This document shows positions 1-64,000 of a stretch of 64,000 nucleotides of DNA, piece by piece (positions within the stretch are counted from its first letter, which is position 1; each line of letters begins with the position of its first letter). Position numbers and translations under genes: made by a program. The notes under the pieces are model-generated. The model searched no databases. It had not been told where the DNA came from and was given only the letters and a program-made list of their open reading frames with translations. Source of the DNA: an uncultured Bacteroidales bacterium. GTDB taxonomy: Bacteria > Bacteroidota > Bacteroidia > Bacteroidales > Bacteroidaceae. The stretch is taken from assembly GCA_902779165.1 (NCBI GenBank), contig CACZAN010000008.1, positions 62,001 through 126,000 on the forward strand, in the 5' to 3' direction.

Positions 1-1611
1 ACGTTCACGGCCCAGTGGAAGATTAATCAGTATACCATAACTTTCAAACTAGGTAATGGTGAGGACGATGTGGTGAAGAAGCAGGATTATGATACCGCTT
101 TAGAAACTCCTACACCAACCCGAACAGGTTACACCTTCAAGGGTTGGGACGAGACCGTTCCTTCCAAGATTCCAGCCGCCGATAAAACTTTCACGGCACA
201 ATGGGAAATCAATCAGTACACCATGACGTTCAAACTCGCTAATGGCGAGGCTGACGTGGTGAAGAAGCAGGACTATGACAGCGAACTGACGGCTCCTGCA
301 GATTTCACCAAGACGGGCTATACTTTCACGGGATGGGATGCAGAAATCCCCGCTAAGATTCCTGCCGAAGACAAAACGTTCACGGCTCAGTGGAAGATTA
401 ATCAGTACACGGTGAAGTTTGTTGCCGATGGTACGGATGTCTATAATCAGAAACAGGATTACAACTCAGCAATCACAGCTCCAGAAGCTCCGGCCAAGGA
501 AGGTCATACCTTCAAGGAATGGACTCCAGGAGTTGCTGCCACGGTCCCTGCTGAAGATGTTACTTATACGGCGGTCTACACCGTGAACACGTATAAGGTA
601 TTCTATAAGGTGGATGATGCCGACTACAAGACCGTAGAGGTGAAGTATGGCGAGAAGATTCCATCCGAGTCCGCTCCGGAGAAGGAGGGTATGCCTGCCA
701 GCGATGTCACCATTACGGGATCGTTCGCCATCAATCAGTACAAGGTGAAATTCGTCATCGGCGAAGAGGTTATCTCAGAGCAGACACTAGACTATGGTAC
801 TACCATCAATGCTCCCGAGGCTCCATTGAAGGAGGGCTACACCTTCGCTGGATGGGGTGAGGTCGCAGCTACCGTTCCTGCCAAGGATGTCACCTATACA
901 GGCTCTTATACCGTGAACACGTACAAGGTGTTCTATAAGGTGGATGACGCAGACTACAAGACCGTAGAGGTGAAGTATGGCGAAGAGATTCCATCCGAGT
1001 CCGCACCAGAGAAGGAGGGTTACACCTTTAGCGGCTGGAGTGAGGCTCCCGTCACGATGCCTGCCAGCGATGTCACAATTACGGGATCGTTCTCCATCAA
1101 TCAGTACACGGTGAAGTTCATCATCGGCGAGGAGGTTATCTCTGAGCAGACACTGGATTATGGTTCCCCCATTAATGCTCCAGAGGCTCCGCTTAAGGAG
1201 GGCTACACCTTCGCTGGCTGGGGTGAGGTCGCAGCTACCGTTCCTGCCAAGGATGTCACCTATACAGGCTCTTATACTGTCAATGTGTACGTCATCCGCT
1301 ATTATGTAAATGGTGAGCTGGTTGCTGAGGATAAAGTGGAGTACGGTGCACCTGTCGTGCTTCGCGGCTATGAGCCCGAGGATCCCAATCGCTATACCTT
1401 CATAGGTTGGATTGGCGAAACTTTCGAGACCATGCCGGCTCACGATCTGGAGTATCAGGCAGACATCACCGATGGTATTAGCGCCGTTAGCACCGATGGC
1501 GCTCTCCAGCCAATCTATCGTCTGGATGGCACTCGGGTAAATGCCCGCAACCTTCGTAATCTTCCCGCAGGATCCTATATCATCGGCGGTAAGAAGGTCG
1601 TGAAGAAGTAA
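1..1611 (+). CDS. Surface protein of Listeria-Bacteroides (InlB-type) repeats, 5' truncated
   Basis: The frame is open from base 1, so the N-terminus and any signal peptide lie outside the window; 536 residues remain. Nearly all of it is a run of about seven modules of 60-80 residues carrying the pattern GYTFxGW, then MPAxDVTYTA, then NxYxVxF. This is the Listeria-Bacteroides (InlB B / Flg_new) repeat, a small beta fold of cell-surface proteins. The last ~45 residues form a C-terminal module (IYRLDGTRVN, then LPAGSYIIGGKKVVKK) also seen at the ends of the proteins at 36223 and 38061, and probably a sorting or anchoring signal. One repeat near base 690 lacks 12 residues present in its sister copy. 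A surface location is inferred from the fold and the C-terminus; ligand and function are unknown. Confidence 0.85.
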   Translation, partial: TFTAQWKINQYTITFKLGNGEDDVVKKQDYDTALETPTPTRTGYTFKGWDETVPSKIPAADKTFTAQWEINQYTMTFKLANGEADVVKKQDYDSELTAPADFTKTGYTFTGWDAEIPAKIPAEDKTFTAQWKINQYTVKFVADGTDVYNQKQDYNSAITAPEAPAKEGHTFKEWTPGVAATVPAEDVTYTAVYTVNTYKVFYKVDDADYKTVEVKYGEKIPSESAPEKEGMPASDVTITGSFAINQYKVKFVIGEEVISEQTLDYGTTINAPEAPLKEGYTFAGWGEVAATVPAKDVTYTGSYTVNTYKVFYKVDDADYKTVEVKYGEEIPSESAPEKEGYTFSGWSEAPVTMPASDVTITGSFSINQYTVKFIIGEEVISEQTLDYGSPINAPEAPLKEGYTFAGWGEVAATVPAKDVTYTGSYTVNVYVIRYYVNGELVAEDKVEYGAPVVLRGYEPEDPNRYTFIGWIGETFETMPAHDLEYQADITDGISAVSTDGALQPIYRLDGTRVNARNLRNLPAGSYIIGGKKVVKK

Positions 1612-1714
1612 AAGCCCTTTGTGGTTATTTAATTTTTCTCTACTATTTTGGGGCTTCCTCCCATCTCTTGCTCGCAAAGACTTGGGGGGAAGTTTTTTTA
1701 AAAGAACAAATAAG

Positions 1715-1751
1715 AATCGCCCCGCTGTTAATCCGAGACAGCGAGGCGATT
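1715..1751. terminator. Bidirectional terminator-like hairpin
   Basis: AATCGCC-C-CGCTGT pairs with ACAGCG-A-GGCGATT around a 9-nt loop, with a single C/A mismatch. T-rich sequence follows on the plus strand. It lies between convergent genes ending at 1611 (+) and 1849 (-). Confidence 0.65.
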
Positions 1752-1777
1752 TTGTGTAGTGTGTAGTGTTTTTGAAA
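1751..1777 (+). repeat. 27-nt intergenic repeat, copy 1
   Basis: The core TTTGTGTAGTGTGTAGT followed by RTTTTTGAAA recurs at 9335-9361 with one difference in 27 nt. Both copies are intergenic and lie just downstream of a terminator-like hairpin. Confidence 0.7.
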
Positions 1778-1848
1778 AAATTCTCTGTTTTTTCTACAAT
1801 ACTCAAGCTGTAGTTTTATTGTACCTAAATGTGATACTTTCAATGCAG

Positions 1849-2934
1849 CTATTGTTGGGTTTGTAGATGCAGGACGAGGTATTCAGAGCGGGTGCCGATG
1901 CGTATCTTGGGACCCCAAATGCCGAGTCCGGAGCTGATGTAATAGCGGGTGTTGCCGCGCTGATGATGCCCCCAAGACTTCTCGTAGAGAGCATCTGTGA
2001 CCCACGAGATAGGCCAAATCTGACCACGATGGGTGTGGCCGCTGAACTGGAAGTCGATGGCGGCTTGTTCGGCTTCCTCGAGTTGGTAGGGTTGGTGGTC
2101 GAGGAGCAGGCGGAAACCGTGCGTGTCGGATGCGAGATCACTCAGGGGGGCGCGCCGACGGGCCATACGGTCGTTGCGTCCGATGATGTCTACGCCCTTG
2201 AAGTGGGCTACCGAGTCCTTCAGCAGTCGGATGCCGGCTTCCTCGAAGAAGCGGGTGGCCTCTCGCAGGTCGCTGAAGTATTCGTGGTTGCCCAGCACGG
2301 CGAAGACGGGGGCCTGGAGGCGATGGAACTCCTCGGCGTAGTTGCCCTCGAGAACGGGGCGCAGGCTGCGGTCGATGATGTCGCCGCCGATGAGGACGAG
2401 GTCGGGCTGCTCGGCATTGATGAGGTCCACCCATCGCGCCAGCTCTGCCTTGCGGTTGTGGTAGCCTATATGAAGGTCGCTGGCGAGGACTATGGTCAGC
2501 GGCTGCTGCAAGGGCTTGGTGGTCGTGAGGGTCAGTTCCTCGCGATATTTGTGGTGATAGTGGATGCCGCCCAGGGTCAGTATGAGCGTAAGGATACCAA
2601 CGACAGAGAGCAACCCAACAGCGCTATCCTTAAGGAGGGTTTTCGGCAGCAGATGGCAGAGCGAGGCTACATCGGCCAGAAGGAAGATGATGAGGAGGTA
2701 GAGGAAGGCTATCAGCCATGTGTTGCCCACTTCATAGAGCACGACTCCTGCATTGACGGGCAGGCGGTCGATGGTGAAGAAACTGACAAACATGCTGGTC
2801 ATCCACAGCAGGAACAGTGCCACAACGGTCAGCTTCAGCGGCCAGCCCAGAGGCGTGATGCGCCAAAGGTGCCAGCAGAGGTAGGCTGTGAGGGCGAGGA
2901 TGAGGGTCAGCAGGGGGAGTAGCATGCGTAGCAT
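1849..2934 (-). CDS. Membrane metallophosphoesterase (YkuE/YaeI-like)
   Basis: A 361-residue protein with about four hydrophobic segments in the first 125 residues, followed by a calcineurin-like phosphoesterase domain. Metal-ligand motifs are in order: SDLHIG (Asp153, His155), GGD (Asp185), GNHE (Asn216, His217), then DHQP and SGHTHRGQ near residue 300. The family hydrolyses phosphoester bonds with two metal ions; similar membrane forms act on UDP-sugar lipids or related envelope substrates, but no substrate can be assigned here. I chose ATG 2934, which leaves a 43-nt gap after the PorT-like gene; a TTG at 2997 would overlap that gene. It is the last gene of a probable five-gene minus-strand run. 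Confidence 0.85.
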   Translation of the reverse strand: MLRMLLPLLTLILALTAYLCWHLWRITPLGWPLKLTVVALFLLWMTSMFVSFFTIDRLPVNAGVVLYEVGNTWLIAFLYLLIIFLLADVASLCHLLPKTLLKDSAVGLLSVVGILTLILTLGGIHYHHKYREELTLTTTKPLQQPLTIVLASDLHIGYHNRKAELARWVDLINAEQPDLVLIGGDIIDRSLRPVLEGNYAEEFHRLQAPVFAVLGNHEYFSDLREATRFFEEAGIRLLKDSVAHFKGVDIIGRNDRMARRRAPLSDLASDTHGFRLLLDHQPYQLEEAEQAAIDFQFSGHTHRGQIWPISWVTDALYEKSWGHHQRGNTRYYISSGLGIWGPKIRIGTRSEYLVLHLQTQQ

Positions 2935-2977
2935 AGGCCGATAGTTACGGATGAGGTTTGTGTTGAAAGCTGGTGCT

Positions 2978-3685
2978 TCACTCGAAATAGAAGGCAAGGG
3001 TGATCATCTTGGCTCGTCCGCGGTCGAGGCTGTTGGTAAACTTCATCAGCGAGGCATCGATGAGGTCGTCGCGCTTGTGAATAAGGATGTCGCGCAGACC
3101 GAAGCTGAAGCGCAGCTCTGGGATAAGCTTGAAATAAGGGAGATAGATGTCGCAGCCCGCTGCCACCTCGATATAGCAGTCGAAGACTTCTGTGCGCAGA
3201 GCCATGTGTTTGCGGGAGGTGAGGTCGAAGGTGGGAGCTACGCCGACCGAGAAATAAGGGCGGAAATTGTTGTAGCGCGGTGCCGCAATCTTCAGCGCAA
3301 TGGGAATAGAGAGGTAGGTGGACTTGAGGTTCTGGGTGGAGTCGCGTCCGCTGAGCTGTTCGTGGAAGACAATATGCTTCTGTCCGAAGTGGATGGCGGG
3401 CTGCAGGCGCAGGCCAAAAGTCTTGTTGAGCCGCAGTTCTCCGAGCACGCCAACGACAAATCCCGGCTGGTAATTATCGATATCGGTGTACCATTGTTCG
3501 CCGGATACGGGATCTACGTAGCCGTTATTCTTCAGTTCCAGGTCCATCATATCCAATCCCACGAAGAAGCCATAGTGCAAGAAGCGGTTATCCAGATACG
3601 GGCGGTTCTGGATACGTGGCTCCTGGGCTGCTATAAAGCAGCAGGAAAAGAGCAGACAGAGGATGAAAAGTGACCTTTTATACAT
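2978..3685 (-). CDS. PorT/SprT-like outer-membrane beta-barrel protein
   Basis: 235 residues with a signal peptide (MYKRSLFILCLLFSCCFIAA) and alternating hydrophobic strands ending in an aromatic residue (LAFYFE), as in small outer-membrane barrels. The early motif YLDNRFLHYGFFVGLDMMD resembles the PorT/SprT family, which is required for type IX secretion and gliding in Bacteroidetes. If so, it would fit the secreted proteins with sorting-like C-termini in this window. The ATG at 3685 is preferred because upstream in-frame sequence is antisense to the neighbouring S1-domain gene and reads as low-quality protein. A generic porin-family barrel is the alternative. It follows the S1-domain gene by 34 nt. 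Confidence 0.65.
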   Translation of the reverse strand: MYKRSLFILCLLFSCCFIAAQEPRIQNRPYLDNRFLHYGFFVGLDMMDLELKNNGYVDPVSGEQWYTDIDNYQPGFVVGVLGELRLNKTFGLRLQPAIHFGQKHIVFHEQLSGRDSTQNLKSTYLSIPIALKIAAPRYNNFRPYFSVGVAPTFDLTSRKHMALRTEVFDCYIEVAAGCDIYLPYFKLIPELRFSFGLRDILIHKRDDLIDASLMKFTNSLDRGRAKMITLAFYFE

Positions 3686-3719
3686 TATGCGTATATGTAT
3701 AACGCGCAGGAGGTCGGTT

Positions 3720-4568
3720 TTATTGTGCTGTAGTGTCGGATGTGAGTTGCAGACCGTCGGCGGCGATGGTGATGAGGCGGCGGCGATAGAGGTCGCCAAC
3801 GGCTTTCTTGAAGACTTTCTTGCTGACGCCAAAGACGGCGTAGATTTCCTCTGCGGGGCTCTTGTCGCCCAACGGGGTATGGCCGCCGTTGGTCTGCAGG
3901 TGGCGCAATAGGACATCGCTGAAGTCCTCCACGGCTTGCTGTCCTTTCTTCTGCAGCGAGAGGTCTATCTTTCCATCAGGGCGCACTTGCTTGACGTAGG
4001 CTTTCACGCGGTCGCCGCTGTGGAGCTGACGGAAGATCTCGTCATCGAAGAGTAGCCCTGCGAAACGGTTGTCCACGATGGCCTTGAAGCCGAGGTCTGT
4101 CTTCTGCCAGATGAGGCAGTCGACCTCATCGCCGCCGTGGTAGGGGGGATAGTCTTCGCTGAGGTAGCGCTCCACCTTGGCCGAGGCCATGATGCGGTAG
4201 GTCTCAGGGTCGAGATGCACATGTACGAGGTAGCTGTGGTCCTTCTGCATCTTCATCTTCTGTTCGCGGAAGGGCACGAAGAGGTCCTTCATCAGTCCCC
4301 AGTCGAGGAAGGCGCCGAAGTTATTGACCCACGCCACCCTCAGCCATGCGAAATCGCCCACTTCGGCCAGCGGCTTCTCGGTAGTTGCAATGAGGCGCTC
4401 TTCAGAGTCGAGATAAAGAAAAACGTCGATTTCATCGCCGATTTCTGTCCCTTCGGGCACGTATTTGTTGGGCAGAAGGATGTCCTCCGGACCGCCGGAG
4501 AGGTATAGCCCGTGGTCGGCTCTGCGATCCACGGTGAGGGTGTTTATTTTTCCAAGTTGAAGTTTCAT
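3720..4568 (-). CDS. CvfB-like S1-domain RNA-binding protein
   Basis: 282 residues. S1-like OB folds occupy roughly residues 1-65, 70-135 and 150-215 (for example [20 protein letters not shown]), and a winged-helix segment occupies the C-terminal ~60 residues ([20 protein letters not shown]). This is the architecture of the CvfB/YitL family (conserved virulence factor B), soluble nucleic-acid-binding proteins of poorly defined regulatory role. Its ATG overlaps the end of the upstream LolD-like gene by 4 bp (ATGA), so the two are probably translationally coupled. Family assignment is firm; the RNA targets are unknown. Confidence 0.85.
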
Positions 4569-5224
4569 AGGGGGCTTTCTATTTTGCCATCGCGGAGATG
4601 GATGGTGCGATCTGTAGTGCGTGCGAGCTCTTCGTCGTGAGTGACGATAACGAAGGTCTGTCCGAGACGGTCACGGAGATCGAAAAAGAGGCGGTGGAGC
4701 TCAGCCTTGTTGGCACTGTCGAGGCTGCCGCTGGGTTCGTCGGCGAGGATGACGGCGGGTTCATTGATGAGTGCTCGCGCCACAGCCACGCGTTGTTTTT
4801 CGCCGCCGGAGAGCTCCGAGGGCTTGTGGTCGGCACGTTCGCTGAGCCCCATGAAGTCCAGCAGCTGCAGGGCGCGCTGGCGTGTCTGCTTGCGGCTGTT
4901 TCCTCCGATAAGTCCGGGAATCATCACATTTTCCAGCGCCGTGAACTCCGGCAGCAGCTGATGGAACTGGAAGACGAAGCCTATCTGGCGGTTGCGGAAG
5001 CGTGCCAGCGATTTCTGTCCTAAGCGAGCGATGTCTGTATCGTTGATGATGACCTGTCCGCTGTCGGCACGATCCAGGGTGCCCATAATCTGCAGCAGGG
5101 TGGTCTTGCCGGCACCGCTGGGACCCACGATACTGACTACCTCGCCTTTGGCGATTTCGAGGTCGATGCCTTTCAGTACTTCGAGCGAGCCGAAACTCTT
5201 GTGGATGTTATTTAATTGAATCAT
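4565..5224 (-). CDS. lolD: LolD-type ABC transporter ATP-binding protein
   Basis: 219 residues, a complete single ABC ATPase. The Walker A motif GPSGAGKTT is at residues 34-42, the signature is [15 protein letters not shown], Walker B is VILADEPSG, and the switch histidine lies in VTHDEELA. The sequence fits the MacB/LolD subfamily, which powers release of lipoproteins from the inner membrane (LolCDE) or type VII ABC exporters. No LolC/E permease is present in the window, so the partner must be encoded elsewhere and the exact subfamily role is inferred. It overlaps the next gene by 4 bp and lies 47 bp downstream of the antiporter gene. Confidence 0.8.
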
Positions 5225-5271
5225 GGGGGAATGGGGCTAATGGGAATATGAGACTAATGGGGAATGGGTAA
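5225..5271. repeat. Low-complexity GGGGAATGGG/ACTAATGGG array
   Basis: This gap is made of degenerate copies of (A)ATGGGG/CTAATGGGAA. It is the reverse-complement relative of the CCCATTAGCCCCAT-type arrays at 13944 and 61261. Confidence 0.55.
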
Positions 5272-7368
5272 TTATTTCCTTAGTTTGCTCAGCCACTCCT
5301 CGAACATCAGCTGGCGCTGGGTGACGCTCTGGCCGTTGGGGGCGAAGATGGAATGAGTCTCCTGCGGGTCGCCATACTGGTCGGGGTAGAGGAGGATGAG
5401 GTTGGTGTGGTTGAAATTGCGTGCGATGACAGAGGGTAAGGTGTGGAAAGCGGCACTGTGGGAGATGAAGCCTGTGCGCGAGGTGATGATGACGAAGAGG
5501 TGGTCGGCATTCACCTCCTCCTTCAATCCGATGAGCATACTGCCGAAACCCTTCTCCACCCGCATTTCCAGACGTACAGAGGGGTGCGCCTTGAGCAGGT
5601 ATTCCTTGATGAAGAAGCCTGTGTCACCACAAGTGTGGAAGCGCATGACCTGTCCTGTCTGTTCGCCAATACGGCAGAGGTGTTCCAGCCACTTGTAGAA
5701 TCCCACTTCATACTCTGCCTTTGGCGGCACGGCGACGACGATTCGGCGCACGGTACCCAAGGGCATCTTCAGCCGCACGAGCAACACCTCGCGGTGGGTG
5801 GTGGCCAGAATACTCGTCGTGATGACACCTAACTTGCCTGCCAGGTTCCCTTCAGGTGTCTCGTGGAGACCCAGGATGACCTCGCCGGCGTCCACTTCGC
5901 GCATGGTGTGTACGATGGCGCTGGCGACGTTGCTGCTGACGCGGCTCATCGTGGACATCTGTACATCGGCAGCTGCGGCTATCTGTTTGGCGCGCTCGAG
6001 GTTGTGCTGTCCGTTGATGCGCACCTCGTCGTCGGGGTCGTCGTCCATCGACACGGCCAAACCCATCAGGCTGTCGGCGATGTGCGGGTTGCGGATCATG
6101 ATGGACAATTGTGTCAATGTATCCACGGTTTGGGGGTAGGCATAGGCTGTGAGGCACTTGCCGTGGTAACTGCCTCGGTTGCGCTCCGTCTCTGTGATTT
6201 CCAATGCCAGACGTCTGGCTGCTCGTCCAGTGGCGAAGGAACTCACGATGCAGGAGATGAGGATGAGCAGCACTGTGGCATTCAGTACGGTGGCATCCAT
6301 CAGCTGCACATCGGGAGCGGTGGCAATCATCACGATAGCCAGCGCGCCAGCCGCGTGTGAGTTCGTTAGTCCAAACATCATTCCAAGATCCTCCCGACGT
6401 CCTTTTATCAGCCATTTCATCACGTATGCCGCCAGCAACTTGCTGAAGATAGCAGCAGCGATGATGACCGCTGCCAGCCACAAGGTATGTGTGGAGCTGA
6501 AGAGGACGTTGATATCAATGATCATTCCCACACCGATGAGGAAATAAGGAATGAAGATGACGTTACCCACAAATTCCAGACGCACCATCAGCGGACCACC
6601 TCGAGGGATGATGCGGTTGAGCACCAAGCCGGCAAGGAACGCTCCTAACAGTCCCTCGAGTCCCACCTTGGAGGCCAGAAAAGCACTGACGAACACCAGC
6701 ACGAGCACGAAGACGAACTGAGTCACAGCATCTTCGTTGCGCCGCAGAAACCAGCGACCCAATTTAGGGAAGGCATAGCCGACGCCGACAAGATACACCA
6801 TAATGCTCAAGGCGAAGCGCAGCCAGTAGAGACCGCTGCTGCCCTCCTGCTGTCCTCGAACGACGATTGCCAGCAGCAACAGAGCACCAAATGACGCTAT
6901 CGCCGTAGCCACAATGGCATAGACCACACTGGGATGCTTGCCCAACCCATAGCGGCCTACGATGGGATAAGTCACCAAGGTGTGTGACGATAGCAGACTG
7001 CTCAGCAGTAGCGAAGAGGCGGTGGTAAATCCCAGCACCCAGCGCCCGATGACGAAACCTGTAATGAGGGGAATCAGAAAGGTCAGCAGACCAAACAAAG
7101 CTCCCTGCCGTCCGTGGCGGCGGAAGCTGCCCATGTCCATTTCCAATCCGGCGAGGAACATGATGTAATAGATGCCGACTTGGCCGAACACCTCTATAGA
7201 TGGGTCGAGCGCGAGGATGTTCAGACCATTGGGTCCCACGGCCAGACCTGCCAGAATGAGTCCTATGATATGGGGCACACGCAAGCGCCGTAGCACGATA
7301 GGTGCCAGCAGGATAATAAGCAACATGACGAGGAATATCCCCGTCGGTTTGGTGACTAAAGCATCCAT
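5272..7368 (-). CDS. CPA2-family cation:proton antiporter with soluble C-terminal domain
   Basis: 698 residues. The first ~390 residues hold about 12 hydrophobic segments of the Na+/H+ exchanger fold (LRRLRVPHIIGLILAGLAVG, GLEMDM, then GLEGLLGAFLAG). The remaining ~300 residues are soluble and resemble the universal-stress-like domains of CPA2 antiporters. The predicted role is exchange of Na+ or K+ for protons across the inner membrane. Start choice: an in-frame TTG at 7380 lies inside the -7 box TATATTTG (7378-7385), so the first usable start is ATG 7368, about 10 nt after the box, giving a very short leader. It is probably the first gene of the minus-strand run down to 1849. Confidence 0.88.
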   Translation of the reverse strand: MDALVTKPTGIFLVMLLIILLAPIVLRRLRVPHIIGLILAGLAVGPNGLNILALDPSIEVFGQVGIYYIMFLAGLEMDMGSFRRHGRQGALFGLLTFLIPLITGFVIGRWVLGFTTASSLLLSSLLSSHTLVTYPIVGRYGLGKHPSVVYAIVATAIASFGALLLLAIVVRGQQEGSSGLYWLRFALSIMVYLVGVGYAFPKLGRWFLRRNEDAVTQFVFVLVLVFVSAFLASKVGLEGLLGAFLAGLVLNRIIPRGGPLMVRLEFVGNVIFIPYFLIGVGMIIDINVLFSSTHTLWLAAVIIAAAIFSKLLAAYVMKWLIKGRREDLGMMFGLTNSHAAGALAIVMIATAPDVQLMDATVLNATVLLILISCIVSSFATGRAARRLALEITETERNRGSYHGKCLTAYAYPQTVDTLTQLSIMIRNPHIADSLMGLAVSMDDDPDDEVRINGQHNLERAKQIAAAADVQMSTMSRVSSNVASAIVHTMREVDAGEVILGLHETPEGNLAGKLGVITTSILATTHREVLLVRLKMPLGTVRRIVVAVPPKAEYEVGFYKWLEHLCRIGEQTGQVMRFHTCGDTGFFIKEYLLKAHPSVRLEMRVEKGFGSMLIGLKEEVNADHLFVIITSRTGFISHSAAFHTLPSVIARNFNHTNLILLYPDQYGDPQETHSIFAPNGQSVTQRQLMFEEWLSKLRK

Positions 7369-7377
7369 AATCGGGTG

Positions 7378-7385
7378 CAAATATA
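7378..7385 (-). promoter_or_regulatory. -7 box of the antiporter gene (TATATTTG)
   Basis: On the minus strand this matches the Bacteroidetes -7 consensus TAnnTTTG and lies just upstream of ATG 7368. No clear -33 TTTG is seen. Confidence 0.6.
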
Positions 7386-7513
7386 CGGAAAAATTGAGAG
7401 TTTGGAGGACGAAAGTGGATATTTTTTCCCAAATGGAGCAAATAACGCTGAAAAATACCCTCGAAAAGCAAAAAAACCTATGAACGATAAACCTAAAACT
7501 CTAAACTTTTATA

Positions 7514-7521
7514 TACCTTTG
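7514..7521 (+). promoter_or_regulatory. -7 box of asd (TACCTTTG)
   Basis: A perfect TAnnTTTG 17 nt before the asd start codon. No clear -33 element is seen. Confidence 0.65.
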
Positions 7522-7538
7522 CCCCCGCAAAAGCAAAA

Positions 7539-8558
7539 ATGACAAAAATGAAAGTAGCAATCGTAGGCGCCAGCGGCGCCGTAGGACAAGAATTTCTTCG
7601 TGTGCTCGATGAGCGTAACTTCCCCGTCGACGAGCTCGTGCTGTTCGGCAGCGAGCGTAGTGCCGGCCGCAAATATTCCTTCCGTGGCAAGGACTATGAA
7701 GTCAAGCTGCTGCAACACAACGATGACTTCAAGGGCATCGACGTAGCCTTCGTCAGCGCAGGCGGCGGCACCAGCAAGGACTTTGCTGAGACCATCACCA
7801 AGCACGGCACCGTGATGATTGACAATTCCAGTGCTTTCCGCATGGATAAGGACGTGCCCCTCGTCGTGCCGGAGTGCAACGCTGAGGATGCCCTCAACCG
7901 TCCGCGCGGTATCATCGCCAATCCTAATTGTACGACCATTATGATGGTTGTCTGCCTGCAGCCCTTAGAGCGCCTGAGCCACATCAAACGAATCCATATA
8001 GCCTCCTATCAGGCTGCCAGCGGAGCCGGAGCTGCCGCCATGGCTGAACTCGAGCAGCAGTATCGCGAAGTCCTCGACGGAAAACCCGCCACCGTCAATA
8101 AGTTCGCCTATCAGCTTGCCTACAACGTCATTCCTCAAATCGACGTCTTCACCGATAACGGCTACACGAAGGAGGAGATGAAGATGTTCAACGAGACGCG
8201 CAAGATCATGCACACCGATGCGGCTTGCTCTGCCATGTGCGTCCGCGTTCCTTCTCTCAGAAGTCACTCTGAGGCCGTGTGGGTAGAGACCGAGCGCCCC
8301 ATCACTCCTGAGGAGGCTCGCGCAGCTTTGGCTGCTGCCCCCGGTGTCACCGTCATCGACGATCCCGCCAACAAGAAATACCCCATGCCCCTCTTCACTG
8401 CGGGTGAGGACGACGTCTTCGTGGGTCGCATCCGTCAGGATTTGGCCAATGAAAACGGACTCACCTTCTGGCTCTGCGGCGACCAAATCAAGAAAGGTGC
8501 AGCCCTCAATGCCGTGCAGATAGCCGAGTACCTCATCAAGGTGGGCAATATAAAATAA
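7539..8558 (+). CDS. asd: Aspartate-semialdehyde dehydrogenase
   Basis: 339 residues. It reduces aspartyl-phosphate with NADPH to aspartate semialdehyde, the branch point to lysine/diaminopimelate, threonine and methionine. It shows the N-terminal Rossmann motif [12 protein letters not shown], the active-site cysteine in NPNCTT (near residue 130), and SYQAASGAG. Length is normal for the family. Two starts are possible, ATG 7539 (MTKMK) and ATG 7548; the first is used here. The gene has its own promoter and is divergent from the antiporter gene, with 170 bp between the two starts. Confidence 0.95.
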
Positions 8559-8611
8559 AGATGATACACAAACCGACACATTATTTAACCCTAATTTTAA
8601 CAATCAGAGAA

Positions 8612-9160
8612 ATGAACAGGAAAATTGCATTCTTGGCTCTCGCCTTGCTGATCGGCGCAAGTTTCGTCGGCAGCTGCGGCAACGACGAAGAACCCCAACC
8701 CAATGAGAATCAACCCACAGATACCATCACTGCAGCCACAGACAGCATAATCGGTTGGACCAGCGCTACCCACGTTCCGCCTCAGGGACAGCAGTACTTC
8801 AAGGACTTCTATTCTCCCGGCGAAGCCACAGTTATTAAAATCAAGAAGGACGAGAAAGGTCTCCTCACCCTTGATTATTCCAGCACAGCCTGGGGCAATG
8901 CAACCTTTGCAGATATGAAGGTTCAGGAAGCCAACGGTCGTTATATCCTACCCGATAGCGTGCAGACCACCATCGTAATGTCTCGTGGTGCTATGGGCCA
9001 GCAAGGAGGCGGCGGTGAGTATCCATTGACTCTCCTTCAGGGCAGCGTCAGCACAGACCTCAAGGATGTCACTCTGGTCATCAGCGCCTTCATGAACGAG
9101 CGTCATGGCAGCTACGAGCTAACCTTCCATCCCGGCACTCCCGATCCCACTATCAAGTAA
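8612..9160 (+). CDS. Small lipoprotein, probably calycin-like
   Basis: 182 residues. The signal sequence ends in a lipobox-like FVGSC at residue ~22, followed by an acidic Asp/Glu/Pro/Thr-rich spacer, so it should be a lipid-anchored envelope protein. The body carries the pattern LDYSSTAWGNATF and a closing SYELTFHPG. I associate this with Bacteroidetes calycin-like (lipocalin-like barrel) lipoproteins; this is recollection of family style, not a search. The start ATG 8612 is chosen because an upstream ORF extension to 8561 would put non-signal residues ahead of the lipoprotein signal. It lies 53 nt after asd and ends at a strong terminator. Ligand unknown. Confidence 0.7.
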   Translation: MNRKIAFLALALLIGASFVGSCGNDEEPQPNENQPTDTITAATDSIIGWTSATHVPPQGQQYFKDFYSPGEATVIKIKKDEKGLLTLDYSSTAWGNATFADMKVQEANGRYILPDSVQTTIVMSRGAMGQQGGGGEYPLTLLQGSVSTDLKDVTLVISAFMNERHGSYELTFHPGTPDPTIK

Positions 9161-9177
9161 GGCAAAATATTAAATCA

Positions 9178-9226
9178 GTCGAGTAGGAGGTAAACACTAA
9201 TCACAGGTGTTTGCCTCCTACTCGAT
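9178..9226 (+). terminator. Strong hairpin after the lipoprotein gene
   Basis: CGAGTAGGAGG-T-AAACAC pairs with GTGTTT-G-CCTCCTACTCG around a 9-nt loop: an 11-bp plus 6-bp stem joined by a wobble. AT-rich sequence follows but there is no long U tract. Confidence 0.65.
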
Positions 9227-9334
9227 TATATAGATGCTGGCGGCGTGCCTCTCACAAACACGAACGGAATCAATCTAATTTCCAAAACGAGAATGAGAAT
9301 CGCTTTGCAGTCTAAATATTGACGGTTGGTGACA

Positions 9335-9361
9335 TTTGTGTAGTGTGTAGTATTTTTGAAA
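9335..9361 (+). repeat. 27-nt intergenic repeat, copy 2
   Basis: Matches 1751-1777 at 26 of 27 positions (TTTGTGTAGTGTGTAGT core). It is followed by an alternating GC run (cgcgcgcgcg) at about 9366. Confidence 0.7.
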
Positions 9362-9400
9362 GATTCGCGCGCGCGTGATAAAAACATGAAAAAATCAACT

Positions 9401-9491
9401 GAATCTACTGCAAACGAGGATAATCTATTAGAATTATGATAGTTAGATTGCAGTAGATTTTTCTGAATCTATGTTTTTTGCAGTAGATTTA
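9401..9491. repeat. Inverted and direct TTGCAGTAGATT repeats
   Basis: GAATCTACTGCAAA at 9401 is the inverse of two later copies of TTGCAGTAGATTT, near 9449 and 9478. The surrounding 100 bp is AT-rich. No reading frame of note is present. Confidence 0.55.
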
Positions 9492-9561
9492 TCTGCTTAT
9501 AAACTCGGTTTTTTATGCTTATGATGACAACTTTGCGGTGTCGAAGAGGAAAAGGGGAGTG

Positions 9562-9657
9562 GAGTTCCAGAAAAATCCGAGGGTGGAACTCGCGAGTTCC
9601 ACTGGTGGAATTCCAGAGTTCCAGTGCTGGAAGTCGAGAGTTCCACTACTGGAACTC
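9562..9657. repeat. Tandem 22-bp-period palindrome array, locus 1
   Basis: Units of the form GAGTTCCANNNNTGGAANTC (20 nt, each a hairpin with a 4-nt loop) start at 9594, 9616 and 9638 with 2-nt spacers, so the period is exactly 22. A longer first unit spans 9562-9591. The same unit recurs at 39900-39963. Confidence 0.8.
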
Positions 9658-9789
9658 AACTTTGCGGCTTTAAATAATTCGAACGCAAAGACACGAAGTC
9701 TCTAAGAAATCATTTCCCTCTCCGGCTGTGGCGGAGTTAATACACACATAAGTAGGTGAACAAAATTATTTAATTCAAGTTTCGGAAGT

Positions 9790-9978
9790 GATGCCGTAGG
9801 CATCTGACAGTGGTAGCCAGCCATTTAAATGGCTGGTAATGAGGATGTTAACGGATAGCGTGCCGTAGGTACGCGACAGGGATTTGATGTCGCGTACCTA
9901 AAGGCACGCTTTTTCCTAGCCGCTTTATACCAGCCGTTGAAACGGCTGGCTACCTTTGTCACGCCCCGCTGGGGCTTT
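9790..9978. repeat. BIME/MITE-like element with nested palindromes
   Basis: Two 26-nt palindromic modules (GGTAGCCAGCC, 4-6 nt, then GGCTGGT) at 9812-9837 and 9929-9954 are in inverted orientation, enclosing a long cruciform at 9857-9910. In that cruciform, an 8-bp outer stem AGCGTGCC/GGCACGCT and a 12-bp inner stem AGGTACGCGACA/TGTCGCGTACCT are both perfect. Smaller hairpins flank it at 9790-9804 (GATGCCGTAGGCATC) and 9963-9975 (GCCCC-GCT-GGGGC). The organisation resembles REP/BIME elements mobilised in trans by RAYT transposases; no transposase gene lies in the window. The rest of 9227-10070 has no gene. Confidence 0.75.
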
Positions 9979-10070
9979 GTATTACAGCTGGTTAGCATAC
10001 TTGCGAAACTTTAGTTTTATAAGATATACGCACCCGTCACGAAAAGGAGGTGACGGGTGCACTAAACTAT

Positions 10071-11510
10071 CTATACAGTCTCATGGTTTGGCTCGTTGGT
10101 GAGGTTATAGAGCCAATCCATTGCCTTTTCGAGAAAGGTTTTCTTGGGAGCCGGAGTGGTATCAGGATCTGATGGAGACGTGGAATCATTAGGATTTTCA
10201 GAATCATCAGAGTTGTACATTTTCTCTTTGGTTCCGGGCTCTTCTGTGGTTCCGTTGCCTTCGGCCGCTTCTGCGGTTTGGGATTCGGATGACGCCTGCG
10301 ACTGTTCCTCCTCCGTGAATTCAAATTCCTTTTCGACGATGACGGTCCTCACGGCGGCTTTCGGAGTGAAATAGAGCTGCTGCATCAGGGCTTGGAAGTA
10401 CTCATCATCCGGCACGGATTGCAGTTTCTCCTGGCTTGCCGTCTTCATTTCATGCGCCATCCCAGCCGCAAGGATGATGACTTTCGCGTCCTTTCCCAAA
10501 CTGTTGTCTGTCGATGTGCCCCAGATGACTTCGATGTCGTCGTCCAGTTGCTTCATGAAGTCGTCAATCTCCTGCATCTCATCCATATACAGCGGCTCCT
10601 CGTCGCTCGTATAGATGTCAACAAGTATGCGGCGGGCGCGACCGATGTCGCTGCCATAGAGCAGGGGGGAATCCAATGCCTGAATGATGGCTCGCTCCAC
10701 ACGATGCTCTCCGCTGGCACGTCCCGCTGCCATGATGGCATCTCCGCCGTTCTTCATCGTTGTCTCTACGTCGCGGAAGTCGAGGTTGATATCGCCATCG
10801 GTGTGCATGGTGATAAGCTCCGAAATGCTCTTGGCAGCATCCTTCAGGATATTGTCGGCCTCCTTGAACTTATCCCTCATCGGGATGCGCTGCCGTTCGC
10901 CGTCGGGCAGCTCGCGGAAGGCGCCGCCTGTCAGTTTATCGTTCTGTACCACCAGCAGTGCATCTACGTTCCTACGCATCTCTTCCATGCCCCGCAGCGC
11001 CTTAAGGATCTTCTGCTTGCCCTCGAAGGAGAAGGGGATGGTGACGATGCCAATGGTCAGGATTCCCATCTCTTTCGCCACTTGTGCTATGATAGGTGCT
11101 GCTCCTGTGCCCGTGCCTCCACCCATAGAGGCGGTGACGAACACCATCTTGGTGCCGTCGTCCAGCAACTCGCGAATACGGTCGCGGGTGAATTCAGCCT
11201 CCTCGCGCCCCTTTTCCGGGTTGCCTCCGGCTCCCAGTCCGTCGACGCCCAGTTGCAGCTTCACGGGAACCGGACAGCGCACCAGCTGCTGGCTGTCGGT
11301 GTTACAGGCCGCATAGGTTACATTCGTGATGCCCTCCATATACATGTTTCTGACTGCATTACAGCCACCTCCGCCTACGCCCACCACCTTGATGATCCCG
11401 ATGGACGTGTCGGTGGGCAGGTGGAAACTGATGCCCTGATCGCTCTCGCGACGGGACTCCTTAATCTGCTGAGAATCATCGTTCTCAGCACTCAAATAAT
11501 TCTTTTTCAT
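10071..11510 (-). CDS. ftsZ: Cell division protein FtsZ
   Basis: 479 residues. This tubulin-like GTPase forms the cytokinetic ring. It shows VGGGGCNAV near residue 45, the tubulin signature GGGTGTGA at 130-137, and the T7-loop NLDFRD at 242-247 that completes the neighbour's GTPase site. After residue ~390 there is an acidic, Ser/Thr/Pro-rich unstructured tail ending in a short FLEKAMDWLYNL motif, probably the C-terminal peptide that binds partners. Start ATG 11510 is preceded by AAGGAG; an in-frame TTG at 11567 overlaps the -7 box and is rejected. The gene stands alone: the usual Bacteroidetes dcw neighbours (murC, ftsQ, ftsA) are not beside it. Confidence 0.95.
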   Translation of the reverse strand: MKKNYLSAENDDSQQIKESRRESDQGISFHLPTDTSIGIIKVVGVGGGGCNAVRNMYMEGITNVTYAACNTDSQQLVRCPVPVKLQLGVDGLGAGGNPEKGREEAEFTRDRIRELLDDGTKMVFVTASMGGGTGTGAAPIIAQVAKEMGILTIGIVTIPFSFEGKQKILKALRGMEEMRRNVDALLVVQNDKLTGGAFRELPDGERQRIPMRDKFKEADNILKDAAKSISELITMHTDGDINLDFRDVETTMKNGGDAIMAAGRASGEHRVERAIIQALDSPLLYGSDIGRARRILVDIYTSDEEPLYMDEMQEIDDFMKQLDDDIEVIWGTSTDNSLGKDAKVIILAAGMAHEMKTASQEKLQSVPDDEYFQALMQQLYFTPKAAVRTVIVEKEFEFTEEEQSQASSESQTAEAAEGNGTTEEPGTKEKMYNSDDSENPNDSTSPSDPDTTPAPKKTFLEKAMDWLYNLTNEPNHETV

Positions 11511-11564
11511 AATTCTTCTACTCCTTAAAATATGATTGATTACTTCTTTAGGCAAATCCGCGTG

Positions 11565-11572
11565 CAAAGATA
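11565..11572 (-). promoter_or_regulatory. -7 box of ftsZ (TATCTTTG)
   Basis: Perfect TAnnTTTG on the minus strand, giving a leader of roughly 50 nt before ATG 11510. Confidence 0.6.
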
Positions 11573-11771
11573 CGTTTTTCTACTGAAAGAAAGAACAAAA
11601 TCTGCATCAAATTTTATTCACGAGCCTTGTGAAAAGACATTTTCTATTATTATATGACGATATTTGCACTTCAGGGCGGCAAAACAAGCCTGATTGGGTA
11701 TAACAAACTAAGAAAAGGGGGCATTTGTCGATTTTTTCTGCTTAAGAAATGGTTTATTAGAGAATTTTGCC

Positions 11772-11779
11772 TAACTTTG
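11772..11779 (+). promoter_or_regulatory. -7 box of dsbD (TAACTTTG)
   Basis: Perfect TAnnTTTG, 28 nt before the dsbD start codon. It is divergent from the ftsZ promoter in the same 297-bp gap. Confidence 0.6.
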
Positions 11780-11807
11780 CACCCGAAAATCTAATGAATA
11801 GAACTTT

Positions 11808-13943
11808 ATGAAGCGATTTGTCCTACACCTTATTTTAATATGCGCGTGCGTGTGCGTAGGGGCTCAAAATCCCGTGAGCACTTCTGTGAAGAAACAAGCG
11901 GTCAGCGGTCATGATGATCTCATCGACCTCGTCTTCAGCTTCACGATCCAGCCGGGCTGGCACGTCTATGGACCGGACAACGGTGACGACGGCCCCACGA
12001 AGATGACCTTCAACACGGAACAGTTAGAGGGCTGTCAGCTGGAGGGTGGCCTGCGCCTCTCCCCTGCCCCAAAACGCGTGATGGACAATGTCTTCGGCTG
12101 CGAAGTCACCTACTTCGAGAATAAAGGTTCGGCCACGCAGCGTCTGCGTCTGAAGGGTGGCGCATGGAAGGCTGTAGGCTATCTGGAATACGGCACCTGC
12201 AACGATGAGAGCTGCATGCCGCCAATGCCGGTGGAGTTCAGCTTTGAGGGGACTCTCCAAAACTCTGGCTCCGCAGGCCCACCCTCCGCAGTTTCTCCAG
12301 CCGGAACAGGTAATAGTTCCGGCTTCGAACCACCTGTGAGGGAGGGAACTGTCACCGATGAAGGGCGTGCGCAAGGGAAACAAGATGGAGAATCATCCAC
12401 GGACGGGGCCGAAACGGACACCACCTCGCAAATTCAAACCGCTCACTCCCTCACTGGGAGGGAAGGGGGTGGGTCTTTATGGACTCCCGTCATCGATGAA
12501 CTTCACGCCCTCGATGCAGCATCCGACACCCAATCGCGCTCGTTGTGGGGCATCTTCTTCCTCGGCATCGTCGGCGGACTGATAGCGCTGCTCACCCCCT
12601 GTGTATGGCCGATTATTCCTATGACCGTAAGCTTCTTCCTCAAACGCTCGAAGGACGATAAGCGCAAGGGCATCACCGATGCCATCCTCTATGGACTCAG
12701 TATCGTGGTCATCTATGTAGGATTGGGTCTGCTGGTGACGCTGATATGGGGCCCTTCTTCCCTCAACGCGCTGAGTACCAACGCCATCTTCAACCTTTTC
12801 CTCTTTGCCCTGCTGGTTTTCTTCGCCGCCTCGTTCCTCGGTGGATTCGAGATCACGCTGCCTTCCTCATGGAGCACAAAGATGGACGAGAAAGCCAGCT
12901 CCACCACGGGTCTGCTCTCGATCTTCTTCATGGCGTTGACCCTGGTTCTTGTCAGCTTTAGCTGCACAGGACCAATCATCGGTCTGCTGCTCGTGGATAT
13001 GGTCACCAGCGGCAGCATCATCGCCCCGACGGTTGGCATGTTCGGCTTTGCACTGGCGCTGGCGGCTCCCTTCACGCTCTTCGCAATGTTCCCCACGTGG
13101 CTAAAGTCCGCGCCGAAGAGCGGTAACTGGATGAATGTCATCAAAGTCGTACTCGGTCTAATTGAACTGGCGTTTGCGCTGAAGTTCCTGAGCGTAGCCG
13201 ACTTAGCTTATGGCTGGCGGCTCCTCGACCGCGAGACGTTCCTCTGCCTATGGATACTCATCTTTACGTTGATGGGCTTTTATCTCCTCGGCTGGATCAG
13301 GTTGCCCCACGATGAGGACGAATACGACGATGACGGTAATGTCATAGCCCGTCCAAAGATTGGGGTAGTGCGTTTCCTATCAGCACTTTGCGTTCTCGCC
13401 TTCGCACTGTATATGGTACCTGGACTGTGGGGGGCTCCGTGCAAGGCCGTGAGTGCATTTGCTCCTCCGATGTGGACGCAGGACTTCAATCTGAACCAGA
13501 ACACTGTGGAGGCTACCTACACAGATTATGAAGAAGGTATGGCTGCCGCCCGTCGGCTGGGCAAGCCCGTCATGCTGGACTTCACAGGCTTCGGGTGTGT
13601 GAACTGTCGTAAGATGGAGGCTGCCGTGTGGCCTGATGCCCGAGTGCGCCAGCTGATGACCGAAGACTATGTGCTCGTCAGCCTCTATGTCGACGACAAA
13701 ACTCCCCTACCCGCTCCCGTTGAAGTCATTGAGGCTGATGGTACTACACGCAAGCTGCGCACCGTTGGCGACCGCTGGAGCTACCTGCAACGCACCAAGT
13801 TCGGCGCACAGACTCAACCCTTCTACGTCCTTGTGGATCACGAAGCCCATCCTCTCGCAGGAAGCTTCAGCTACAAGGAAGACATTCCCGGCTTCGTCAG
13901 CTGGCTGGAAGGGGGGCTGAAACGCTTCGAGGAAACAAAATAG
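11808..13943 (+). CDS. dsbD: Thiol:disulfide interchange protein DsbD
   Basis: 711 residues. It passes electrons from cytoplasmic thioredoxin through the inner membrane to periplasmic thiols. A signal peptide (to about residue 20) precedes an N-terminal beta domain (VFSFTIQPGWHVYGPD). The membrane core runs from about residue 245 to 560 with TPCVWPIIPM (Cys near 265) and FSCTGPIIG as the paired-cysteine helices. The C-terminal thioredoxin domain carries CVNC at about 597-600. Between the beta domain and the membrane part lies an unusual Gly/Ser/Thr-rich linker (residues ~150-224) that coincides with a palindromic repeat also found in nspC. Monocistronic, with its own promoter. Confidence 0.92.
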   Translation: MKRFVLHLILICACVCVGAQNPVSTSVKKQAVSGHDDLIDLVFSFTIQPGWHVYGPDNGDDGPTKMTFNTEQLEGCQLEGGLRLSPAPKRVMDNVFGCEVTYFENKGSATQRLRLKGGAWKAVGYLEYGTCNDESCMPPMPVEFSFEGTLQNSGSAGPPSAVSPAGTGNSSGFEPPVREGTVTDEGRAQGKQDGESSTDGAETDTTSQIQTAHSLTGREGGGSLWTPVIDELHALDAASDTQSRSLWGIFFLGIVGGLIALLTPCVWPIIPMTVSFFLKRSKDDKRKGITDAILYGLSIVVIYVGLGLLVTLIWGPSSLNALSTNAIFNLFLFALLVFFAASFLGGFEITLPSSWSTKMDEKASSTTGLLSIFFMALTLVLVSFSCTGPIIGLLLVDMVTSGSIIAPTVGMFGFALALAAPFTLFAMFPTWLKSAPKSGNWMNVIKVVLGLIELAFALKFLSVADLAYGWRLLDRETFLCLWILIFTLMGFYLLGWIRLPHDEDEYDDDGNVIARPKIGVVRFLSALCVLAFALYMVPGLWGAPCKAVSAFAPPMWTQDFNLNQNTVEATYTDYEEGMAAARRLGKPVMLDFTGFGCVNCRKMEAAVWPDARVRQLMTEDYVLVSLYVDDKTPLPAPVEVIEADGTTRKLRTVGDRWSYLQRTKFGAQTQPFYVLVDHEAHPLAGSFSYKEDIPGFVSWLEGGLKRFEETK
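12276..12478 (+). repeat. In-frame palindromic repeat element inside dsbD
   Basis: The right end (CTCCCTCACTGGGAGGGA, then GGTGGGTCTTTAT) matches the right end of the second nspC insert almost base for base, but is read in a different frame (GGG-TCT-TTA versus GTG-GGT-CTT-TAT). The left part contains CACCTGTGAGGGAGGGAA and an extra hairpin AGCCGGAAC/GTTCCGGCT. The limits are approximate. Confidence 0.7.
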
Positions 13944-14010
13944 GCCCCGTGAGGCCACGAGGCTTATGTGGCCCATAAGGCCCATTAGCCCCATAAGCCC
14001 CATTAACCAC
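13944..14010. repeat. GGCCCATTAGCCCCAT-type low-complexity array
   Basis: Degenerate tandem copies of (G)GCCCATTA/GCCCCATAA fill the gap between dsbD and the protease gene. Similar sequence occurs at 5225, 60028 and 61261. Confidence 0.6.
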
Positions 14011-14027
14011 ACATAATCTTACACATC

Positions 14028-17000
14028 ATGCGAACCTTAAAACCTTTATTATCGACCTTATTGCTTGCCGTGACATTGCAAGCCACGGCACAGCCGGGCA
14101 CTTGGGACAAGGAGAAATATCCAGATATTCCGCCTCCAACGCCCACCAACATCAACATGAAAGCTTACCGAGCCATGAGTGCTCGTATCAAGCGCCAGAA
14201 GGCTGCGGGCAAGATGCGTCCCGACCACGTGAACAACGCACTGAACCCCTCGTTTCCACCAATCATCAACCAAAGCGGCGGGTCGTGCGGCGCGGCAAGC
14301 AGCATCTACTATCAGTTCACCAACCAAATCAACACGGCCCGTTTTGTGGCTGCCGACTCGGACGAGCGACGCTATGCTACTCACTTCCCCTGGATGCTGA
14401 ATACCAACGGCACCGACGGAACAGGCTACGACAGACTCGGCAAGGAAGTGGGCATCGCCAGCTGTGCCGTTTATGGAGGTACCACCTACAGCCGCATCTA
14501 CGGCCGGTCGGGACAGGACGACCAAGACGACGACTGCGGATGGATGCAAGGTTATGACAGCTGGTTCTCTACCATGCACAACCGCATCGCCAGCGGCAAC
14601 AGCTTTCCCATGAACTGCGGCACGGAAGAAGGCCGTGAGCTGGTGAAGAACTACCTATGGAACCGCTGCGGCGATGACAGCTATGCCTCGGGCGGCATCT
14701 GCGGTATCGGTGTGGCCGCTGGACCCTTCGAGGGCAATATCCCCAAAACTGCTGCCAACGATGCTATCGGAGTGACGGGGATGAAATATGTCACCGACTG
14801 GAATGAGACCTACAACCACGCTATGACGATTGTGGGCTACGACGACCGCGTGGAGTTCGACCTCGACGGCAACGGAATCATCGGCGAAGCCAAGAACGCC
14901 GACGGCGACAACGAGGTCGGTGCCTGGATTATCTGCAACTCGTGGGGTGACGGCTATGCCAACCACGGCTTCATCTACTGTCCCTATGAGAAGTCTAACA
15001 GCGTGAAGGGCTGGCCTAAGGAGAACAGCTTCACCCCAGGCTACTACGATGTCATGCGCGACTACCGTCCCCTCCGAACCATCAAGGTGAAGATGGAATA
15101 CAGCCACCGTTCGGAAATAGCGCTCTATGTGGGTGTGGCACAGAACCTTGAAGCCAAGAAACCCGAGAAATCCACCGTGCTGACACATTTCAACTACTGC
15201 GGCGACGGTAATCGCGGACTGACCAAGCCCGCTCCAGAGATTCCAATGTTAGGGCGCTGGGCTGACGGCGAACTGCACACCGAGCCCATGGAATTCGGAT
15301 ATGACCTGACCAGCCTCACCCAAGACTTCGATCTCCAGCACCCGCTGAAGTATTTCTTCTGGGTCGAAACGCGCTCGTGGGGCAAGGGCTCTGGTAAAAT
15401 CCATGAAGTCAGCATCATCGACTACACCCTCGACCGCAACGGCGTGGAAGTGCCCTTCGAGTTGGAAGACATCGTGGACGTGCCCAGCAAGGGAAAGAAG
15501 ACCGAACTCACCGCCATCGTCAGCGGCGACGCAGTGCCCGCACCCCGTAACCTCTGCATCAACGAGGGACTACTCGCCTGGGAGGCACCCACGGGCAGTC
15601 GCCACGAACCCAAGGCCTACAACATTTATCATAACGGCGACTTCATCATCCAGCAACCCGCCAGCAGCCTCACGGCCAACGTGGAACCGGAAGGTAGCTA
15701 TGCTGTCAGTGCACTCTACAGCGTGGCAGACTATCAGGTAGAGAGCAAACGCTCTGCCTCTGTGGCGGCTCCCATCGTGCCCAGCGCCACCACAGAAAAT
15801 CAGGTAGCCCATCTTGCTCCGGGGAATAAAATCGTCATCCCCAACTTCATAGAACGCTCCACAGAGAACTTCACCATCGAGTTCTGGATCCTGGCGGAGG
15901 AGACGGCCACCAAAGACAGCTATGGTTTCCGCATCAAAGCCGACACCACCACCTTCTTCTTTAAGTTCATTAAGGACAACTTCATCGAAATCGGCCAGGA
16001 TGGCGGTTCCTACACAAGGCTAAGCACTGTCGTGAAGCCAGGAACCTTCCGCCATATTGCCATTGTGGGAGAAGGACTCGCCACCCGACTGTTTATCAAT
16101 GGAACCCAAAGACTGAACTGGAGCAACAACTACGGTCACTACGGCATCAAGGGGCCCGCCCGGCTCGTAATCGGCGAGACAGAGGGTACCACCAGCAACT
16201 ACAAGAAAGTCTACGATGCATCATGGAAGGGGTATCTTGATGAATTCCGGGTATGGAACCGAGCCCTCAGTGCTACTGAGATCAAAGCATCGTACCAGAA
16301 AGACATCGCTGCCCCCACGCTCTACGACGACCTTATACATTATTATAAGATGAACGCGCGCGGAACGGGCACCGAAGAGGACCCGATGTTCCTCATTGAC
16401 GCCTGCGGCAATTGCGATGCCGAAGTAACTAACGCTACGGACTTCAAGATTGAATCCTATTCCCTCGGTGATGAGAAGAATCCGCTGAACGCCGCCACCA
16501 ACGCCGACTTCGCTTGTGCGAAGACCGCCACCGTGGGCCAGCCCTTCGTCATCACCGACCAAAGTGCCATGAATACCGCCGTGCGCGAATGGACCTTCAC
16601 GGGAACAGCTCAGCCCGCGATGCAAGGCACCGTGAGCCCCATCATCGTCTTCACCGAGGCCGGCAAGCAATACATCAAGCTGCAGACCACCAGCCTCTAC
16701 GGAGAGACGGCAGAGAAGCTGGACTCCGTAGAAGTAGAGCCTGCTGTACTGCCCACCGTGGACTTCAACCTGCCCGCCACTGAAATCAGCGCCGGACAGC
16801 ATGTCACCTTCGTCAACACCTCTACACCAATCGAAGCGGCTTCCTATGAGTGGGAGATCGAGGGCGCGGAAATACCCGTCGTGAAGAGCGTGAATGCCGC
16901 CGCCACCTTCCCCGAATTCGGAACCTACACAGTGAAGCTTACTGCCGTGAACACCCAGGGACGCGTCTCTGCCACCAAGACCGTAAGCGTCGTGCCCGTG

Positions 17001-18698
17001 GCTCCTCAGGCCGCCTTCAGCATCGCGAACAACGTGGTCGTCAAAGGACAGGCCATTGAGCTCTACGATGCCTCGAAGTTTGCCCCTACGGCATGGCAAT
17101 GGGACCTGAGCAGTAATCTTGACATCTATCGATTCGGTGGACAAAATAAAATTATAACTATTGATGAGCCAGGAGTCTATGACGTCTCACTTAAAGTGAC
17201 AAATGAAAGAGGAAGTGACCAGCTGACTCGCTCGAAAGCCCTTATCGTTTGCAACGAAGACGGCTTGACAGGACTCCACTTCGACGGCACTGACGACCTC
17301 GTAAGAACTGCCTCGCCCTTCGGTGAAGAAACCGTGAAGACCTTCACCATTGAATGGTGGATGTATCCGGGTCGAGTCACCGACAACAGTTTCCATATCG
17401 GAGACAAGGCCTCTACGTTGCAGCTCAGCGTGAAGCCGACTGGCGAGATCTCCGTGGACCTTGCCGACAGGAACGGACTCAGCCCTGCAGGAACTGTCAT
17501 CTACGACGAGTGGCACCACTACGCCGTCACCTATAAATCCAGCACACTGACCTTCTATCGCGACGGCGTGAAGCTTGGCACCGCCCGAGTCGGCTCTTCT
17601 GTGCCTGTGATGGAACAGTTCACTATTGGTGGCACGGAACGTCCTTTTAATGGAATCATCGATGAGTTGCGCGTGTGGAACAAATCCATCACAGAAAAGA
17701 ACATCACGGCTATCGCCAACGAGCCCGTGGCCAACCCCGCTGAAGACGAATCACTGCTGCTATACTACAACTTCAACCAGAGTGGTGGCGACGTCAGCGA
17801 CAGCTCCGCACAAGGCCTCAAAGGCAAGCGAATGAACTTCGGCCCCGACGGCGACGCATGGGAGAACAGCTTAGGAATCTTCTGTCTGAACACCCGCGGC
17901 ACAATGATTGATGTCACAGCCACCTACCTCAAGAACTACAAACATCCGTTCAAGACCGGCAGTGGCACCGTGAACCCCTCCAACAGCTCGCGCTACCTGA
18001 AGTTGCTGATGAACAAGACGACCTCCCCATGGAAGCAGTTGAACACGGTAAAGAACGGAAGCATCCTCACCGAATGGCACGTGGATGCCGAAAAGAACAA
18101 CTACCTCACTCTGGAAGATAGCTATTCCGGCTTCGAGAGCGACATCAAGGACCTGATGATCTTCCAGACCGTGGAACTGCCGCCCGGACAGTATACCTTC
18201 TCTGCTGATCGCGACGGCGATGATTACTACTACAACTGGCTAACCGACGGCACCTATGTGGCCGCTGCCGCAGCTGACCAGTTGCCACTGACCGCCGACC
18301 TCGAGACAGAGGCACTCGCCTACTCCGCCCTCTCTGAGAGCCAATCCGTCTCGTTCTTCCTCGACTCGGCCACCACCGTAAGCCTCGGACTCATCGCTAA
18401 CATGCACGACAAGAGATGTGTGGCGGTAGGCAAATTCATCCTACAGTACAAGCAACTCATCTTCGGCGACGGGGCCGAACCTGTAGCGGTGCGCGAACCC
18501 TCGTTCGTAGCAAAACAGATATTGGAAGCCAAGGGCGGATTCGGATGCATCAACATCCGCGTCAGCCAACCGCAGCGAGTTGTCGTCAACGATTTGTCCG
18601 GAAAAACGCTCTTCGCAGACTGGGTAGAATATCCAGCACGCATCCCTGTACGGCGTGGCATTTATCTCGTAAATGGGTGCAAAGTGCTTGTCAGATAG
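14028..18698 (+). CDS. Secreted papain-like cysteine protease with LamG and PKD-like domains
   Basis: 1556 residues. A signal peptide (to about residue 22) leads into a C1-type peptidase domain. The oxyanion Gln82 and nucleophile Cys87 lie in NQSGGSCGAASS, His264 in NHAMTIVGYDD and Asn304 in ICNSWGDGY. Between the His and Asn sits an acidic calcium-loop-like insert (DLDGNGIIGEAKNADGD). Two LamG/concanavalin-like domains follow (about 600-770 and 1085-1245, each ending LDEFRVWNRALS or IDELRVWNKSIT) and flank PKD-like beta domains (about 830-1060). The C-terminus (GRGIYLVNGCKVLVR type) resembles the sorting module of other proteins here. Predicted role: an exported, surface-attached protease with carbohydrate- or protein-binding modules. 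The substrate is unknown; catalytic assignment is strong. Confidence 0.85.
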   Translation: MRTLKPLLSTLLLAVTLQATAQPGTWDKEKYPDIPPPTPTNINMKAYRAMSARIKRQKAAGKMRPDHVNNALNPSFPPIINQSGGSCGAASSIYYQFTNQINTARFVAADSDERRYATHFPWMLNTNGTDGTGYDRLGKEVGIASCAVYGGTTYSRIYGRSGQDDQDDDCGWMQGYDSWFSTMHNRIASGNSFPMNCGTEEGRELVKNYLWNRCGDDSYASGGICGIGVAAGPFEGNIPKTAANDAIGVTGMKYVTDWNETYNHAMTIVGYDDRVEFDLDGNGIIGEAKNADGDNEVGAWIICNSWGDGYANHGFIYCPYEKSNSVKGWPKENSFTPGYYDVMRDYRPLRTIKVKMEYSHRSEIALYVGVAQNLEAKKPEKSTVLTHFNYCGDGNRGLTKPAPEIPMLGRWADGELHTEPMEFGYDLTSLTQDFDLQHPLKYFFWVETRSWGKGSGKIHEVSIIDYTLDRNGVEVPFELEDIVDVPSKGKKTELTAIVSGDAVPAPRNLCINEGLLAWEAPTGSRHEPKAYNIYHNGDFIIQQPASSLTANVEPEGSYAVSALYSVADYQVESKRSASVAAPIVPSATTENQVAHLAPGNKIVIPNFIERSTENFTIEFWILAEETATKDSYGFRIKADTTTFFFKFIKDNFIEIGQDGGSYTRLSTVVKPGTFRHIAIVGEGLATRLFINGTQRLNWSNNYGHYGIKGPARLVIGETEGTTSNYKKVYDASWKGYLDEFRVWNRALSATEIKASYQKDIAAPTLYDDLIHYYKMNARGTGTEEDPMFLIDACGNCDAEVTNATDFKIESYSLGDEKNPLNAATNADFACAKTATVGQPFVITDQSAMNTAVREWTFTGTAQPAMQGTVSPIIVFTEAGKQYIKLQTTSLYGETAEKLDSVEVEPAVLPTVDFNLPATEISAGQHVTFVNTSTPIEAASYEWEIEGAEIPVVKSVNAAATFPEFGTYTVKLTAVNTQGRVSATKTVSVVPVAPQAAFSIANNVVVKGQAIELYDASKFAPTAWQWDLSSNLDIYRFGGQNKIITIDEPGVYDVSLKVTNERGSDQLTRSKALIVCNEDGLTGLHFDGTDDLVRTASPFGEETVKTFTIEWWMYPGRVTDNSFHIGDKASTLQLSVKPTGEISVDLADRNGLSPAGTVIYDEWHHYAVTYKSSTLTFYRDGVKLGTARVGSSVPVMEQFTIGGTERPFNGIIDELRVWNKSITEKNITAIANEPVANPAEDESLLLYYNFNQSGGDVSDSSAQGLKGKRMNFGPDGDAWENSLGIFCLNTRGTMIDVTATYLKNYKHPFKTGSGTVNPSNSSRYLKLLMNKTTSPWKQLNTVKNGSILTEWHVDAEKNNYLTLEDSYSGFESDIKDLMIFQTVELPPGQYTFSADRDGDDYYYNWLTDGTYVAAAAADQLPLTADLETEALAYSALSESQSVSFFLDSATTVSLGLIANMHDKRCVAVGKFILQYKQLIFGDGAEPVAVREPSFVAKQILEAKGGFGCINIRVSQPQRVVVNDLSGKTLFADWVEYPARIPVRRGIYLVNGCKVLVR

Positions 18699-18738
18699 GC
18701 TGATTTTCTACTTGAAAACCTCTAAATCATGTTAAAAG

Positions 18739-18771
18739 TTGTGCAGAACGGAAGTTTTGCACAATTTTTTT
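18739..18771 (+). terminator. Intrinsic terminator after the protease gene
   Basis: TTGTGCA pairs with TGCACAA around a 12-nt loop, directly followed by seven T residues. Confidence 0.8.
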
Positions 18772-18816
18772 CCATCTGTGACGAATCAAAATCATGGTTG
18801 TTTGGAATATTTGTCG

Positions 18817-18824
18817 TACCTTTG
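18817..18824 (+). promoter_or_regulatory. -7 box of RND operon 1 (TACCTTTG)
   Basis: Perfect TAnnTTTG about 100 nt before the adaptor gene. The leader between is A-rich. No properly spaced -33 TTTG is seen. Confidence 0.6.
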
Positions 18825-18924
18825 CAGCCGATTTCAGAAGCCCCCTTCACAGCGAGGCCAAAAATTGTGTGCAATAACGATAAAGAAAAAAAGCAAAAAC
18901 AACATTTAATAAAGAAAAGAAAAC

Positions 18925-20043
18925 ATGAAAAGAAGTTTCGCATCCATCGCGCTCATCACGCTTCTTGGAACCGTCCTGCTCTCTTCCTGTGGAGGCAAGA
19001 AACAGCAAGGACAGCAAAACATGCCCCTCGCATACACCACCGTTAAGGTGAAAGCTGAGGATCGCACTATCGAAACCAAGTACAGTGCCACCATCCGCGG
19101 TCGGCAAGACATCCAGGTGCTGCCACAAGTCACCGGCACACTGCAACAGTTGTGTGTTATCGAGGGACAACGTGTCCGCAAGGGCCAGCCCCTCTTCATC
19201 ATCGACCAAGTGCCTTATCAGGCTGCACTGAATACCGCTAAGGCAAACCTCGAGGCTGCCCGCGCCGCTGAGGCTACTGCTAAGCTCTCGTACGAAAGCA
19301 CGCAGAACCTCCACGCCCAACAAGTCGTCAGCGACTTCGACCTGCAGACCGCCAACAACTCGTACATGCAGGCCAAGGCTGCTGTGGCCCAAGCAGAAGC
19401 TGCCGTGACCAATGCTGCCAACTCCCTCAGCTACACCGTAGTGAAGAGCCCGGCAGACGGCGTTGTCGGCACTCTACCCTACCGCGTCGGCGCCCTTGTG
19501 GGTCCCTCTATTCCCACTCCCCTCACCACCGTCTCCGACAATCATCAGATGTATGTCTACTTCTCCATGAGCGAAGCTCAGCTGCTGGAAAAGATTCGTG
19601 AGTCCGGTAGTGCCGAAGCTGCAGTGAAGGCTATGCCGCCTGTGACACTGCAGCTCGTCGACGGCTCCACCTATGATGAGACAGGCGTCATCGAGACCGC
19701 CAGCGGAGTCGTGGACCAGAGTACAGGTAGCGTACAGCTGCGCGCCGTGTTCAATAACCCCAAAGGTCTGCTCCACAGCGGTTCCACCGGCAATATCATC
19801 ATTCCTATTGACATCAAGGGCCATATCATCGTGCCCGCCGCTGCCGTCAAGCAGCTGCAGACCGTGCATCAAGTCTTTAAGGTAGAAGTGAAGGACGGAC
19901 AGCGCACCGCAGTAGGCACCAACATTGAAGTCTCGCCCTACAGCACCGGAAAGGAATTTATCGTCATCAGCGGTTTGAAGGCCGGCGACGAGATCATCGC
20001 TGACGGTGCCGGAATGGTCAAAGAAGGAGCACTAATACAGTAA
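18925..20043 (+). CDS. RND efflux periplasmic adaptor (AcrA/MexA family), system 1
   Basis: 372 residues. The lipoprotein signal ends LLSSCGG, so it should be lipid-anchored in the periplasm. It has the barrel-sandwich/lipoyl half motifs (VTGTLQQLCVIEGQRVRKGQ, then VKSPADGVVG), an alpha-helical hairpin between them (about residues 95-150, Ala/Gln-rich) and beta-barrel and membrane-proximal domains after that. It links the inner-membrane pump encoded 10 nt downstream to the outer-membrane channel at 23418. The three genes form one operon behind the promoter at 18817. Substrates cannot be read from sequence. Confidence 0.92.
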   Translation: MKRSFASIALITLLGTVLLSSCGGKKQQGQQNMPLAYTTVKVKAEDRTIETKYSATIRGRQDIQVLPQVTGTLQQLCVIEGQRVRKGQPLFIIDQVPYQAALNTAKANLEAARAAEATAKLSYESTQNLHAQQVVSDFDLQTANNSYMQAKAAVAQAEAAVTNAANSLSYTVVKSPADGVVGTLPYRVGALVGPSIPTPLTTVSDNHQMYVYFSMSEAQLLEKIRESGSAEAAVKAMPPVTLQLVDGSTYDETGVIETASGVVDQSTGSVQLRAVFNNPKGLLHSGSTGNIIIPIDIKGHIIVPAAAVKQLQTVHQVFKVEVKDGQRTAVGTNIEVSPYSTGKEFIVISGLKAGDEIIADGAGMVKEGALIQ

Positions 20044-20053
20044 TAAAGATACA

Positions 20054-23000
20054 ATGAAAGGCAATATATTCATCAAGCGCCCTGTGATGGCTATGTCCAT
20101 AGCTATCATTATTTTGCTTGTGGGCGCCATCAGTTACTTCAGTTTACCCGTGGAGCAATTCCCGGATATTGCTCCCCCAACAATTATGGTCAGTGCGACC
20201 TACCCGGGTGCCTCGGCAGAGACCGTGACGAAAGCCGTCATCCAGCCGTTGGAAGAGAGCATCAACGGTGTGGAGAACATGACCTACATGACTTCAAACG
20301 CCACCAACTCCGGCTCGGCCACCATCACCATCTACTTCAAGCAGGGTTCCAATCCGGATATGGCTGCTGTGATGGTGCAGAACCGCGTCTCCATGGCCCA
20401 GGGACTGCTGCCTCAGGAAGTCACCATGATAGGTGTCACGACCTACAAACGCCAGACCTCCATGCTCCAAATTAACGCCTTCGTCAGTGACGTTCCGGAG
20501 TATGACCAGAATTTCATGGCCAACTACATGAACATCAACATCACGCCCCAACTGAAGCGTGTTCAAGGTGTGGGTGAGGTCCAGGCGTTGGCCGCCAACT
20601 ACTCGCTCCGCGTCTGGCTGAAGCCTGAAATCCTCGCGCAGTACGGACTCATTCCGTCGGATATCACTGCATGTCTGGCAGAGCAGAACATGGAAGCCGC
20701 CGTCGGTAAACTCGGTGAAAAACCCATGGAAGGTGGCCACGGCGACGGCGTAGATAACGTCTATCAATATACATTACGCTACACAGGCCGTCTGAAGGAA
20801 GTCTCAGAATTCGAGAACATTGTCATCATGGCCAAGAGCGACGGCTCGCTGCTACGCCTAAAGGACGTAGCTGACGTTGAACTCGGACAGGTCGACTACG
20901 GATATAAAGGAATGGTCAACGGCAAGCCATCCGTCATTTTCATGGCCTTCCAGCTCGCCGGTGCCAACGCCAAAGAAACCAACGACCGCTTCACGGCAGC
21001 CCTGCAAGAGATGGAGAAGACGCTGCCAAAGGGACTCCACTTCGTCAACATGTTGTCGACCAACGACTTCCTGTTGGAGTCCATCGCCAATGTGGAAGAA
21101 ACGTTGATCATCGCACTCTTCCTCGTCATCCTTGTGGTCTATTTCTTCCTACAGGATTTCAGAGCCACTCTGATTCCCTCGATTTCCATCATCGTATCCC
21201 TCGTCGGCACCTTTGCCGCCTTGGCTGCCGCAGGCTTCACTCTGAACTTGCTTACGCTCTTTGCCTTGGTGCTCGCTATCGGTACTGTGGTGGATGATGC
21301 CATCGTCGTTGTTGAGGCGGTACAGGCGAAGTTCGATGCTGGATACACTTCCAGCTATCAGGCTACAAAGGACGCCATGGGTGACGTCACCATGGCCGTT
21401 ATCTCTTGTACCTTCGTCTTCATGGCAGTGTTCATCCCCGTCACAATGATGGGTGGAACCAGTGGTATGTTCTACACCCAGTTCGGCGTCACGCTGGCCA
21501 CGGCTGTCGGCATCTCCTGCGTTTCGGCCCTCGTCGTCTGCCCCGCCCTCTGTGCGATGATGATGCGTCCGGCCAAGAAGGACCGTCAGGCACGTAACAG
21601 CATCAACGGATTCTTCATCGGACTGAACAAGCGCACTCGCATGGCCTATGAGGCCTCGTTCGGTGCCGTGATGCACAAATACACCCGTGCCCTGCGTGGT
21701 ACTATCAATCACCGCTGGGTGGCTCCCATCTCCTTCGCTATCGCCTGTGTGCTCCTTGTATTCTTCATGAAGGTGCTTCCAAAGGGCCTGGTGCCACAGG
21801 AAGATCAGGGTGTGCTCATGGTCAACGTCACCTGCCCTCCCGGCTCTAACCTCGCTTACACGGAAAGCGTACTTGACCGTGTACAGACCATTATTGATGC
21901 CGATGAGGATATCGTCACTGTTTCCCGCGTTTCGGGTTATGGCATGATGAGCGGCCAGGGCGCCGCCAATGGTATGGTGATTCTGAAGCTTGCCCATTGG
22001 AACAAGCGCTCCGGCAACTGGGTGCCCGGCTCTGGCTTCATCCACACGTCCAGCATCAAAAAGCTTCTGCTCATGAAGCAGATGATGGAGGAGATTCCCG
22101 AAGCACAAATCTTTGTCTTCGAGCCGGGTATGATTCCCGGTTATGGTATGGGCTCCAACGTTGACCTGCACCTACAGGACCGCAGTGACGGCGACAAGGG
22201 TCTCTTCCTCGAGCAGACCAACCAGTTCCTCGCTGCCCTAAACCAGCGTCCTGAAGTGCAGACGGCCATGACGACCTACGCTCGCAACTTCCCGCAGTAT
22301 CAGGTGGAAGTCGATGCCGCACAGTGCAAACTCGCAGGCATCTCGCCCGCAACCGTTCTCTCGACCATGAGCGGTTACGTTGGCGGCAGCTACGTCTCGA
22401 ACTTCAACCAGTTTGGTAAGGTCTACCGCGTCATGATGCAAACCGACCCGAAGTACCGTACCAACGAGGCAGACCTTAGTAATATGTACGTGCGCAGTGG
22501 AAAGGGGATGGCACCGCTCTCCCAGTTCGTAAAGCTGACACCTGTGCTCGGACCTGAGATTGACACCCACTTCAACCTCTTCTCCGAAATCACCTGTATG
22601 GTACAGCCGGCACAGGGGTACACGACCACCGATGCCATGAAAGCAATCGATGAGGTGAAGTCGCAGACACTGCCTGACCACGTTACATACGAGTATGGCA
22701 GCATCTCGCGCGAAGAGTATCAACAGATGGGTTCCAACCAGACGTTGCTCATCTACGCTATCTGCGTAGTCCTCGTCTTCCTCATCCTCTCCTGTCTCTA
22801 CGAGAGTTTCCTTGTTCCCTTTGCCGTCATCCTCTCTGTACCCGCAGGACTTATGGGCAGCTTCGGCTTTGCCTGGCTTTGGAACCAAATCTACAGCGTC
22901 TTCCCCCCTATCGGACAGATTGAGAACAACATCTACTTGCAAACTGGTGTCATCATGTTGATTGGTCTGCTCGCCAAGACTGCAATTCTTATTACGGAGT

Positions 23001-23356
23001 TCGCCCTCGAACGTCGCCGTAAGGGAATGGGAATTGTTGAGGCCGCCTATGCTGCAGCTGAGGCCCGCCTGCGTCCTATCCTCATGACCGTTCTCACCTG
23101 CGTACTCGGTATGATGCCGTTGCTCTTTGCCTCCGGTGCCGGAGCCAACGGTAACCGTACCATTGGTGTAGGCGTCGTCGGTGGTATGATTGTAGGTACG
23201 CTTGCCATCCTCTTCACCGTGCCTGTCTTCTTCATCTTCTTCGAATGGATTCAGGAGAAAATCCGTCCCGCAATGAAGGTCGAAGCCGACAAGCAGTTCT
23301 TGCAGGAGCAAGCCCGCAGTCATCAGGAACGCATAGAGGCCCAAAACGAAAAATAA
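20054..23356 (+). CDS. RND efflux inner-membrane permease (AcrB/MexB family), system 1
   Basis: 1100 residues, slightly longer than AcrB. It starts MKGNIFIKRPVMAMSIAIII, the HAE-1 hallmark, and has two halves, each with a large periplasmic porter region after TM1 and TM7. TM4 carries VVDDAIVVVEA, with the paired aspartates that relay protons. The second half contains SCLYESFLVPFAVILSVP and GLLAKTAILITEFA. It is a proton-driven exporter of drugs or other amphiphiles working with the adaptor (10 nt upstream) and the channel (61 nt downstream). Family assignment is firm. Confidence 0.94.
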   Translation: MKGNIFIKRPVMAMSIAIIILLVGAISYFSLPVEQFPDIAPPTIMVSATYPGASAETVTKAVIQPLEESINGVENMTYMTSNATNSGSATITIYFKQGSNPDMAAVMVQNRVSMAQGLLPQEVTMIGVTTYKRQTSMLQINAFVSDVPEYDQNFMANYMNINITPQLKRVQGVGEVQALAANYSLRVWLKPEILAQYGLIPSDITACLAEQNMEAAVGKLGEKPMEGGHGDGVDNVYQYTLRYTGRLKEVSEFENIVIMAKSDGSLLRLKDVADVELGQVDYGYKGMVNGKPSVIFMAFQLAGANAKETNDRFTAALQEMEKTLPKGLHFVNMLSTNDFLLESIANVEETLIIALFLVILVVYFFLQDFRATLIPSISIIVSLVGTFAALAAAGFTLNLLTLFALVLAIGTVVDDAIVVVEAVQAKFDAGYTSSYQATKDAMGDVTMAVISCTFVFMAVFIPVTMMGGTSGMFYTQFGVTLATAVGISCVSALVVCPALCAMMMRPAKKDRQARNSINGFFIGLNKRTRMAYEASFGAVMHKYTRALRGTINHRWVAPISFAIACVLLVFFMKVLPKGLVPQEDQGVLMVNVTCPPGSNLAYTESVLDRVQTIIDADEDIVTVSRVSGYGMMSGQGAANGMVILKLAHWNKRSGNWVPGSGFIHTSSIKKLLLMKQMMEEIPEAQIFVFEPGMIPGYGMGSNVDLHLQDRSDGDKGLFLEQTNQFLAALNQRPEVQTAMTTYARNFPQYQVEVDAAQCKLAGISPATVLSTMSGYVGGSYVSNFNQFGKVYRVMMQTDPKYRTNEADLSNMYVRSGKGMAPLSQFVKLTPVLGPEIDTHFNLFSEITCMVQPAQGYTTTDAMKAIDEVKSQTLPDHVTYEYGSISREEYQQMGSNQTLLIYAICVVLVFLILSCLYESFLVPFAVILSVPAGLMGSFGFAWLWNQIYSVFPPIGQIENNIYLQTGVIMLIGLLAKTAILITEFALERRRKGMGIVEAAYAAAEARLRPILMTVLTCVLGMMPLLFASGAGANGNRTIGVGVVGGMIVGTLAILFTVPVFFIFFEWIQEKIRPAMKVEADKQFLQEQARSHQERIEAQNEK

Positions 23357-23364
23357 CAAGTGTG

Positions 23365-23384
23365 CCCGCCGGTTTTCCGGCGGG
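23365..23384 (+). terminator. Perfect 8-bp hairpin between pump and channel genes
   Basis: CCCGCCGG-TTTT-CCGGCGGG, with no U tract. Located within the operon, it is more likely to adjust mRNA levels or stability than to be a full stop. Confidence 0.45.
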
Positions 23385-23417
23385 ACCACCTTCCCTCTCA
23401 ATAACCCCACAAAAGCA

Positions 23418-24800
23418 ATGAAAAAGCAAATCCTTTTATTAACAATAGCGCTGACAAGCCTCAGCTCCTGCGGAATCTATAAATCCTACGAGCGTCCTGT
23501 CGACCTGCAGACCGACGGCCTCTATGGTGCTGTTCAGACGGGAAATGACCCACAAGGCACTGGAGCTATGCATTGGCGCGAGTTCTTCACCGACCCCACC
23601 CTGCAGGCCCTTATCCAAAAAGCTCTGGCGCAGAACACCTCCATGAAGCAGACCGACCTACAGATCCTGGAGGCACAAGAGTACCTAAAGTGCTCTAAGC
23701 TGGCTTATATACCCAGTCTGGTCTTCAGTCCTCAGGGTCAGCTCTCCAGTTTCGACTGGGCAGCTCCCAACAAGACTTATTCCTTGCCCATCACGGCCTC
23801 GTGGCAGCTGGGCAGCTTCGGCCAACTGCGCAACAGCAAGAAGTCTGCCGAGGTCACCGTGGAACAGACCAAAGTCGTTCGTATGGCAGTACAGCAATCG
23901 CTCGTTGCCAATGTTGCAAATCTCTACTACACCCTTTGCATGCTCGACGCTGAACTTGCCATCACCGAGCAGACGGCAGAGAATTGGAAGCAGAGCGTTG
24001 AACTGACGAAGAACCTTATGCAGGCTGGACGATCCAATAAGGCTGCCGTATCACAGTCCGAGGCCAACTACCTCAACGTTGCAGCCAGCGTCTATGACCT
24101 CAAGGAGGCTATCACTCAGGCAGAGAACGCCATCTGCACCATTCTCGGAGAAGCGCCCCACCACATAGAGCGTACTTCCCTCAACGCATTTCAGGCTCCC
24201 TCTGTCCAGACCGGACTGCCCCTGGCTCTGCTGCAGAACCGTCCCGACGTCCGACAGGCCGAACTGAAGCTCGCCAGCTCCTTCTATAATGTGAACCTCG
24301 CCAAGGCAGCCTTCTATCCCTCGCTGACCATCAGCGGCACTCTTGGTTTCACCAATAGCGGTGGCGGCATCATCGTGAACCCAGGCAAGTTCATCTGGAA
24401 TGCCCTGGGACAACTCACCCAGCCCCTCTTCGCTAACGGAGCCCTGCGCGCCAAGAAGAAAGTGGCTGAGATGCAGATGGAAGAGGCAAAGATGGCCTTC
24501 CAGCAGAGCCTCATTGCCGCAGGTAATGAGGTCAACACCGCCCTCGCCACTCTTCAGAAGACGACCGGCAAGCAAGACCTCATCAGTGCTCAAATTACCG
24601 CCCTCTCCGACGCCCTGCAGGCTACCGAAGCCCTGTACCGCGACAATGTCAGCCGAAGCGTTAACTACCTCAACGTATTGACGGCACAGACCGGACTCCT
24701 CAGTGCACAGCTTGGACAGATCAGTAACCAGTTTGCCACTGTGCAGGCTACCATCAACCTCTACCAGGCTCTTGGCGGTGGTTCCATCACCGAGCAGTAG
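23418..24800 (+). CDS. RND outer-membrane channel (OprM/NodT family), system 1
   Basis: 460 residues. A lipoprotein signal (SLSSCGIY) is followed by two copies of the TolC-like OEP repeat; the early motif WREFFTDPTLQALIQKAL and later LLQNRPDVRQAELKL plus AAFYPSLTISG are typical of the NodT/OprM lipoprotein channels. It forms the trimeric outer-membrane duct for the pump encoded just upstream. It is the last gene of the operon; the 180-bp gap that follows contains a strong promoter for pfp. Confidence 0.92.
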   Translation: MKKQILLLTIALTSLSSCGIYKSYERPVDLQTDGLYGAVQTGNDPQGTGAMHWREFFTDPTLQALIQKALAQNTSMKQTDLQILEAQEYLKCSKLAYIPSLVFSPQGQLSSFDWAAPNKTYSLPITASWQLGSFGQLRNSKKSAEVTVEQTKVVRMAVQQSLVANVANLYYTLCMLDAELAITEQTAENWKQSVELTKNLMQAGRSNKAAVSQSEANYLNVAASVYDLKEAITQAENAICTILGEAPHHIERTSLNAFQAPSVQTGLPLALLQNRPDVRQAELKLASSFYNVNLAKAAFYPSLTISGTLGFTNSGGGIIVNPGKFIWNALGQLTQPLFANGALRAKKKVAEMQMEEAKMAFQQSLIAAGNEVNTALATLQKTTGKQDLISAQITALSDALQATEALYRDNVSRSVNYLNVLTAQTGLLSAQLGQISNQFATVQATINLYQALGGGSITEQ

Positions 24801-24861
24801 CCTCACACACAGCAAAATGTAAGCTTTTGCAACGCCTAAAATTAGAAAAGAGGCTGTCAAA

Positions 24862-24893
24862 TTTGGTTATTCCAAAGAAAAGTTCTACCTTTG
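24862..24893 (+). promoter_or_regulatory. Full promoter of pfp: TTTG-N20-TACCTTTG
   Basis: The -33 TTTG is at 24862-24865 and the -7 TACCTTTG at 24886-24893, with 20-nt spacing. It is one of the clearest Bacteroidetes housekeeping promoters in the window. Confidence 0.8.
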
Positions 24894-24981
24894 CACACGT
24901 TTTTAAATGCACATCTGTGCGATAATCTCTATCCTGCCCCACGGCATAAATCAACATTTATAACTCAATAAACCCAACAAA

Positions 24982-26619
24982 ATGACAAAGAGCGCATTGC
25001 AAATCGCAAGGGCTGCCTATCAGCCCAAGCTCCCCAAGGCCTTGCAAGGCCCCGTAGCAGCCAAGGAAGGGGCTGCCACACAGAGCGTTGGCGATCAAGC
25101 CAAGATTAAGGAACTCTTCCCCAACACCTATGGACTGCCCGTCATCGAATTCGTTGCAGGTCAGGCTCAGCAGAACGACCCCATCAATGTCGGTGTCATC
25201 CTCAGCGGTGGTCAGGCTCCTGGCGGCCACAACGTCATAAGCGGCCTCTTCGACGGCGTGAAGAGCAACAATCCTGCCTCGAAGCTCTACGGCTTCATCC
25301 TCGGCCCCGGCGGACTCGTAGACCACAACTATATGGAACTCACCGCCGAGATCATTGATGAGTACCGCAACACCGGTGGCTTCGATATCATAGGCAGCGG
25401 ACGCACCAAGCTGGAAAAGGAAACTCAGTTCGAGAAGGGTATCGAAATCCTGCGCGAACTGAACATCAAGGCATTGGTCATCATCGGTGGCGACGACTCC
25501 AACACCAACGCCTGCGTACTGGCTGAATACTACGCAGCCAAGAAGTATGGCGTGCAGGTCATCGGTTGCCCCAAAACCATTGATGGCGACCTAAAGAACG
25601 AGCAGATTGAAACCAGTTTCGGTTTTGATACCGCTTGCAAGACCTACAGCGAACTGATCGGTAACATCCAACGCGACTGCAACAGTGCCCGTAAATACTG
25701 GCATTTCATCAAACTGATGGGCCGTAGCGCCAGCCATATCGCTCTCGAATGTGCCCTCCAGACACAGCCCAATGTATGCCTCATCAGCGAGGAGGTGGAA
25801 GCTAAAGCCATGAGTCTTGACGACGTCGTCAACTACATTGCCGATATCGTGGCAGCACGCGCTGCTGAAGGTAATCACTACGGAACCGTACTCATCCCCG
25901 AAGGCCTCATCGAGTTTATCCCGGCTATCAAGAAGCTCATCAAGGAGCTGAATGAGGTGCTCACCGATCCCGCTACTGGCGAGCCCCGTGAGTTCGAAGG
26001 TGCAGAACAGCAGATTGCTTTCGTCAAGAGCAACATCGCTAAGGAGAACCTCGCTGTTCTCGAGAGCCTGCCTGAGGACGTAGCACGTCAGCTCTGCCTT
26101 GACCGCGACCCCCACGGCAACGTACAGGTTTCCCTTATCGAGACCGAGAAACTACTCAGCCGCATGGTAGCCAAGAAGCTGAAGGAAACCGGACGCGCTC
26201 CAAAGTTCAGCACCCAGCACCACTTCTTCGGCTACGAAGGACGCTGCGCAGCTCCCTCCAACTACGACGCCGACTACTGCTATAGCCTTGGTTTCAACGC
26301 CAGCCGCCTTATCGCTGCAGGCAAGACCGGCTATATGAGCATCATCCGTAACACCACAGCGCCTGCCGCTGAGTGGATTGCCGGTGGCGTACCCATCACG
26401 ATGATGATGAATATCGAACGCCGCAACGGTGCCGACAAGCCCGTTATCCGCAAGGCTCTCGTAGAGCTGGACGGCGCTCCTTTCAAGTACTTCGCTGCAC
26501 ACCGCGACGAATGGGCAAAGAAGACCAGCTACGTCTATCCCGGTCCTATCCAGTACTTCGGCCCCACCGAGGTCTGCGACCAGCCCACCAAAACCCTACA
26601 GTTGGAACAAGCTAAGTAA
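24982..26619 (+). CDS. pfp: Diphosphate-dependent 6-phosphofructokinase
   Basis: 545 residues, the long PPi-type enzyme. It interconverts fructose 6-phosphate and fructose 1,6-bisphosphate using pyrophosphate instead of ATP. Key motifs are GVILSGGQAPGGHN (phosphoryl-donor loop), IIGGDDSNTN (the GGDD that selects PPi over ATP), PKTIDGDLKN (catalytic Asp) and KLMGRSASHIALE. Length and motifs match the eukaryote/Bacteroidetes/spirochaete long clade. The start ATG 24982 lies 88 nt after a strong promoter. It is followed after 5 nt by the lysozyme gene. The reversible enzyme is the normal glycolytic PFK type in many Bacteroidales. Confidence 0.95.
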   Translation: MTKSALQIARAAYQPKLPKALQGPVAAKEGAATQSVGDQAKIKELFPNTYGLPVIEFVAGQAQQNDPINVGVILSGGQAPGGHNVISGLFDGVKSNNPASKLYGFILGPGGLVDHNYMELTAEIIDEYRNTGGFDIIGSGRTKLEKETQFEKGIEILRELNIKALVIIGGDDSNTNACVLAEYYAAKKYGVQVIGCPKTIDGDLKNEQIETSFGFDTACKTYSELIGNIQRDCNSARKYWHFIKLMGRSASHIALECALQTQPNVCLISEEVEAKAMSLDDVVNYIADIVAARAAEGNHYGTVLIPEGLIEFIPAIKKLIKELNEVLTDPATGEPREFEGAEQQIAFVKSNIAKENLAVLESLPEDVARQLCLDRDPHGNVQVSLIETEKLLSRMVAKKLKETGRAPKFSTQHHFFGYEGRCAAPSNYDADYCYSLGFNASRLIAAGKTGYMSIIRNTTAPAAEWIAGGVPITMMMNIERRNGADKPVIRKALVELDGAPFKYFAAHRDEWAKKTSYVYPGPIQYFGPTEVCDQPTKTLQLEQAK

Positions 26620-26624
26620 GCCGC

Positions 26625-27548
26625 TTGAATAAACACGGCACATCCTTCAAGAATGCTCCCCGCAGTTCTGCTGCGGGGGGCACTTCCTCTAAAAACCGCA
26701 GGAAGAATGCCTCCCGACGCCGCAATAAGAAGTCCACATCCCTCCTGCGGCGTGTACCAATTTGGCTCATCATCGCCGGAATCCTCGGTGCCATAGCCGT
26801 CTACATCTTCGTCCTCATTACCTTCTTCGTCGATCCCTTCTCATTCCGATGGGATGCCATCTACGGCAAAGGTGTAAACCCCGACGGTTTCGAGGTACGA
26901 GGTATAGATATCAGCCGCTATCAGGACAATATCGACTGGACACGACTGCGCAATGCAAACATCAACGGCCAACCCATAAGCTTTGCCTTCATCAAGGCTA
27001 CAGAGGGCACCGACCTCATAGACCCAAACTTCAACGAAAACTTCTACCAAGCCAAACAAAACGACATTCTAAGAGGCGCTTATCACTTCTTCAGCCCGAG
27101 AACAGATGCCCGCCAACAGGCTCGTTTTTTCCTTCGGCAAGTGCACCTCGAAGCAGGTGACCTGCCTCCTGTGCTCGATGTGGAAACACGCGGCACACTC
27201 TCGAAAGAGAAACTACAAAAAGCGGTGAAGAAATGGCTCGATGTCGTAGAACAACACTACGGCGTGAAGCCTATCATCTACACTGGCTATGCATTCAAGA
27301 TGGAGAACCTCAACGACACCATCTTTGACCAGTACCCCTACTGGATTGCCCACTACTACGTCAACGAACTGCAGTATAAAGGCCCATGGGCTTTCTGGCA
27401 GTATACCGATGTGGGACGTATCGACGGAATCGGTCACCCTGAAGGTGATTTCGTCGACTGCAACATCTTCAATGGAACACGTCAGCAGCTGCTCGAGCTC
27501 ACCATCCGAGACGAACAACTCGACAACATAGGATTACAAGAACAATGA
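26625..27548 (+). CDS. Membrane-anchored GH25 lysozyme-like muramidase
   Basis: 307 residues if the TTG at 26625 is the start; no in-frame ATG lies upstream of the catalytic domain. A short basic cytoplasmic tail (RRKNASRRRNKK) and one transmembrane helix (about 46-69) precede a GH25 domain. That domain shows GIDISRYQDNIDW, FIKATEGTDL, GAYHFF, and the catalytic pair in LDVETRG, then WQYTDVG. The family cleaves beta-1,4 bonds between MurNAc and GlcNAc, here probably on the periplasmic side. A perfect 8-bp hairpin (26658-26678, CCCCGCAG/CTGCGGGG) lies inside the first codons. The 4-bp overlap (ATGA) with the next gene indicates an operon. Confidence 0.85.
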   Translation: MNKHGTSFKNAPRSSAAGGTSSKNRRKNASRRRNKKSTSLLRRVPIWLIIAGILGAIAVYIFVLITFFVDPFSFRWDAIYGKGVNPDGFEVRGIDISRYQDNIDWTRLRNANINGQPISFAFIKATEGTDLIDPNFNENFYQAKQNDILRGAYHFFSPRTDARQQARFFLRQVHLEAGDLPPVLDVETRGTLSKEKLQKAVKKWLDVVEQHYGVKPIIYTGYAFKMENLNDTIFDQYPYWIAHYYVNELQYKGPWAFWQYTDVGRIDGIGHPEGDFVDCNIFNGTRQQLLELTIRDEQLDNIGLQEQ

Positions 27549-28528
27549 ATACTGCTAATAACGACGAACTCCGTGCAGCACACAGTTTTGTTGTATGCCT
27601 GCTCGCACTTCTTATCTCCAACTCTTCCCTCCTCGCCCAAACCCAGCTGAAGTACTCCAACTTCGACCAATGGATTACTCGCGAAATCAAGGAGAGCAAG
27701 ATTATCGGTGGCAATACCCACACCCTCTATGAGATTGGTCCCACTGGCACCTGGGATGGAAAGAAGCCTTACGTGAATCAAGGAGGCTCGCCCTGGGCAA
27801 ACAGTAATATCATGGCGAAGGTTGCAGGCGTCGTGAAGACAAATGTCACCGTCTATCCTGAGAAGCGAGGCAACGGACAATGCTGCAAACTCGTCAGTCA
27901 CATTGTGGGAGTCAAAGTGCTGGGACTCGTGAACATTCACGTCCTCGCCGCCGGCTCCATCTACTTGGGCAAGATGATAGAACCCATCACCAGCAGCTCT
28001 AATCCTTACGCCAAACTCGACTACGGCATCCCCTTCACCGACAAGCCCAAAGCCATTCAGTTCGACTACAAAGTCAAGCTCTCTGACAAGCCCGACCGTA
28101 TCCGCCAAACAGGCTTCAGTCGTGTTAAGACCATTCCAGGGAAGGATTTGCCTGGAATGAACTTCATCCTTCAGCGCCGCTGGGAAGATGCAGATGGCAA
28201 CATCTTTGCCCACCGAATTGGCACCAATGTGCATCGTTTCAACAAAGATACCGACTGGGTGAACGGAGCTAAATTCGAAATCCATTACGGCGACATCAGC
28301 AAAGAATCCTTCTTCCAACCATACATGGACCTTATCAAGGATGGAGACAACTTGAAATTTGCCGTGAACAGCAAGGGTAAGATCGTGCCAATCAAGGAAA
28401 TTGGATGGGGAACGCCTGACGAGAAGCCCACCCATCTCTGCCTTCAGTTCGTAAGCAGTTTTGGAACTGCTTACGTCGGAGCTGTAGGCACCACCCTGTG
28501 GCTCGATAACGTAAAACTCGTCTATTGA
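27545..28528 (+). CDS. Secreted PCMD-domain protein
   Basis: 327 residues. A signal-like hydrophobic stretch (SFVVCLLALLISNSSLLAQ) is followed by a beta-rich domain that I recognise as PCMD (putative carbohydrate metabolism domain, found in Bacteroidetes). It has INIHVLAAGSIYLGKM, KAIQFDYKVKLS in the middle and the closing TLWLDNVKLVY. It resembles a carbohydrate-binding jelly roll; no catalytic residues are apparent. It overlaps the lysozyme gene by 4 bp and precedes nspC by 31 bp, so the three are probably co-transcribed. Function unknown; export is likely. Confidence 0.75.
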   Translation: MNTANNDELRAAHSFVVCLLALLISNSSLLAQTQLKYSNFDQWITREIKESKIIGGNTHTLYEIGPTGTWDGKKPYVNQGGSPWANSNIMAKVAGVVKTNVTVYPEKRGNGQCCKLVSHIVGVKVLGLVNIHVLAAGSIYLGKMIEPITSSSNPYAKLDYGIPFTDKPKAIQFDYKVKLSDKPDRIRQTGFSRVKTIPGKDLPGMNFILQRRWEDADGNIFAHRIGTNVHRFNKDTDWVNGAKFEIHYGDISKESFFQPYMDLIKDGDNLKFAVNSKGKIVPIKEIGWGTPDEKPTHLCLQFVSSFGTAYVGAVGTTLWLDNVKLVY

Positions 28529-28533
28529 AGATC

Positions 28534-28585
28534 ATGAACACGCCCTATTATCTCTTCGAATGAACACGCCCTATTATCTCCTCGA
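28534..28585 (+). repeat. 26-bp tandem duplication of the nspC start
   Basis: 28534-28559 and 28560-28585 are identical except for one base. The first copy begins with an ATG and encodes MNTPYYLFE before a TGA that overlaps the ATG of nspC (ATGA), creating a 9-codon upstream cistron. Confidence 0.85.
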
Positions 28586-29846
28586 AGAAAGCCTACTGCG
28601 CCGCAACCTCGCTCTTATCAAGGATGTGGCTGATCGTTCAGGTGCCGAGATTATTCTCGCCTTCAAGGCGTTTGCCCTTTGGAAGACCTTCCCCATTTTC
28701 CGCGAGTATATTCAGCACACTACGGCCTCCAGCCCCGACGAAGCAAGACTGGCTCTTGAAGAGTTTGGTTCCCCGGCCCACACTTACTCTCCCGCTTACA
28801 CCGAGCGTGATTTCCCCACCATTCTCCGCTGCTCTTCGCACATCACCTTCAACTCCCTCTCTCAATACCAAAGGTTCAGACTCACCCCCAACTCCTCCCG
28901 TCAGGGAGGGGAGTCCTTCGGCTTGAAGGATAGTCCTGACGCGCTGCAAAGTTCTTCCATGAAGGGAAGGGAATGGGGCGGGTCTTTCGGACTGCGCGTC
29001 AACCCCGAATACAGCGAGATCGAAACAGAACTCTACAATCCCTGCGCCCCAGGATCCCGTTTTGGTGTATTGTCCAGTGACCTGCCTTCGCCCTCCGACT
29101 TCCCCGAGGACATCGAAGGCTTCCATATCCACTGTCACTGCGAGAGCAGCGCCGAAGCTTTCGCGCGCACGCTCGTACATATTATAAATAAGTTCTCTCC
29201 ATGGTTCCCGAAGCTCAAGTGGATAAACTTTGGCGGTGGCCATCTGATGACCCGCAAGGACTACAATGTTGAACTCCTGATTCAAACCCTGCGTGACTTC
29301 CACACCCGCTGGCCGCACCTTCAGATGATACTGGAACCAGGCAGCGCTTTTGCCTGGCAGACCGGCACTCTAGTGGCAAGTGTTGTTGACATCGTGGAAA
29401 ACCACGGAATCCGAACAGCAATCCTCGACGTCAGTTTCACCTGTCACATGCCCGACTGCCTTGAGATGCCGTATTATCCTGAGGTGAAGTTGAGAACAAC
29501 CAGCTCCACCACCGCCCCCTCTTATAAAGGAGGGGAATCCTCCGGTTTACAAAAGGATCTCATCGCACAGCTCGTCCCTTCCTCACGGGAGGGGTCGGAG
29601 GTGGGTCTTTATCGCCTCGGCGGCAACTCCTGCCTCAGTGGTGATTTCATGGGCACCTGGCTTTTTCCCCGCCCCCTCGCTGTCGGCGATGAGATTATCT
29701 TCGAGGATATGATACACTACACTACGGTCAAGACCACCACCTTCAACGGCGTTCATCACCCCAGTCTTGTCCTCAAGCACCTCGACGGCAGCCTCGAAGT
29801 ACTGCGCGAGTACACCTACGAAGACTATCGTGACCGCATGGACTAG
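28560..29846 (+). CDS. nspC: Carboxynorspermidine/carboxyspermidine decarboxylase
   Basis: 428 residues against roughly 380 for the family. This PLP enzyme, of the alanine-racemase-fold decarboxylases, makes spermidine or norspermidine in the alternative polyamine pathway. Motifs: ILAFKAFALW (PLP lysine), HCHCESSAEAF, LKWINFGGGHL, LEPGSAFAW, MPDCLEMPYYPE and LGGNSCLSGD. Two in-frame insertions (bases ~28878-28987 and ~29507-29610) interrupt conserved sequence: one between NSLSQYQRF and GLRVNPEYSE, the other between EMPYYPEVK and YRLGGNSCL. Both are copies of a palindrome-ended DNA repeat. Otherwise all family motifs are intact, so the enzyme may still be active. The partner carboxyspermidine dehydrogenase gene is not in the window. 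Confidence 0.92.
   Translation: MNTPYYLLEESLLRRNLALIKDVADRSGAEIILAFKAFALWKTFPIFREYIQHTTASSPDEARLALEEFGSPAHTYSPAYTERDFPTILRCSSHITFNSLSQYQRFRLTPNSSRQGGESFGLKDSPDALQSSSMKGREWGGSFGLRVNPEYSEIETELYNPCAPGSRFGVLSSDLPSPSDFPEDIEGFHIHCHCESSAEAFARTLVHIINKFSPWFPKLKWINFGGGHLMTRKDYNVELLIQTLRDFHTRWPHLQMILEPGSAFAWQTGTLVASVVDIVENHGIRTAILDVSFTCHMPDCLEMPYYPEVKLRTTSSTTAPSYKGGESSGLQKDLIAQLVPSSREGSEVGLYRLGGNSCLSGDFMGTWLFPRPLAVGDEIIFEDMIHYTTVKTTTFNGVHHPSLVLKHLDGSLEVLREYTYEDYRDRMD
28878..28987 (+). repeat. In-frame palindrome-ended element, nspC copy 1
   Basis: The left end AGACTCACCCCCAACTCCTC and the inverse of the right end (AAAGACCCGCCCCATTCCC) are imperfect terminal inverted repeats, each containing its own small palindrome. 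The centre (GGGGAGTCCTTCGGCTTGAA) is similar to that of copy 2. Confidence 0.75.
29507..29610 (+). repeat. In-frame palindrome-ended element, nspC copy 2
   Basis: The left end CCACCACCGCCCCCTC and the inverse of the right end (CCACCTCCGACCCCTC) differ at two of 16 positions. The centre GGGGAATCCTCCGGTTTA parallels copy 1. It ends GGTGGGTCTTTAT, as in dsbD. Confidence 0.75.
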
Positions 29847-29930
29847 TACGGCTATCCTTAGCAAATCCTCCCTCTTTCATCTACTTTTTGAAGAAAAATC
29901 ATCTTTTTCTTGAAAAAAAACTCCAAAAAG

Positions 29931-29962
29931 CTTGGTCAGTTCACAGAAAAGACGTACCTTTG
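29931..29962 (+). promoter_or_regulatory. Promoter of the tRNA cluster: CTTG-N20-TACCTTTG
   Basis: The -33-like CTTG is at 29931-29934 and the perfect -7 TACCTTTG at 29955-29962. The first tRNA starts 54 nt downstream. Confidence 0.7.
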
Positions 29963-30016
29963 CACCCGCAATCAGGAAGATTGCTCAAGTTCATTGACAT
30001 TCTGAACAAGTTTCAT

Positions 30017-30089
<73 letters not shown>

Positions 30090-30132
30090 CACGGAACACA
30101 AGAGAGTGAAAGACCAAGCGGTCTCTACTTCA

Positions 30133-30213
30133 GCCCAGGTGGCGGAATGGTAGACGCGCTCGTTTCAGGTGCGAGTGTTGAGAGACGTGCAGGTTCGAGT
30201 CCTGTTCTGGGCA
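30133..30213 (+). tRNA. tRNA-Leu (CAG)
   Basis: 81-nt class II tRNA starting GCCCAGGTGGCGGAATGG. The anticodon stem CTCGT/GCGAG encloses TTCAGGT (anticodon CAG), a long variable arm follows, the T-arm is CAGGTTCGAGTCCTG and the acceptor end is TCTGGGC-A. CCA is not encoded. Confidence 0.93.
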
Positions 30214-30244
30214 CAGAGAAGCTGAATCTTTCGACCTCAAACAT

Positions 30245-30328
30245 GGAGAGGTGGCGGAATTGGTAGACGCGCTACTTTGAGGGGGTAGTGTCGATTATGA
30301 CGTGGGAGTTCGAGTCTCCTCCTCTTCA
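30245..30328 (+). tRNA. tRNA-Leu (GAG)
   Basis: 84-nt class II tRNA. The acceptor GGAGAGG pairs with CCTCTTC (one G-U), the anticodon loop is TTGAGGG (anticodon GAG), the variable arm is TGTCGATTATGACG, and the T-arm is GGGAGTTCGAGTCTCCT. Confidence 0.93.
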
Positions 30329-30360
30329 CTAAACAATGTTCAGAATGTAATGAAAAGTAG

Positions 30361-30388
30361 ATGGCCACCCGCAAGGTGGCCATTTTTT
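30361..30388 (+). terminator. Intrinsic terminator of the tRNA cluster
   Basis: ATGGCCACC-CGCAA-GGTGGCCAT followed by six T residues: a perfect 9-bp stem. Confidence 0.9.
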
Positions 30389-30506
30389 GTTTCTATCATC
30401 TTTTTCGTTTTTCTTCATTTATGTTCGATTTTTCTTTTTGGTAAACAATCTTTCGATAAAGGCAGATAAAGTTTCCTGAAAATATGGTTTTTCAAACTTT
30501 TTTCAC

Positions 30507-30514
30507 TACTTTTG
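30507..30514 (+). promoter_or_regulatory. -7 box of RND operon 2 (TACTTTTG)
   Basis: Perfect TAnnTTTG, 24 nt before ATG 30539. It rules out the in-frame TTG at 30512 as a start. Confidence 0.65.
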
Positions 30515-30538
30515 CACCCACTATTTGTTACTACACGT

Positions 30539-31561
30539 ATGAAAAAGGTATTTTTAGGGTTGTTGGTGTTGATTTTTGCCAGCAGCTGTAGTGAGAAGCA
30601 ATCCCAAGGGGCCAAGGCCCCCACACGAGTTGTCACCGAGGTGGCTGGCGGAGGAGCTGAGATGTATTCCCGTCAGTATGTTGGTATCGTGGAAGAACGC
30701 GAGGCCACAGCAGTCAGTTTCACCGGTATGGGAGTTGTCAAGAGAATGCTCGTCAGCGAAGGACAGGCAGTCAGTCGCGGTCAGCTCCTCGCTGAGATGG
30801 ATGACACCCAGGCACGCAATATGCTCGCTGCTGCTGAAGCTTCGATGACCCAGGCCAACGATGCTCTCCAGCGCTATGGACTGTTGCACGAAAACGGTTC
30901 CCTACCCGAAGTACAATGGGTAGAAGTGCAGAGCAAGGTGGCTCAGGCCAAATCGCAACTGGAGTCAGCCCGCAAGAATTTGGAAGACTGCCGGTTGACA
31001 GCTCCCGTAGGTGGTGTCATAGGCCGCAAACACGTAGGAGCCGGCGAGACAGCGATGCCCTCTCAGGCCGTGGTCACAATCCTTGACATCAGCAGTGTAA
31101 AGGTGAAAGTCTCTATCCCAGAAGCTGAAATCGGGAGCATCACGTCCCACACTTCATCAAAGATTTCCGTGGAGGCTATCCATTGGAATTCTAATGGTGG
31201 CACCATTGAGAAAGGAGTGCTGGCCGACGCACTCACTCATACCTATGACATCCGGATTTTGGTCCCGAATCCAGAACGTAAGCTGCTGCCAGGAATGGTG
31301 GCCAGCGTTCAGTTCGGTGGGATGGAAGCACAGCAAGTGACGCAACAGGTGACCCTGCCGTTGACAGCCGTTCAACAGAAGACCGACGGCAGCCTTTTCG
31401 TATGGACTGTAACCTCCGACAGCACCGCCCATCGCACCCCCGTGACCATCGGAGAGACCATTGGAAACCGCATACAAATCACCTCGGGAGTAGATAGTGG
31501 ATTGCGCGTTGTCACCGAAGGCTACCAGAAACTCAGCGAAGGCACCCGGGTGGTCTTCTGA
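30539..31561 (+). CDS. RND efflux periplasmic adaptor, system 2
   Basis: 340 residues. The lipoprotein signal (VLIFASSCSEK) puts it in the periplasm on a lipid anchor. The lipoyl-like halves are GMGVVKRMLVSEGQAVSRGQ and LTAPVGGVIGRKHV, separated by a short helical hairpin (about 85-140). A beta barrel (VKVSIPEAEIGSI) and a membrane-proximal domain follow. It differs clearly from the system 1 adaptor and is shorter. It is the first gene of a three-gene efflux operon with its own promoter, separated from the tRNA genes by a terminator. Confidence 0.9.
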   Translation: MKKVFLGLLVLIFASSCSEKQSQGAKAPTRVVTEVAGGGAEMYSRQYVGIVEEREATAVSFTGMGVVKRMLVSEGQAVSRGQLLAEMDDTQARNMLAAAEASMTQANDALQRYGLLHENGSLPEVQWVEVQSKVAQAKSQLESARKNLEDCRLTAPVGGVIGRKHVGAGETAMPSQAVVTILDISSVKVKVSIPEAEIGSITSHTSSKISVEAIHWNSNGGTIEKGVLADALTHTYDIRILVPNPERKLLPGMVASVQFGGMEAQQVTQQVTLPLTAVQQKTDGSLFVWTVTSDSTAHRTPVTIGETIGNRIQITSGVDSGLRVVTEGYQKLSEGTRVVF

Positions 31562-31619
31562 TTCCAGCACCTGTTATAGCAGCAACTACTAAATAGTAAC
31601 GTAACTGTGAATATTGTCA

Positions 31620-34600
31620 ATGAAAAATATGAATTGGCTCAAGTGGCCGCTTGAAAACTATCATATCTCCCTACTCATCGTCGTCATCTTTTTCGTGTTG
31701 GGTATTTTCGGAATGTGGATGATGCCGAAAGACGAGTTTCCACCCTTCACCATACGACAAGGAGTGGTCATCGCCGTCTACCCAGGTGCAACGAGTGAGG
31801 AAGTGGAACAACAGGTGACGCGCCCGCTGGAACGTTTTCTCTTTACTTATCCGGAGGTACGCCGCGTGAAGACCACCTCAACGTCCCAAAATGGGATGGC
31901 CATCGTGCTGGTTCATCTGAACGATAACGTCAACGACAAGGACGAAGTGTGGAGCAAGATCAAGCACGGCCTGTCGCTCTTCAAGCAGAGTCTGCCCTCG
32001 GGTGTGGCTGCCCTCGTGGCCAACGATGATTTCGGCAACACGTCGGCCCTGTTGATAGCTATCGAGAGCGACCAGCGCAGCTACCGCGAGCTGCACGAAT
32101 ACAGCGATCTGCTCGGCGATCGCCTGCGTCGTATCTCATCGGTGGCGAACGTTCGCACCTATGGCGAGCAGAAGGAACAGATATCCCTCTATGTTGACCG
32201 CCAGCGTTTGCAGGCTTATGGCATTGGACAACAGATGCTTTTCTCTCACCTGCAGGCACAAGGCATCACGACCCTCAGCGGCAGCATCAGCGACGACGAC
32301 CAACAAGTGCCCATCCACATCGAATCTACAGAGAACACTGTAGAGGAAATCGCCAGCCTGATTATCTTCAGTGACCCTGTCACTGGGAAGGTCGCTCGTG
32401 TGCGCGACATAGCTAAGGTAGTCAGGGAATACGATACCGACAACGGATTTATCGAACAGGACGGGCATCCCTGTATACTCCTTTCCCTGGAGATGTCGCC
32501 GGGCAATAATATTGTGGAATACGGCCAAGAAGTGGAGAGCGTGCTCAGCCGTTTTTCTGAAGAAGAGTTGCCCGCGGACGTGAAACTCACCCGTATTGCG
32601 GACCAGCCGAAAGTCGTAGGAAGCAGCATCAACGATTTCCTTCGCGACCTGCTGCTCTCCATGGTCATCATCATTCTGGTTATGATGCTCCTCTTCCCCT
32701 TGCGCTCTGCGATTGTGGCAGCCATCACAATACCACTCAGCACCTTCATCTCCGTTTCTATTATGTACATGGCTGGAATCGAGTTGAATATTGTCACACT
32801 GGCTGCACTTATCGTGGTGCTTGGGATGGTGGTGGACAACGCGATAGTGGTCATCGACGGCTACCTCGAATACCTTCGCAAAGGCTACAATCCCAAGGCA
32901 GCAGCTATCTCCTCGGCCAAGCAGTACTTCATGCCAATGATGCTTGCAACGCTTTGCATCAGTATCATTTTCTTCCCATTATTAATTACCCTGAAGGGAG
33001 CATTCAACGACGCCTTGCAAGACTTCCCCTGGACCATCACCATCAATCTCCTTGTCTCGCTGTTCCTCGCAGTTACCGTCATCCCCTTCCTCGAGGAACA
33101 CCTTATCAAGCCCGACAAGATAAACACCAAAGGCAACGCTATCACCCAGTTCGTACAACGGACGTATGACCACGTTCTGGACTTCACCTTCCGCCACCCG
33201 TGGAGTACCATTGTGGGTGGCATCGCCGTGATTCTTCTTTCGTGCTTGCTTGTTTTGTCGCTGAAGGTTCGCGTCTTCCCCTACGCAGACCGCGATCAAT
33301 TTGCCGTGGAAATCTTCCTGCCCGAGGGTAAGGGCCTAAGCGAAACACGCCTCCTTGCCGACTCGCTGCGCAATGTTCTTCAAAAGGACGATCGCGTGAA
33401 ATGCATCACCAGCTTCATCGGCTGTTCGTCGCCCCGTTTCATGACATGTTATGCTCCTCAGATGGCAGGCCGCAACTTTGCCCAATTCATCGTGAACACA
33501 GAGTCTCATCAGGCCACTCTCGACCTCCTGGCCAAATACCAGTCAGAATGGAGCGAAGCCTTCCCTCAGGCGTATGTAAAGTTCAAGCGGTTGGATTTCC
33601 TTGAAGTGAAGGAATTGGAGTACCGGTTCTATGGTGAGGATTTGGACTCGCTGCACATTGTAGCCGAACGACTGATGGAAAAGATGCGTCAGATGCCCGA
33701 AGTGGAATGGGTGCACACCGATTTTCAGCAGCCCTTCCCCCTCATCAATGTGGAACTCGACCCTGTGGCCACAGCACAACTCGGCATCAGCCGTACTACA
33801 GCAGCCCTCGCACTCAGTGCCACCACGAATGATTTGCGCGTCGGTCAGATCTGGGAAGGCAACTACGAAATGCCTATTGTGGTGAAGGACGATGCCGACA
33901 TGACTTTCTCTGATGTCAGCGACCTCGGTATTTCCACTCCAATGGCCCTGCTCTCGGCGGGGTTGGGAAATGCGAACACCACGGTACCCCTTCGCCAGAT
34001 AGCCCGCGTGAGTCCCGTCTGGAGCGAGAACCGCATCATGCACCACGGCGGCGAACGATGCATCACCGTCACGGCAGAATTCGCCAATGGCGTCTATGCC
34101 GCCCCTGTGGAACGCCGCATCGCAGATATCATGGAACAAGACATTGAGTTGCCTCAGGGCGTTCGTTCTGAGGTGGGCGGCGAGATAGAATACGATGCCG
34201 AAGCGCTGCCGATGATCTTCGGAGGTGTTGCCATTTCGATGGTCATCGTGTTCTTTTTCCTACTCTTTAATTTCAGGAAATACGGCATCACCATCATTTG
34301 TATGGCAGCCATGGGACTTATGATTCCCGGAACACTCATCGGCCTTGCCCTGATGAATCGCACCCTGGGCCTGACCTCCATTATGGGCGTTATCACGCTG
34401 ATAGGAATGATCATGCGTAATGAAATCCTCATCTTCGAACATGCCAACGACTTGCTGAAAGGCAAAGACCCGAAGGTCATGGGACGCGATGCATATAATG
34501 ACGCCGTGCGCCAGGCCGCCTATGATGCCGGCAAGCGCCGTATGGTCCCTATCTTCCTCACTACTGCCACGACAGCCGTGGGCGTAGTTCCGATGATTAT

Positions 34601-34718
34601 TGCACAGTCTTCCTTCTGGATGCCGGTGGGTGTTACCATCTTTGCCGGTGGTATCGGGGCACTCATCCTCGTTGTCACTATGTTGCCAGTCACCTATTGG
34701 AAAGTCTCTACCAAATAA
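31620..34718 (+). CDS. RND efflux inner-membrane permease, system 2
   Basis: 1032 residues. It has the two-fold RND layout with large periplasmic loops after TM1 and TM7. Compared with system 1, it belongs to a different branch: the N-terminus lacks the FIxRPV signature, and TM4 reads GMVVDNAIVVIDG, so only one of the two proton-relay aspartates of AcrB is kept. Late motifs include TLGLTSIMGVITLIGMIMRN and MLPVTYWKV. Start ATG 31620 is used in place of a TTG two codons earlier. It is flanked by its adaptor (58 nt upstream) and channel (14 nt downstream). Substrate unknown. Confidence 0.9.
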   Translation: MKNMNWLKWPLENYHISLLIVVIFFVLGIFGMWMMPKDEFPPFTIRQGVVIAVYPGATSEEVEQQVTRPLERFLFTYPEVRRVKTTSTSQNGMAIVLVHLNDNVNDKDEVWSKIKHGLSLFKQSLPSGVAALVANDDFGNTSALLIAIESDQRSYRELHEYSDLLGDRLRRISSVANVRTYGEQKEQISLYVDRQRLQAYGIGQQMLFSHLQAQGITTLSGSISDDDQQVPIHIESTENTVEEIASLIIFSDPVTGKVARVRDIAKVVREYDTDNGFIEQDGHPCILLSLEMSPGNNIVEYGQEVESVLSRFSEEELPADVKLTRIADQPKVVGSSINDFLRDLLLSMVIIILVMMLLFPLRSAIVAAITIPLSTFISVSIMYMAGIELNIVTLAALIVVLGMVVDNAIVVIDGYLEYLRKGYNPKAAAISSAKQYFMPMMLATLCISIIFFPLLITLKGAFNDALQDFPWTITINLLVSLFLAVTVIPFLEEHLIKPDKINTKGNAITQFVQRTYDHVLDFTFRHPWSTIVGGIAVILLSCLLVLSLKVRVFPYADRDQFAVEIFLPEGKGLSETRLLADSLRNVLQKDDRVKCITSFIGCSSPRFMTCYAPQMAGRNFAQFIVNTESHQATLDLLAKYQSEWSEAFPQAYVKFKRLDFLEVKELEYRFYGEDLDSLHIVAERLMEKMRQMPEVEWVHTDFQQPFPLINVELDPVATAQLGISRTTAALALSATTNDLRVGQIWEGNYEMPIVVKDDADMTFSDVSDLGISTPMALLSAGLGNANTTVPLRQIARVSPVWSENRIMHHGGERCITVTAEFANGVYAAPVERRIADIMEQDIELPQGVRSEVGGEIEYDAEALPMIFGGVAISMVIVFFFLLFNFRKYGITIICMAAMGLMIPGTLIGLALMNRTLGLTSIMGVITLIGMIMRNEILIFEHANDLLKGKDPKVMGRDAYNDAVRQAAYDAGKRRMVPIFLTTATTAVGVVPMIIAQSSFWMPVGVTIFAGGIGALILVVTMLPVTYWKVSTK

Positions 34719-34732
34719 AAACCGAACGTCGT

Positions 34733-36073
34733 ATGAAGAAATATATATCCGCTTTCCTCTGTATGCTCTGCTGCAACTATGTTGCCGCCCAAACTTATAC
34801 CCTGGAGCAAATCCTCGACTCTGCCCGCCAGAACAACATCGCCATCCGTAATGCGCAACTGGATATCGAGGCCTCGCATCAGCAGCGCAAGGAAGTATTC
34901 ACAAAGTACTTTCCCAGTATCAGTGCCTCCGGCTTGTGGTTCCGCGCCAACAAATACATGGCAGAAACGAAGATAGACCCCTCCGAGAACATGTCGCCAG
35001 AACTGGGTGCCGCCCTCGCTCAGGCGCTGCCCGCCGAGGCTCTGGCCGCTTTGGCTAATCCCATCAGCGTCACGATGATGAAGAAAGGAGCGCTGGCCAG
35101 TATCGTCGCCACCCAGCCCGTCTTTGCCGGCGGACAAATCATCAATGGCAACAAGCTCGCCCGTCTCGGCGAAGAGGTCAGCACCCTGCAGTTGCAGCTC
35201 TCGGAAAACGAGGTTCAACGCACCGCAGAGGAATATTTCTGGCAGCTCATCTCGCTGCAAGAGAAGATGAAAACCGTCGATGCGGCGTCGGCCCTGCTGG
35301 CAGATATTGCCAAGGACGTGAACGTCGCATTGCAGGCCGGAGTTGCCCTGCGCAACGATCTGCTGCAAGTGCAACTAAGGCAGAACGACATCGATAGCCA
35401 GAAGCTGAGGTTGCAGAACGGTCTCTCACTCGTCCGTATGCTGTTGGCTCAGTATTGCGGGTTGCGCGACACTACGTTTAGCCTCCAGGCAACCATCGAC
35501 GAGTCCACCCCTCTCCCACTCCATCAGGATCATCAGCAGGCACTGCTCACTACCACTGAATATCAACTGCTTGGCAAACAAGTCGAAGCCGCACGGCTAC
35601 AGAAGAAAATGGAGCTTGGCAAGAACCTGCCTTCCGTGGCAGTGGGTGCAGGCTACACCTACCACAACCTCCTCGAGGAAGACCAAACTTTCGGAATGGT
35701 CTTCGCCACCATCAACATTCCTATCACCGACTGGTGGGGCGGCTCCCATGCCATCAAGCGTCGGAAGTTGCAGCAGCAGAAGGCGGAGCAAGAGCTGGCA
35801 GACCACGCCGAGCTCCTGGAAATCAAGATGCAAAAAGCCTGGAACGATGTGCAGGAAGCCAGCCAACAGCTGATTATCGCCCAGCGAGGCATCGAACAAG
35901 CTGAAGAGAATCTGCGGTTGAACAGGAACTGCTATCAAGCAGGCACTATCAGAATGTCGGATTTACTTGAGGCTCAGCTACTTTACCAGCAGGCATGCGA
36001 TAAGAAAACAGATGCCTTTGCCGCCTATCAGAACAAGTCGTTAGAATACCGTCTGGCCACCAACAGCAAATGA
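34733..36073 (+). CDS. TolC-family outer-membrane channel, system 2
   Basis: 446 residues with an ordinary signal peptide (MKKYISAFLCMLCCNYVAAQ), so unlike the system 1 channel it is not a lipoprotein. The sequence is rich in long amphipathic helices with heptad patterns (LEQILDSARQNNIAIRNAQL, VEAARLQKKMELGKNLPSVA, ITDWWGGSHAIKRRK). The outer-membrane efflux protein repeat appears twice. It completes the second tripartite export system. The gene starts 14 nt after the permease gene, at an ATG that begins the signal peptide. Confidence 0.88.
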   Translation: MKKYISAFLCMLCCNYVAAQTYTLEQILDSARQNNIAIRNAQLDIEASHQQRKEVFTKYFPSISASGLWFRANKYMAETKIDPSENMSPELGAALAQALPAEALAALANPISVTMMKKGALASIVATQPVFAGGQIINGNKLARLGEEVSTLQLQLSENEVQRTAEEYFWQLISLQEKMKTVDAASALLADIAKDVNVALQAGVALRNDLLQVQLRQNDIDSQKLRLQNGLSLVRMLLAQYCGLRDTTFSLQATIDESTPLPLHQDHQQALLTTTEYQLLGKQVEAARLQKKMELGKNLPSVAVGAGYTYHNLLEEDQTFGMVFATINIPITDWWGGSHAIKRRKLQQQKAEQELADHAELLEIKMQKAWNDVQEASQQLIIAQRGIEQAEENLRLNRNCYQAGTIRMSDLLEAQLLYQQACDKKTDAFAAYQNKSLEYRLATNSK

Positions 36074-36176
36074 ACTTCCCCCAACAAGTAAGTCCCCTCT
36101 CGTTAAGAATTCTTAAAAATCAGAGAATAATGCTACTTTTCCCACTTTGGCAGGAGAGTACACTATTCTCTTTTTG

Positions 36177-36184
36177 TATCTTTG
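36177..36184 (+). promoter_or_regulatory. -7 box of the Omp28-like pair (TATCTTTG)
   Basis: Perfect TAnnTTTG, 38 nt before ATG 36223. It is preceded by an 8-bp inverted repeat AGAGAATA/TATTCTCT. Confidence 0.6.
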
Positions 36185-36222
36185 CACTCGATAATGAACT
36201 AACATTTAATAACTGAACAAAT

Positions 36223-38064
36223 ATGAAGAAACTGTACGCAACACTCATCCTTATTGCCGGACTGCTTACGGCAATTCCGTCACATCTTTTTGCCCAGTCC
36301 ACTACAGGCAAAGTCAACGTGGGCTACGCCAAATACGATGACCAAATCTATGAATACGATGGGCTCTCGCTGGAATATAACGCCAAGGTGGGATGTGCTA
36401 TTCTCCTCACCCGCGACATGCTGGAACCTTACATCGGAGGTACCATTAAGAGTATGCGAGTGGGTTGGGACGACAGATCTGCCAAAGGCAACTATGATTG
36501 CTTCGTGCGGAAAGACTTCAACGGCGAAGACCTCTCTACGGGAACAAAGGCCGTATCCTTCGGCTGGAACACCGTCACCATGGAAGCCTACGATATTCCG
36601 GAGGACGTGGAACAACTCGTGGTGGGATTCACCGCCCAACTTAAGAAGAATGTCTGTTCTATTCCCATGTTGTATCCTCAGTACACCAGAAACAGCTGCT
36701 ACCTTTGGGTCGACGGCGACTTCGACGGCCAAGGCAAGCCCCACTGGGTGGACATGAATGCAAGAGGAATACTTCCAATCCTGCTTACCATTCAAGATAC
36801 GAAAGGTACCTTCAATTTCGTGCCCGTCATCACCTCGCTGGTGGACGACGGAGTGTACATTGCCGACAAAGCATCAGACTGCCTGATGCGCATTTGGAAC
36901 CGCGGCTCCCAAGCCATCAAGAGTGTGGAAATCACCTCACGACAGGGCGAAGACGTCTATTCAAAGTCCGTGTCGCTCAGCACCAGTATCACGTCGAGCT
37001 CGACAAGCAAGCCTATTCTTATGCCGCTTTACGCTTTCCGCAGCGGCGAAGTGGAAGTAAGCATCACCAAGGTCAACGGCAAGGAAGTGCCCGCCCCACC
37101 CACAGCAAAAGCCAATCTGATTGTTATTCCCCAAGACGTGGCCGACAACTATTCCCGCCGCCCGCTGGTGGAATACTTCGAATCGGAGAACAACTACATG
37201 TCCTCCCGCTACTTCGATGAGATTGTCAGCCAGAACATACGTGGCTTAGAAGATAATATCACCTATGTGAGCCAACATATGGACGACCAGTTCATGACGG
37301 GCGACGACGATGCAACGACGCTGATGGTGCAGCTGTGCAGCAACGATTCCTCCTTGGCCGAAGTGCCCTCGATGTCCATCGACCGCTCCATGAGTTCAGA
37401 CAACATTTCCTATCAGAACAATTACTCTACAACGCCCAAGTTCAGCGTGTTGTATGAGCCTTACGGCAGCAAGGCCATCAAGGCTGCCATATCTCATCCC
37501 ACCTTCCTGAGCATCAAAGCTGCAGGCCAGCTAAAGGACGACATGGAAACCGTTGACATCAGTATCGAAGGAGAGATTGCCGGAGGCGTACTGCCCGAAG
37601 GAGAGCAGCCCCGACTGACCGTCTATCTGATGGAACGCAACGTCATCTCAGACAGCCAGATGTTCTGGAGCGACAAAGAAAAGGAATCCCACATGGGCGA
37701 ATACACCCACGCCAACGTCATCCGCGAAATCCTGTCGAGTGCCGAGGGCGATGCCATCAACGCCTCCGGAGCTATTGACACCACCTTCACCACCCAGATT
37801 GACCCCAGCTGGAATCTGGAGAACCTCTACCTCGTGGCCTTCGTTCATCGCGACGGCAAGCTCGGCGGACGCCGTATGCAGGTATTCAACAGCACCGAGG
37901 GCGACATCGATATCTCCGTTGCCGTGCGCGATATTCAAGATAATGAAGGTACTGCGATGGCTTCCGGAAAGCAGACCATCTTTGATCTCAGCGGCCGCCG
38001 CGTGCAGCCCAGTCAATTGCAGCACGGACTCTATATTGTCAATGGAAAAAAGGTTGTAAGATGA
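36223..38064 (+). CDS. Secreted Omp28-like protein lacking the CxxC motif
   Basis: 613 residues. A signal peptide (ends near residue 25, HLFAQS) is followed by beta-rich regions, an Omp28-type thioredoxin-like segment from about residue 310, and a C-terminal module (IFDLSGRRVQ, then HGLYIVNGKKVVR) that looks like a sorting signal. It is a paralog of the next gene. In the position where the partner reads VEEFTSQRCIACPQM, this one reads VEYFESENNYMSSRY, so the redox cysteines are lost. Probably an exported surface or outer-membrane protein; the biochemical role is unknown. The 4-bp overlap with the next gene indicates translational coupling. Confidence 0.75.
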   Translation: MKKLYATLILIAGLLTAIPSHLFAQSTTGKVNVGYAKYDDQIYEYDGLSLEYNAKVGCAILLTRDMLEPYIGGTIKSMRVGWDDRSAKGNYDCFVRKDFNGEDLSTGTKAVSFGWNTVTMEAYDIPEDVEQLVVGFTAQLKKNVCSIPMLYPQYTRNSCYLWVDGDFDGQGKPHWVDMNARGILPILLTIQDTKGTFNFVPVITSLVDDGVYIADKASDCLMRIWNRGSQAIKSVEITSRQGEDVYSKSVSLSTSITSSSTSKPILMPLYAFRSGEVEVSITKVNGKEVPAPPTAKANLIVIPQDVADNYSRRPLVEYFESENNYMSSRYFDEIVSQNIRGLEDNITYVSQHMDDQFMTGDDDATTLMVQLCSNDSSLAEVPSMSIDRSMSSDNISYQNNYSTTPKFSVLYEPYGSKAIKAAISHPTFLSIKAAGQLKDDMETVDISIEGEIAGGVLPEGEQPRLTVYLMERNVISDSQMFWSDKEKESHMGEYTHANVIREILSSAEGDAINASGAIDTTFTTQIDPSWNLENLYLVAFVHRDGKLGGRRMQVFNSTEGDIDISVAVRDIQDNEGTAMASGKQTIFDLSGRRVQPSQLQHGLYIVNGKKVVR

Positions 38065-39881
38065 AGAACTTACGCACATTCCTGCTCCTCGGTGCAGCAG
38101 CTATCGTCGGACAGCTGTCAGCCCAGGTGCCCTACAGTTATGCACCCTTAGAGGTCTCCAGCAACGAAATCTCCGCCCTGGGCAGCGGCGTCAAGAGCCA
38201 GTTCATTCAGGGACTGACACTTTTCGACCCCGCTACGGATCCTGCGCTGGCTCGCATGAAGGGGCTGAAGATCAAGGGAGTGCGCTGTTACCTCCGAGCC
38301 GATTATAAGCAGGCCAAGCAAAAGCGTTCAGCTATCCTTGCCTGTTTAGGCTCGCCCGACAATAACGTCAGAACGGTCTACGCCGACTTCAACGCCGGAT
38401 GGAACGACGTGCTCTTTGATGATCCCCTGCCCATTGGCGACGAACGCATCTACCTCGGCATGCAGGTCTATGAAACCATAGGTAGCACCAACCCCTCCTA
38501 CCCGCTCGTGGTTTATACACAAGCCACCGTGCCGCAATCCTGTCTGGTCAACCAGGGTAAAACATCGTGGGAAGAATACACCGACCGCGGCACGCTGCTC
38601 ATTGCGGCACTGGTCGACGACGAAGCCACGCCATTGTTGCAGCGCACCGCCTACGCACAGAATACGACCCACCCTCAGACCGTGGCACCAGATGCAGATT
38701 TCACGGGCGGACTCTATGTGCACAACTTCACTGCAGAGCCTCTCAGAACGCTGGAAATCAGCATGCAAGGCGAGGGAGCAGAGCAACCCACACGCCGCAC
38801 CATAGAACTGAGCCCCCCCCTGCCAGCTTTCGGCAGTACCGTCATCACCACAAAGCTGCATACGGGAACGTCTGAGGGCACACAGGTGGAGTGGTCAGCT
38901 ACCGTCACTCAATTCAACGGCAACGAGGCACAGGCAGCACGCCCCGGCACCACGCGGCTGTATGTCACTTACGACAACTTCATCCGCACACCCCTTGTCG
39001 AGGAATTCACCAGCCAACGCTGCATCGCCTGTCCTCAAATGTCCTACTTCCTCGAGAAAGCCTTCGAGCAATACGAGGGCCCCTACATCTACATCTCGCA
39101 CCACAGCGGATTCGCCAAGGACGCCTTCACCAGTCAGGCCGACCTCGACCTCACCTACGTTTTCGGCGGATATGAAAACGAATACAACCCTGCCATCATG
39201 TACAATCGCGCTGTCTTCACGGGAGAAGATGTGCTCGTTCACGGAATCCAGCAAATGTCGCCCCAGCCCTACCTCGAAGCACTCGCCGTGGCCGCAGAGA
39301 TGCCTGCTATGGCAGAGGTGAATCTCGAGGCAACGGAGGCCGAAATCCGCGTCAGCGGCAGAGTGGCCAGAGACTTGATTACCGCCCCCTTGCGACTCTC
39401 GTGCTACCTCGTAGAAGATGGCATCAAGACCGACGACTATCCACAATTGGGCATGGATGACGACGACGCTCCCGCCGACCTGAAAAAGGTCTTCCGCCAC
39501 AATGGAGTCATCCTCCACTATTTCACCCAGGAAGCCCTTGGCGACCTCCTTGAGGTGCAACCCAACGGCAGCTACAGCGTCACCTTCCCCGCCGTGCAGA
39601 AGAGCGGCTTCGGAGGCAACGCCCGCCGCTACGTCGCCTTCATCCATAAGGTGAACAAGAACGACCTGCGAGACAATCAGGTGCTGAACGCCACCCAATT
39701 GTCTATCGCGCAGACAGCTATTCACGAGATTCCCGCTGAAACCGAGCTGGATAACAGCGCCCTGAGCAATCCGAACGAGTCACCAATTATCTATGATTTG
39801 TCCGGTCGCCGCCTCAACTCCCATCGTCCCTTGCCCCGCGGCCTGTATCTCCTCGGCGGACGTAAGGTCATAGTGCCATAA
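38061..39881 (+). CDS. Secreted Omp28-like protein with thioredoxin-like CIAC motif
   Basis: 606 residues. The signal peptide (FLLLGAAAIVGQLSAQ) is followed by an N-terminal beta domain, then LVEEFTSQRCIACPQMSYFL (CxxC near residue 318) at the start of a thioredoxin-like fold, and YIYISHHSGFAKDAF. This is the layout of Porphyromonas Omp28-related proteins. The C-terminal module (IYDLSGRRLN, then RGLYLLGGRKVIVP) resembles the type IX sorting domain. Probably an extracytoplasmic protein with possible disulfide activity. It forms a two-gene operon with its CxxC-less paralog. Downstream lies a 22-bp-period repeat array. Confidence 0.78.
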   Translation: MKNLRTFLLLGAAAIVGQLSAQVPYSYAPLEVSSNEISALGSGVKSQFIQGLTLFDPATDPALARMKGLKIKGVRCYLRADYKQAKQKRSAILACLGSPDNNVRTVYADFNAGWNDVLFDDPLPIGDERIYLGMQVYETIGSTNPSYPLVVYTQATVPQSCLVNQGKTSWEEYTDRGTLLIAALVDDEATPLLQRTAYAQNTTHPQTVAPDADFTGGLYVHNFTAEPLRTLEISMQGEGAEQPTRRTIELSPPLPAFGSTVITTKLHTGTSEGTQVEWSATVTQFNGNEAQAARPGTTRLYVTYDNFIRTPLVEEFTSQRCIACPQMSYFLEKAFEQYEGPYIYISHHSGFAKDAFTSQADLDLTYVFGGYENEYNPAIMYNRAVFTGEDVLVHGIQQMSPQPYLEALAVAAEMPAMAEVNLEATEAEIRVSGRVARDLITAPLRLSCYLVEDGIKTDDYPQLGMDDDDAPADLKKVFRHNGVILHYFTQEALGDLLEVQPNGSYSVTFPAVQKSGFGGNARRYVAFIHKVNKNDLRDNQVLNATQLSIAQTAIHEIPAETELDNSALSNPNESPIIYDLSGRRLNSHRPLPRGLYLLGGRKVIVP

Positions 39882-39899
39882 TCCGGCAGTAGGGCAAGT

Positions 39900-40075
39900 G
39901 AGTTCCAATAGTGGAACTCGCCAGTTCCAGCTGTGGAATTCTTCAGTTCCAGCAGTGGAACTCGCCGAGACATATATACGTAAAAGCAAAGACGTCCTGA
40001 CGTGAAAGCTCGGAGCCATATACGTAAAGACTGAGATGTAAATACGTAGAGGCCGGGATGAAAATACGTAGTAAG
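39900..40075. repeat. 22-bp-period array, locus 2 (palindromes, then TACGTA units)
   Basis: Three 20-nt palindromes (S)AGTTCCANNNNTGGAAYTC start at 39900, 39922 and 39944. From 39966 the same 22-bp spacing continues with units centred on TACGTA: 39977, (degenerate GACGTG at 39999), 40021, 40043 and 40065. About eight 22-bp units in all. Confidence 0.8.
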
Positions 40076-40117
40076 CAATACGACCTTTCGTGTTTGAACT
40101 CACGAAAGGTCGTATTG
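40076..40117. terminator. Perfect 17-bp hairpin
   Basis: CAATACGACCTTTCGTG and CACGAAAGGTCGTATTG around an 8-nt loop. It lies between the array and the 3' end of tmRNA. There is no long T tract on either strand, so the role as a terminator is uncertain. Confidence 0.55.
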
Positions 40118-40125
40118 ATATTTGT

Positions 40126-40148
40126 GGAAAAAGAACCCTCGCGAGGGT
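40126..40148 (-). terminator. Terminator of tmRNA
   Basis: Perfect palindrome ACCCTCGCGAGGGT (40135-40148) followed on the minus strand by TCTTTTTCC, starting 26 nt past the tmRNA 3' end. Confidence 0.7.
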
Positions 40149-40173
40149 GAAATTCCTCGGAAGGTTCACGAAG

Positions 40174-40571
40174 TGGAGCTGGAGGGAATTGAACCCTCGT
40201 CCAAACAGGGACACCCTGCGCTTTCTACACGCTTATCCCAGACTTAATTGTCGGATGCAGGGAAGACCTGGGCCACCGCCCTGCACCTTATCCTCTAAGA
40301 GCTTCACCCTTGGCGCGAGGCCGCCTCGGGCTATCCCCAATTTAGCTGCACCACTTAGCCAGAGCGCTTTGGGGCGATGTAGCCTCTGAGTGATGTCTCG
40401 TCTCAGCACCTTGTGCCGAGATAGGCTGATCTACTATACTTCAATCAAGCAGCGAGAGCGTAAGTTTTTTCGCCAGATAATTGTTGAAGACCATGGATTA
40501 AAGAGAGCGGCCAGCGACTCTCTGCGTGCTTACGCAACGTCTCATCCTGCTGTCAAATCCATGTCAGCCCC
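40174..40571 (-). ncRNA. ssrA: Transfer-messenger RNA (tmRNA)
   Basis: 398 nt on the minus strand. The 5' end GGGGCTGACATGG and 3' end CAGCTCCA form the alanine-type acceptor stem, and the T-arm reads GAGGGTTCAATTCCCTC. The tag frame is GGC GAA AAA ACT TAC GCT CTC GCT GCT TGA, giving GEKTYALAA, close to the GENNYALAA/GETNYALAA tags known from Bacteroidales. It rescues stalled ribosomes and marks the product for proteolysis. It has a full promoter upstream and a terminator downstream. CCA is not encoded. Confidence 0.96.
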
Positions 40572-40595
40572 GGATGTATGCTTCTTTTGCGGGTG

Positions 40596-40626
40596 CAAAG
40601 GTACGTGTTTTTTCTGAATCTGCAAA
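40596..40626 (-). promoter_or_regulatory. Full promoter of ssrA: TTTG-N19-TACCTTTG
   Basis: On the minus strand the -33 TTTG is at 40626-40623 and the -7 TACCTTTG at 40603-40596, 24 nt before the mature 5' end. Confidence 0.8.
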
Positions 40627-40789
40627 CTTTTCTGAGAGAATTTGCATATTTGGCGTAAAAAAAGACTTTTATACACTTTTTCCTTGCACAGATGATTTTT
40701 TTATGTTTCCTTTGCAATAAAATAGTGAAAATAGAGTTAATATATATATAAATGTACGTGCAATGTGCGTGCGTAAGCACTTTAACATA

Positions 40790-41425
40790 ATGATTCAACA
40801 AGCCACAATAGATACAGAAATCACGGATGGCATGGGCTCTGTGCAACTGGCAGTCAAGCGCGCCTTTGACTGCCTGCTGGCTCTGGTGAGCCTTATATTG
40901 CTTTCTCCTGTTTTTCTGATTATCACCCTTTCGCTGAAGATAAAGTCCAGCGGGCCTGTACTTTTCCGTCAGGAACGCATCGGGTACGGAGGGCGTCCGT
41001 TCCAGATACTGAAGTTCCGCACGATGGTTACTGATACGGAGGAGGACGGAGTGCCGGTGCTGGCACAGAAAGACGACGAGCGTCTGACACCCGTCGGCGG
41101 GTTCCTCAGGGAGCACCACCTCGACGAGTTGCCACAATTGTGGAATATCCTCGTCGGCGAAATGAGCTTCGTGGGTCCGCGCCCGGAGCGCAAATACTTC
41201 ATCGACAAAATTATGGAGCACAACAGCGACTACCGCTACATCTATCTGATGCGCCCCGGTGCTACGTCTATGGCCACCATCTATAACGGCTACACCGACA
41301 CGATGGAAAAAATGCTGATTCGTCTGCAGATGGATTTGGACTACCTTCAGAAGCGCTCGTTGCTCTTGGATGCCAAGATCCTGCTGACGACCATGAAGTA
41401 TGTAGTGTTTGGCAAGAAGTTTTAA
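40790..41425 (+). CDS. Initiating sugar (undecaprenyl-phosphate) transferase
   Basis: 211 residues. It has the short PglC-like form: one membrane helix (about 27-50) and the bacterial sugar transferase domain with PVLFRQERIGYGGRPFQI, LKFRTM, DELPQLWNIL and MSFVGPRPE. The family moves a sugar phosphate from a UDP-sugar to undecaprenyl phosphate, the first step of polymer assembly. This marks the start of the exopolysaccharide locus. Two ATGs are possible: 40790 is used, while 40763 would add nine residues. The spacing to the Wza-like gene is 41 bp, filled by a low-complexity array. The 218 bp before it are AT-rich with no recognised feature beyond the ssrA promoter. Confidence 0.88.
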   Translation: MIQQATIDTEITDGMGSVQLAVKRAFDCLLALVSLILLSPVFLIITLSLKIKSSGPVLFRQERIGYGGRPFQILKFRTMVTDTEEDGVPVLAQKDDERLTPVGGFLREHHLDELPQLWNILVGEMSFVGPRPERKYFIDKIMEHNSDYRYIYLMRPGATSMATIYNGYTDTMEKMLIRLQMDLDYLQKRSLLLDAKILLTTMKYVVFGKKF

Positions 41426-41460
41426 TATTGAGAATTGAAATATTGAAATATTGAGGAAAA
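41424..41460. repeat. ATTGAGAATTGAAATATTGA low-complexity array
   Basis: The gap before the Wza-like gene is made of ATTGA and ATATTGA units. The same type occurs before panD (57629) and, inverted, before miaA (60061). Confidence 0.6.
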
Positions 41461-41466
41461 TAAGAT

Positions 41467-44019
41467 ATGAAACGATTCCTATTTCTACTCGCCCTCATAG
41501 CCTTCGTCGGAACGCGTCCGGCAATGGCTCAGTCAATGACCGACGACCAGCTCGTAAGCTATATCCTTCAAGAGAAGGAGAAGGGCACTGACAAGCAAGT
41601 GATTATCCGCAACCTGACGCAAAGAGGTGTCACCGTGGAACAGTTGCGCCGCGTGCAGAAGAAGGTAGAAGCCGAGCAGAAGAACCTCGGTGCCCGCGAC
41701 CTGACAGGAGCCACCACACAGCAACGTCAGGGCACCAGCCGTATGCGCACCCAGCGGGAGCAGCAGCAGGATCAGCGGCAGAAGCGCCAGAACTACATGA
41801 TCCGCTCGCAGCGCGAGGAACAGGACTGGCGGTATATGACCCGTCAGCAAAGGCAACAGGCCATTGAGGAGGAGTCGAACTACTTCGACCTCGACTCACT
41901 GGATTACTACTCCAGCCTGATCCCCAAAGACCAACAGGTCTGGGGACGCAGCATCTTCAGTCAGGAGAACCTGAGCTTCGAGCCGAGTATGAATATCGCG
42001 ACTCCCGCAAACTACCTGTTAGGTGCTGGTGACGTGGTGATTATTGACGTGTGGGGGGCCTCGCAGGAGAGCTTCGAGAGTGTGATTTCTCCCGACGGAA
42101 CCGTGGTAATTGAGGGCGTTGGTCCCATCAAGCTCGGCGGGCTGAGCGTTAGCGAGGCTACGAACCGTCTGCGCTCGCACTTGAGTCAGTACTATGCAGA
42201 CTGCAAGGTATCGTTGAGCGTTGGCGAGACGCGCACAATCCTGGTTCAGGTGCTGGGCGAAGTGATGAAGCCCGGCAGCTATCCCATCAGCAGCTTGGCC
42301 ACAGCCTTCAATGCGCTGTACGCTGCCGGTGGTATCAGCGACGTGGGTACGCTGCGCGATATCAAGGTTTACCGCGGCGGTCGTACCATCGCAACGATCG
42401 ACGTATATGATTACCTGATGAACGGCACTACAGCAGGCAACGTGCGTCTGCAAGACAACGATGTCATCATCGTGGGTCCCTACGACTGTCTGGTGGAAGT
42501 GCGCGGTAAAGTGAAACGTCCGATGTTCTATGAGATGAAGCAGGGCGAGAGCGTTCAGCGCGTGCTCAGCTTCGCCGGCGGCTTCTCGGGCGACGCCTAT
42601 ACGAAAAATGTACGTCTGGTGCGCAAGGCCGGCGAGGAATACAGCATTCATACCATTGAGGAATTCGAGATGAACGGCTTCACGCTTGCTGACGGCGACT
42701 CGCTGTTTGTGGACAGCGTAATCCCGCGCTTCAGCAATATGGTGGAGATTCGCGGTGCGGTGATGCATCCGGGAATGTTCCAGCTGAGCGGAAAGGTGCA
42801 GAGTGTTCGCGACCTACTGCAGGCTGCAGAAGGCTTGCGCGAAGACGCCTTCATGGAGCGCGCTGTGATGCACCGCGAGAAGGATGACCTGACGCTGGAA
42901 ATGATCAGCGTAGATCTTCAGGGCATCATGGACGGTCGTGTGGCAGACCTGGCACTGAAGAAGAACGATGTACTCTTCATCCCCAGCAAGACAGAACTCA
43001 CAGGCGAACAGACGCTGCGCATCAATGGCGAAGTTAACTATCCGGGCATCTATCAATACGCCGAGAACACCACTATTCAGGACCTGATTATTCAAGCCGG
43101 CGGCCTCACACGTGCGGCCTCTACCGCGAAAATCGACATCTTCCGCCGCAACTACCAGCCCGGTGCCCGTACGGCTTCAAACCAGCTGGCGCAGATTATC
43201 TCGCTGAACCTGGATCATGGTTTCATCGTGGAAGATACGGTCTTCGTTCTTCAGCCCTTCGATGAAGTTCAGGTCCGCAAGAGCCCCACGTACTCCGAGC
43301 AACAGAATGTGAAGATTACCGGTATGGTGAACTTTGAAGGTGAATACGCGATGACGAACAAGGAGTTCCGCCTGAGCGACCTCATCCAGCTGGCGGGCGG
43401 CCTCAGCGAACTGGCTTATGCGAAGGGTGCACGTCTGGTGCGCGAAATGACACAGGAAGAACGCGAACAGCGTGAGACCTCTCTGCGCGCCTCGCAAATT
43501 GCCATGTATGAACAGGCGATGGAATCTGAGAAGAGGTACGACCGCGCTGTTGCCGACTCCCTGTTGGACCTGAAGATGAACCTGGGCTTTAAGTACCCTG
43601 TAGCCATCGACCTGGAAGAAGCTCTCGCCCACCCCGGTGAGCCTGCCGACATGTTATTGCGTGCGGGCGATGAAATCATTGTCCCCCAGTTCTCCAACAC
43701 CATTAAGATTTCAGGCGAGGTAATGTATCCCATCAGTATCAACTACCAGAAGGGCAAGGGTCTCAGCTACTATATCAAGAGTGCAGGCGGCTACACCCGA
43801 AAAGCCAGTAAGAAACAGACTTATGCCATCTATATGAACGGCTCGACGAACAAAATCGGACGCCGAGCGAGCAAGAGCGAAATCCAGCCCGGCTGCGAAA
43901 TCGTGGTACCGACGAAACCGAAGAAGGAAGGCATGTCCACGGCCGAAATTGCCGTCATCGGCACCTCTGCCGCCAGCCTCTCGACGATGATTGTTGCAAT
44001 CATCAATCTGCTGAAGTAA
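41467..44019 (+). CDS. Wza-like polysaccharide export protein with multiple SLBB domains
   Basis: 850 residues. Signal peptide (ends near residue 21, PAMAQ), then a Gln/Arg-rich charged region (about 60-130), then the polysaccharide export domain (YLLGAGDVVIIDVWGASQ) and a series of about five to six SLBB domains (for example VLGEVMKPGSYPI, VEIRGAVMHPGMFQL, LRINGEVNYPGIYQY, VKITGMVNFEGEYAM, IKISGEVMYPISINY). A hydrophobic helix closes the protein (AEIAVIGTSAASLSTMIVAI). It should form the envelope-spanning export channel for the polymer. Unlike E. coli Wza it is not a lipoprotein and is more than twice as long, as often in Bacteroidetes. Confidence 0.9.
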   Translation: MKRFLFLLALIAFVGTRPAMAQSMTDDQLVSYILQEKEKGTDKQVIIRNLTQRGVTVEQLRRVQKKVEAEQKNLGARDLTGATTQQRQGTSRMRTQREQQQDQRQKRQNYMIRSQREEQDWRYMTRQQRQQAIEEESNYFDLDSLDYYSSLIPKDQQVWGRSIFSQENLSFEPSMNIATPANYLLGAGDVVIIDVWGASQESFESVISPDGTVVIEGVGPIKLGGLSVSEATNRLRSHLSQYYADCKVSLSVGETRTILVQVLGEVMKPGSYPISSLATAFNALYAAGGISDVGTLRDIKVYRGGRTIATIDVYDYLMNGTTAGNVRLQDNDVIIVGPYDCLVEVRGKVKRPMFYEMKQGESVQRVLSFAGGFSGDAYTKNVRLVRKAGEEYSIHTIEEFEMNGFTLADGDSLFVDSVIPRFSNMVEIRGAVMHPGMFQLSGKVQSVRDLLQAAEGLREDAFMERAVMHREKDDLTLEMISVDLQGIMDGRVADLALKKNDVLFIPSKTELTGEQTLRINGEVNYPGIYQYAENTTIQDLIIQAGGLTRAASTAKIDIFRRNYQPGARTASNQLAQIISLNLDHGFIVEDTVFVLQPFDEVQVRKSPTYSEQQNVKITGMVNFEGEYAMTNKEFRLSDLIQLAGGLSELAYAKGARLVREMTQEEREQRETSLRASQIAMYEQAMESEKRYDRAVADSLLDLKMNLGFKYPVAIDLEEALAHPGEPADMLLRAGDEIIVPQFSNTIKISGEVMYPISINYQKGKGLSYYIKSAGGYTRKASKKQTYAIYMNGSTNKIGRRASKSEIQPGCEIVVPTKPKKEGMSTAEIAVIGTSAASLSTMIVAIINLLK

Positions 44020-44023
44020 GGAA

Positions 44024-44935
44024 ATGAGCCTAAGCCTTTACAACATACGGAAATGGTATCGGATGCTTTCTGGCAGAAGTATTTATCATGTCAGGCAGGG
44101 TATGGGCAGATGTTTCTCCGCCAACAGAGTAGAAGGCTATTACAACGACTTGACTTCAAAGGTCACATTGCGCCCCCAACTATTAGGAACCGCAGATATA
44201 CCGAAATTCAAGACTGCGACGGGAGACGAAGTTCACTTTCCCGTTGAAATAATTCAATATGGATTAGGTGCATATGATCTCTATCTCATAAGCAAAGAGC
44301 AGGCTTATCTCGACAAATTCACACAATGTGTTGAATGGGCTCTGCTCAACCAAGAGAAATCCGGCGCCTGGAACAATTTCTTCTTCATCTATCCTGAAGC
44401 CCCTTATGGAGCAATGGTTCAGGGCGAAGGAGCATCCCTCCTACTCAGAGCCTATAATGAAACGGAAAGGCAGGAATACCTCACTGCTGCAGCACAGGCT
44501 CTTGACTTTATGCTCAAACCCATAGAAGAAGGGGGTACCACTGAATACGAAGAGCAAGGGCCTGTCCTGAAAGAATACACACATCTGCCTACCGTTTTAA
44601 ACGGCTGGATTTTCGCATGGTGGGGGCTCTATGACTATGTGAAGACAACTGGCGATGAAGCACAATATCGCAAAGCCATGGAACAATCCTGCGAGGCACT
44701 GATTGCCTCCCTCCCCCATTTTACAAGAAAATTCTGGAGCCTTTATGACACCGGCGGTCACATGGCGAGTCCCCACTATCAGACCATTCATATTGCACAG
44801 ATGCAAGCGATGTACCAGCTTACAGGGAGAGAAGAGTTTGCATACTATTCTGAGCTGTGGACGAAATGCCAAAAGAACCTCTTTTACAAAAGTCTCGCCT
44901 TTGGCATCAAAGCCTACCAGAAGATCATAGAGTGA
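44024..44935 (+). CDS. D-glucuronyl C5-epimerase-like protein
   Basis: 303 residues with no signal peptide. The sequence matches the C-terminal catalytic fold of D-glucuronyl C5-epimerases (an alpha/alpha toroid): PVEIIQYGLGAYDLYL, YGAMVQGEGASLLLRAY, LPTVLNGWIFAWWGLYDY and FWSLYDTGGHMASPHYQTIH. These enzymes convert D-glucuronate to L-iduronate in heparan-type chains; related bacterial proteins occur in polysaccharide loci. Here it lies 4 nt after the exporter gene in a cluster that also makes UDP-ManNAcA, so it may epimerise a uronic acid in the polymer or a precursor. Fold is well supported; substrate is inferred. Base composition becomes more AT-rich from here on. Confidence 0.8.
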   Translation: MSLSLYNIRKWYRMLSGRSIYHVRQGMGRCFSANRVEGYYNDLTSKVTLRPQLLGTADIPKFKTATGDEVHFPVEIIQYGLGAYDLYLISKEQAYLDKFTQCVEWALLNQEKSGAWNNFFFIYPEAPYGAMVQGEGASLLLRAYNETERQEYLTAAAQALDFMLKPIEEGGTTEYEEQGPVLKEYTHLPTVLNGWIFAWWGLYDYVKTTGDEAQYRKAMEQSCEALIASLPHFTRKFWSLYDTGGHMASPHYQTIHIAQMQAMYQLTGREEFAYYSELWTKCQKNLFYKSLAFGIKAYQKIIE

Positions 44936-44970
44936 TAGAAACAATACACCTTGATTAAATATATTAGGAA

Positions 44971-45948
44971 ATGACTACCGCAATTATCCTTCTTAACTGG
45001 AACGGTGCGACAGACACCATAGAGTGCCTCACCTCGTTGTATCGAACGCCGAGTCATTTCTATATTGTGCTGGTTGACAATGGCTCTGAGGATGATTCCG
45101 TCACAAGGATTCTTCAATTCCTGCAAGGCAAAGGCATCAAATATCGAAACATAAAAGCAGGTGAACAACTAAACGACTCCCCTGCAGATCGAGAGTGCAT
45201 CGTTTATGAGACCAGAGAGAACCTTGGCTTTGCCCGAGGCAACAACGCTGGAGTGCGGCTCTTGGCAAACTTCCCTCCTGATCGTTACCTGTTGCTGAAC
45301 AACGATACTATCGTTGAACCCGACTTCCTCGATCGTCTCATAGTCTTCCATCAAGAACATCCCGAGTATGTCGCACTGACCCCACTGATTTGCTTCAACA
45401 ACCCACGAACACTCGTCTGGAATGCAGGTGGCAGGCAATTTTGGGGCATGCGCAAGTACTACTATGCCAGACGTTCTGTTTCCGAAATACGTGAAAACGG
45501 CTTTCTACCTGTCACTTTCATTACAGGCTGTGCCCTCTTCATGACTCCAGACACCTTTACTCCCGAAGGAGTTCCATTGACCGAACGATTCTTCTTTGGC
45601 GAGGAAGATTTCGAGTTCTGCCTGCGACAGAACAAAGCTAAACGGAAAATGGCTTGCGTTCTTGATTCTAAGATTTATCATAAAGTCAACGCCTCAATTT
45701 CCACCAAAGGCCTTCTTGGGAGGACATACATAAACACTCTTAACCGTCTTATTGATATTCGGCTACACTATGGTCGTATGTATTGCAGTCTTTGGGCTTC
45801 AGCGTACCTACCTTATGTCCTGCTGCTCCTGCTCCGCCAGCGCTATGGATTTCGCCCCTCTGTCCTCACTCTTTGGCGTGCTTTCTTTCGCAGCTTCCAT
45901 CAAGACGGTGTCTCACAAGCAGACTTTATTGCAGCTCTGCAACATTGA
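44971..45948 (+). CDS. Family 2 glycosyltransferase (rhamnosyltransferase-like)
   Basis: 325 residues. GT-A fold: VDNGSEDDSV after the first strand, LGFARGNNAGV, YLLLNNDTIVEPDFL (metal/nucleotide-binding region), then ITGCALFMTP and FFFGEEDFEFCLR, the pattern of GT2 rhamnosyl/galactofuranosyl-type enzymes. A hydrophobic stretch near residue 272 (YLPYVLLLLL) suggests membrane association. It adds one sugar to the repeat unit; donor and acceptor are unknown. Its 3' end overlaps that of the convergent gene by 23 bp (45926-45948). Confidence 0.85.
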   Translation: MTTAIILLNWNGATDTIECLTSLYRTPSHFYIVLVDNGSEDDSVTRILQFLQGKGIKYRNIKAGEQLNDSPADRECIVYETRENLGFARGNNAGVRLLANFPPDRYLLLNNDTIVEPDFLDRLIVFHQEHPEYVALTPLICFNNPRTLVWNAGGRQFWGMRKYYYARRSVSEIRENGFLPVTFITGCALFMTPDTFTPEGVPLTERFFFGEEDFEFCLRQNKAKRKMACVLDSKIYHKVNASISTKGLLGRTYINTLNRLIDIRLHYGRMYCSLWASAYLPYVLLLLLRQRYGFRPSVLTLWRAFFRSFHQDGVSQADFIAALQH

Positions 45949-46819
45949 TATCGTAATGTTCGATCAACTTCTTCAACTGGACGTCATTTTGCTCTTGTCC
46001 CACATTGGTGTCAAATAGACGATCATGGGTGAGAACCTGTCTGACTAAATCAATATTATAATATTTCACATGAGATTCGGGAACCAGTATCTTTTGGATT
46101 CCACAACGCAAGCCCATGATATAAAGCCACAAGTCATCAGCGCGAGGACTAAGTTCCAAGGCGACATCCATATTCAATACCTCATCATCAAATATGTGAG
46201 ACGGATAGAGTATTCCATATACACCTAATGGCATTGCAAGCATCTTGTTATATTCTATGTTTTTTTTCACATTATGGTATCTTTTCCATTCTTTATATGG
46301 TGCAAACGAACCATCTGACGTGAACTTAGGCAACCAGACACCTTCTGCAATGATACAATTAGGATGCAAATGCATTTGCCGTACCATTTCTTCAACCAAA
46401 TTGGAAGAATAGTACAAATCATCATCCACCGTAATAATAGTATCATTAGGAAATTGACGTATGGAAGGTATGATTTTCGTGTATGAACGAATATCCTTAC
46501 AATAACGCACTTCCACGCCTAACTCCTTCATCCGATGAAGCATAGAGGGGATTGTGGCATCAGAGAACTCATCCTCTCCCAACCAGAGGACTATCCGTTC
46601 TGCACGTTTTTTTTGCATCAACAGTGAAAAAAGTGTATAGCTCACGCTATTGTTCTTCACACGGTCGCCATAGCTTGTGAGAGACAACACGACATGCGGT
46701 TCCACTTCATTTGACAACTTTACAAAATGGAAGAACAATTGAAAGCGTATCTTTGCTTTCAGGAGGTTCCCTATGAGAACCATATAAAGCAGGTCTAAAT
46801 AAAGAAGGATCTTTTTCAT
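45926..46819 (-). CDS. Putative glycosyltransferase (GT-A-like, TVDDD motif)
   Basis: 297 residues. It opens with a hydrophobic stretch (MKKILLYLDLLYMVLIGNLL) and continues with VVLSLTSYGDRV, IVLWLGEDEF, and the acidic motif TIITVDDDLYYSSNLVEEM at about residue 130, which looks like a DxD nucleotide-sugar site. ELSPRADDLWLYIMG may hold the acceptor-side acidic residues. I recognise the type from capsule and LPS loci but cannot name the sugar. It overlaps the Wzx gene by 4 bp (ATGA) and is the last gene of the four-gene minus-strand operon. Confidence 0.75.
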   Translation of the reverse strand: MKKILLYLDLLYMVLIGNLLKAKIRFQLFFHFVKLSNEVEPHVVLSLTSYGDRVKNNSVSYTLFSLLMQKKRAERIVLWLGEDEFSDATIPSMLHRMKELGVEVRYCKDIRSYTKIIPSIRQFPNDTIITVDDDLYYSSNLVEEMVRQMHLHPNCIIAEGVWLPKFTSDGSFAPYKEWKRYHNVKKNIEYNKMLAMPLGVYGILYPSHIFDDEVLNMDVALELSPRADDLWLYIMGLRCGIQKILVPESHVKYYNIDLVRQVLTHDRLFDTNVGQEQNDVQLKKLIEHYDINVAELQ

Positions 46820-48075
46820 TGTATAACTGTTTTTTTATAAATCATGATGATTCTCATTATGGATAAAATAAATAACAACAGCTCCGACAGCGACATCGCA
46901 AGTGCCGCAGCACTGATGTCCCAAAACGGCACAAAGCAAAAAAGGAACAGGATGCCAACAGTTCCTGAGGCAAAAACCGAGTAAAAGAAGAACTGTTGAT
47001 GGCCAAGATTCACCAGGCCCACAAAGCCAAGCAGGTAGTTCATGCAGCCGAGAAACAGCACTGGCAGCATCAACGCCAACAAGCCTGAGGCATCCGTAAA
47101 GTCCCTACCCATAAAGGCAGCTATCCATGGGGCAGCCCACCAAAGCAGGGCAGCCAGAACCAGGAGACACACAGATAGAAGCCCTACCATTCGCCAGAAG
47201 AAGTGGAAGAAAGCACGTTCACCTTCGTTCTTCAATTTATATCCCAAATTGGGGAACAAGGCCTGCGATAAAGGAGTAACCATACTCTGGGCCGCCTTGA
47301 CAATTTTCTCTGTCAATGCATAGATACCAACCGAGGCACTTGGGACAAAGTAGTTTAAGATAAGTACATTGACGTTGCGATAGAGGCTGATGCCCACATT
47401 AGAGAAGAAGAGAGCCAAGCTCTTACGCATCGAACGAAGCATCAACGGCCAATGAGGTCTCGGGAGCTGCATATGGAACTGCGTACGCACGAGTACCATA
47501 CTCATAATACCGGCAACAAGATACCCGCAAGAGTTAAGTAAGAGAATGTAGCGATAATCATCCGCCTGGCGCACGACGATGAACACCAGCGCGCAGAAGA
47601 GCAGTTTGGCTGTAGCATTGACTATCGTGACGAACTTCATCCGCTCCAGTCCCTGAAAGAGCCAAACGGGAATAAAGATATCGCCGAAAATCATTCCCAG
47701 TGAGGTATAAAACAGTAGTTGCTGCGCTTCGTTCTTGAAAACGAAGTTGCTGAAAATCAGCAATAATCCGACGACAGCCGCCCCGATAAGCAATCGCGAA
47801 GCGATGACAGAGCTGGTCAACCGAGCCACATAATCCATATCATCACGATTACGGGAAATCGTTTTAGTGGCCGAGAATTGGAAACCGAAATTCGTGATAA
47901 TCTCAATATTCTGTACCAACACCAACACAAACATGTAGTCACCAAAGTGAACAGCCCCTACCACGTTCGTCAGGTAGGGAATCGTCAGCAACGGCAGGAT
48001 GATATTCAATCCATTAAGGATTGAAAGATAACCGAAGTTGCTGAGAAGTGTCTTATGTCGGCTGAGGTTCAACAT
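46816..48075 (-). CDS. Wzx-type oligosaccharide flippase
   Basis: 419 residues with about 12 hydrophobic helices and the MATE/Wzx fold. The N-terminus NFGYLSILNGLNIILPLLTI is characteristic, and YVPSASVGIYALTEKIVKAA-like sequence (here NYFVPSASVGIYALTEKIV) lies near the middle. It turns undecaprenyl-diphosphate-linked repeat units from the cytoplasmic to the periplasmic leaflet. It overlaps the preceding polymerase gene by 23 bp and the following glycosyltransferase gene by 4 bp, which shows tight operon packing. Confidence 0.88.
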   Translation of the reverse strand: MLNLSRHKTLLSNFGYLSILNGLNIILPLLTIPYLTNVVGAVHFGDYMFVLVLVQNIEIITNFGFQFSATKTISRNRDDMDYVARLTSSVIASRLLIGAAVVGLLLIFSNFVFKNEAQQLLFYTSLGMIFGDIFIPVWLFQGLERMKFVTIVNATAKLLFCALVFIVVRQADDYRYILLLNSCGYLVAGIMSMVLVRTQFHMQLPRPHWPLMLRSMRKSLALFFSNVGISLYRNVNVLILNYFVPSASVGIYALTEKIVKAAQSMVTPLSQALFPNLGYKLKNEGERAFFHFFWRMVGLLSVCLLVLAALLWWAAPWIAAFMGRDFTDASGLLALMLPVLFLGCMNYLLGFVGLVNLGHQQFFFYSVFASGTVGILFLFCFVPFWDISAAALAMSLSELLLFILSIMRIIMIYKKTVIQ

Positions 48076-49309
48076 TTATTGGTTCTTTATCAGGAAAAAG
48101 AAAACGAATGGCTAAGGGGGAAAAACCACAAAGAATGAACACTTCATAGACACGCAAATGGAAGAAATCCCAGTCAAACCAAGCCATAGCAAGAATAGCA
48201 CACATCCAACCATCAACTAACAACCAAGACAAAGAGCGAGTCCTGACAAGCTTCATCCTAATGAAATAAGCAGCCGAACTCACAAATAGGATAATAACAG
48301 GAAAAAGCCAAGGTCCCGCAAAAATATATGCTGTACCCATTATTGAACGGACATTAGTTCCAAGAGTGGGCCAGGTTGTGCCCAAGAAGTGAGGATTGAC
48401 TACCGACTTAATAGGTTCCCCAACAATAACATTATAGATATTTACAAATATAGTAAATAGATATCCAACATCTTGCGTTTCCACAATTCCCCTATCCATA
48501 TCCATACTCAAGCCTAAAATTCCGCTGGTGAGATAGTGCGCAAAGTTCTTAAAGATAAAGAACACCACATTATCTGAAAGTTCCTTATCAACAGATACGA
48601 CCAAACTCAAATAATAACTCAGGAAGAAGAAACTGGTGCCTCCCAAGGCCACAAACAACAAAAGGCGCCAACTCAGATGAATACGTCCTGTGAAAATATT
48701 GAGGAGGATTCCTGCAAACAGAGGTATCAACACCCAACTTTTGACCTGATTGATAACACATACCACCAGACCCAAGAGTAGGAGAAGGATAAAATACCAA
48801 CGTTTCTTGCTTATATACAGTAATGAAAGGATATTTGAAAACATTACCAAACAGAATACATGGGCCCACACCCCATGTGTAGATACCTCATCAGCAAATG
48901 CGTCACTACCAACAGCTGACGATGTGTTTGACATCGCAGAACTCATGTGGTAGAGGAACAATAGACAAACTATTATTCCTGCCCAAAAGACTAACTTTGG
49001 AGCTGGAAGTTCTGATATAGACATCTCGCTAACCTGTACAGTTCCATCTGTTAGTTTCCGAAACAACATACTTGGAATAGCAAAGAAAAACAGCCCAGCC
49101 ATCCATACGAAGAGACAGGGAGCATAAAAGGGATATAAGTCGAATTGGTTAATAATCCAAAGACATATCAATACAATAACAGCTGTCGGCAGCATAACAA
49201 TATTAAGAGGAGTATATATGGTTCCCCACATCTTCTTCTCCAACAAAGCCAACAAGATTACCTCGCTGAAGAATGCAAGAATTATCAATATGTCCATGCT
49301 GCTGTTCAT
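48053..49309 (-). CDS. Wzy-type repeat-unit polymerase
   Basis: 418 residues with 10-12 hydrophobic segments and one large loop (about residues 265-330: GIVETQDVGYLFTI, PHFLGTTWPTLGTNVRSIMG), the usual layout of O-antigen/exopolysaccharide polymerases. Sequence is poorly conserved, as in the whole family; assignment rests on topology and on its place between Wzx and Wzz genes. Predicted to join lipid-linked repeat units in the periplasm. The gene is AT-rich compared with the window's housekeeping genes. Its ATG shares one base with the stop codon of the Wzz gene (TGATG). Confidence 0.75.
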   Translation of the reverse strand: MNSSMDILIILAFFSEVILLALLEKKMWGTIYTPLNIVMLPTAVIVLICLWIINQFDLYPFYAPCLFVWMAGLFFFAIPSMLFRKLTDGTVQVSEMSISELPAPKLVFWAGIIVCLLFLYHMSSAMSNTSSAVGSDAFADEVSTHGVWAHVFCLVMFSNILSLLYISKKRWYFILLLLLGLVVCVINQVKSWVLIPLFAGILLNIFTGRIHLSWRLLLFVALGGTSFFFLSYYLSLVVSVDKELSDNVVFFIFKNFAHYLTSGILGLSMDMDRGIVETQDVGYLFTIFVNIYNVIVGEPIKSVVNPHFLGTTWPTLGTNVRSIMGTAYIFAGPWLFPVIILFVSSAAYFIRMKLVRTRSLSWLLVDGWMCAILAMAWFDWDFFHLRVYEVFILCGFSPLAIRFLFPDKEPINVEPQPT

Positions 49310-50355
49310 CAGCTCTCTTTCTCTTTATGCAATACAAGCCAAACACTCATTCCACAGAACACTATGATCTCCCAAAGAACAACAATGATCATCCGTTTGG
49401 GAGCACTCTTCTTGACAGGAACCACAGGAGGTTGAATGATATTGTACACAGGGGTGCGGGCTTGCAGACGACCTCGCGCCACAGCAGCCTGCTGACTATA
49501 TTGAGTATAGAGCTGAAACTTCAAATCCATCTCGTTGCGCAGATATTCTCTTTGAGTATTCGCCGATTCACGTGTGGCATTGAGGTGCTGGTCTGCATAA
49601 TTGGAGTAAGCACGTGTTGCATCCTCATACTCTGCTTTCGTTTTCGAGCACAACTTCTCGGCATAAGCCAAGTCTACAGCAGCCTTATGTGTGCGATAGC
49701 TAAAGATATAGTTCTGCAACTGAGAGGAAACGGAGTCCACCATCAAGGCTGCAATAAGCGGATCCTGGGTCGTTGCCGTGATAGTGATGATACCTGTCTT
49801 CAGTTCTTGTTTCAAGGTTACAGCTTTGCCCAGCCCCTTGAAAAGAGATATTTCGTCTTCACTATAAATTCTGGGACCATCACAAGCTTCTCCATCTGCT
49901 CTCACCACCTGTATTTTCTGCCGTTTCGGGAACAGGTCTCTCAAAGCTTTGAAACCTGCCGCCCACCAAGTGCGGGACTGATGGTTCGTGAGGTAATCCT
50001 TCAGGTCTGTGGTCAATTCACCATCAGATGTAGTCACTTGCATTGACAACAGATTGTTGATGAACTCCGTTGATTGAATAATTTCAGGATAAAGGTCTGG
50101 AAACAAAGCATCCTCTTCTGCAGTCATCTTGCTCAAGTCGATTCCAGCCATACTCGCCAGTCCTCCAAGACTTCCAAGTCCATTGCCCGACGTGAATTCC
50201 GGAGCAAGTTTCGTATCCGCAGTGAACTCCTTTGGAATACTAAAAGCATAGATTACAGCCAGCACAAAGGTGATGCCTGCCGCCTTGAAATATCTACGTT
50301 TATTGGCCTTCAGAAGGTCGATGAAGTCAGTTATTGTGAACTTGCTTAGATTCAT
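49309..50355 (-). CDS. Wzz-type chain-length determinant
   Basis: 348 residues. Two membrane helices (about 20-38 and near the C-terminus, RMIIVVLWEIIVFCGMSVWL) flank a long periplasmic helical domain with coiled-coil character (AEYEDATRAYSNYADQHLNA). The Pro-rich motif before the last helix (IIQPPVVPVKKSAPKR) is diagnostic of Wzz/GNVR proteins. There is no fused Wzc tyrosine kinase. It controls polymer length with the polymerase encoded next. ATG 50355 is chosen; an in-frame ATG at 50400 would add 15 polar residues ahead of the membrane region. First gene of the minus-strand operon. Confidence 0.88.
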   Translation of the reverse strand: MNLSKFTITDFIDLLKANKRRYFKAAGITFVLAVIYAFSIPKEFTADTKLAPEFTSGNGLGSLGGLASMAGIDLSKMTAEEDALFPDLYPEIIQSTEFINNLLSMQVTTSDGELTTDLKDYLTNHQSRTWWAAGFKALRDLFPKRQKIQVVRADGEACDGPRIYSEDEISLFKGLGKAVTLKQELKTGIITITATTQDPLIAALMVDSVSSQLQNYIFSYRTHKAAVDLAYAEKLCSKTKAEYEDATRAYSNYADQHLNATRESANTQREYLRNEMDLKFQLYTQYSQQAAVARGRLQARTPVYNIIQPPVVPVKKSAPKRMIIVVLWEIIVFCGMSVWLVLHKEKES

Positions 50356-50454
50356 TATACTATCTTTGTTTTCTTTTATTTTATAACGATTCACGAACAT
50401 TAATTATTGTATGCACGAGCAATATTTTCCGACACTATGCCCGCTATTCCGCGG

Positions 50455-50462
50455 CAAAAGTA
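50455..50462 (-). promoter_or_regulatory. -7 box of the wzz operon (TACTTTTG)
   Basis: Perfect TAnnTTTG on the minus strand, about 100 nt before ATG 50355. It is divergent from the wecB promoter 100 bp away. Confidence 0.55.
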
Positions 50463-50555
50463 ATCATAATTATCGGAACCAGAAAAGAAAATGGCAAGAA
50501 AATAGTGCTTAAAGTATATGCACAAGCGGTTTTCCACACTTTATCCCCATTTTTT

Positions 50556-50586
50556 TTTGCTGATTCAAGAAAAAGTAGTACCTTTG
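50556..50586 (+). promoter_or_regulatory. Full promoter of wecB: TTTG-N19-TACCTTTG
   Basis: The -33 TTTG is at 50556-50559 and the -7 TACCTTTG at 50579-50586, leaving a leader of about 40 nt that contains GGAGGAG before ATG 50635. Confidence 0.8.
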
Positions 50587-50634
50587 CCGAGAATTTGCCC
50601 CCAGCATGCCGTTGGAGGAGCATATAAAGTGTGC

Positions 50635-51843
50635 ATGAAACGAATAATGCTTGTCTTCGGAACCCGTCCGGAAGCCATCAAGATGGCCCCTTTGGTAAAG
50701 GAGTTCCAAAAACATAACGAGGCGTTCGAAACCCAAGTCTGTGTCACTGGTCAGCATCGCGAGATGCTCGATCAGGTGCTACGTATCTTCGACATTCATC
50801 CAGACTTTGATCTGAACATCATGCGTCCGGGTCAAGATCTCTATGACATCACCACGTGGGTGCTCATCGGAATGCGAGATGTTTTGCGTGTAGCGCAACC
50901 AGATGTCGTGCTTGTTCACGGTGACACCACGACAAGTACCGCCGCCGCGCTTGCCGCCTTCTACCAGCAAATACCCGTTGGCCACGTGGAAGCAGGCCTG
51001 CGCACTCATAATATCTACAGCCCCTGGCCAGAGGAAATGAACCGGCAACTCACAAGTCGCATTGCTACATACGACTTCGCCCCCACCCCACTCAGCCGTG
51101 AGAACTTGTTGGCTGAAGGTGTGGAAGACCGGAAAATTACCGTCACCGGAAACACCGTCATTGACGCGCTGCATTTAGTGGTCGATAAGCTAAAGAGCAC
51201 CCCTGGTTTGGCCGAGGAACAAGAGATTATCCTCCGCTCGGCCGGATACGATGTAAACCGACTGAAAGAAAGGCGTTTAGTACTCATTACAGGCCACCGT
51301 CGAGAGAATTTTGGCGAAGGATTCATAAGTATGGTCACAGCCATCAAGGATCTCACGGAACAATATCTTGACGTGGACTTTGTTTACCCGATGCATCTAA
51401 ATCCAAATGTACGCAGGCCCATAATAAAGGTATTCGGAGAAGAGGCAGTCAAGCAAAAGAGATATTCACCTCATCAAGAAAATATGGGTAGTCTTTTCCT
51501 CATCGAGCCATTGCAATACTTGGAATTTGTTTACCTGATGGAGAAGTCCACCTTAGTGCTCACTGACAGCGGCGGCATCCAGGAGGAAGCTCCTGGACTG
51601 GGCAAACCAGTACTCGTCATGCGCGATACAACCGAGCGTCCTGAAGCCCTCGAAGCTGGAACCGTACGCCTAGTTGGCAATGACCACGACACCATCGTTA
51701 AAACAGTAGCATTATTGCTCAACGAACCTGATGCCTACCACCAAATGAGTCAGGCTGTGAACCCTTATGGCGACGGAAAAGCTTGCCCGCGCATCGTTGA
51801 GACATTGTTGCAATCAACAGAAAAAGAACATCAAGAAGAATGA
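50635..51843 (+). CDS. wecB: UDP-N-acetylglucosamine 2-epimerase (non-hydrolysing)
   Basis: 402 residues. It interconverts UDP-GlcNAc and UDP-ManNAc. Motifs: VFGTRPEAIKMAPL, VTGQHREMLDQVL, VHGDTTTSTAAALAAF, VGHVEAGLRT, EEMNRQLTSRI, TGHRRENFGEG and LTDSGGIQEEAP, all typical of WecB/MnaA. ATG 50635 follows GGAGGAG at 50614-50620, one of the few real Shine-Dalgarno sequences in the window; an ORF extension to 50518 runs through the promoter and is rejected. It overlaps wecC by 4 bp, so the two steps to UDP-ManNAcA are coupled. Confidence 0.95.
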   Translation: MKRIMLVFGTRPEAIKMAPLVKEFQKHNEAFETQVCVTGQHREMLDQVLRIFDIHPDFDLNIMRPGQDLYDITTWVLIGMRDVLRVAQPDVVLVHGDTTTSTAAALAAFYQQIPVGHVEAGLRTHNIYSPWPEEMNRQLTSRIATYDFAPTPLSRENLLAEGVEDRKITVTGNTVIDALHLVVDKLKSTPGLAEEQEIILRSAGYDVNRLKERRLVLITGHRRENFGEGFISMVTAIKDLTEQYLDVDFVYPMHLNPNVRRPIIKVFGEEAVKQKRYSPHQENMGSLFLIEPLQYLEFVYLMEKSTLVLTDSGGIQEEAPGLGKPVLVMRDTTERPEALEAGTVRLVGNDHDTIVKTVALLLNEPDAYHQMSQAVNPYGDGKACPRIVETLLQSTEKEHQEE

Positions 51844-53048
51844 AAGCATGTTTCATGGGATTAGGTTATATTGGCCTACCCACCGCTATCATAGCAGCCC
51901 ATCATGGCGTTGAAGTCCTCGGAGTTGACATTAACCCAAAGGTCGTAGCAATGACCAATGCCGGCCACTTGCACATCATTGAACCCGGATTAGAAGAAAT
52001 GCTACGAAAGGCAGTGGACAGTGGACAACTACGTGCGGCCACACAACCCGAGGTTTCGGATGCTTATTTTATCGTCGTTCCCACACCCTTTAAGGGCAAC
52101 CACCAACCTGATATCTCTTACGTCGAAGCCGCCACACGCTCCGTGGTTCCTTTTTTAAAAGAAGGTGACCTCTATGTCATTGAATCTACCTCACCCGTAG
52201 GCACCACAGACCAAATGGCAGACCTCATCTTCTCGCTACGCCCGGAGCTGAAAGGTAAATTGCACATTGCTTACTGCCCCGAACGAGTATTGCCTGGCAA
52301 TGTAATCTATGAGCTAGTGCATAACGACCGTGTCATTGGTGGTCGCGATGCGGCTTCGACCGAACGAGCCAAAGAGTTCTACAGCCACTTCGTCACAGGT
52401 ACACTGCACGCTACGAATTGCAAGACAGCAGAAATGTGCAAACTGACAGAAAACAGTTGTCGCGACTCACAGATTGCCTTTGCCAATGAGCTCAGCATCA
52501 TCTGCGACCGTGCCGGCATTAATGTATGGGAACTCATTGAACTTGCAAACAAGCATCCACGTGTGAACATCCTTCAACCTGGTTGCGGAGTTGGCGGTCA
52601 CTGTATTGCTGTTGACCCCTACTTCATTACCGCCGAGTTCCCCACTGAAGCACGAATGATAGCTACAGCCCGCGAGGTGAATAACGGAAAAGCAGATTGG
52701 TGCGCCCAAAAGGTTGAGAACGCCATTCTACGTTTCCGCCTCGCCTACCAGCGAAAACCTATTGTTGCGTTGATGGGCTTGGCCTTCAAGCCCAATATTG
52801 ATGATTTGCGCGAAAGTCCTGCAATTCAGATTACGCACGCCATCATCACCAGCAACAAAGATGATGCAGAGTTGTTGATTGTAGAACCAAACATCCAACA
52901 ACACGAGGAATTTCAACTCACTGATTACCAAGAGGCATACAATCGCGCAGACATTGTTGTCTTCCTTACCGCCCACACTCCTTTCCGCTCACTGGAATGG
53001 TCAAAGGAGAAAGTGATTTTGGACTTCTGTGGCATCTTTAAACACTGA
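51840..53048 (+). CDS. wecC: UDP-N-acetyl-D-mannosamine dehydrogenase
   Basis: 402 residues. It oxidises UDP-ManNAc to UDP-ManNAcA with two NAD+. It has the UDP-sugar dehydrogenase layout: N-terminal Rossmann GLGYIGLPTAIIAAHHGVEV, VESTSPVGTT-like (here VIESTSPVGTT), AYCPERVLPGN, the catalytic Cys in PGCGVGGHCIAVDP (near residue 253), and the C-terminal LMGLAFKPNIDDLRESPA. It provides the activated amino-uronic acid for the polymer of this locus. Coupled to wecB by an ATGA overlap and followed after 10 nt by a glycosyltransferase gene. Confidence 0.95.
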   Translation: MKACFMGLGYIGLPTAIIAAHHGVEVLGVDINPKVVAMTNAGHLHIIEPGLEEMLRKAVDSGQLRAATQPEVSDAYFIVVPTPFKGNHQPDISYVEAATRSVVPFLKEGDLYVIESTSPVGTTDQMADLIFSLRPELKGKLHIAYCPERVLPGNVIYELVHNDRVIGGRDAASTERAKEFYSHFVTGTLHATNCKTAEMCKLTENSCRDSQIAFANELSIICDRAGINVWELIELANKHPRVNILQPGCGVGGHCIAVDPYFITAEFPTEARMIATAREVNNGKADWCAQKVENAILRFRLAYQRKPIVALMGLAFKPNIDDLRESPAIQITHAIITSNKDDAELLIVEPNIQQHEEFQLTDYQEAYNRADIVVFLTAHTPFRSLEWSKEKVILDFCGIFKH

Positions 53049-53058
53049 ATGTTATTCT

Positions 53059-54270
53059 ATGCACATTCTATTCCTTTCCGACAATTTCCCCCCCGAGGTC
53101 AATGCCCCAGCGTCCCGCACTTTTGACCATTGCAGTGAATGGGTCCAGGCTGGTCATGAGGTGACCGTTATCACTTGTGCGCCGAATTTTCCTCAAGGCA
53201 AGGTCTACGAAGGCTACCGAAACCGCATTTGGCAGGAAGAGCAGATGAATGGAATACGCGTTATTCGCGTCTGGACCTATATCGTTCCCAACAAAGGGTT
53301 CTTTAAACGGACGTTGGACTACATCAGTTTCTCCATTACGGGATTCCTGGCTGGGCTTTTCATCAAAACCGACCTCATCGTTGCCACCTCACCACAGTTT
53401 TTCTGTGCGCTAGCTGGTCGAACGCTTTCCTTCTGGAAACGACGACCCTGGGTGATGGAAGTACGTGACTTGTGGCCAGAAAGCATTAAGACGGTTGGTG
53501 TTGTAGAGAAGGACAACCTCTTCATCCGCTACTTTGAATGGCAAGAGAAGCGTTGCTACCATTCCGCACGACGTATTGTCGTGGTGACAGACTCCTTCAA
53601 AAGCCGCCTCATTGAGAAAGGAGTGAATGCCGACAAAATTTATGTCATAAAGAATGGTGTTAACAAAGCCCTCTTCACCCCACGACCAAAAGATGAAGCA
53701 CTCATTCGTCAACTGGGATTGGAGGGCAAACGTGTGATAGGCTATATCGGCACTCATGGCTTGGCCCACAAATTGGATTTTATTCTCCGTTGCGCAAAGG
53801 AGATGGAAGACCAAGACAAATACCATTTCCTCTTTATCGGCAACGGAGCCACAAAGGACGAGCTCTTAAAATTAAAGGAAGAACTCGGCTGCAAGAATGT
53901 CACGATGTTGGATTCTGTGCCAAAACAAGACGTTAACCGATACATCAGCATCCTCGATGTTTGCCTCATCAACTTGCGCAAGTCCCCACTCTTCACCACC
54001 GTCATTCCGTCAAAGATATTCGAGAATGCCGGAATGGGAATTCCTATTCTGATGGGTGTGGAAGGCGAAGCTAAAGAAATTGTCGAAGGTTATGGCGCAG
54101 GTCTTTGTTTCGAGCCTGAGAATTCCAGTGAATTCCGTCAGAGATTGGAGCAATTGCTCATCCCCTCAACCTATTCTGCCTGCAAGGAAGGTTGCGCACG
54201 CCTTGCAGCCGACTTCGACCGCAAGGTTTTGGCACGTAAAATGTTGCAAGTACTGGAAGGGGTTATTTAA
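53059..54270 (+). CDS. Family 4 glycosyltransferase (WbuB-like)
   Basis: 403 residues, GT-B fold. N-terminal half: FLSDNFPPEVNAPASRTFDH and VTVITCAPNFPQGKVYEGYR; C-terminal half: IKNGVNKALFTP, VIGYIGTHGLAHKLDFIL, FLFIGNGATKDEL and IPSKIFENAGMGIPILMGVEGEA, the EX7E-type donor site. These N-terminal features are those of WbuB-type transferases found beside WecB/C-like genes. Start ATG 53059 is chosen, 10 nt after wecC. It is the last gene of the wecB operon and converges on the DUF4270 gene, leaving only 5 bp between them. Confidence 0.88.
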   Translation: MHILFLSDNFPPEVNAPASRTFDHCSEWVQAGHEVTVITCAPNFPQGKVYEGYRNRIWQEEQMNGIRVIRVWTYIVPNKGFFKRTLDYISFSITGFLAGLFIKTDLIVATSPQFFCALAGRTLSFWKRRPWVMEVRDLWPESIKTVGVVEKDNLFIRYFEWQEKRCYHSARRIVVVTDSFKSRLIEKGVNADKIYVIKNGVNKALFTPRPKDEALIRQLGLEGKRVIGYIGTHGLAHKLDFILRCAKEMEDQDKYHFLFIGNGATKDELLKLKEELGCKNVTMLDSVPKQDVNRYISILDVCLINLRKSPLFTTVIPSKIFENAGMGIPILMGVEGEAKEIVEGYGAGLCFEPENSSEFRQRLEQLLIPSTYSACKEGCARLAADFDRKVLARKMLQVLEGVI

Positions 54271-54275
54271 TCCAA

Positions 54276-55703
54276 TTACTTGTACCCGCTGTACACCACC
54301 TGAATTGATATGGGCTCGCTGCCGCCTACGATTCGGGTACTGGTGACAGAGAAATCGTGGGTGATGCTGACTGGCTCTGTGATGCCTGTCGACTGGTTCG
54401 TGACAGAGGTCACCTTCACGGGAACGAGGGTCACCTTGTTCCATTTGGGGTACGCCGCATTCCACTGATCCGAGGTCATTCCCTTAGCCGTCATACCTTC
54501 CTGCTTCTCTCGATGGAGATATGAAAGCAAGCGCGAGAGGTTACCAAAGGTATACGTATTGTAGGTGGCATCGAATTCTGTGGTGTAACTGGTCTGATTA
54601 TCGTTCACTTTTCGGTTCTTGAAGAACGACGTCACCTCCTGCGACCGCACAAGGAGCAACTTCTGAGGCATTGACAAGGCGTAGTCCTCAGGTGCTGTAC
54701 TGTTCATGCGAGTAAGTATGAGACGTGCGCGACTGATGCTGTCGCCGGAGTGGTTCGCGAAGATTTCATCCACGGGCAACGTCAGTTCCGTTGCGAGTCC
54801 GGCCGGTGACTTCAGATAGGTGTAGGGCTTGGTGGGATCTATCAACGAGGCGAGGTTGTCGTTGCTGATAGCGGTACTCTGAATGACTTCGGCAGTGGCC
54901 GAGAAACGTGCTACAGCTGGATAAATGGTATCGTTCTGCTCGCTGCGATAACGGAAATAGACGTTCATGGCCGAAACGTCAAGTTCAAGCATGGTACCCA
55001 GACCAGATTGCAACTTAAAGTATAAACCCGGACACACATGATGGATGAACTGCCATGAGTTTGCAAACCACTCAGGATGAGTGTTGGCCGCATTGAGGAT
55101 ACGAGTGCCAAACGCCTTAGGCAGGCGCACACGTACATTATAATAATAATCGACGCTGGTGCGGTCTGCTTCGGGGAGGGTAAAATCCAAAGGAGAAAAC
55201 GTCTTTGTGGCCATTGGTTGTGCTCCCTGAGGCAGATAATCGGCGATATTGATATCAGAGTAATAAGTCTGATCTTCACGCAGAACATTGGTGGAGTCCA
55301 GTTCAAAGACCTGGATCTTCATGGGGTTGGTGGGGTCGCCGAAGAAATTCTGGAAGTACATCCTCACATCTACAGAGTCCGCTTCGATCTGGCCTGCGGC
55401 ATTCTTCACAATCAGATTCTCATCGGGCAGGACATAGTCCTCAAACGTGTGGAATTGTGTTAGAAATTCCGCACGGATATGGGTCTGGGTTTCCCCATCA
55501 TAGATTTCTCCGAGATAGGATTTGTTGCTGTTGGCAATTACAGAATCGAGCAGCACCGAAGCGGAACGTACGTTGAACGCCTCGGCAGAAGTAGATATTA
55601 AATCGGTATTATCGATGATACCAAGCGAACCGGTATCTTCTTCACAGGCAGTCAGCATCGCTGCTGCCACCAGAGTTGCCATAGCGGCTATTTTATAGTT
55701 CAT
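54276..55703 (-). CDS. DUF4270-family lipoprotein
   Basis: 475 residues. The lipoprotein signal MNYKIAAMATLVAAAMLTAC is followed by EEDTGSLG and a long beta-rich domain (FLTQFHTFEDYVLPDENLIV, VDVRMYFQNFFGDP), the pattern of the Bacteroidetes DUF4270 family. Members are outer-membrane lipoproteins of unknown role. It lies 30 nt downstream of the glycogen-synthase-like gene and is divergent from panC, an order I recall as common in Bacteroidales. Export and lipid anchoring are read from sequence; function is not. Confidence 0.82.
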   Translation of the reverse strand: MNYKIAAMATLVAAAMLTACEEDTGSLGIIDNTDLISTSAEAFNVRSASVLLDSVIANSNKSYLGEIYDGETQTHIRAEFLTQFHTFEDYVLPDENLIVKNAAGQIEADSVDVRMYFQNFFGDPTNPMKIQVFELDSTNVLREDQTYYSDINIADYLPQGAQPMATKTFSPLDFTLPEADRTSVDYYYNVRVRLPKAFGTRILNAANTHPEWFANSWQFIHHVCPGLYFKLQSGLGTMLELDVSAMNVYFRYRSEQNDTIYPAVARFSATAEVIQSTAISNDNLASLIDPTKPYTYLKSPAGLATELTLPVDEIFANHSGDSISRARLILTRMNSTAPEDYALSMPQKLLLVRSQEVTSFFKNRKVNDNQTSYTTEFDATYNTYTFGNLSRLLSYLHREKQEGMTAKGMTSDQWNAAYPKWNKVTLVPVKVTSVTNQSTGITEPVSITHDFSVTSTRIVGGSEPISIQVVYSGYK

Positions 55704-55733
55704 TCGTGTACGATGTTTTATCTTTCGTTGGGT

Positions 55734-56579
55734 TCAGTCCTTGACGGGTTCTTCGACTTTTCCTTCGCTCCACACAGCGTCGATGAAATCCACCACAGCT
55801 GCTCCGTTGTTGCGGTCGCTAATGTCCACGGGACCGAATACGGGGATTCCACGCTTTTCGCTGTACTGCCGCAGCTCCTCGTCGTTATTGCCGGGGGTGA
55901 GCAACAGCCCTTCGGAATAATCCACAGCAAGGTGATAGAGGTCGCGAACAGAAAGGTTGGCGGGATAATTGTCAAGTTCGTGCCCTGTCATATTCTTGAA
56001 TAAGATGTTAGCGCGGAACTGATCTGTGGTGAGCAGCTTCAGGTCGTTGCCACAGGGAGTGAAAATGATGCGGCTGTCGCGGAAGCAGGGTTCCTCGTGG
56101 TAGCATGTCTTGATGAGCAGTGGAGCAATCGTCGAAATCCAGCCCTGACAGTGGATGATGTCGGGCACCCAGCGCAGTTTCTTCACGGTTTCCAGGACAC
56201 CACGGGCATAGAAGATGGCCCGTTCGCCGTTGTCGGGATATTCCACGCCTTTTTCGTCGCACGCCTCCAGTCGCTTCTGGAAATAGTCGTCGTTATCGAT
56301 GAAATAGACCTGCATACGGGCAGAGGGTATAGAAGCCACTTTGAGAATCAGAAGATGGTCTGTTCCGTCGATAATCAGGTTCATTCCCGAGAGTCGGATG
56401 ACCTCGTGAAGCTGACTGCGACGTTCGTTGATAAGACCCCATTTAGGCATAAAGGTGCGTATCTCGCGCCCTCTTTCCTGAACGAACTGCGGCACCCTTC
56501 GTCCTAACAGCGATACTTCTGACTCATCGATGTAAGGATTGATCTCTTGAGTGATAAAAAGGACTTTCTTCGACTTCAT
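55734..56579 (-). CDS. Glycogen/starch-synthase-like protein, N-terminal domain only
   Basis: 281 residues, about half of a normal GlgA. It has the GT5 N-terminal pattern: VLFITQEINPYIDESEVSLLG, GREIRTFMPKWGLINERRSQ, VYFIDNDDYFQKR, ERAIFYARGVLETV and PDIIHCQGWISTIAPLLI. The usual ADP-glucose-binding C-terminal lobe is missing, and the canonical KxGGL near the N-terminus is replaced by ESEVSLLG. It may therefore be a non-catalytic or regulatory relative. The short form paired with DUF4270 appears to be conserved in this lineage (recollection). It has its own promoter, divergent from panC. Confidence 0.8.
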   Translation of the reverse strand: MKSKKVLFITQEINPYIDESEVSLLGRRVPQFVQERGREIRTFMPKWGLINERRSQLHEVIRLSGMNLIIDGTDHLLILKVASIPSARMQVYFIDNDDYFQKRLEACDEKGVEYPDNGERAIFYARGVLETVKKLRWVPDIIHCQGWISTIAPLLIKTCYHEEPCFRDSRIIFTPCGNDLKLLTTDQFRANILFKNMTGHELDNYPANLSVRDLYHLAVDYSEGLLLTPGNNDEELRQYSEKRGIPVFGPVDISDRNNGAAVVDFIDAVWSEGKVEEPVKD

Positions 56580-56607
56580 CTTCGTGTTGGATGTAGTAAT
56601 TTCAATG

Positions 56608-56615
56608 CAAAGATA
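56608..56615 (-). promoter_or_regulatory. -7 box of the glycogen-synthase-like gene (TATCTTTG)
   Basis: Perfect TAnnTTTG on the minus strand, 28 nt before ATG 56579. The opposite panC promoter is less clear (TATTTTG near 56724). Confidence 0.6.
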
Positions 56616-56780
56616 TATAAAAAAATCGGTAAAAAAGCAATATAGAAGTGAAGAAAGTCATTAAAAGTACCATTTTTTGCGAATTATTTGCATTTTCTCT
56701 TCTTTGTTTGACAAATTATGTGTTATTTTGCGCCACTTTTCGGAGTGTTTAACCACTTCGGACCCATAAAAAAGGAAAAC

Positions 56781-57629
56781 ATGAAAGTTATCAACACCAT
56801 TCAGGCACTTCGTGCCGAACTCTCCTCCGCGCGTGCCGCCGGAAAATCAATCGGCCTCGTGCCAACGATGGGTGCCCTGCACGAGGGTCACGCCTCGCTC
56901 GTACGTCGCAGCGTAAAAGAGAACGACGTCACTGTCGTCAGCGTTTTCTTGAACCCCACTCAATTCAACGACAAGAGCGACCTCGAGCATTATCCTCGCA
57001 CCTTAGAAGCCGACTGCGCGCTGTTGGAACAGTGCGGAGCCACGATTGTCTTTGCGCCGAGTGTGGCTGAGATATATCCGGAACCAGACACCCGACAGTT
57101 CTCCTACCCTCCCACAGACAGCGTGATGGAAGGTGCCCACCGTCCCGGTCATTTCAACGGCGTCTGCCAGATTGTGTCTAAGTTGTTCTCCTACGTGGAA
57201 CCTGACCGTGGGTACTTCGGAGAGAAGGACTACCAGCAGATTGCCGTCATACGCCGCATGGCAGAGGATCTCGGCTTCAAGCTCCAGATCATTCCCTGCC
57301 CTGTCGTTCGCGAACCCAGCGGACTGGCCATGTCCAGCCGCAACACCCTCCTGACCGACGCCGAGCGCCAGACAGCAGCTTGCATCTATGCTATTCTGAA
57401 GGAGAGCAAGGAGCTCGCTGCCGACCACGAGGTTGACGAGGTGCGTGAGCAGGTGATTCAACAAATCAATGCTGTTGATGGACTGGAAGTTGAGTACTAC
57501 AGCATTGTGGACGGCCTGTCGCTGGCCGACGTGCATTCATGGAACGAGGCTGAGAGCATTGTCGGATGCATCACTGTCTACTGCGGCAGCAAACCAATCC
57601 GACTAATTGACCACATCAGGTATAAGTAA
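56781..57629 (+). CDS. panC: Pantoate--beta-alanine ligase
   Basis: 282 residues. It condenses pantoate and beta-alanine with ATP to give pantothenate, the precursor of coenzyme A. Motifs: LVPTMGALHEGHASLVR (HIGH-like nucleotide site), VFLNPTQFNDKSDLEHYPR, GHFNGVCQIVSKLF, YFGEKDYQQIAVIRRM, and LAMSSRN (KMSKS-like). Normal length. ATG 56781 is chosen because an extension to 56718 runs through probable promoter sequence. It is followed by panD, which supplies the beta-alanine. Confidence 0.95.
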   Translation: MKVINTIQALRAELSSARAAGKSIGLVPTMGALHEGHASLVRRSVKENDVTVVSVFLNPTQFNDKSDLEHYPRTLEADCALLEQCGATIVFAPSVAEIYPEPDTRQFSYPPTDSVMEGAHRPGHFNGVCQIVSKLFSYVEPDRGYFGEKDYQQIAVIRRMAEDLGFKLQIIPCPVVREPSGLAMSSRNTLLTDAERQTAACIYAILKESKELAADHEVDEVREQVIQQINAVDGLEVEYYSIVDGLSLADVHSWNEAESIVGCITVYCGSKPIRLIDHIRYK

Positions 57630-57675
57630 AATTGAAATATTGAGAATTGAGATATTGAGAATTGAAAATTGAACT
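57629..57675. repeat. ATTGAGAATTGA-type array between panC and panD
   Basis: Several ATTGA(G/A)AATTGA and ATATTGA units, the same family as at 41424 and 60061. Confidence 0.6.
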
Positions 57676-57695
57676 TTTGGAGCAGCGAAGTTAAA

Positions 57696-58040
57696 ATGAC
57701 GATAGAAGTACTGAAATCCAAGATTCATTGCGCCACGGTCACCGAGGCGAACCTGCATTACATGGGCAGCATCACCATTGATGAAGCATTGATGGAAGCT
57801 GCTGGACTCATCGCAGGCGAACGCGTATATATTGTCAACAATATGAACGGCGAACGCTTCGACACGTATATCATCAAGGGTCCCCGCAACAGCGGATGCA
57901 TCTGCCTCAATGGCGCCGCCGCGCGCAAGGTGCAGGTGGGCGATGTTATCATTATCATGGCTTATGCCCAGATGGACTTCGAGGAGGCCAAGAGCTTCGC
58001 CCCGAAAATCATCTTCCCCGACGAGAAGAATAGGATATAG
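57696..58040 (+). CDS. panD: Aspartate 1-decarboxylase
   Basis: 114 residues. This pyruvoyl enzyme makes beta-alanine from aspartate. The self-cleavage site is Gly24-Ser25 in YMGSITID; Lys9 and His11 ([12 protein letters not shown]) and the [16 protein letters not shown] segment complete the active site. ATG 57696 is chosen because the residues encoded before it are outside the family's N-terminus. It forms an operon with panC through a low-complexity spacer, and is followed by another AT-rich array and a strong hairpin. Confidence 0.95.
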
Positions 58041-58100
58041 AAGAACTAGAAAGTCTAGAGAATCTAAACAATCTAAACAATATAGATTTTCTAGAATCTA
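58041..58100. repeat. TCTAGAGAATCTAAACAATCTA-type array after panD
   Basis: AAGTCTAGAGAATCTAA, two AACAATCTA units, and inverse TTTTCTAGAATCTATAG: a third style of heptamer-like intergenic array. Confidence 0.55.
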
Positions 58101-58124
58101 TAGCAACTTGCCTATAAATATATA

Positions 58125-58154
58125 GTGGCCGTCTGCGTCAGTGCAGACGGCCAC
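58125..58154. terminator. Bidirectional terminator between panD and mscL
   Basis: GTGGCCGTCTGC and GCAGACGGCCAC, a perfect 12-bp stem with a 6-nt loop, flanked by AT-rich sequence on both sides. Confidence 0.8.
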
Positions 58155-58196
58155 GTTACTTTATAATAAATAATGTACGCGCGCGAAGAGGCCTTA

Positions 58197-58652
58197 TCAT
58201 TTCTTAGCCAGCAGATCGCGGATTTCAGTCAACAGGACCTCTTCCTTCGTGGGTTCAGGTTCGGGAGCGGGTTCTGCGGGAGCCTCTTTCTCCGCCTTCT
58301 TCATCTTATTCATTCCTTTTATGAGGAGGAAGATGCAGAATGCCACGATGAGGAAGTCAATACAGGTCTGGATGAAAGCACCGTAGTTCAGGGTGATTGC
58401 CTCGGTTGCAGCCTGAACCACTTCACCGGCTTCGTTGACCACTTCGGGCTGTGCGGCCTTCAGTGTGACGGACAAATCCGAGAAGTTAACATTGCCCATC
58501 ATCATGGCGATGGGAGGCATGATGATATCGTTGACCACAGAGGTCACAATCTTGCCAAAAGCACCGCCGATGATGACACCAACAGCCATGTCTACGACGT
58601 TTCCGCGCATAGCGAAGTCCTTAAACTCTTGAATAAAGCTACTTTTTGCCAT
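58197..58652 (-). CDS. mscL: Large-conductance mechanosensitive channel
   Basis: 151 residues. It forms a homopentameric pore that opens under membrane tension to release solutes in hypo-osmotic shock. The N-terminal motif [20 protein letters not shown] followed by [20 protein letters not shown] is the highly conserved first helix and pore lining; the second helix is [20 protein letters not shown]; the charged tail contains a Pro/Glu/Ala-rich linker ([10 protein letters not shown]) and a C-terminal helix. ATG 58652 gives the standard start; an extension to 58697 runs through the -7 box. Confidence 0.95.
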
Positions 58653-58683
58653 AATTTTTGATAATTTTTGGGGTTTGATGTCG

Positions 58684-58691
58684 CAAATATA
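58684..58691 (-). promoter_or_regulatory. -7 box of mscL (TATATTTG)
   Basis: Perfect TAnnTTTG on the minus strand, 31 nt before ATG 58652. Confidence 0.6.
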
Positions 58692-58703
58692 AAACAAATT
58701 TTG

Positions 58704-58711
58704 TAATTTTG
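58704..58711 (+). promoter_or_regulatory. -7 box of the small lipoprotein/gapA transcript (TAATTTTG)
   Basis: Perfect TAnnTTTG, 20 nt before ATG 58732 and divergent from the mscL promoter. No other promoter is seen before gapA. Confidence 0.6.
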
Positions 58712-58731
58712 CCGCGCAAAACGAGAAAAAA

Positions 58732-58824
58732 ATGAATCAAAAGACCATCCTGACCCTCATTTTGGCACTTTGCGCCCTGCTTTTAGCAGCTTGCAAGTCT
58801 GCAGAATATTGCAATTGTGGCTGA
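58732..58824 (+). CDS. Tiny lipoprotein (30 residues) with in-frame continuation after TGA
   Basis: The ATG at 58732 lies 20 nt after a -7 box. The product [20 protein letters not shown] is followed by a lipobox cysteine (Cys21) and KSAEYCNCG before TGA. The frame stays open past the TGA for 24 more codons (NCDGKRFF, then a Lys-rich stretch, to 58899), and the Cys pattern continues across the stop (CNCG-stop-NCDG). It could be a genuine mini-lipoprotein, a gene cut by a TGG-to-TGA change, or a recoded stop. It sits in the gapA leader, so it may be co-transcribed with gapA. Function unknown. Confidence 0.6.
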
Positions 58825-58934
58825 AATTGCGATGGCAAGAGGTTCTTCACCAAAAAGAAAAAAATGCTGTTCAGAAAACAAGCAAACATTATTCAATAAC
58901 CCGTTTTATTTAACCCTAAAACAACAAAGAGAAA

Positions 58935-59960
58935 ATGACAAAAGTTGCAATTAACGGCTTTGGCCGTATTGGTCGCCTCGCCTTCCGTCAGATGTTCGAG
59001 GCTGAAGGTTATGAAGTAGTCGCTATCAACGACCTCACCAGCCCCAAGATGCTGGCTCACCTGCTGAAGTACGACACCGCTCAGGGCGGTTTCGCTGGCA
59101 AGTTTGGCGAGAACAAGCACACTGTGGAAGCTACTGAGAACTCCATCATCGTGGACGGCAAGGAAATCACCATCTATGCTATTCCCAACGCTGCTGAGCT
59201 GCCTTGGGGCAAGCTGGGTGTTGACGTCGTTCTGGAGTGCACCGGTTTCTACACCTCCAAGGAGAAGGCTTCTGCTCACATCACCGCTGGTGCCAAGAAG
59301 GTTGTCATCTCTGCTCCCGCAGGCAACGACCTCCCCACCATCGTTTACAATGTGAACCACAAGACCCTGACCCCCGCCGACACCGTCATCAGCGCTGCCA
59401 GCTGCACCACCAACTGCTTGGCTCCCATGACCAAGGCTCTGAACGATTTCGCTCCCATCCAGAGCGGTATCATGACCACCGTTCACGCTTACACTGGTGA
59501 CCAGATGATCCTCGACGGTCCTCAGCGCAAGGGTGACCTCCAGCGCGCTCGCGCCGGTGCTGCCAACATCGTTCCCAACAGCACAGGTGCTGCTAAGGCT
59601 ATCGGCCTCGTTATCCCCGAACTGAACGGCAAGCTCATCGGTGCTGCTCAGCGCGTTCCCACCTTCACCGGTTCCACCACCATCCTGCACGCTGTTGTTA
59701 AGGGTGAGGTTACCGTTGAGGGTATCAACGCTGCTATGAAGGCTGCCACCAACGAGAGCTTCGGCTACACCGAGGAGAAGCTCGTTTCCAGCGACATCAT
59801 CGGTATGAAGTTCGGTTCTCTCTTCGACGCTAACCAGACCATGGTCAGCAAGATGGGCGACGGCAACTCTCTCGTACAGGTTGTTGCATGGTACGACAAC
59901 GAGAACAGCTACACCAGCCAGATGGTTCGCACCATCAAGTATCTCGCAGAACTGAAGTAA
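58935..59960 (+). CDS. gapA: Glyceraldehyde-3-phosphate dehydrogenase
   Basis: 341 residues. It oxidises and phosphorylates glyceraldehyde 3-phosphate with NAD+ in glycolysis. The NAD site is [15 protein letters not shown], the catalytic cysteine is Cys157 in SAASCTTNC, the general base His lies in [10 protein letters not shown], and the C-terminus holds [13 protein letters not shown]. Codon use is strongly biased (very few rare codons), as expected for one of the most highly expressed genes. Transcription probably starts at the promoter at 58704 through the small lipoprotein frame. An intrinsic terminator follows. Confidence 0.97.
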
Positions 59961-59979
59961 GAAATCACTTCCGCTTTCA

Positions 59980-60022
59980 AGCCGCTCTCCTCGAACCGCG
60001 AAGAGGGCGGCTTCTTTTTTTC
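59980..60022 (+). terminator. Intrinsic terminator of gapA
   Basis: AAGCCGC-T-CTC pairs with GAG-G-GCGGCTT, then CTTTTTTT. Confidence 0.85.
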
Positions 60023-60027
60023 AATTC

Positions 60028-60140
60028 TTAATGGGGCTTTGGGGACCAATGGGTCCAACGGTCATTTATAATTTTCAATATTTCAAATTCTCAATATCTC
60101 AATATTTCATTTTTTTCAATCTTTCAATTCTTCAATTTCC
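60028..60140. repeat. Low-complexity arrays before miaA
   Basis: First an AATGGGGCTTTGGGGACCAA-type stretch, then inverse TTCAATATTTCAAATTCTCA-type units right up to the miaA start codon. Both array families of the window are combined here. Confidence 0.6.
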
Positions 60141-61244
60141 ATGTCTCGCCTCCTCACCATAATCGGTCCAACAGCTTGCGGCAAGACTGCTGTTGCCACC
60201 CGCCTTGCGGCCCTCTTTGCCACGGAGCGAGAAGCCAGCCGTGTGTCTGGTGGTTTTCCTGCCGAAATCATCAGTGCCGACAGCCGCCAGGTCTTCCGAG
60301 GTATGGATATTGGAACAGGCAAGGACCTCGCGGACTACGACGTTGCTGTTCGGCGCGGCGACATCGAGGAATTGATTCATATTCCCTATCATCTCATCGA
60401 TATCGCAGAACCGGGCACCAAGTACTCCGTCTTCCATTTCCAACGCGACTTCCACCGTGCATATCACAATATATGTTCGCGCGGGAGACTCCCCATTCTC
60501 TGTGGCGGCACAGGGCTGTATATAGAAAGTGTGCTCAGAGCATATAATTTGGTGGAGGTACCCGTGAATCCAGTGCTGCGCAAGAAGCTGGAAGACAAGA
60601 GTCTGGAAGAACTCACGGCGCTGCTGGCAACCTACAAGCGCCTGCACAACACGACAGATGTTGATACCGCTCGGCGTGCCATCCGGGCAATAGAGATTGA
60701 GGAGTACTACCGCCAAAACGGGCTCTCACATTCTTCTGAAACCCTTATCCCCCCTGCAACCCCTGAAACCTCTGTAACCCCTGCCCCCCCTGAAATCCCT
60801 GCCCCCTCTCCCCTGAGTGTGTCCGCCGGTTTTGCCGACGGAAATACCACGCCCCTCCCCTCCCTCACTATTGGACTCGACGTTCCCCGCGAGCTGCGCC
60901 GCCAGCGCATTACCGCCCGCCTGCAACGCCGCCTTCGGGAAGAAAACATGACGGAGGAAGTGCAGCGCCTGCTGGACGAAGGCGTGCCTGCAGAGGCTCT
61001 TCTCAGCTACGGCCTCGAATACCGCTACATCACACTCCACCTGCTGGGACAGCTCTCCTTCGACGAGATGGCACGTCAACTGGAGATTGCCATTCATCAG
61101 TTCGCCAAACGGCAGATGACCTACTTTCGCGGTATGGAACGACGCGGCGTCAAAGTCTGTTGGATAGACGCAACACGCCCCATAAATGACCTCTCAGAAG
61201 AAATTTTCCGTTTTTTTCTTGCTTCCTTCGAAGAAAAGCAGTAA
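60141..61244 (+). CDS. miaA: tRNA dimethylallyltransferase with in-frame insertions
   Basis: 367 residues against about 300 for the family. It transfers a dimethylallyl group to A37 of tRNAs that read codons starting with U. P-loop IIGPTACGKTAVA, then AEIISADSRQVFRGMDIGTGK, LPILCGGTGLYIESVL and FAKRQMTYFRGMERRGV. Two additions stand out. A short one follows LAALFATE (about residues 28-37), and a long Pro/Thr/Ser-rich one (about 197-243) sits between YYRQNGLS and TIGLDVPRELR. The long one is encoded by degenerate ACCCCTGAAACCT-type tandem repeats, like the window's intergenic arrays. All core motifs remain, so activity is plausible. Confidence 0.93.
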   Translation: MSRLLTIIGPTACGKTAVATRLAALFATEREASRVSGGFPAEIISADSRQVFRGMDIGTGKDLADYDVAVRRGDIEELIHIPYHLIDIAEPGTKYSVFHFQRDFHRAYHNICSRGRLPILCGGTGLYIESVLRAYNLVEVPVNPVLRKKLEDKSLEELTALLATYKRLHNTTDVDTARRAIRAIEIEEYYRQNGLSHSSETLIPPATPETSVTPAPPEIPAPSPLSVSAGFADGNTTPLPSLTIGLDVPRELRRQRITARLQRRLREENMTEEVQRLLDEGVPAEALLSYGLEYRYITLHLLGQLSFDEMARQLEIAIHQFAKRQMTYFRGMERRGVKVCWIDATRPINDLSEEIFRFFLASFEEKQ

Positions 61245-61249
61245 TTTTG
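61218..61249 (+). promoter_or_regulatory. Promoter of the epimerase gene: CTTG-N20-TAATTTTG
   Basis: The -33-like CTTG is at 61218-61221 and the -7 TAATTTTG at 61242-61249, overlapping the last codons of miaA. Confidence 0.6.
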
Positions 61250-61260
61250 CCCTCGCAAAG

Positions 61261-61340
61261 AGGCCAAACAGCCCTTAAAAACCTTATTTACCCCCATTGG
61301 TCCCATAAGGCTCATAGGCCCCTTTAGATCCTATAACCCT
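61261..61340. repeat. CCCATTGGTCCCATAAGG-type array in the epimerase leader
   Basis: Degenerate CCCATTGG/TCCCATAAGGCTCATAGGCC units. The same family as at 13944. Confidence 0.55.
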
Positions 61341-61373
61341 ATTATCAACCCATTAATATCAAACAGATTAACA

Positions 61374-61787
61374 ATGAAAATCTCAAAAATTGAACATCTG
61401 GGCATTGCCGTTCGGAGCATTGACGAAGTATTGCCCTATTTCGAGAACGTACTGGGCCTGAAGTGCTACAAGACTGAAGTCGTTGAAGACCAGAAAGTGA
61501 AGACCGCTTTCCTGAAGGTCGGCGAAGTGAAGCTCGAACTGCTGGAGCCCACCTGCCCCGAGAGCACCATTCAGAAATGGCTGGACAAGGGAAACAAAGG
61601 CATTCATCACATGGCATTCTGCATCGAGGACGGCGTAGCTAACGCTTTGGCAGAAGTCAGCGAGAAGGGCATCCGCCTCATCGACGAAGCTCCCCGCAAG
61701 GGCGCAGACGGCCTGAATATCGCTTTCCTGCATCCGAAGTCAACCGTAGGCATCCTCACCGAGCTCTGCGAAGACCCCAACAAGTAA
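61374..61787 (+). CDS. mce: Methylmalonyl-CoA epimerase
   Basis: 137 residues. This VOC-fold enzyme interconverts (R)- and (S)-methylmalonyl-CoA in the succinate-propionate route. Metal ligands are His8 (IEHLGIAV), Glu (KLELLEP), His in GIHHMAF and Glu in ILTELCED. Normal length. The usual partners (methylmalonyl-CoA mutase, decarboxylase subunits) are not beside it in this window, but the reaction fits propionate or succinate fermentation typical of Bacteroidales. It has its own promoter inside the end of miaA and a leader of ~120 nt made largely of low-complexity repeat. Confidence 0.93.
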   Translation: MKISKIEHLGIAVRSIDEVLPYFENVLGLKCYKTEVVEDQKVKTAFLKVGEVKLELLEPTCPESTIQKWLDKGNKGIHHMAFCIEDGVANALAEVSEKGIRLIDEAPRKGADGLNIAFLHPKSTVGILTELCEDPNK

Positions 61788-61832
61788 GAAAGGCCCTTTT
61801 TTCGCCCACTAAGCGAAAAAAACAGAAAAAAA

Positions 61833-61864
61833 TTTGCTGGAGTCAGAGGAAACATCTACCTTTG
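61833..61864 (+). promoter_or_regulatory. Full promoter: TTTG-N20-TACCTTTG
   Basis: The -33 TTTG is at 61833-61836 and the -7 TACCTTTG at 61857-61864. It drives the structured leader and the gene at 62045. Confidence 0.8.
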
Positions 61865-61881
61865 CACCCAGAAAATCATAC

Positions 61882-62043
61882 GACGCAACAATTCCGCAGG
61901 CCACGCCGAGTGGCAACGCAGAATTGTTGCGTCTTCGCGTCTGCAACAATCGCGTAGTTTCAGCGGAGGGAGCCATACGCCCTCAACCGCCTCAGTCTGA
62001 GCCTGCTGCGTTCATTGTTTTACTATCTAAAATTGTTGCAGAC
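61882..62043 (+). promoter_or_regulatory. Structured leader with four mutually pairing arms
   Basis: Arm A 61882-61894 (GACGCAACAATTC) pairs perfectly with arm B 61921-61933 around an inner GCCAC/GTGGC hairpin. Arm C 61939-61950 (GTCTGCAACAAT) pairs perfectly with arm D 62032-62043 (ATTGTTGCAGAC), which ends one base before ATG 62045. A and C share GCAACAAT, and B and D share ATTGTTGC, so B-C or A-D pairing would exclude A-B and C-D. The layout suggests an attenuator or translation switch; no known riboswitch class is recognised. Confidence 0.65.
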
Positions 62044-62044
62044 T

Positions 62045-62551
62045 ATGAAAATCAAGACAACATCCCACGTCCACGTCCGACGTAAAGTCAACAACCTCTG
62101 CCGCTGCACCCCTGAGAGCGGAATCATCGCCCTGCACCCCGACTGCGCCCGCGAGATCTATGACCACGAACTGCGACGGTTGCTCAGTTCGGGCAATCCA
62201 GGCTTCATTGCCGGACGTGCCATTCAGACTGGCGAGACACTGCGGCGTTGCGACCGGCCGCTGCTGGCCCTGCGACTGATGAAATCGGCTCTCAGGCATC
62301 TGATATCTGTTGATGCCGCCCTGCAGTACGACTACGCCCACAAGCACTACTGGCCTCGGCCGGAATACCTCCAGTGGTATCAGCCCTGGAGCGCCCGCGT
62401 CAGCGAGGTGGACGCCCGTCAGCTCGCCGCTCACATTGATGACCTTCAGAATGAAATCAACCATCGATTCAGCAACGGGGAACGGTCGTGCCTCCGCTTT
62501 CGCGTCCACGACACCTACGAGAGCCTCTTCAGTGAAATCTACGAATGTTAG
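62045..62551 (+). CDS. Uncharacterised protein behind a structured leader
   Basis: 168 residues, no signal peptide or membrane helix. It is rich in His, Arg, Asp and Tyr; cysteines are at NLCRC, HPDC, RRCDR, RSCLR and the final residue. The helical middle part reads LLALRLMKSALRHLISVDAA, followed by an aromatic stretch HKHYWPRPEYLQWYQPW. I do not recognise the family. The Cys/His content might bind metal, but spacing does not match a known finger. ATG 62045 is the first ATG in frame and the 3' arm of the leader hairpin abuts it. A full promoter and a strong terminator make it a monocistronic unit. Confidence 0.7.
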   Translation: MKIKTTSHVHVRRKVNNLCRCTPESGIIALHPDCAREIYDHELRRLLSSGNPGFIAGRAIQTGETLRRCDRPLLALRLMKSALRHLISVDAALQYDYAHKHYWPRPEYLQWYQPWSARVSEVDARQLAAHIDDLQNEINHRFSNGERSCLRFRVHDTYESLFSEIYEC

Positions 62552-62560
62552 TACATAAGC

Positions 62561-62602
62561 AGCTGACGCCCAAGCCATTTACTGCTTGGACGTCAGCTTT
62601 TT
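62561..62602 (+). terminator. Intrinsic terminator after the unknown gene
   Basis: AGCTGACG-C-CCAAGC pairs with GCTTGG-A-CGTCAGCT around an 8-nt loop, then TTTTT: a 14-bp stem with one mismatch. Confidence 0.88.
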
Positions 62603-62629
62603 GTTTAACCCAAATCAGGTTTACAAAGA

Positions 62630-62851
62630 TTAAATCGGGCCTATCAACTGTGCCAACGCAGAATCCGGGTTCTCATTGACATAGTCAGCAAGACTGAAGA
62701 GTTCGTCAAGCTCGCTTTCCTCAAAATCCCGAGAGAGGGCTTCGTTCTCTTCGAGGTCCTCCTCAGAAAGGTCTATGACTTCTGATTGCCAGCCTTCATG
62801 CATATCAGCGAACCCGCCTTTGCGTCGTTTGGCGTCTTTGTCGTTGTTCAT
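62630..62851 (-). CDS. Small acidic hypothetical protein
   Basis: 73 residues. A basic start (MNNDKDAKRRKGGF) is followed by a strongly acidic middle (SEEDLEENEALSRDFEESEL) and a short hydrophobic end (LAQLIGPI). No signal peptide or membrane segment. I do not recognise it; the charge pattern could suit a protein- or nucleic-acid-binding partner. ATG 62851 is used. No clear promoter is seen. The 263 bp between this gene and carB hold a GC-richer, T/C-biased stretch (62915-63050) with no good reading frame and an AT-rich remainder. Confidence 0.5.
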   Translation of the reverse strand: MNNDKDAKRRKGGFADMHEGWQSEVIDLSEEDLEENEALSRDFEESELDELFSLADYVNENPDSALAQLIGPI

Positions 62852-63114
62852 AAGTAAGTATTCAGAATTATTTTACATTATCTTTGTCTGTAGGTGAGTT
62901 CCTGTTTTTTTATTTCTCACTGGCTTCGCCGAACTCCGTCACGACTCGGCCACCTTCAAGCAAGCTTGGATGGCGCTCGCTGCTCCGTCGCTTGGCACAT
63001 CTTTTCCTCATCTCCTCAGTCACTTAGCCCGCTAAGTTCCTTCGAAGAAAAGAAAAACCTGCATCCATATAGAAGATAAAAAAACATAGAACTAATTTTG
63101 AACACCTACTTATC

Positions 63115-64000
63115 TTAAGAATTGTATTCCTGCCAGCTCTTGATCTTCACATCTTTCAGGTCGAGGGTTGTGAATGCCTCGATGAAGGCTTTGGCCAGAC
63201 GAGTGTTTGTCATCAAAGGGATATTATGGTCAATAGCGGCACGACGGATGCGGTAGCCGTTTGTGAGTTCACGCTTAGTGCGGTTCTTTGGCACGTTGAC
63301 GATGAGGTCGAAGCGGTGCTGAGCAATGAGACTGATGACGTTATCGTCATCTTCCTCGTCGGGCCAGCCGACGCTGCGCGCGAAGACGCCGTTCTCATTG
63401 AGGAAGGCCGCAGTGCCTGCCGTAGCATATACCTCGAGTCCTTTCTTCACGAGCTGACGTGCGGGCTCCAGCAGGTCGAGTTTACCCTTCACTCCACCGG
63501 AAGAGATGAGCACCGCTTTCTTCGGAATGCGATAGCCGGTAGCAATGAGGGCGTTGATGAGGGCCTCGTGCAGATCGTCGCCCAGGCAACCGACCTCACC
63601 GGTGGAACTCATATCTACGCCGAGCACAGGGTCTGCGTTCTGCAGTCGTGCGAAGCTGAACTGACTGGCTTTCACTCCGATTCGGTCGATATCGAACTCG
63701 CTCTTCTCGGCACGCTGATAGGGTGCATCAAGCATGATCTTGGTGGCGGTTTCGATGAAGTTACGCTTCAGGATCTTCGATACGAAGGGGAAGCTGCGAC
63801 TGGCGCGAAGGTTACATTCAATGACCTTCACCTCGCGGTTCTTGGCAAGGAACTGGATATTGAACGGTCCGCTGATATTCAGCTCTGCAGCAATCTTGCG
63901 GGCAATCTTCTTCATCTGACGAATCGTGGAGAAGTAGACGTTCTGAGCGGGGAACACCATCGTGGCATCACCGGAGTGAACACCAGCATACTCCACGTGC
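63115..64000 (-). CDS. carB: Carbamoyl-phosphate synthase large subunit, 3' part
   Basis: 295 codons visible; the gene runs off the right edge and lacks its N-terminal ~70%. The visible part covers the end of the second ATP-grasp half (EYAGVHSGDATM, GPFNIQFLAKNREVKVIECNLRAS) and the C-terminal MGS-like allosteric domain (about the last 135 residues, KKAVLISSGGVKGKLDLLEP, VYATAGTAAFL, NVPKNRTKRELTNGYRIRR). It makes carbamoyl phosphate for arginine and pyrimidines. The GTG at 63996 is an internal Val codon, not a start. Confidence 0.93.
   Translation of the reverse strand, partial: HVEYAGVHSGDATMVFPAQNVYFSTIRQMKKIARKIAAELNISGPFNIQFLAKNREVKVIECNLRASRSFPFVSKILKRNFIETATKIMLDAPYQRAEKSEFDIDRIGVKASQFSFARLQNADPVLGVDMSSTGEVGCLGDDLHEALINALIATGYRIPKKAVLISSGGVKGKLDLLEPARQLVKKGLEVYATAGTAAFLNENGVFARSVGWPDEEDDDNVISLIAQHRFDLIVNVPKNRTKRELTNGYRIRRAAIDHNIPLMTNTRLAKAFIEAFTTLDLKDVKIKSWQEYNS

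Follow-up and report, generated by a model that had tools for sequence, protein, structure and literature searches.

In-frame copies of a dispersed palindromic repeat family in protein genes of an uncultured Bacteroidales bacterium, with two probable decayed copies in nspC

The gene nspC lies near the middle of the window (the whole 64,000 nt stretch of DNA that was analyzed), and its product matches the TIGR01047 profile with 457 bits against a cut-off of 409 (Table 1). The motifs AFKAFA, HCHCE, EPGSA and CHMPDCLEMPY, which we take to hold catalytic residues, are found in this protein, and the columns that are invariant in 41 aligned sequences (that of the window and 40 others) include K36, H191, E259, D299 and C300. 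Because these residues and family motifs are retained, the gene looks functional. The nearest NspC records come from uncultured Prevotellaceae, Bacteroidaceae and Bacteroidales assemblies, many of them from rumen.

When aligned, the protein exceeds the TIGR01047 family model by about 47 residues. The best solved homologue aligns to it in three blocks (query residues 3-107, 140-310 and 350-427), and the gaps between the blocks correspond to two inserted segments. The original prediction, made from the DNA letters, had described two extra segments of about 35 residues. Each is indeed about 36 residues long, but the segments largely replace an existing loop rather than being purely added. Since they stand mostly in place of this loop, the net gain is smaller than the segment length: site 1 gains about 19-28 residues and site 2 about 20. 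The fold of a predicted NspC model matches carboxynorspermidine and carboxyspermidine decarboxylases, with both inserts at low confidence (pLDDT 48-50 and 54-63); the model is taken as indicative, because the conserved stretch 291-310 also has low confidence.

Table 1. Positions of nspC, the repeat copies and two further host genes (window coordinates unless a locus handle is given)
Feature	Position	Strand	Remarks
nspC (carboxynorspermidine decarboxylase)	28560..29846	+	Host of both inserts; TIGR01047 profile match, 428 residues
Element copy 1, type A	28878..28985	+	108 bp; NspC residues about 107-142
Copy 1 ends			Left AGACTCACCCCCAACTCCTCCCGTCAGGGAGGGGAG, near consensus; right GGGGCGGGTCT, decayed
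Copy 1 left hairpin	28892..28911	+	CTCCTCCC-GTCA-GGGAGGGG
Element copy 2, type A	29502..29608	+	107 bp; NspC residues about 315-350
Copy 2 ends			Left decayed; right GGGAGGGGTCGGAGGTGGGTCT, near consensus
Copy 2 left hairpin	29518..29535	+	CCTCTTATAAAGGAGGGG
Copy 2 right hairpin	29577..29594	+	CCTTCCTCACGGGAGGGG
Third copy in the window	12275..12478	+	In frame in DsbD-like gene (ORF 11802-13940)
UvrA-family gene with two elements	L124:2079-5048	+	
UvrA-family gene with two elements	L129:1947-4469	-	

At the DNA level the two nspC segments carry matching ends in the same order and orientation. Between its two 16-bp ends, copy 2 shows exactly two differences, and neither copy introduces a stop codon into the gene frame, both as originally described; four of the five remaining frames of each copy are stopped. 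The claim that every end is itself palindromic holds for the left hairpin of copy 1, which contains CCTCCC-GTCA-GGGAGG, but the right hairpin of this copy is badly decayed. The string GGGGARTCCTYCGGYTTR is common to both copies and has matches without mismatch at these two places only in the genome. It is not the centre of the element, as had been proposed, but is located immediately interior to the left hairpin; other copies contain it with one or two changes. RNA folding of the two nspC copies gives z scores of -2.05 and -3.01, versus -6.71 for a young copy elsewhere in the genome, and neither nspC copy passes an ungapped inverted-repeat test (p≤0.01) by itself. Thus, taken by themselves, the nspC copies are palindromic to a moderate degree only. 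Decayed, G/C-rich and individually failing the test, they could be read as two unrelated low-complexity expansions that happen to lie in nspC loops.

A genome-wide search for further copies, named beforehand as the test of the element idea, answers this objection. The end pattern AGACCCACCCCCNNCCCCTCCC, with at most three mismatches, occurs at 80 sites in the 3.59-Mb genome (38 on one strand and 42 on the other), versus one site for the control, in which the pattern was read backwards. When copy 1 itself was used as query, 46 places were matched at E≤10, mostly through the left-end motif. The 80 ends merge into 67 clusters, 13 of which are converging pairs of 102-284 bp with the common borders AGACCC...GGGTCT, and many unrelated genes are among the sites. 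Because the ends of the nspC copies match these 80 genomic ends, and because both copies agree in their ends, order and orientation, we hold coincidence to be refuted and regard it as the least credible of all the explanations weighed here. The nspC segments are instead very probably decayed copies of a dispersed palindromic family.

The consensus end of this family is AGACCCACCCCC-RA-CCCCTCCC-gtNA-GGGAGGGG. One unit spans about 45 bp, consisting of AGACCCACCCCC followed by the hairpin CCCCTCCC-gtNA-GGGAGGGG, and occurs singly or as two converging units. Three related forms exist among the ends: type A (AGACCCACCCCCRACCCCTCCCGTCAGGGAGGGGAG), type B (AGACCCACCCCCCGCCCTCCCTGTTAGGGAGGGAGCGGTYACTTT) and type C (AAGCCCACCCCCGGCCCCTCCCCGGGGAGGGGAG). 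Type B is mostly intergenic with an A/T-rich middle, and is also found in a DHH gene. The base that precedes the element tip is A in 48 of 76 end entries and C in 19. In the DsbD-like gene of the window, the copy sits between DsbD_N and the DsbD transmembrane domain; its right end is near consensus, and its left end is so decayed that the start is uncertain.

The ends are widespread among relatives. Within the genus they were detected in 67 of the 81 genomes searched (0-150 per genome, with at most three control matches). A survey of the family recovered ends in 78 of 201 genomes and 14 of 30 genera, where single matches may be chance because controls reach four. Two arrangements in the genome that carries the window are recorded here in their own right. 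The element at C33:33441-33593 (L161) spans a junction of genes that we presume, from reading the sequence by eye, to be hisC and hisB, and its ends reach into both frames. At C17:121345-121628 (L150), an element with a tandem 78-bp internal unit lies in frame in a 901-aa frame that has no Pfam match.

Many of the clusters lie inside genes. An intragenic cluster was counted when it lay in a frame of at least 200 codons, no closer than 30 codons to either end, and the product matched a curated family. By this definition 25 of the 67 clusters lie within open frames of 22 recognized genes. Thirty-five clusters are located between genes or near gene ends, outside long frames; the others left out are C47:620 (in FeoB, lacking the hairpin) and six whose long frames have no match in Pfam. 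Two clusters each are carried by uvrA, by a gene for a second UvrA-family protein (841 aa; best solved match UvrA 7sh1, E 6e-190) and by nspC. One cluster each is carried by the genes for a pyridine nucleotide-disulphide oxidoreductase, an NAD-dependent epimerase, a PD40 protein, the DsbD-like protein of the window, a MutS2-type protein, two MFS transporters, a sodium:solute symporter, a TonB receptor, an EamA transporter, a cation ATPase, a DHH phosphoesterase, a BT4734-like protein and a dienelactone hydrolase, and by truA, argC, a CarA-CarB frame, an iorA-like gene and dusB. A further copy beyond the 25, found with copy 1 as query, resides in pyrG.

The intragenic copies use both orientations and all three frames. 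Read in different frames, one end yields the peptides RPTPNPSRQGG, TDPPPTPPVREG and AHPQPLPSEGG, and the other yields PSREGSGVGL, PSLTGGVGGGS and PLPDGRGRGWV; the encoded peptides are rich in Pro, Arg, Gly and Ser. Because the 25 clusters were selected for open frames by construction of the count, survival according to frame is something that we infer. As a separate observation, the element at C5:52574-52736 seems to code for a portion of the lipoprotein-like signal peptide, MKLSDISWRSLLPSFTGGVWGWVFCFLLTSC, of an 876-aa frame (L131:2-2629, minus strand), and this repeat may have supplied an export signal.

Orthologous sites in other species were compared for six genes with intragenic copies and for nspC. 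In local DNA alignments, the pyrG insert is absent from the same point in seven of eight relatives and the argC insert in nine of 11, and the one and two relatives that remain, respectively, have different sequence there. No complete palindromic element is present in the epimerase gene of seven relatives or in dusB of eight, where exact empty sites cannot be fixed because the relatives' loops vary with non-repeat sequence. In truA, by contrast with these cases, an element-derived stretch is recognizable and in frame, without stops, in six of nine relatives, and its residue identity is 61-71% versus 80-85% in the flanks. Copies of differing ages therefore coexist. In one relative, G060, the nspC match contains two stops.

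These comparisons bear on whether the segments are present in the finished proteins at all. Skipped or spliced elements often fold very stably, and a young copy of this family does so as RNA (-76 kcal/mol, z -6.71; the argC copy has z -4.75). If the segments were removed in an intron-like, intein-like or ribosome-skipped manner before the protein is finished, their reading frame would be irrelevant. However, the old truA insert has stayed open over six relatives while drifting, as would not be required of a removed segment, which argues against removal from either RNA or protein. Likewise, the frame in which a copy is read varies among genes, each nspC copy is open in the gene frame and stopped in most others, and an Rfam scan of positions 28300-30300 detected only two tRNAs downstream of nspC, with no intron match over the gene. 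The openness of the 25 counted copies carries limited weight in this respect, since it was partly selected by the count. We consider removal very unlikely.

Another possibility is that the segments are selected functional parts, for instance interaction peptides or hairpins in the mRNA that adjust translation, rather than tolerated parasites. Their presence in core enzymes and the long retention of the truA copy would fit such a role. Nevertheless, in relatives the same loops lack an insert or are filled by other sequence, the palindromes of the nspC copies are partly lost, and the truA insert diverges more quickly than the sequence on either side of it. Selected function thus appears improbable, if somewhat less so than removal. 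The explanation that we favor with good confidence, judging from sequence comparison, is that these are non-autonomous palindromic mobile repeats that are translated and tolerated in permissive loops; the elements would be mobile, their peptides would be retained in the mature proteins, and the copies there would be neutral.

In such a mechanism, two converging units would allow a single strand to form a terminal stem and additional pairs within it. Copies would be moved in trans by some enzyme and inserted across the genome without target duplication, A or C being mildly favored ahead of the tip. An intragenic copy would survive if it keeps the frame, brings no stop into the frame of the gene and encodes a peptide that lies in a permissive loop. 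Surviving copies would then be translated together with the rest of the protein and would drift.

No transposase that would mobilize the element was found among the candidates considered. The element resembles the MITEs of prokaryotes in being short, apparently non-autonomous, dispersed and bounded by terminal inverted repeats, but differs in showing no target-site duplication. The duplication expected of a MITE of a DDE insertion sequence is not supported, a 3-bp border match being found in one of 13 pairs (0.32 expected). Among the loci fetched around the ends, in which some nearby frames were identified, no insertion sequence with type A ends was noticed. A Y1_Tnp/RAYT partner was considered and rejected. 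The number of elements does not correlate with strong Y1_Tnp genes over 81 genomes (Spearman -0.03, p 0.78), and only two of 20 element-rich genomes have a strong Y1_Tnp gene. The one strong Y1 transposase gene in the genome of the window (L175, C5:81182-81523) is flanked not by type A ends but by a different palindrome, GTAGCCAGCC...GGCTGG, and may be a RAYT that has a REP family of its own.

A further alternative is that the family is a member of the GTAG/CGTC-tagged REP superfamilies, to which Rickettsia RPE-4 and RPE-6 are assigned, and is moved by RAYT or similar transposases. According to the available text of PMC3733652, CGTC-type REPs have a stem of 8-9 bp and a loop of 4-5 nt, form converging dimers with variable spacers and are reported in Bacteroidetes. 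The same source places REPs inside tRNA pseudouridine synthase genes and, with two insertions each, inside both O. terrae uvrA genes, and describes REP inserts at about the same site of recB in two Xanthomonas species. The architecture is shared here: short hairpins, converging dimers and intragenic copies, including those in pseudouridine synthase and uvrA genes and the double insertions in two UvrA-family genes (PMC3733652, as far as its text is available). What distinguishes the element is that it has no link to RAYT and no tag at the hairpin base, and that an extra conserved arm, AGACCCACCCCC, lies outside the hairpin and is able to pair with its partner. In 76 end entries, CGTC is found outside the hairpin in none and at the loop in 15, and GTAG is outside in 10; an unpaired tag at the hairpin end is not a feature of the family. 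Together with the missing association with Y1_Tnp, these counts make membership unlikely, although of the alternatives considered it is the least so.

The loops that hold the elements have also received other repeats. In L177 (uncultured Prevotellaceae), the point in NspC loop 1 where copy 1 lies is occupied by a complete type B element read in another frame, so that ADPPLTLPCREG is encoded versus RLTPNSSRQGG in the NspC of the window. Loop 2 of L177 and of G043 (L070) holds a further palindromic type (AAGCCCCTCTCTAACTCCCCCCGT in L177), that of L205, L207 and L249 holds another (AGCCTCCCCCCTTCCCCCTCC in L205), and the NspC genes of L252 and L197 carry other inverted repeats. Type-F ends number 7 versus 3 for the control in the L205 genome, where support is weak, 10 versus 2 in the L207 genome and 14 versus 1 in the L249 genome. 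The inverted-repeat test (p≤0.01) was applied to 107 distinct NspC loop sets and was passed at site 1 by one of 105 loops (L177) and at site 2 by six of 95 (L070, L177, L197, L205, L209 and L252), about two passes being expected by chance over both sites together. Among 106 distinct NspC proteins, gains of at least eight residues over a lean reference comprise 37 entries in loop 1 and 33 in loop 2 (some sequences are counted twice), four elsewhere inside the protein and two at the N-terminus. Most NspC length gains are ordinary loop variation, not elements.

Similar re-use is visible in other genes, where only regions near elements were compared, and is for this reason best supported in NspC. 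In carA, additional sequence occupies the site of the element in six of nine relatives, and in four it looks repetitive or palindromic. Dispersal of the carA loop sequence was checked for one relative, G015, in which an ATGTTCA heptamer repeat occurs at 400 sites (e.g. C22:2463 and C22:7363) versus 0-8 in five other genomes, with runs in the carA and pyrG loops. The octamer GTTGACAA, which is dispersed in tandem and inverted arrangements, was counted at 201 sites in G018, at 89 in G019 and at 94 in the genome of the window (13 for the control there), whereas G041 and G055 have none. It is present in dusB in G018 and in argC in G019.

The simplest reading of these patterns is that the loops may tolerate almost any in-frame insert, and no targeting would be needed. 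We tentatively go one step further, with a proposal that we judge slightly more apt to be wrong than right: the exposed loops of core enzymes would be a standing niche, refilled independently and in any open frame by whichever repeat family is active in a species, be it one of several palindromic types or a tandem repeat of 7 or 8 bp. What is visible of such a niche would be the two element types at one point of NspC loop 1 and the repeats in carA, pyrG, argC and dusB.

The original prediction likened the nspC segments to Rickettsia palindromic elements (RPEs), a likeness that is good as an analogy. RPEs and their Wolbachia counterparts are described, in the portions of PMC2229807 and PMC10969869 that are accessible, as 105-146 bp units with terminal inverted repeats and a long stem-loop, which occur between genes and also, in frame, within conserved protein genes. 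The element resembles them in size, terminal inverted repeats, stem-loop and in-frame copies, the likeness drawn here being one of architecture. Insertion in frame in conserved protein genes, a feature of RPEs, is seen in the 25 clusters of 22 genes. The family also behaves as dispersed palindromic repeats do, with copies that have common borders (80 ends versus one for the control) and are present or absent between species. It differs from RPEs in its phylum, in its G/C-rich ends and in its use of all three frames and both orientations.

The phenomenon of in-frame palindromic inserts is already known from other organisms. It is less exclusive than the original prediction implied, because intragenic REPs are reported from several species of different phyla in the available text of PMC3733652. 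No announcement for Prevotella or Bacteroidaceae, and no account of the type A family, appears among the literature matches listed, which mostly lack subscription papers and preprints. The accessible parts of PMC4755523, on the dispersed repeat PINSR amplified in Prevotella intermedia and P. nigrescens, and of PMC5771137, on repeats of Porphyromonas gingivalis, describe no in-frame palindromic inserts for the P. intermedia or P. gingivalis repeats. In contrast to the element reported here, PINSR lacks terminal inverted repeats and most likely coding sequence (PMC4755523, same parts).

Palindromes that code for protein are familiar mainly from Rickettsia and, as REPs, from some other genomes. 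The double copies in two UvrA-family genes parallel those of the unrelated O. terrae, as given in the available text of PMC3733652; this is striking and calls for an explanation. The gene models and protein families of these uncultured bacteria contain repeat-derived loops, which should serve as a warning. In such a species-rich group of gut and rumen bacteria, with 25 clusters of mixed ages in recognized genes of a single genome and with relatives whose sites are empty, the question of how repeats become protein would be directly testable. If exposed loops do constitute a standing niche, then new protein segments would arise repeatedly at fixed points.
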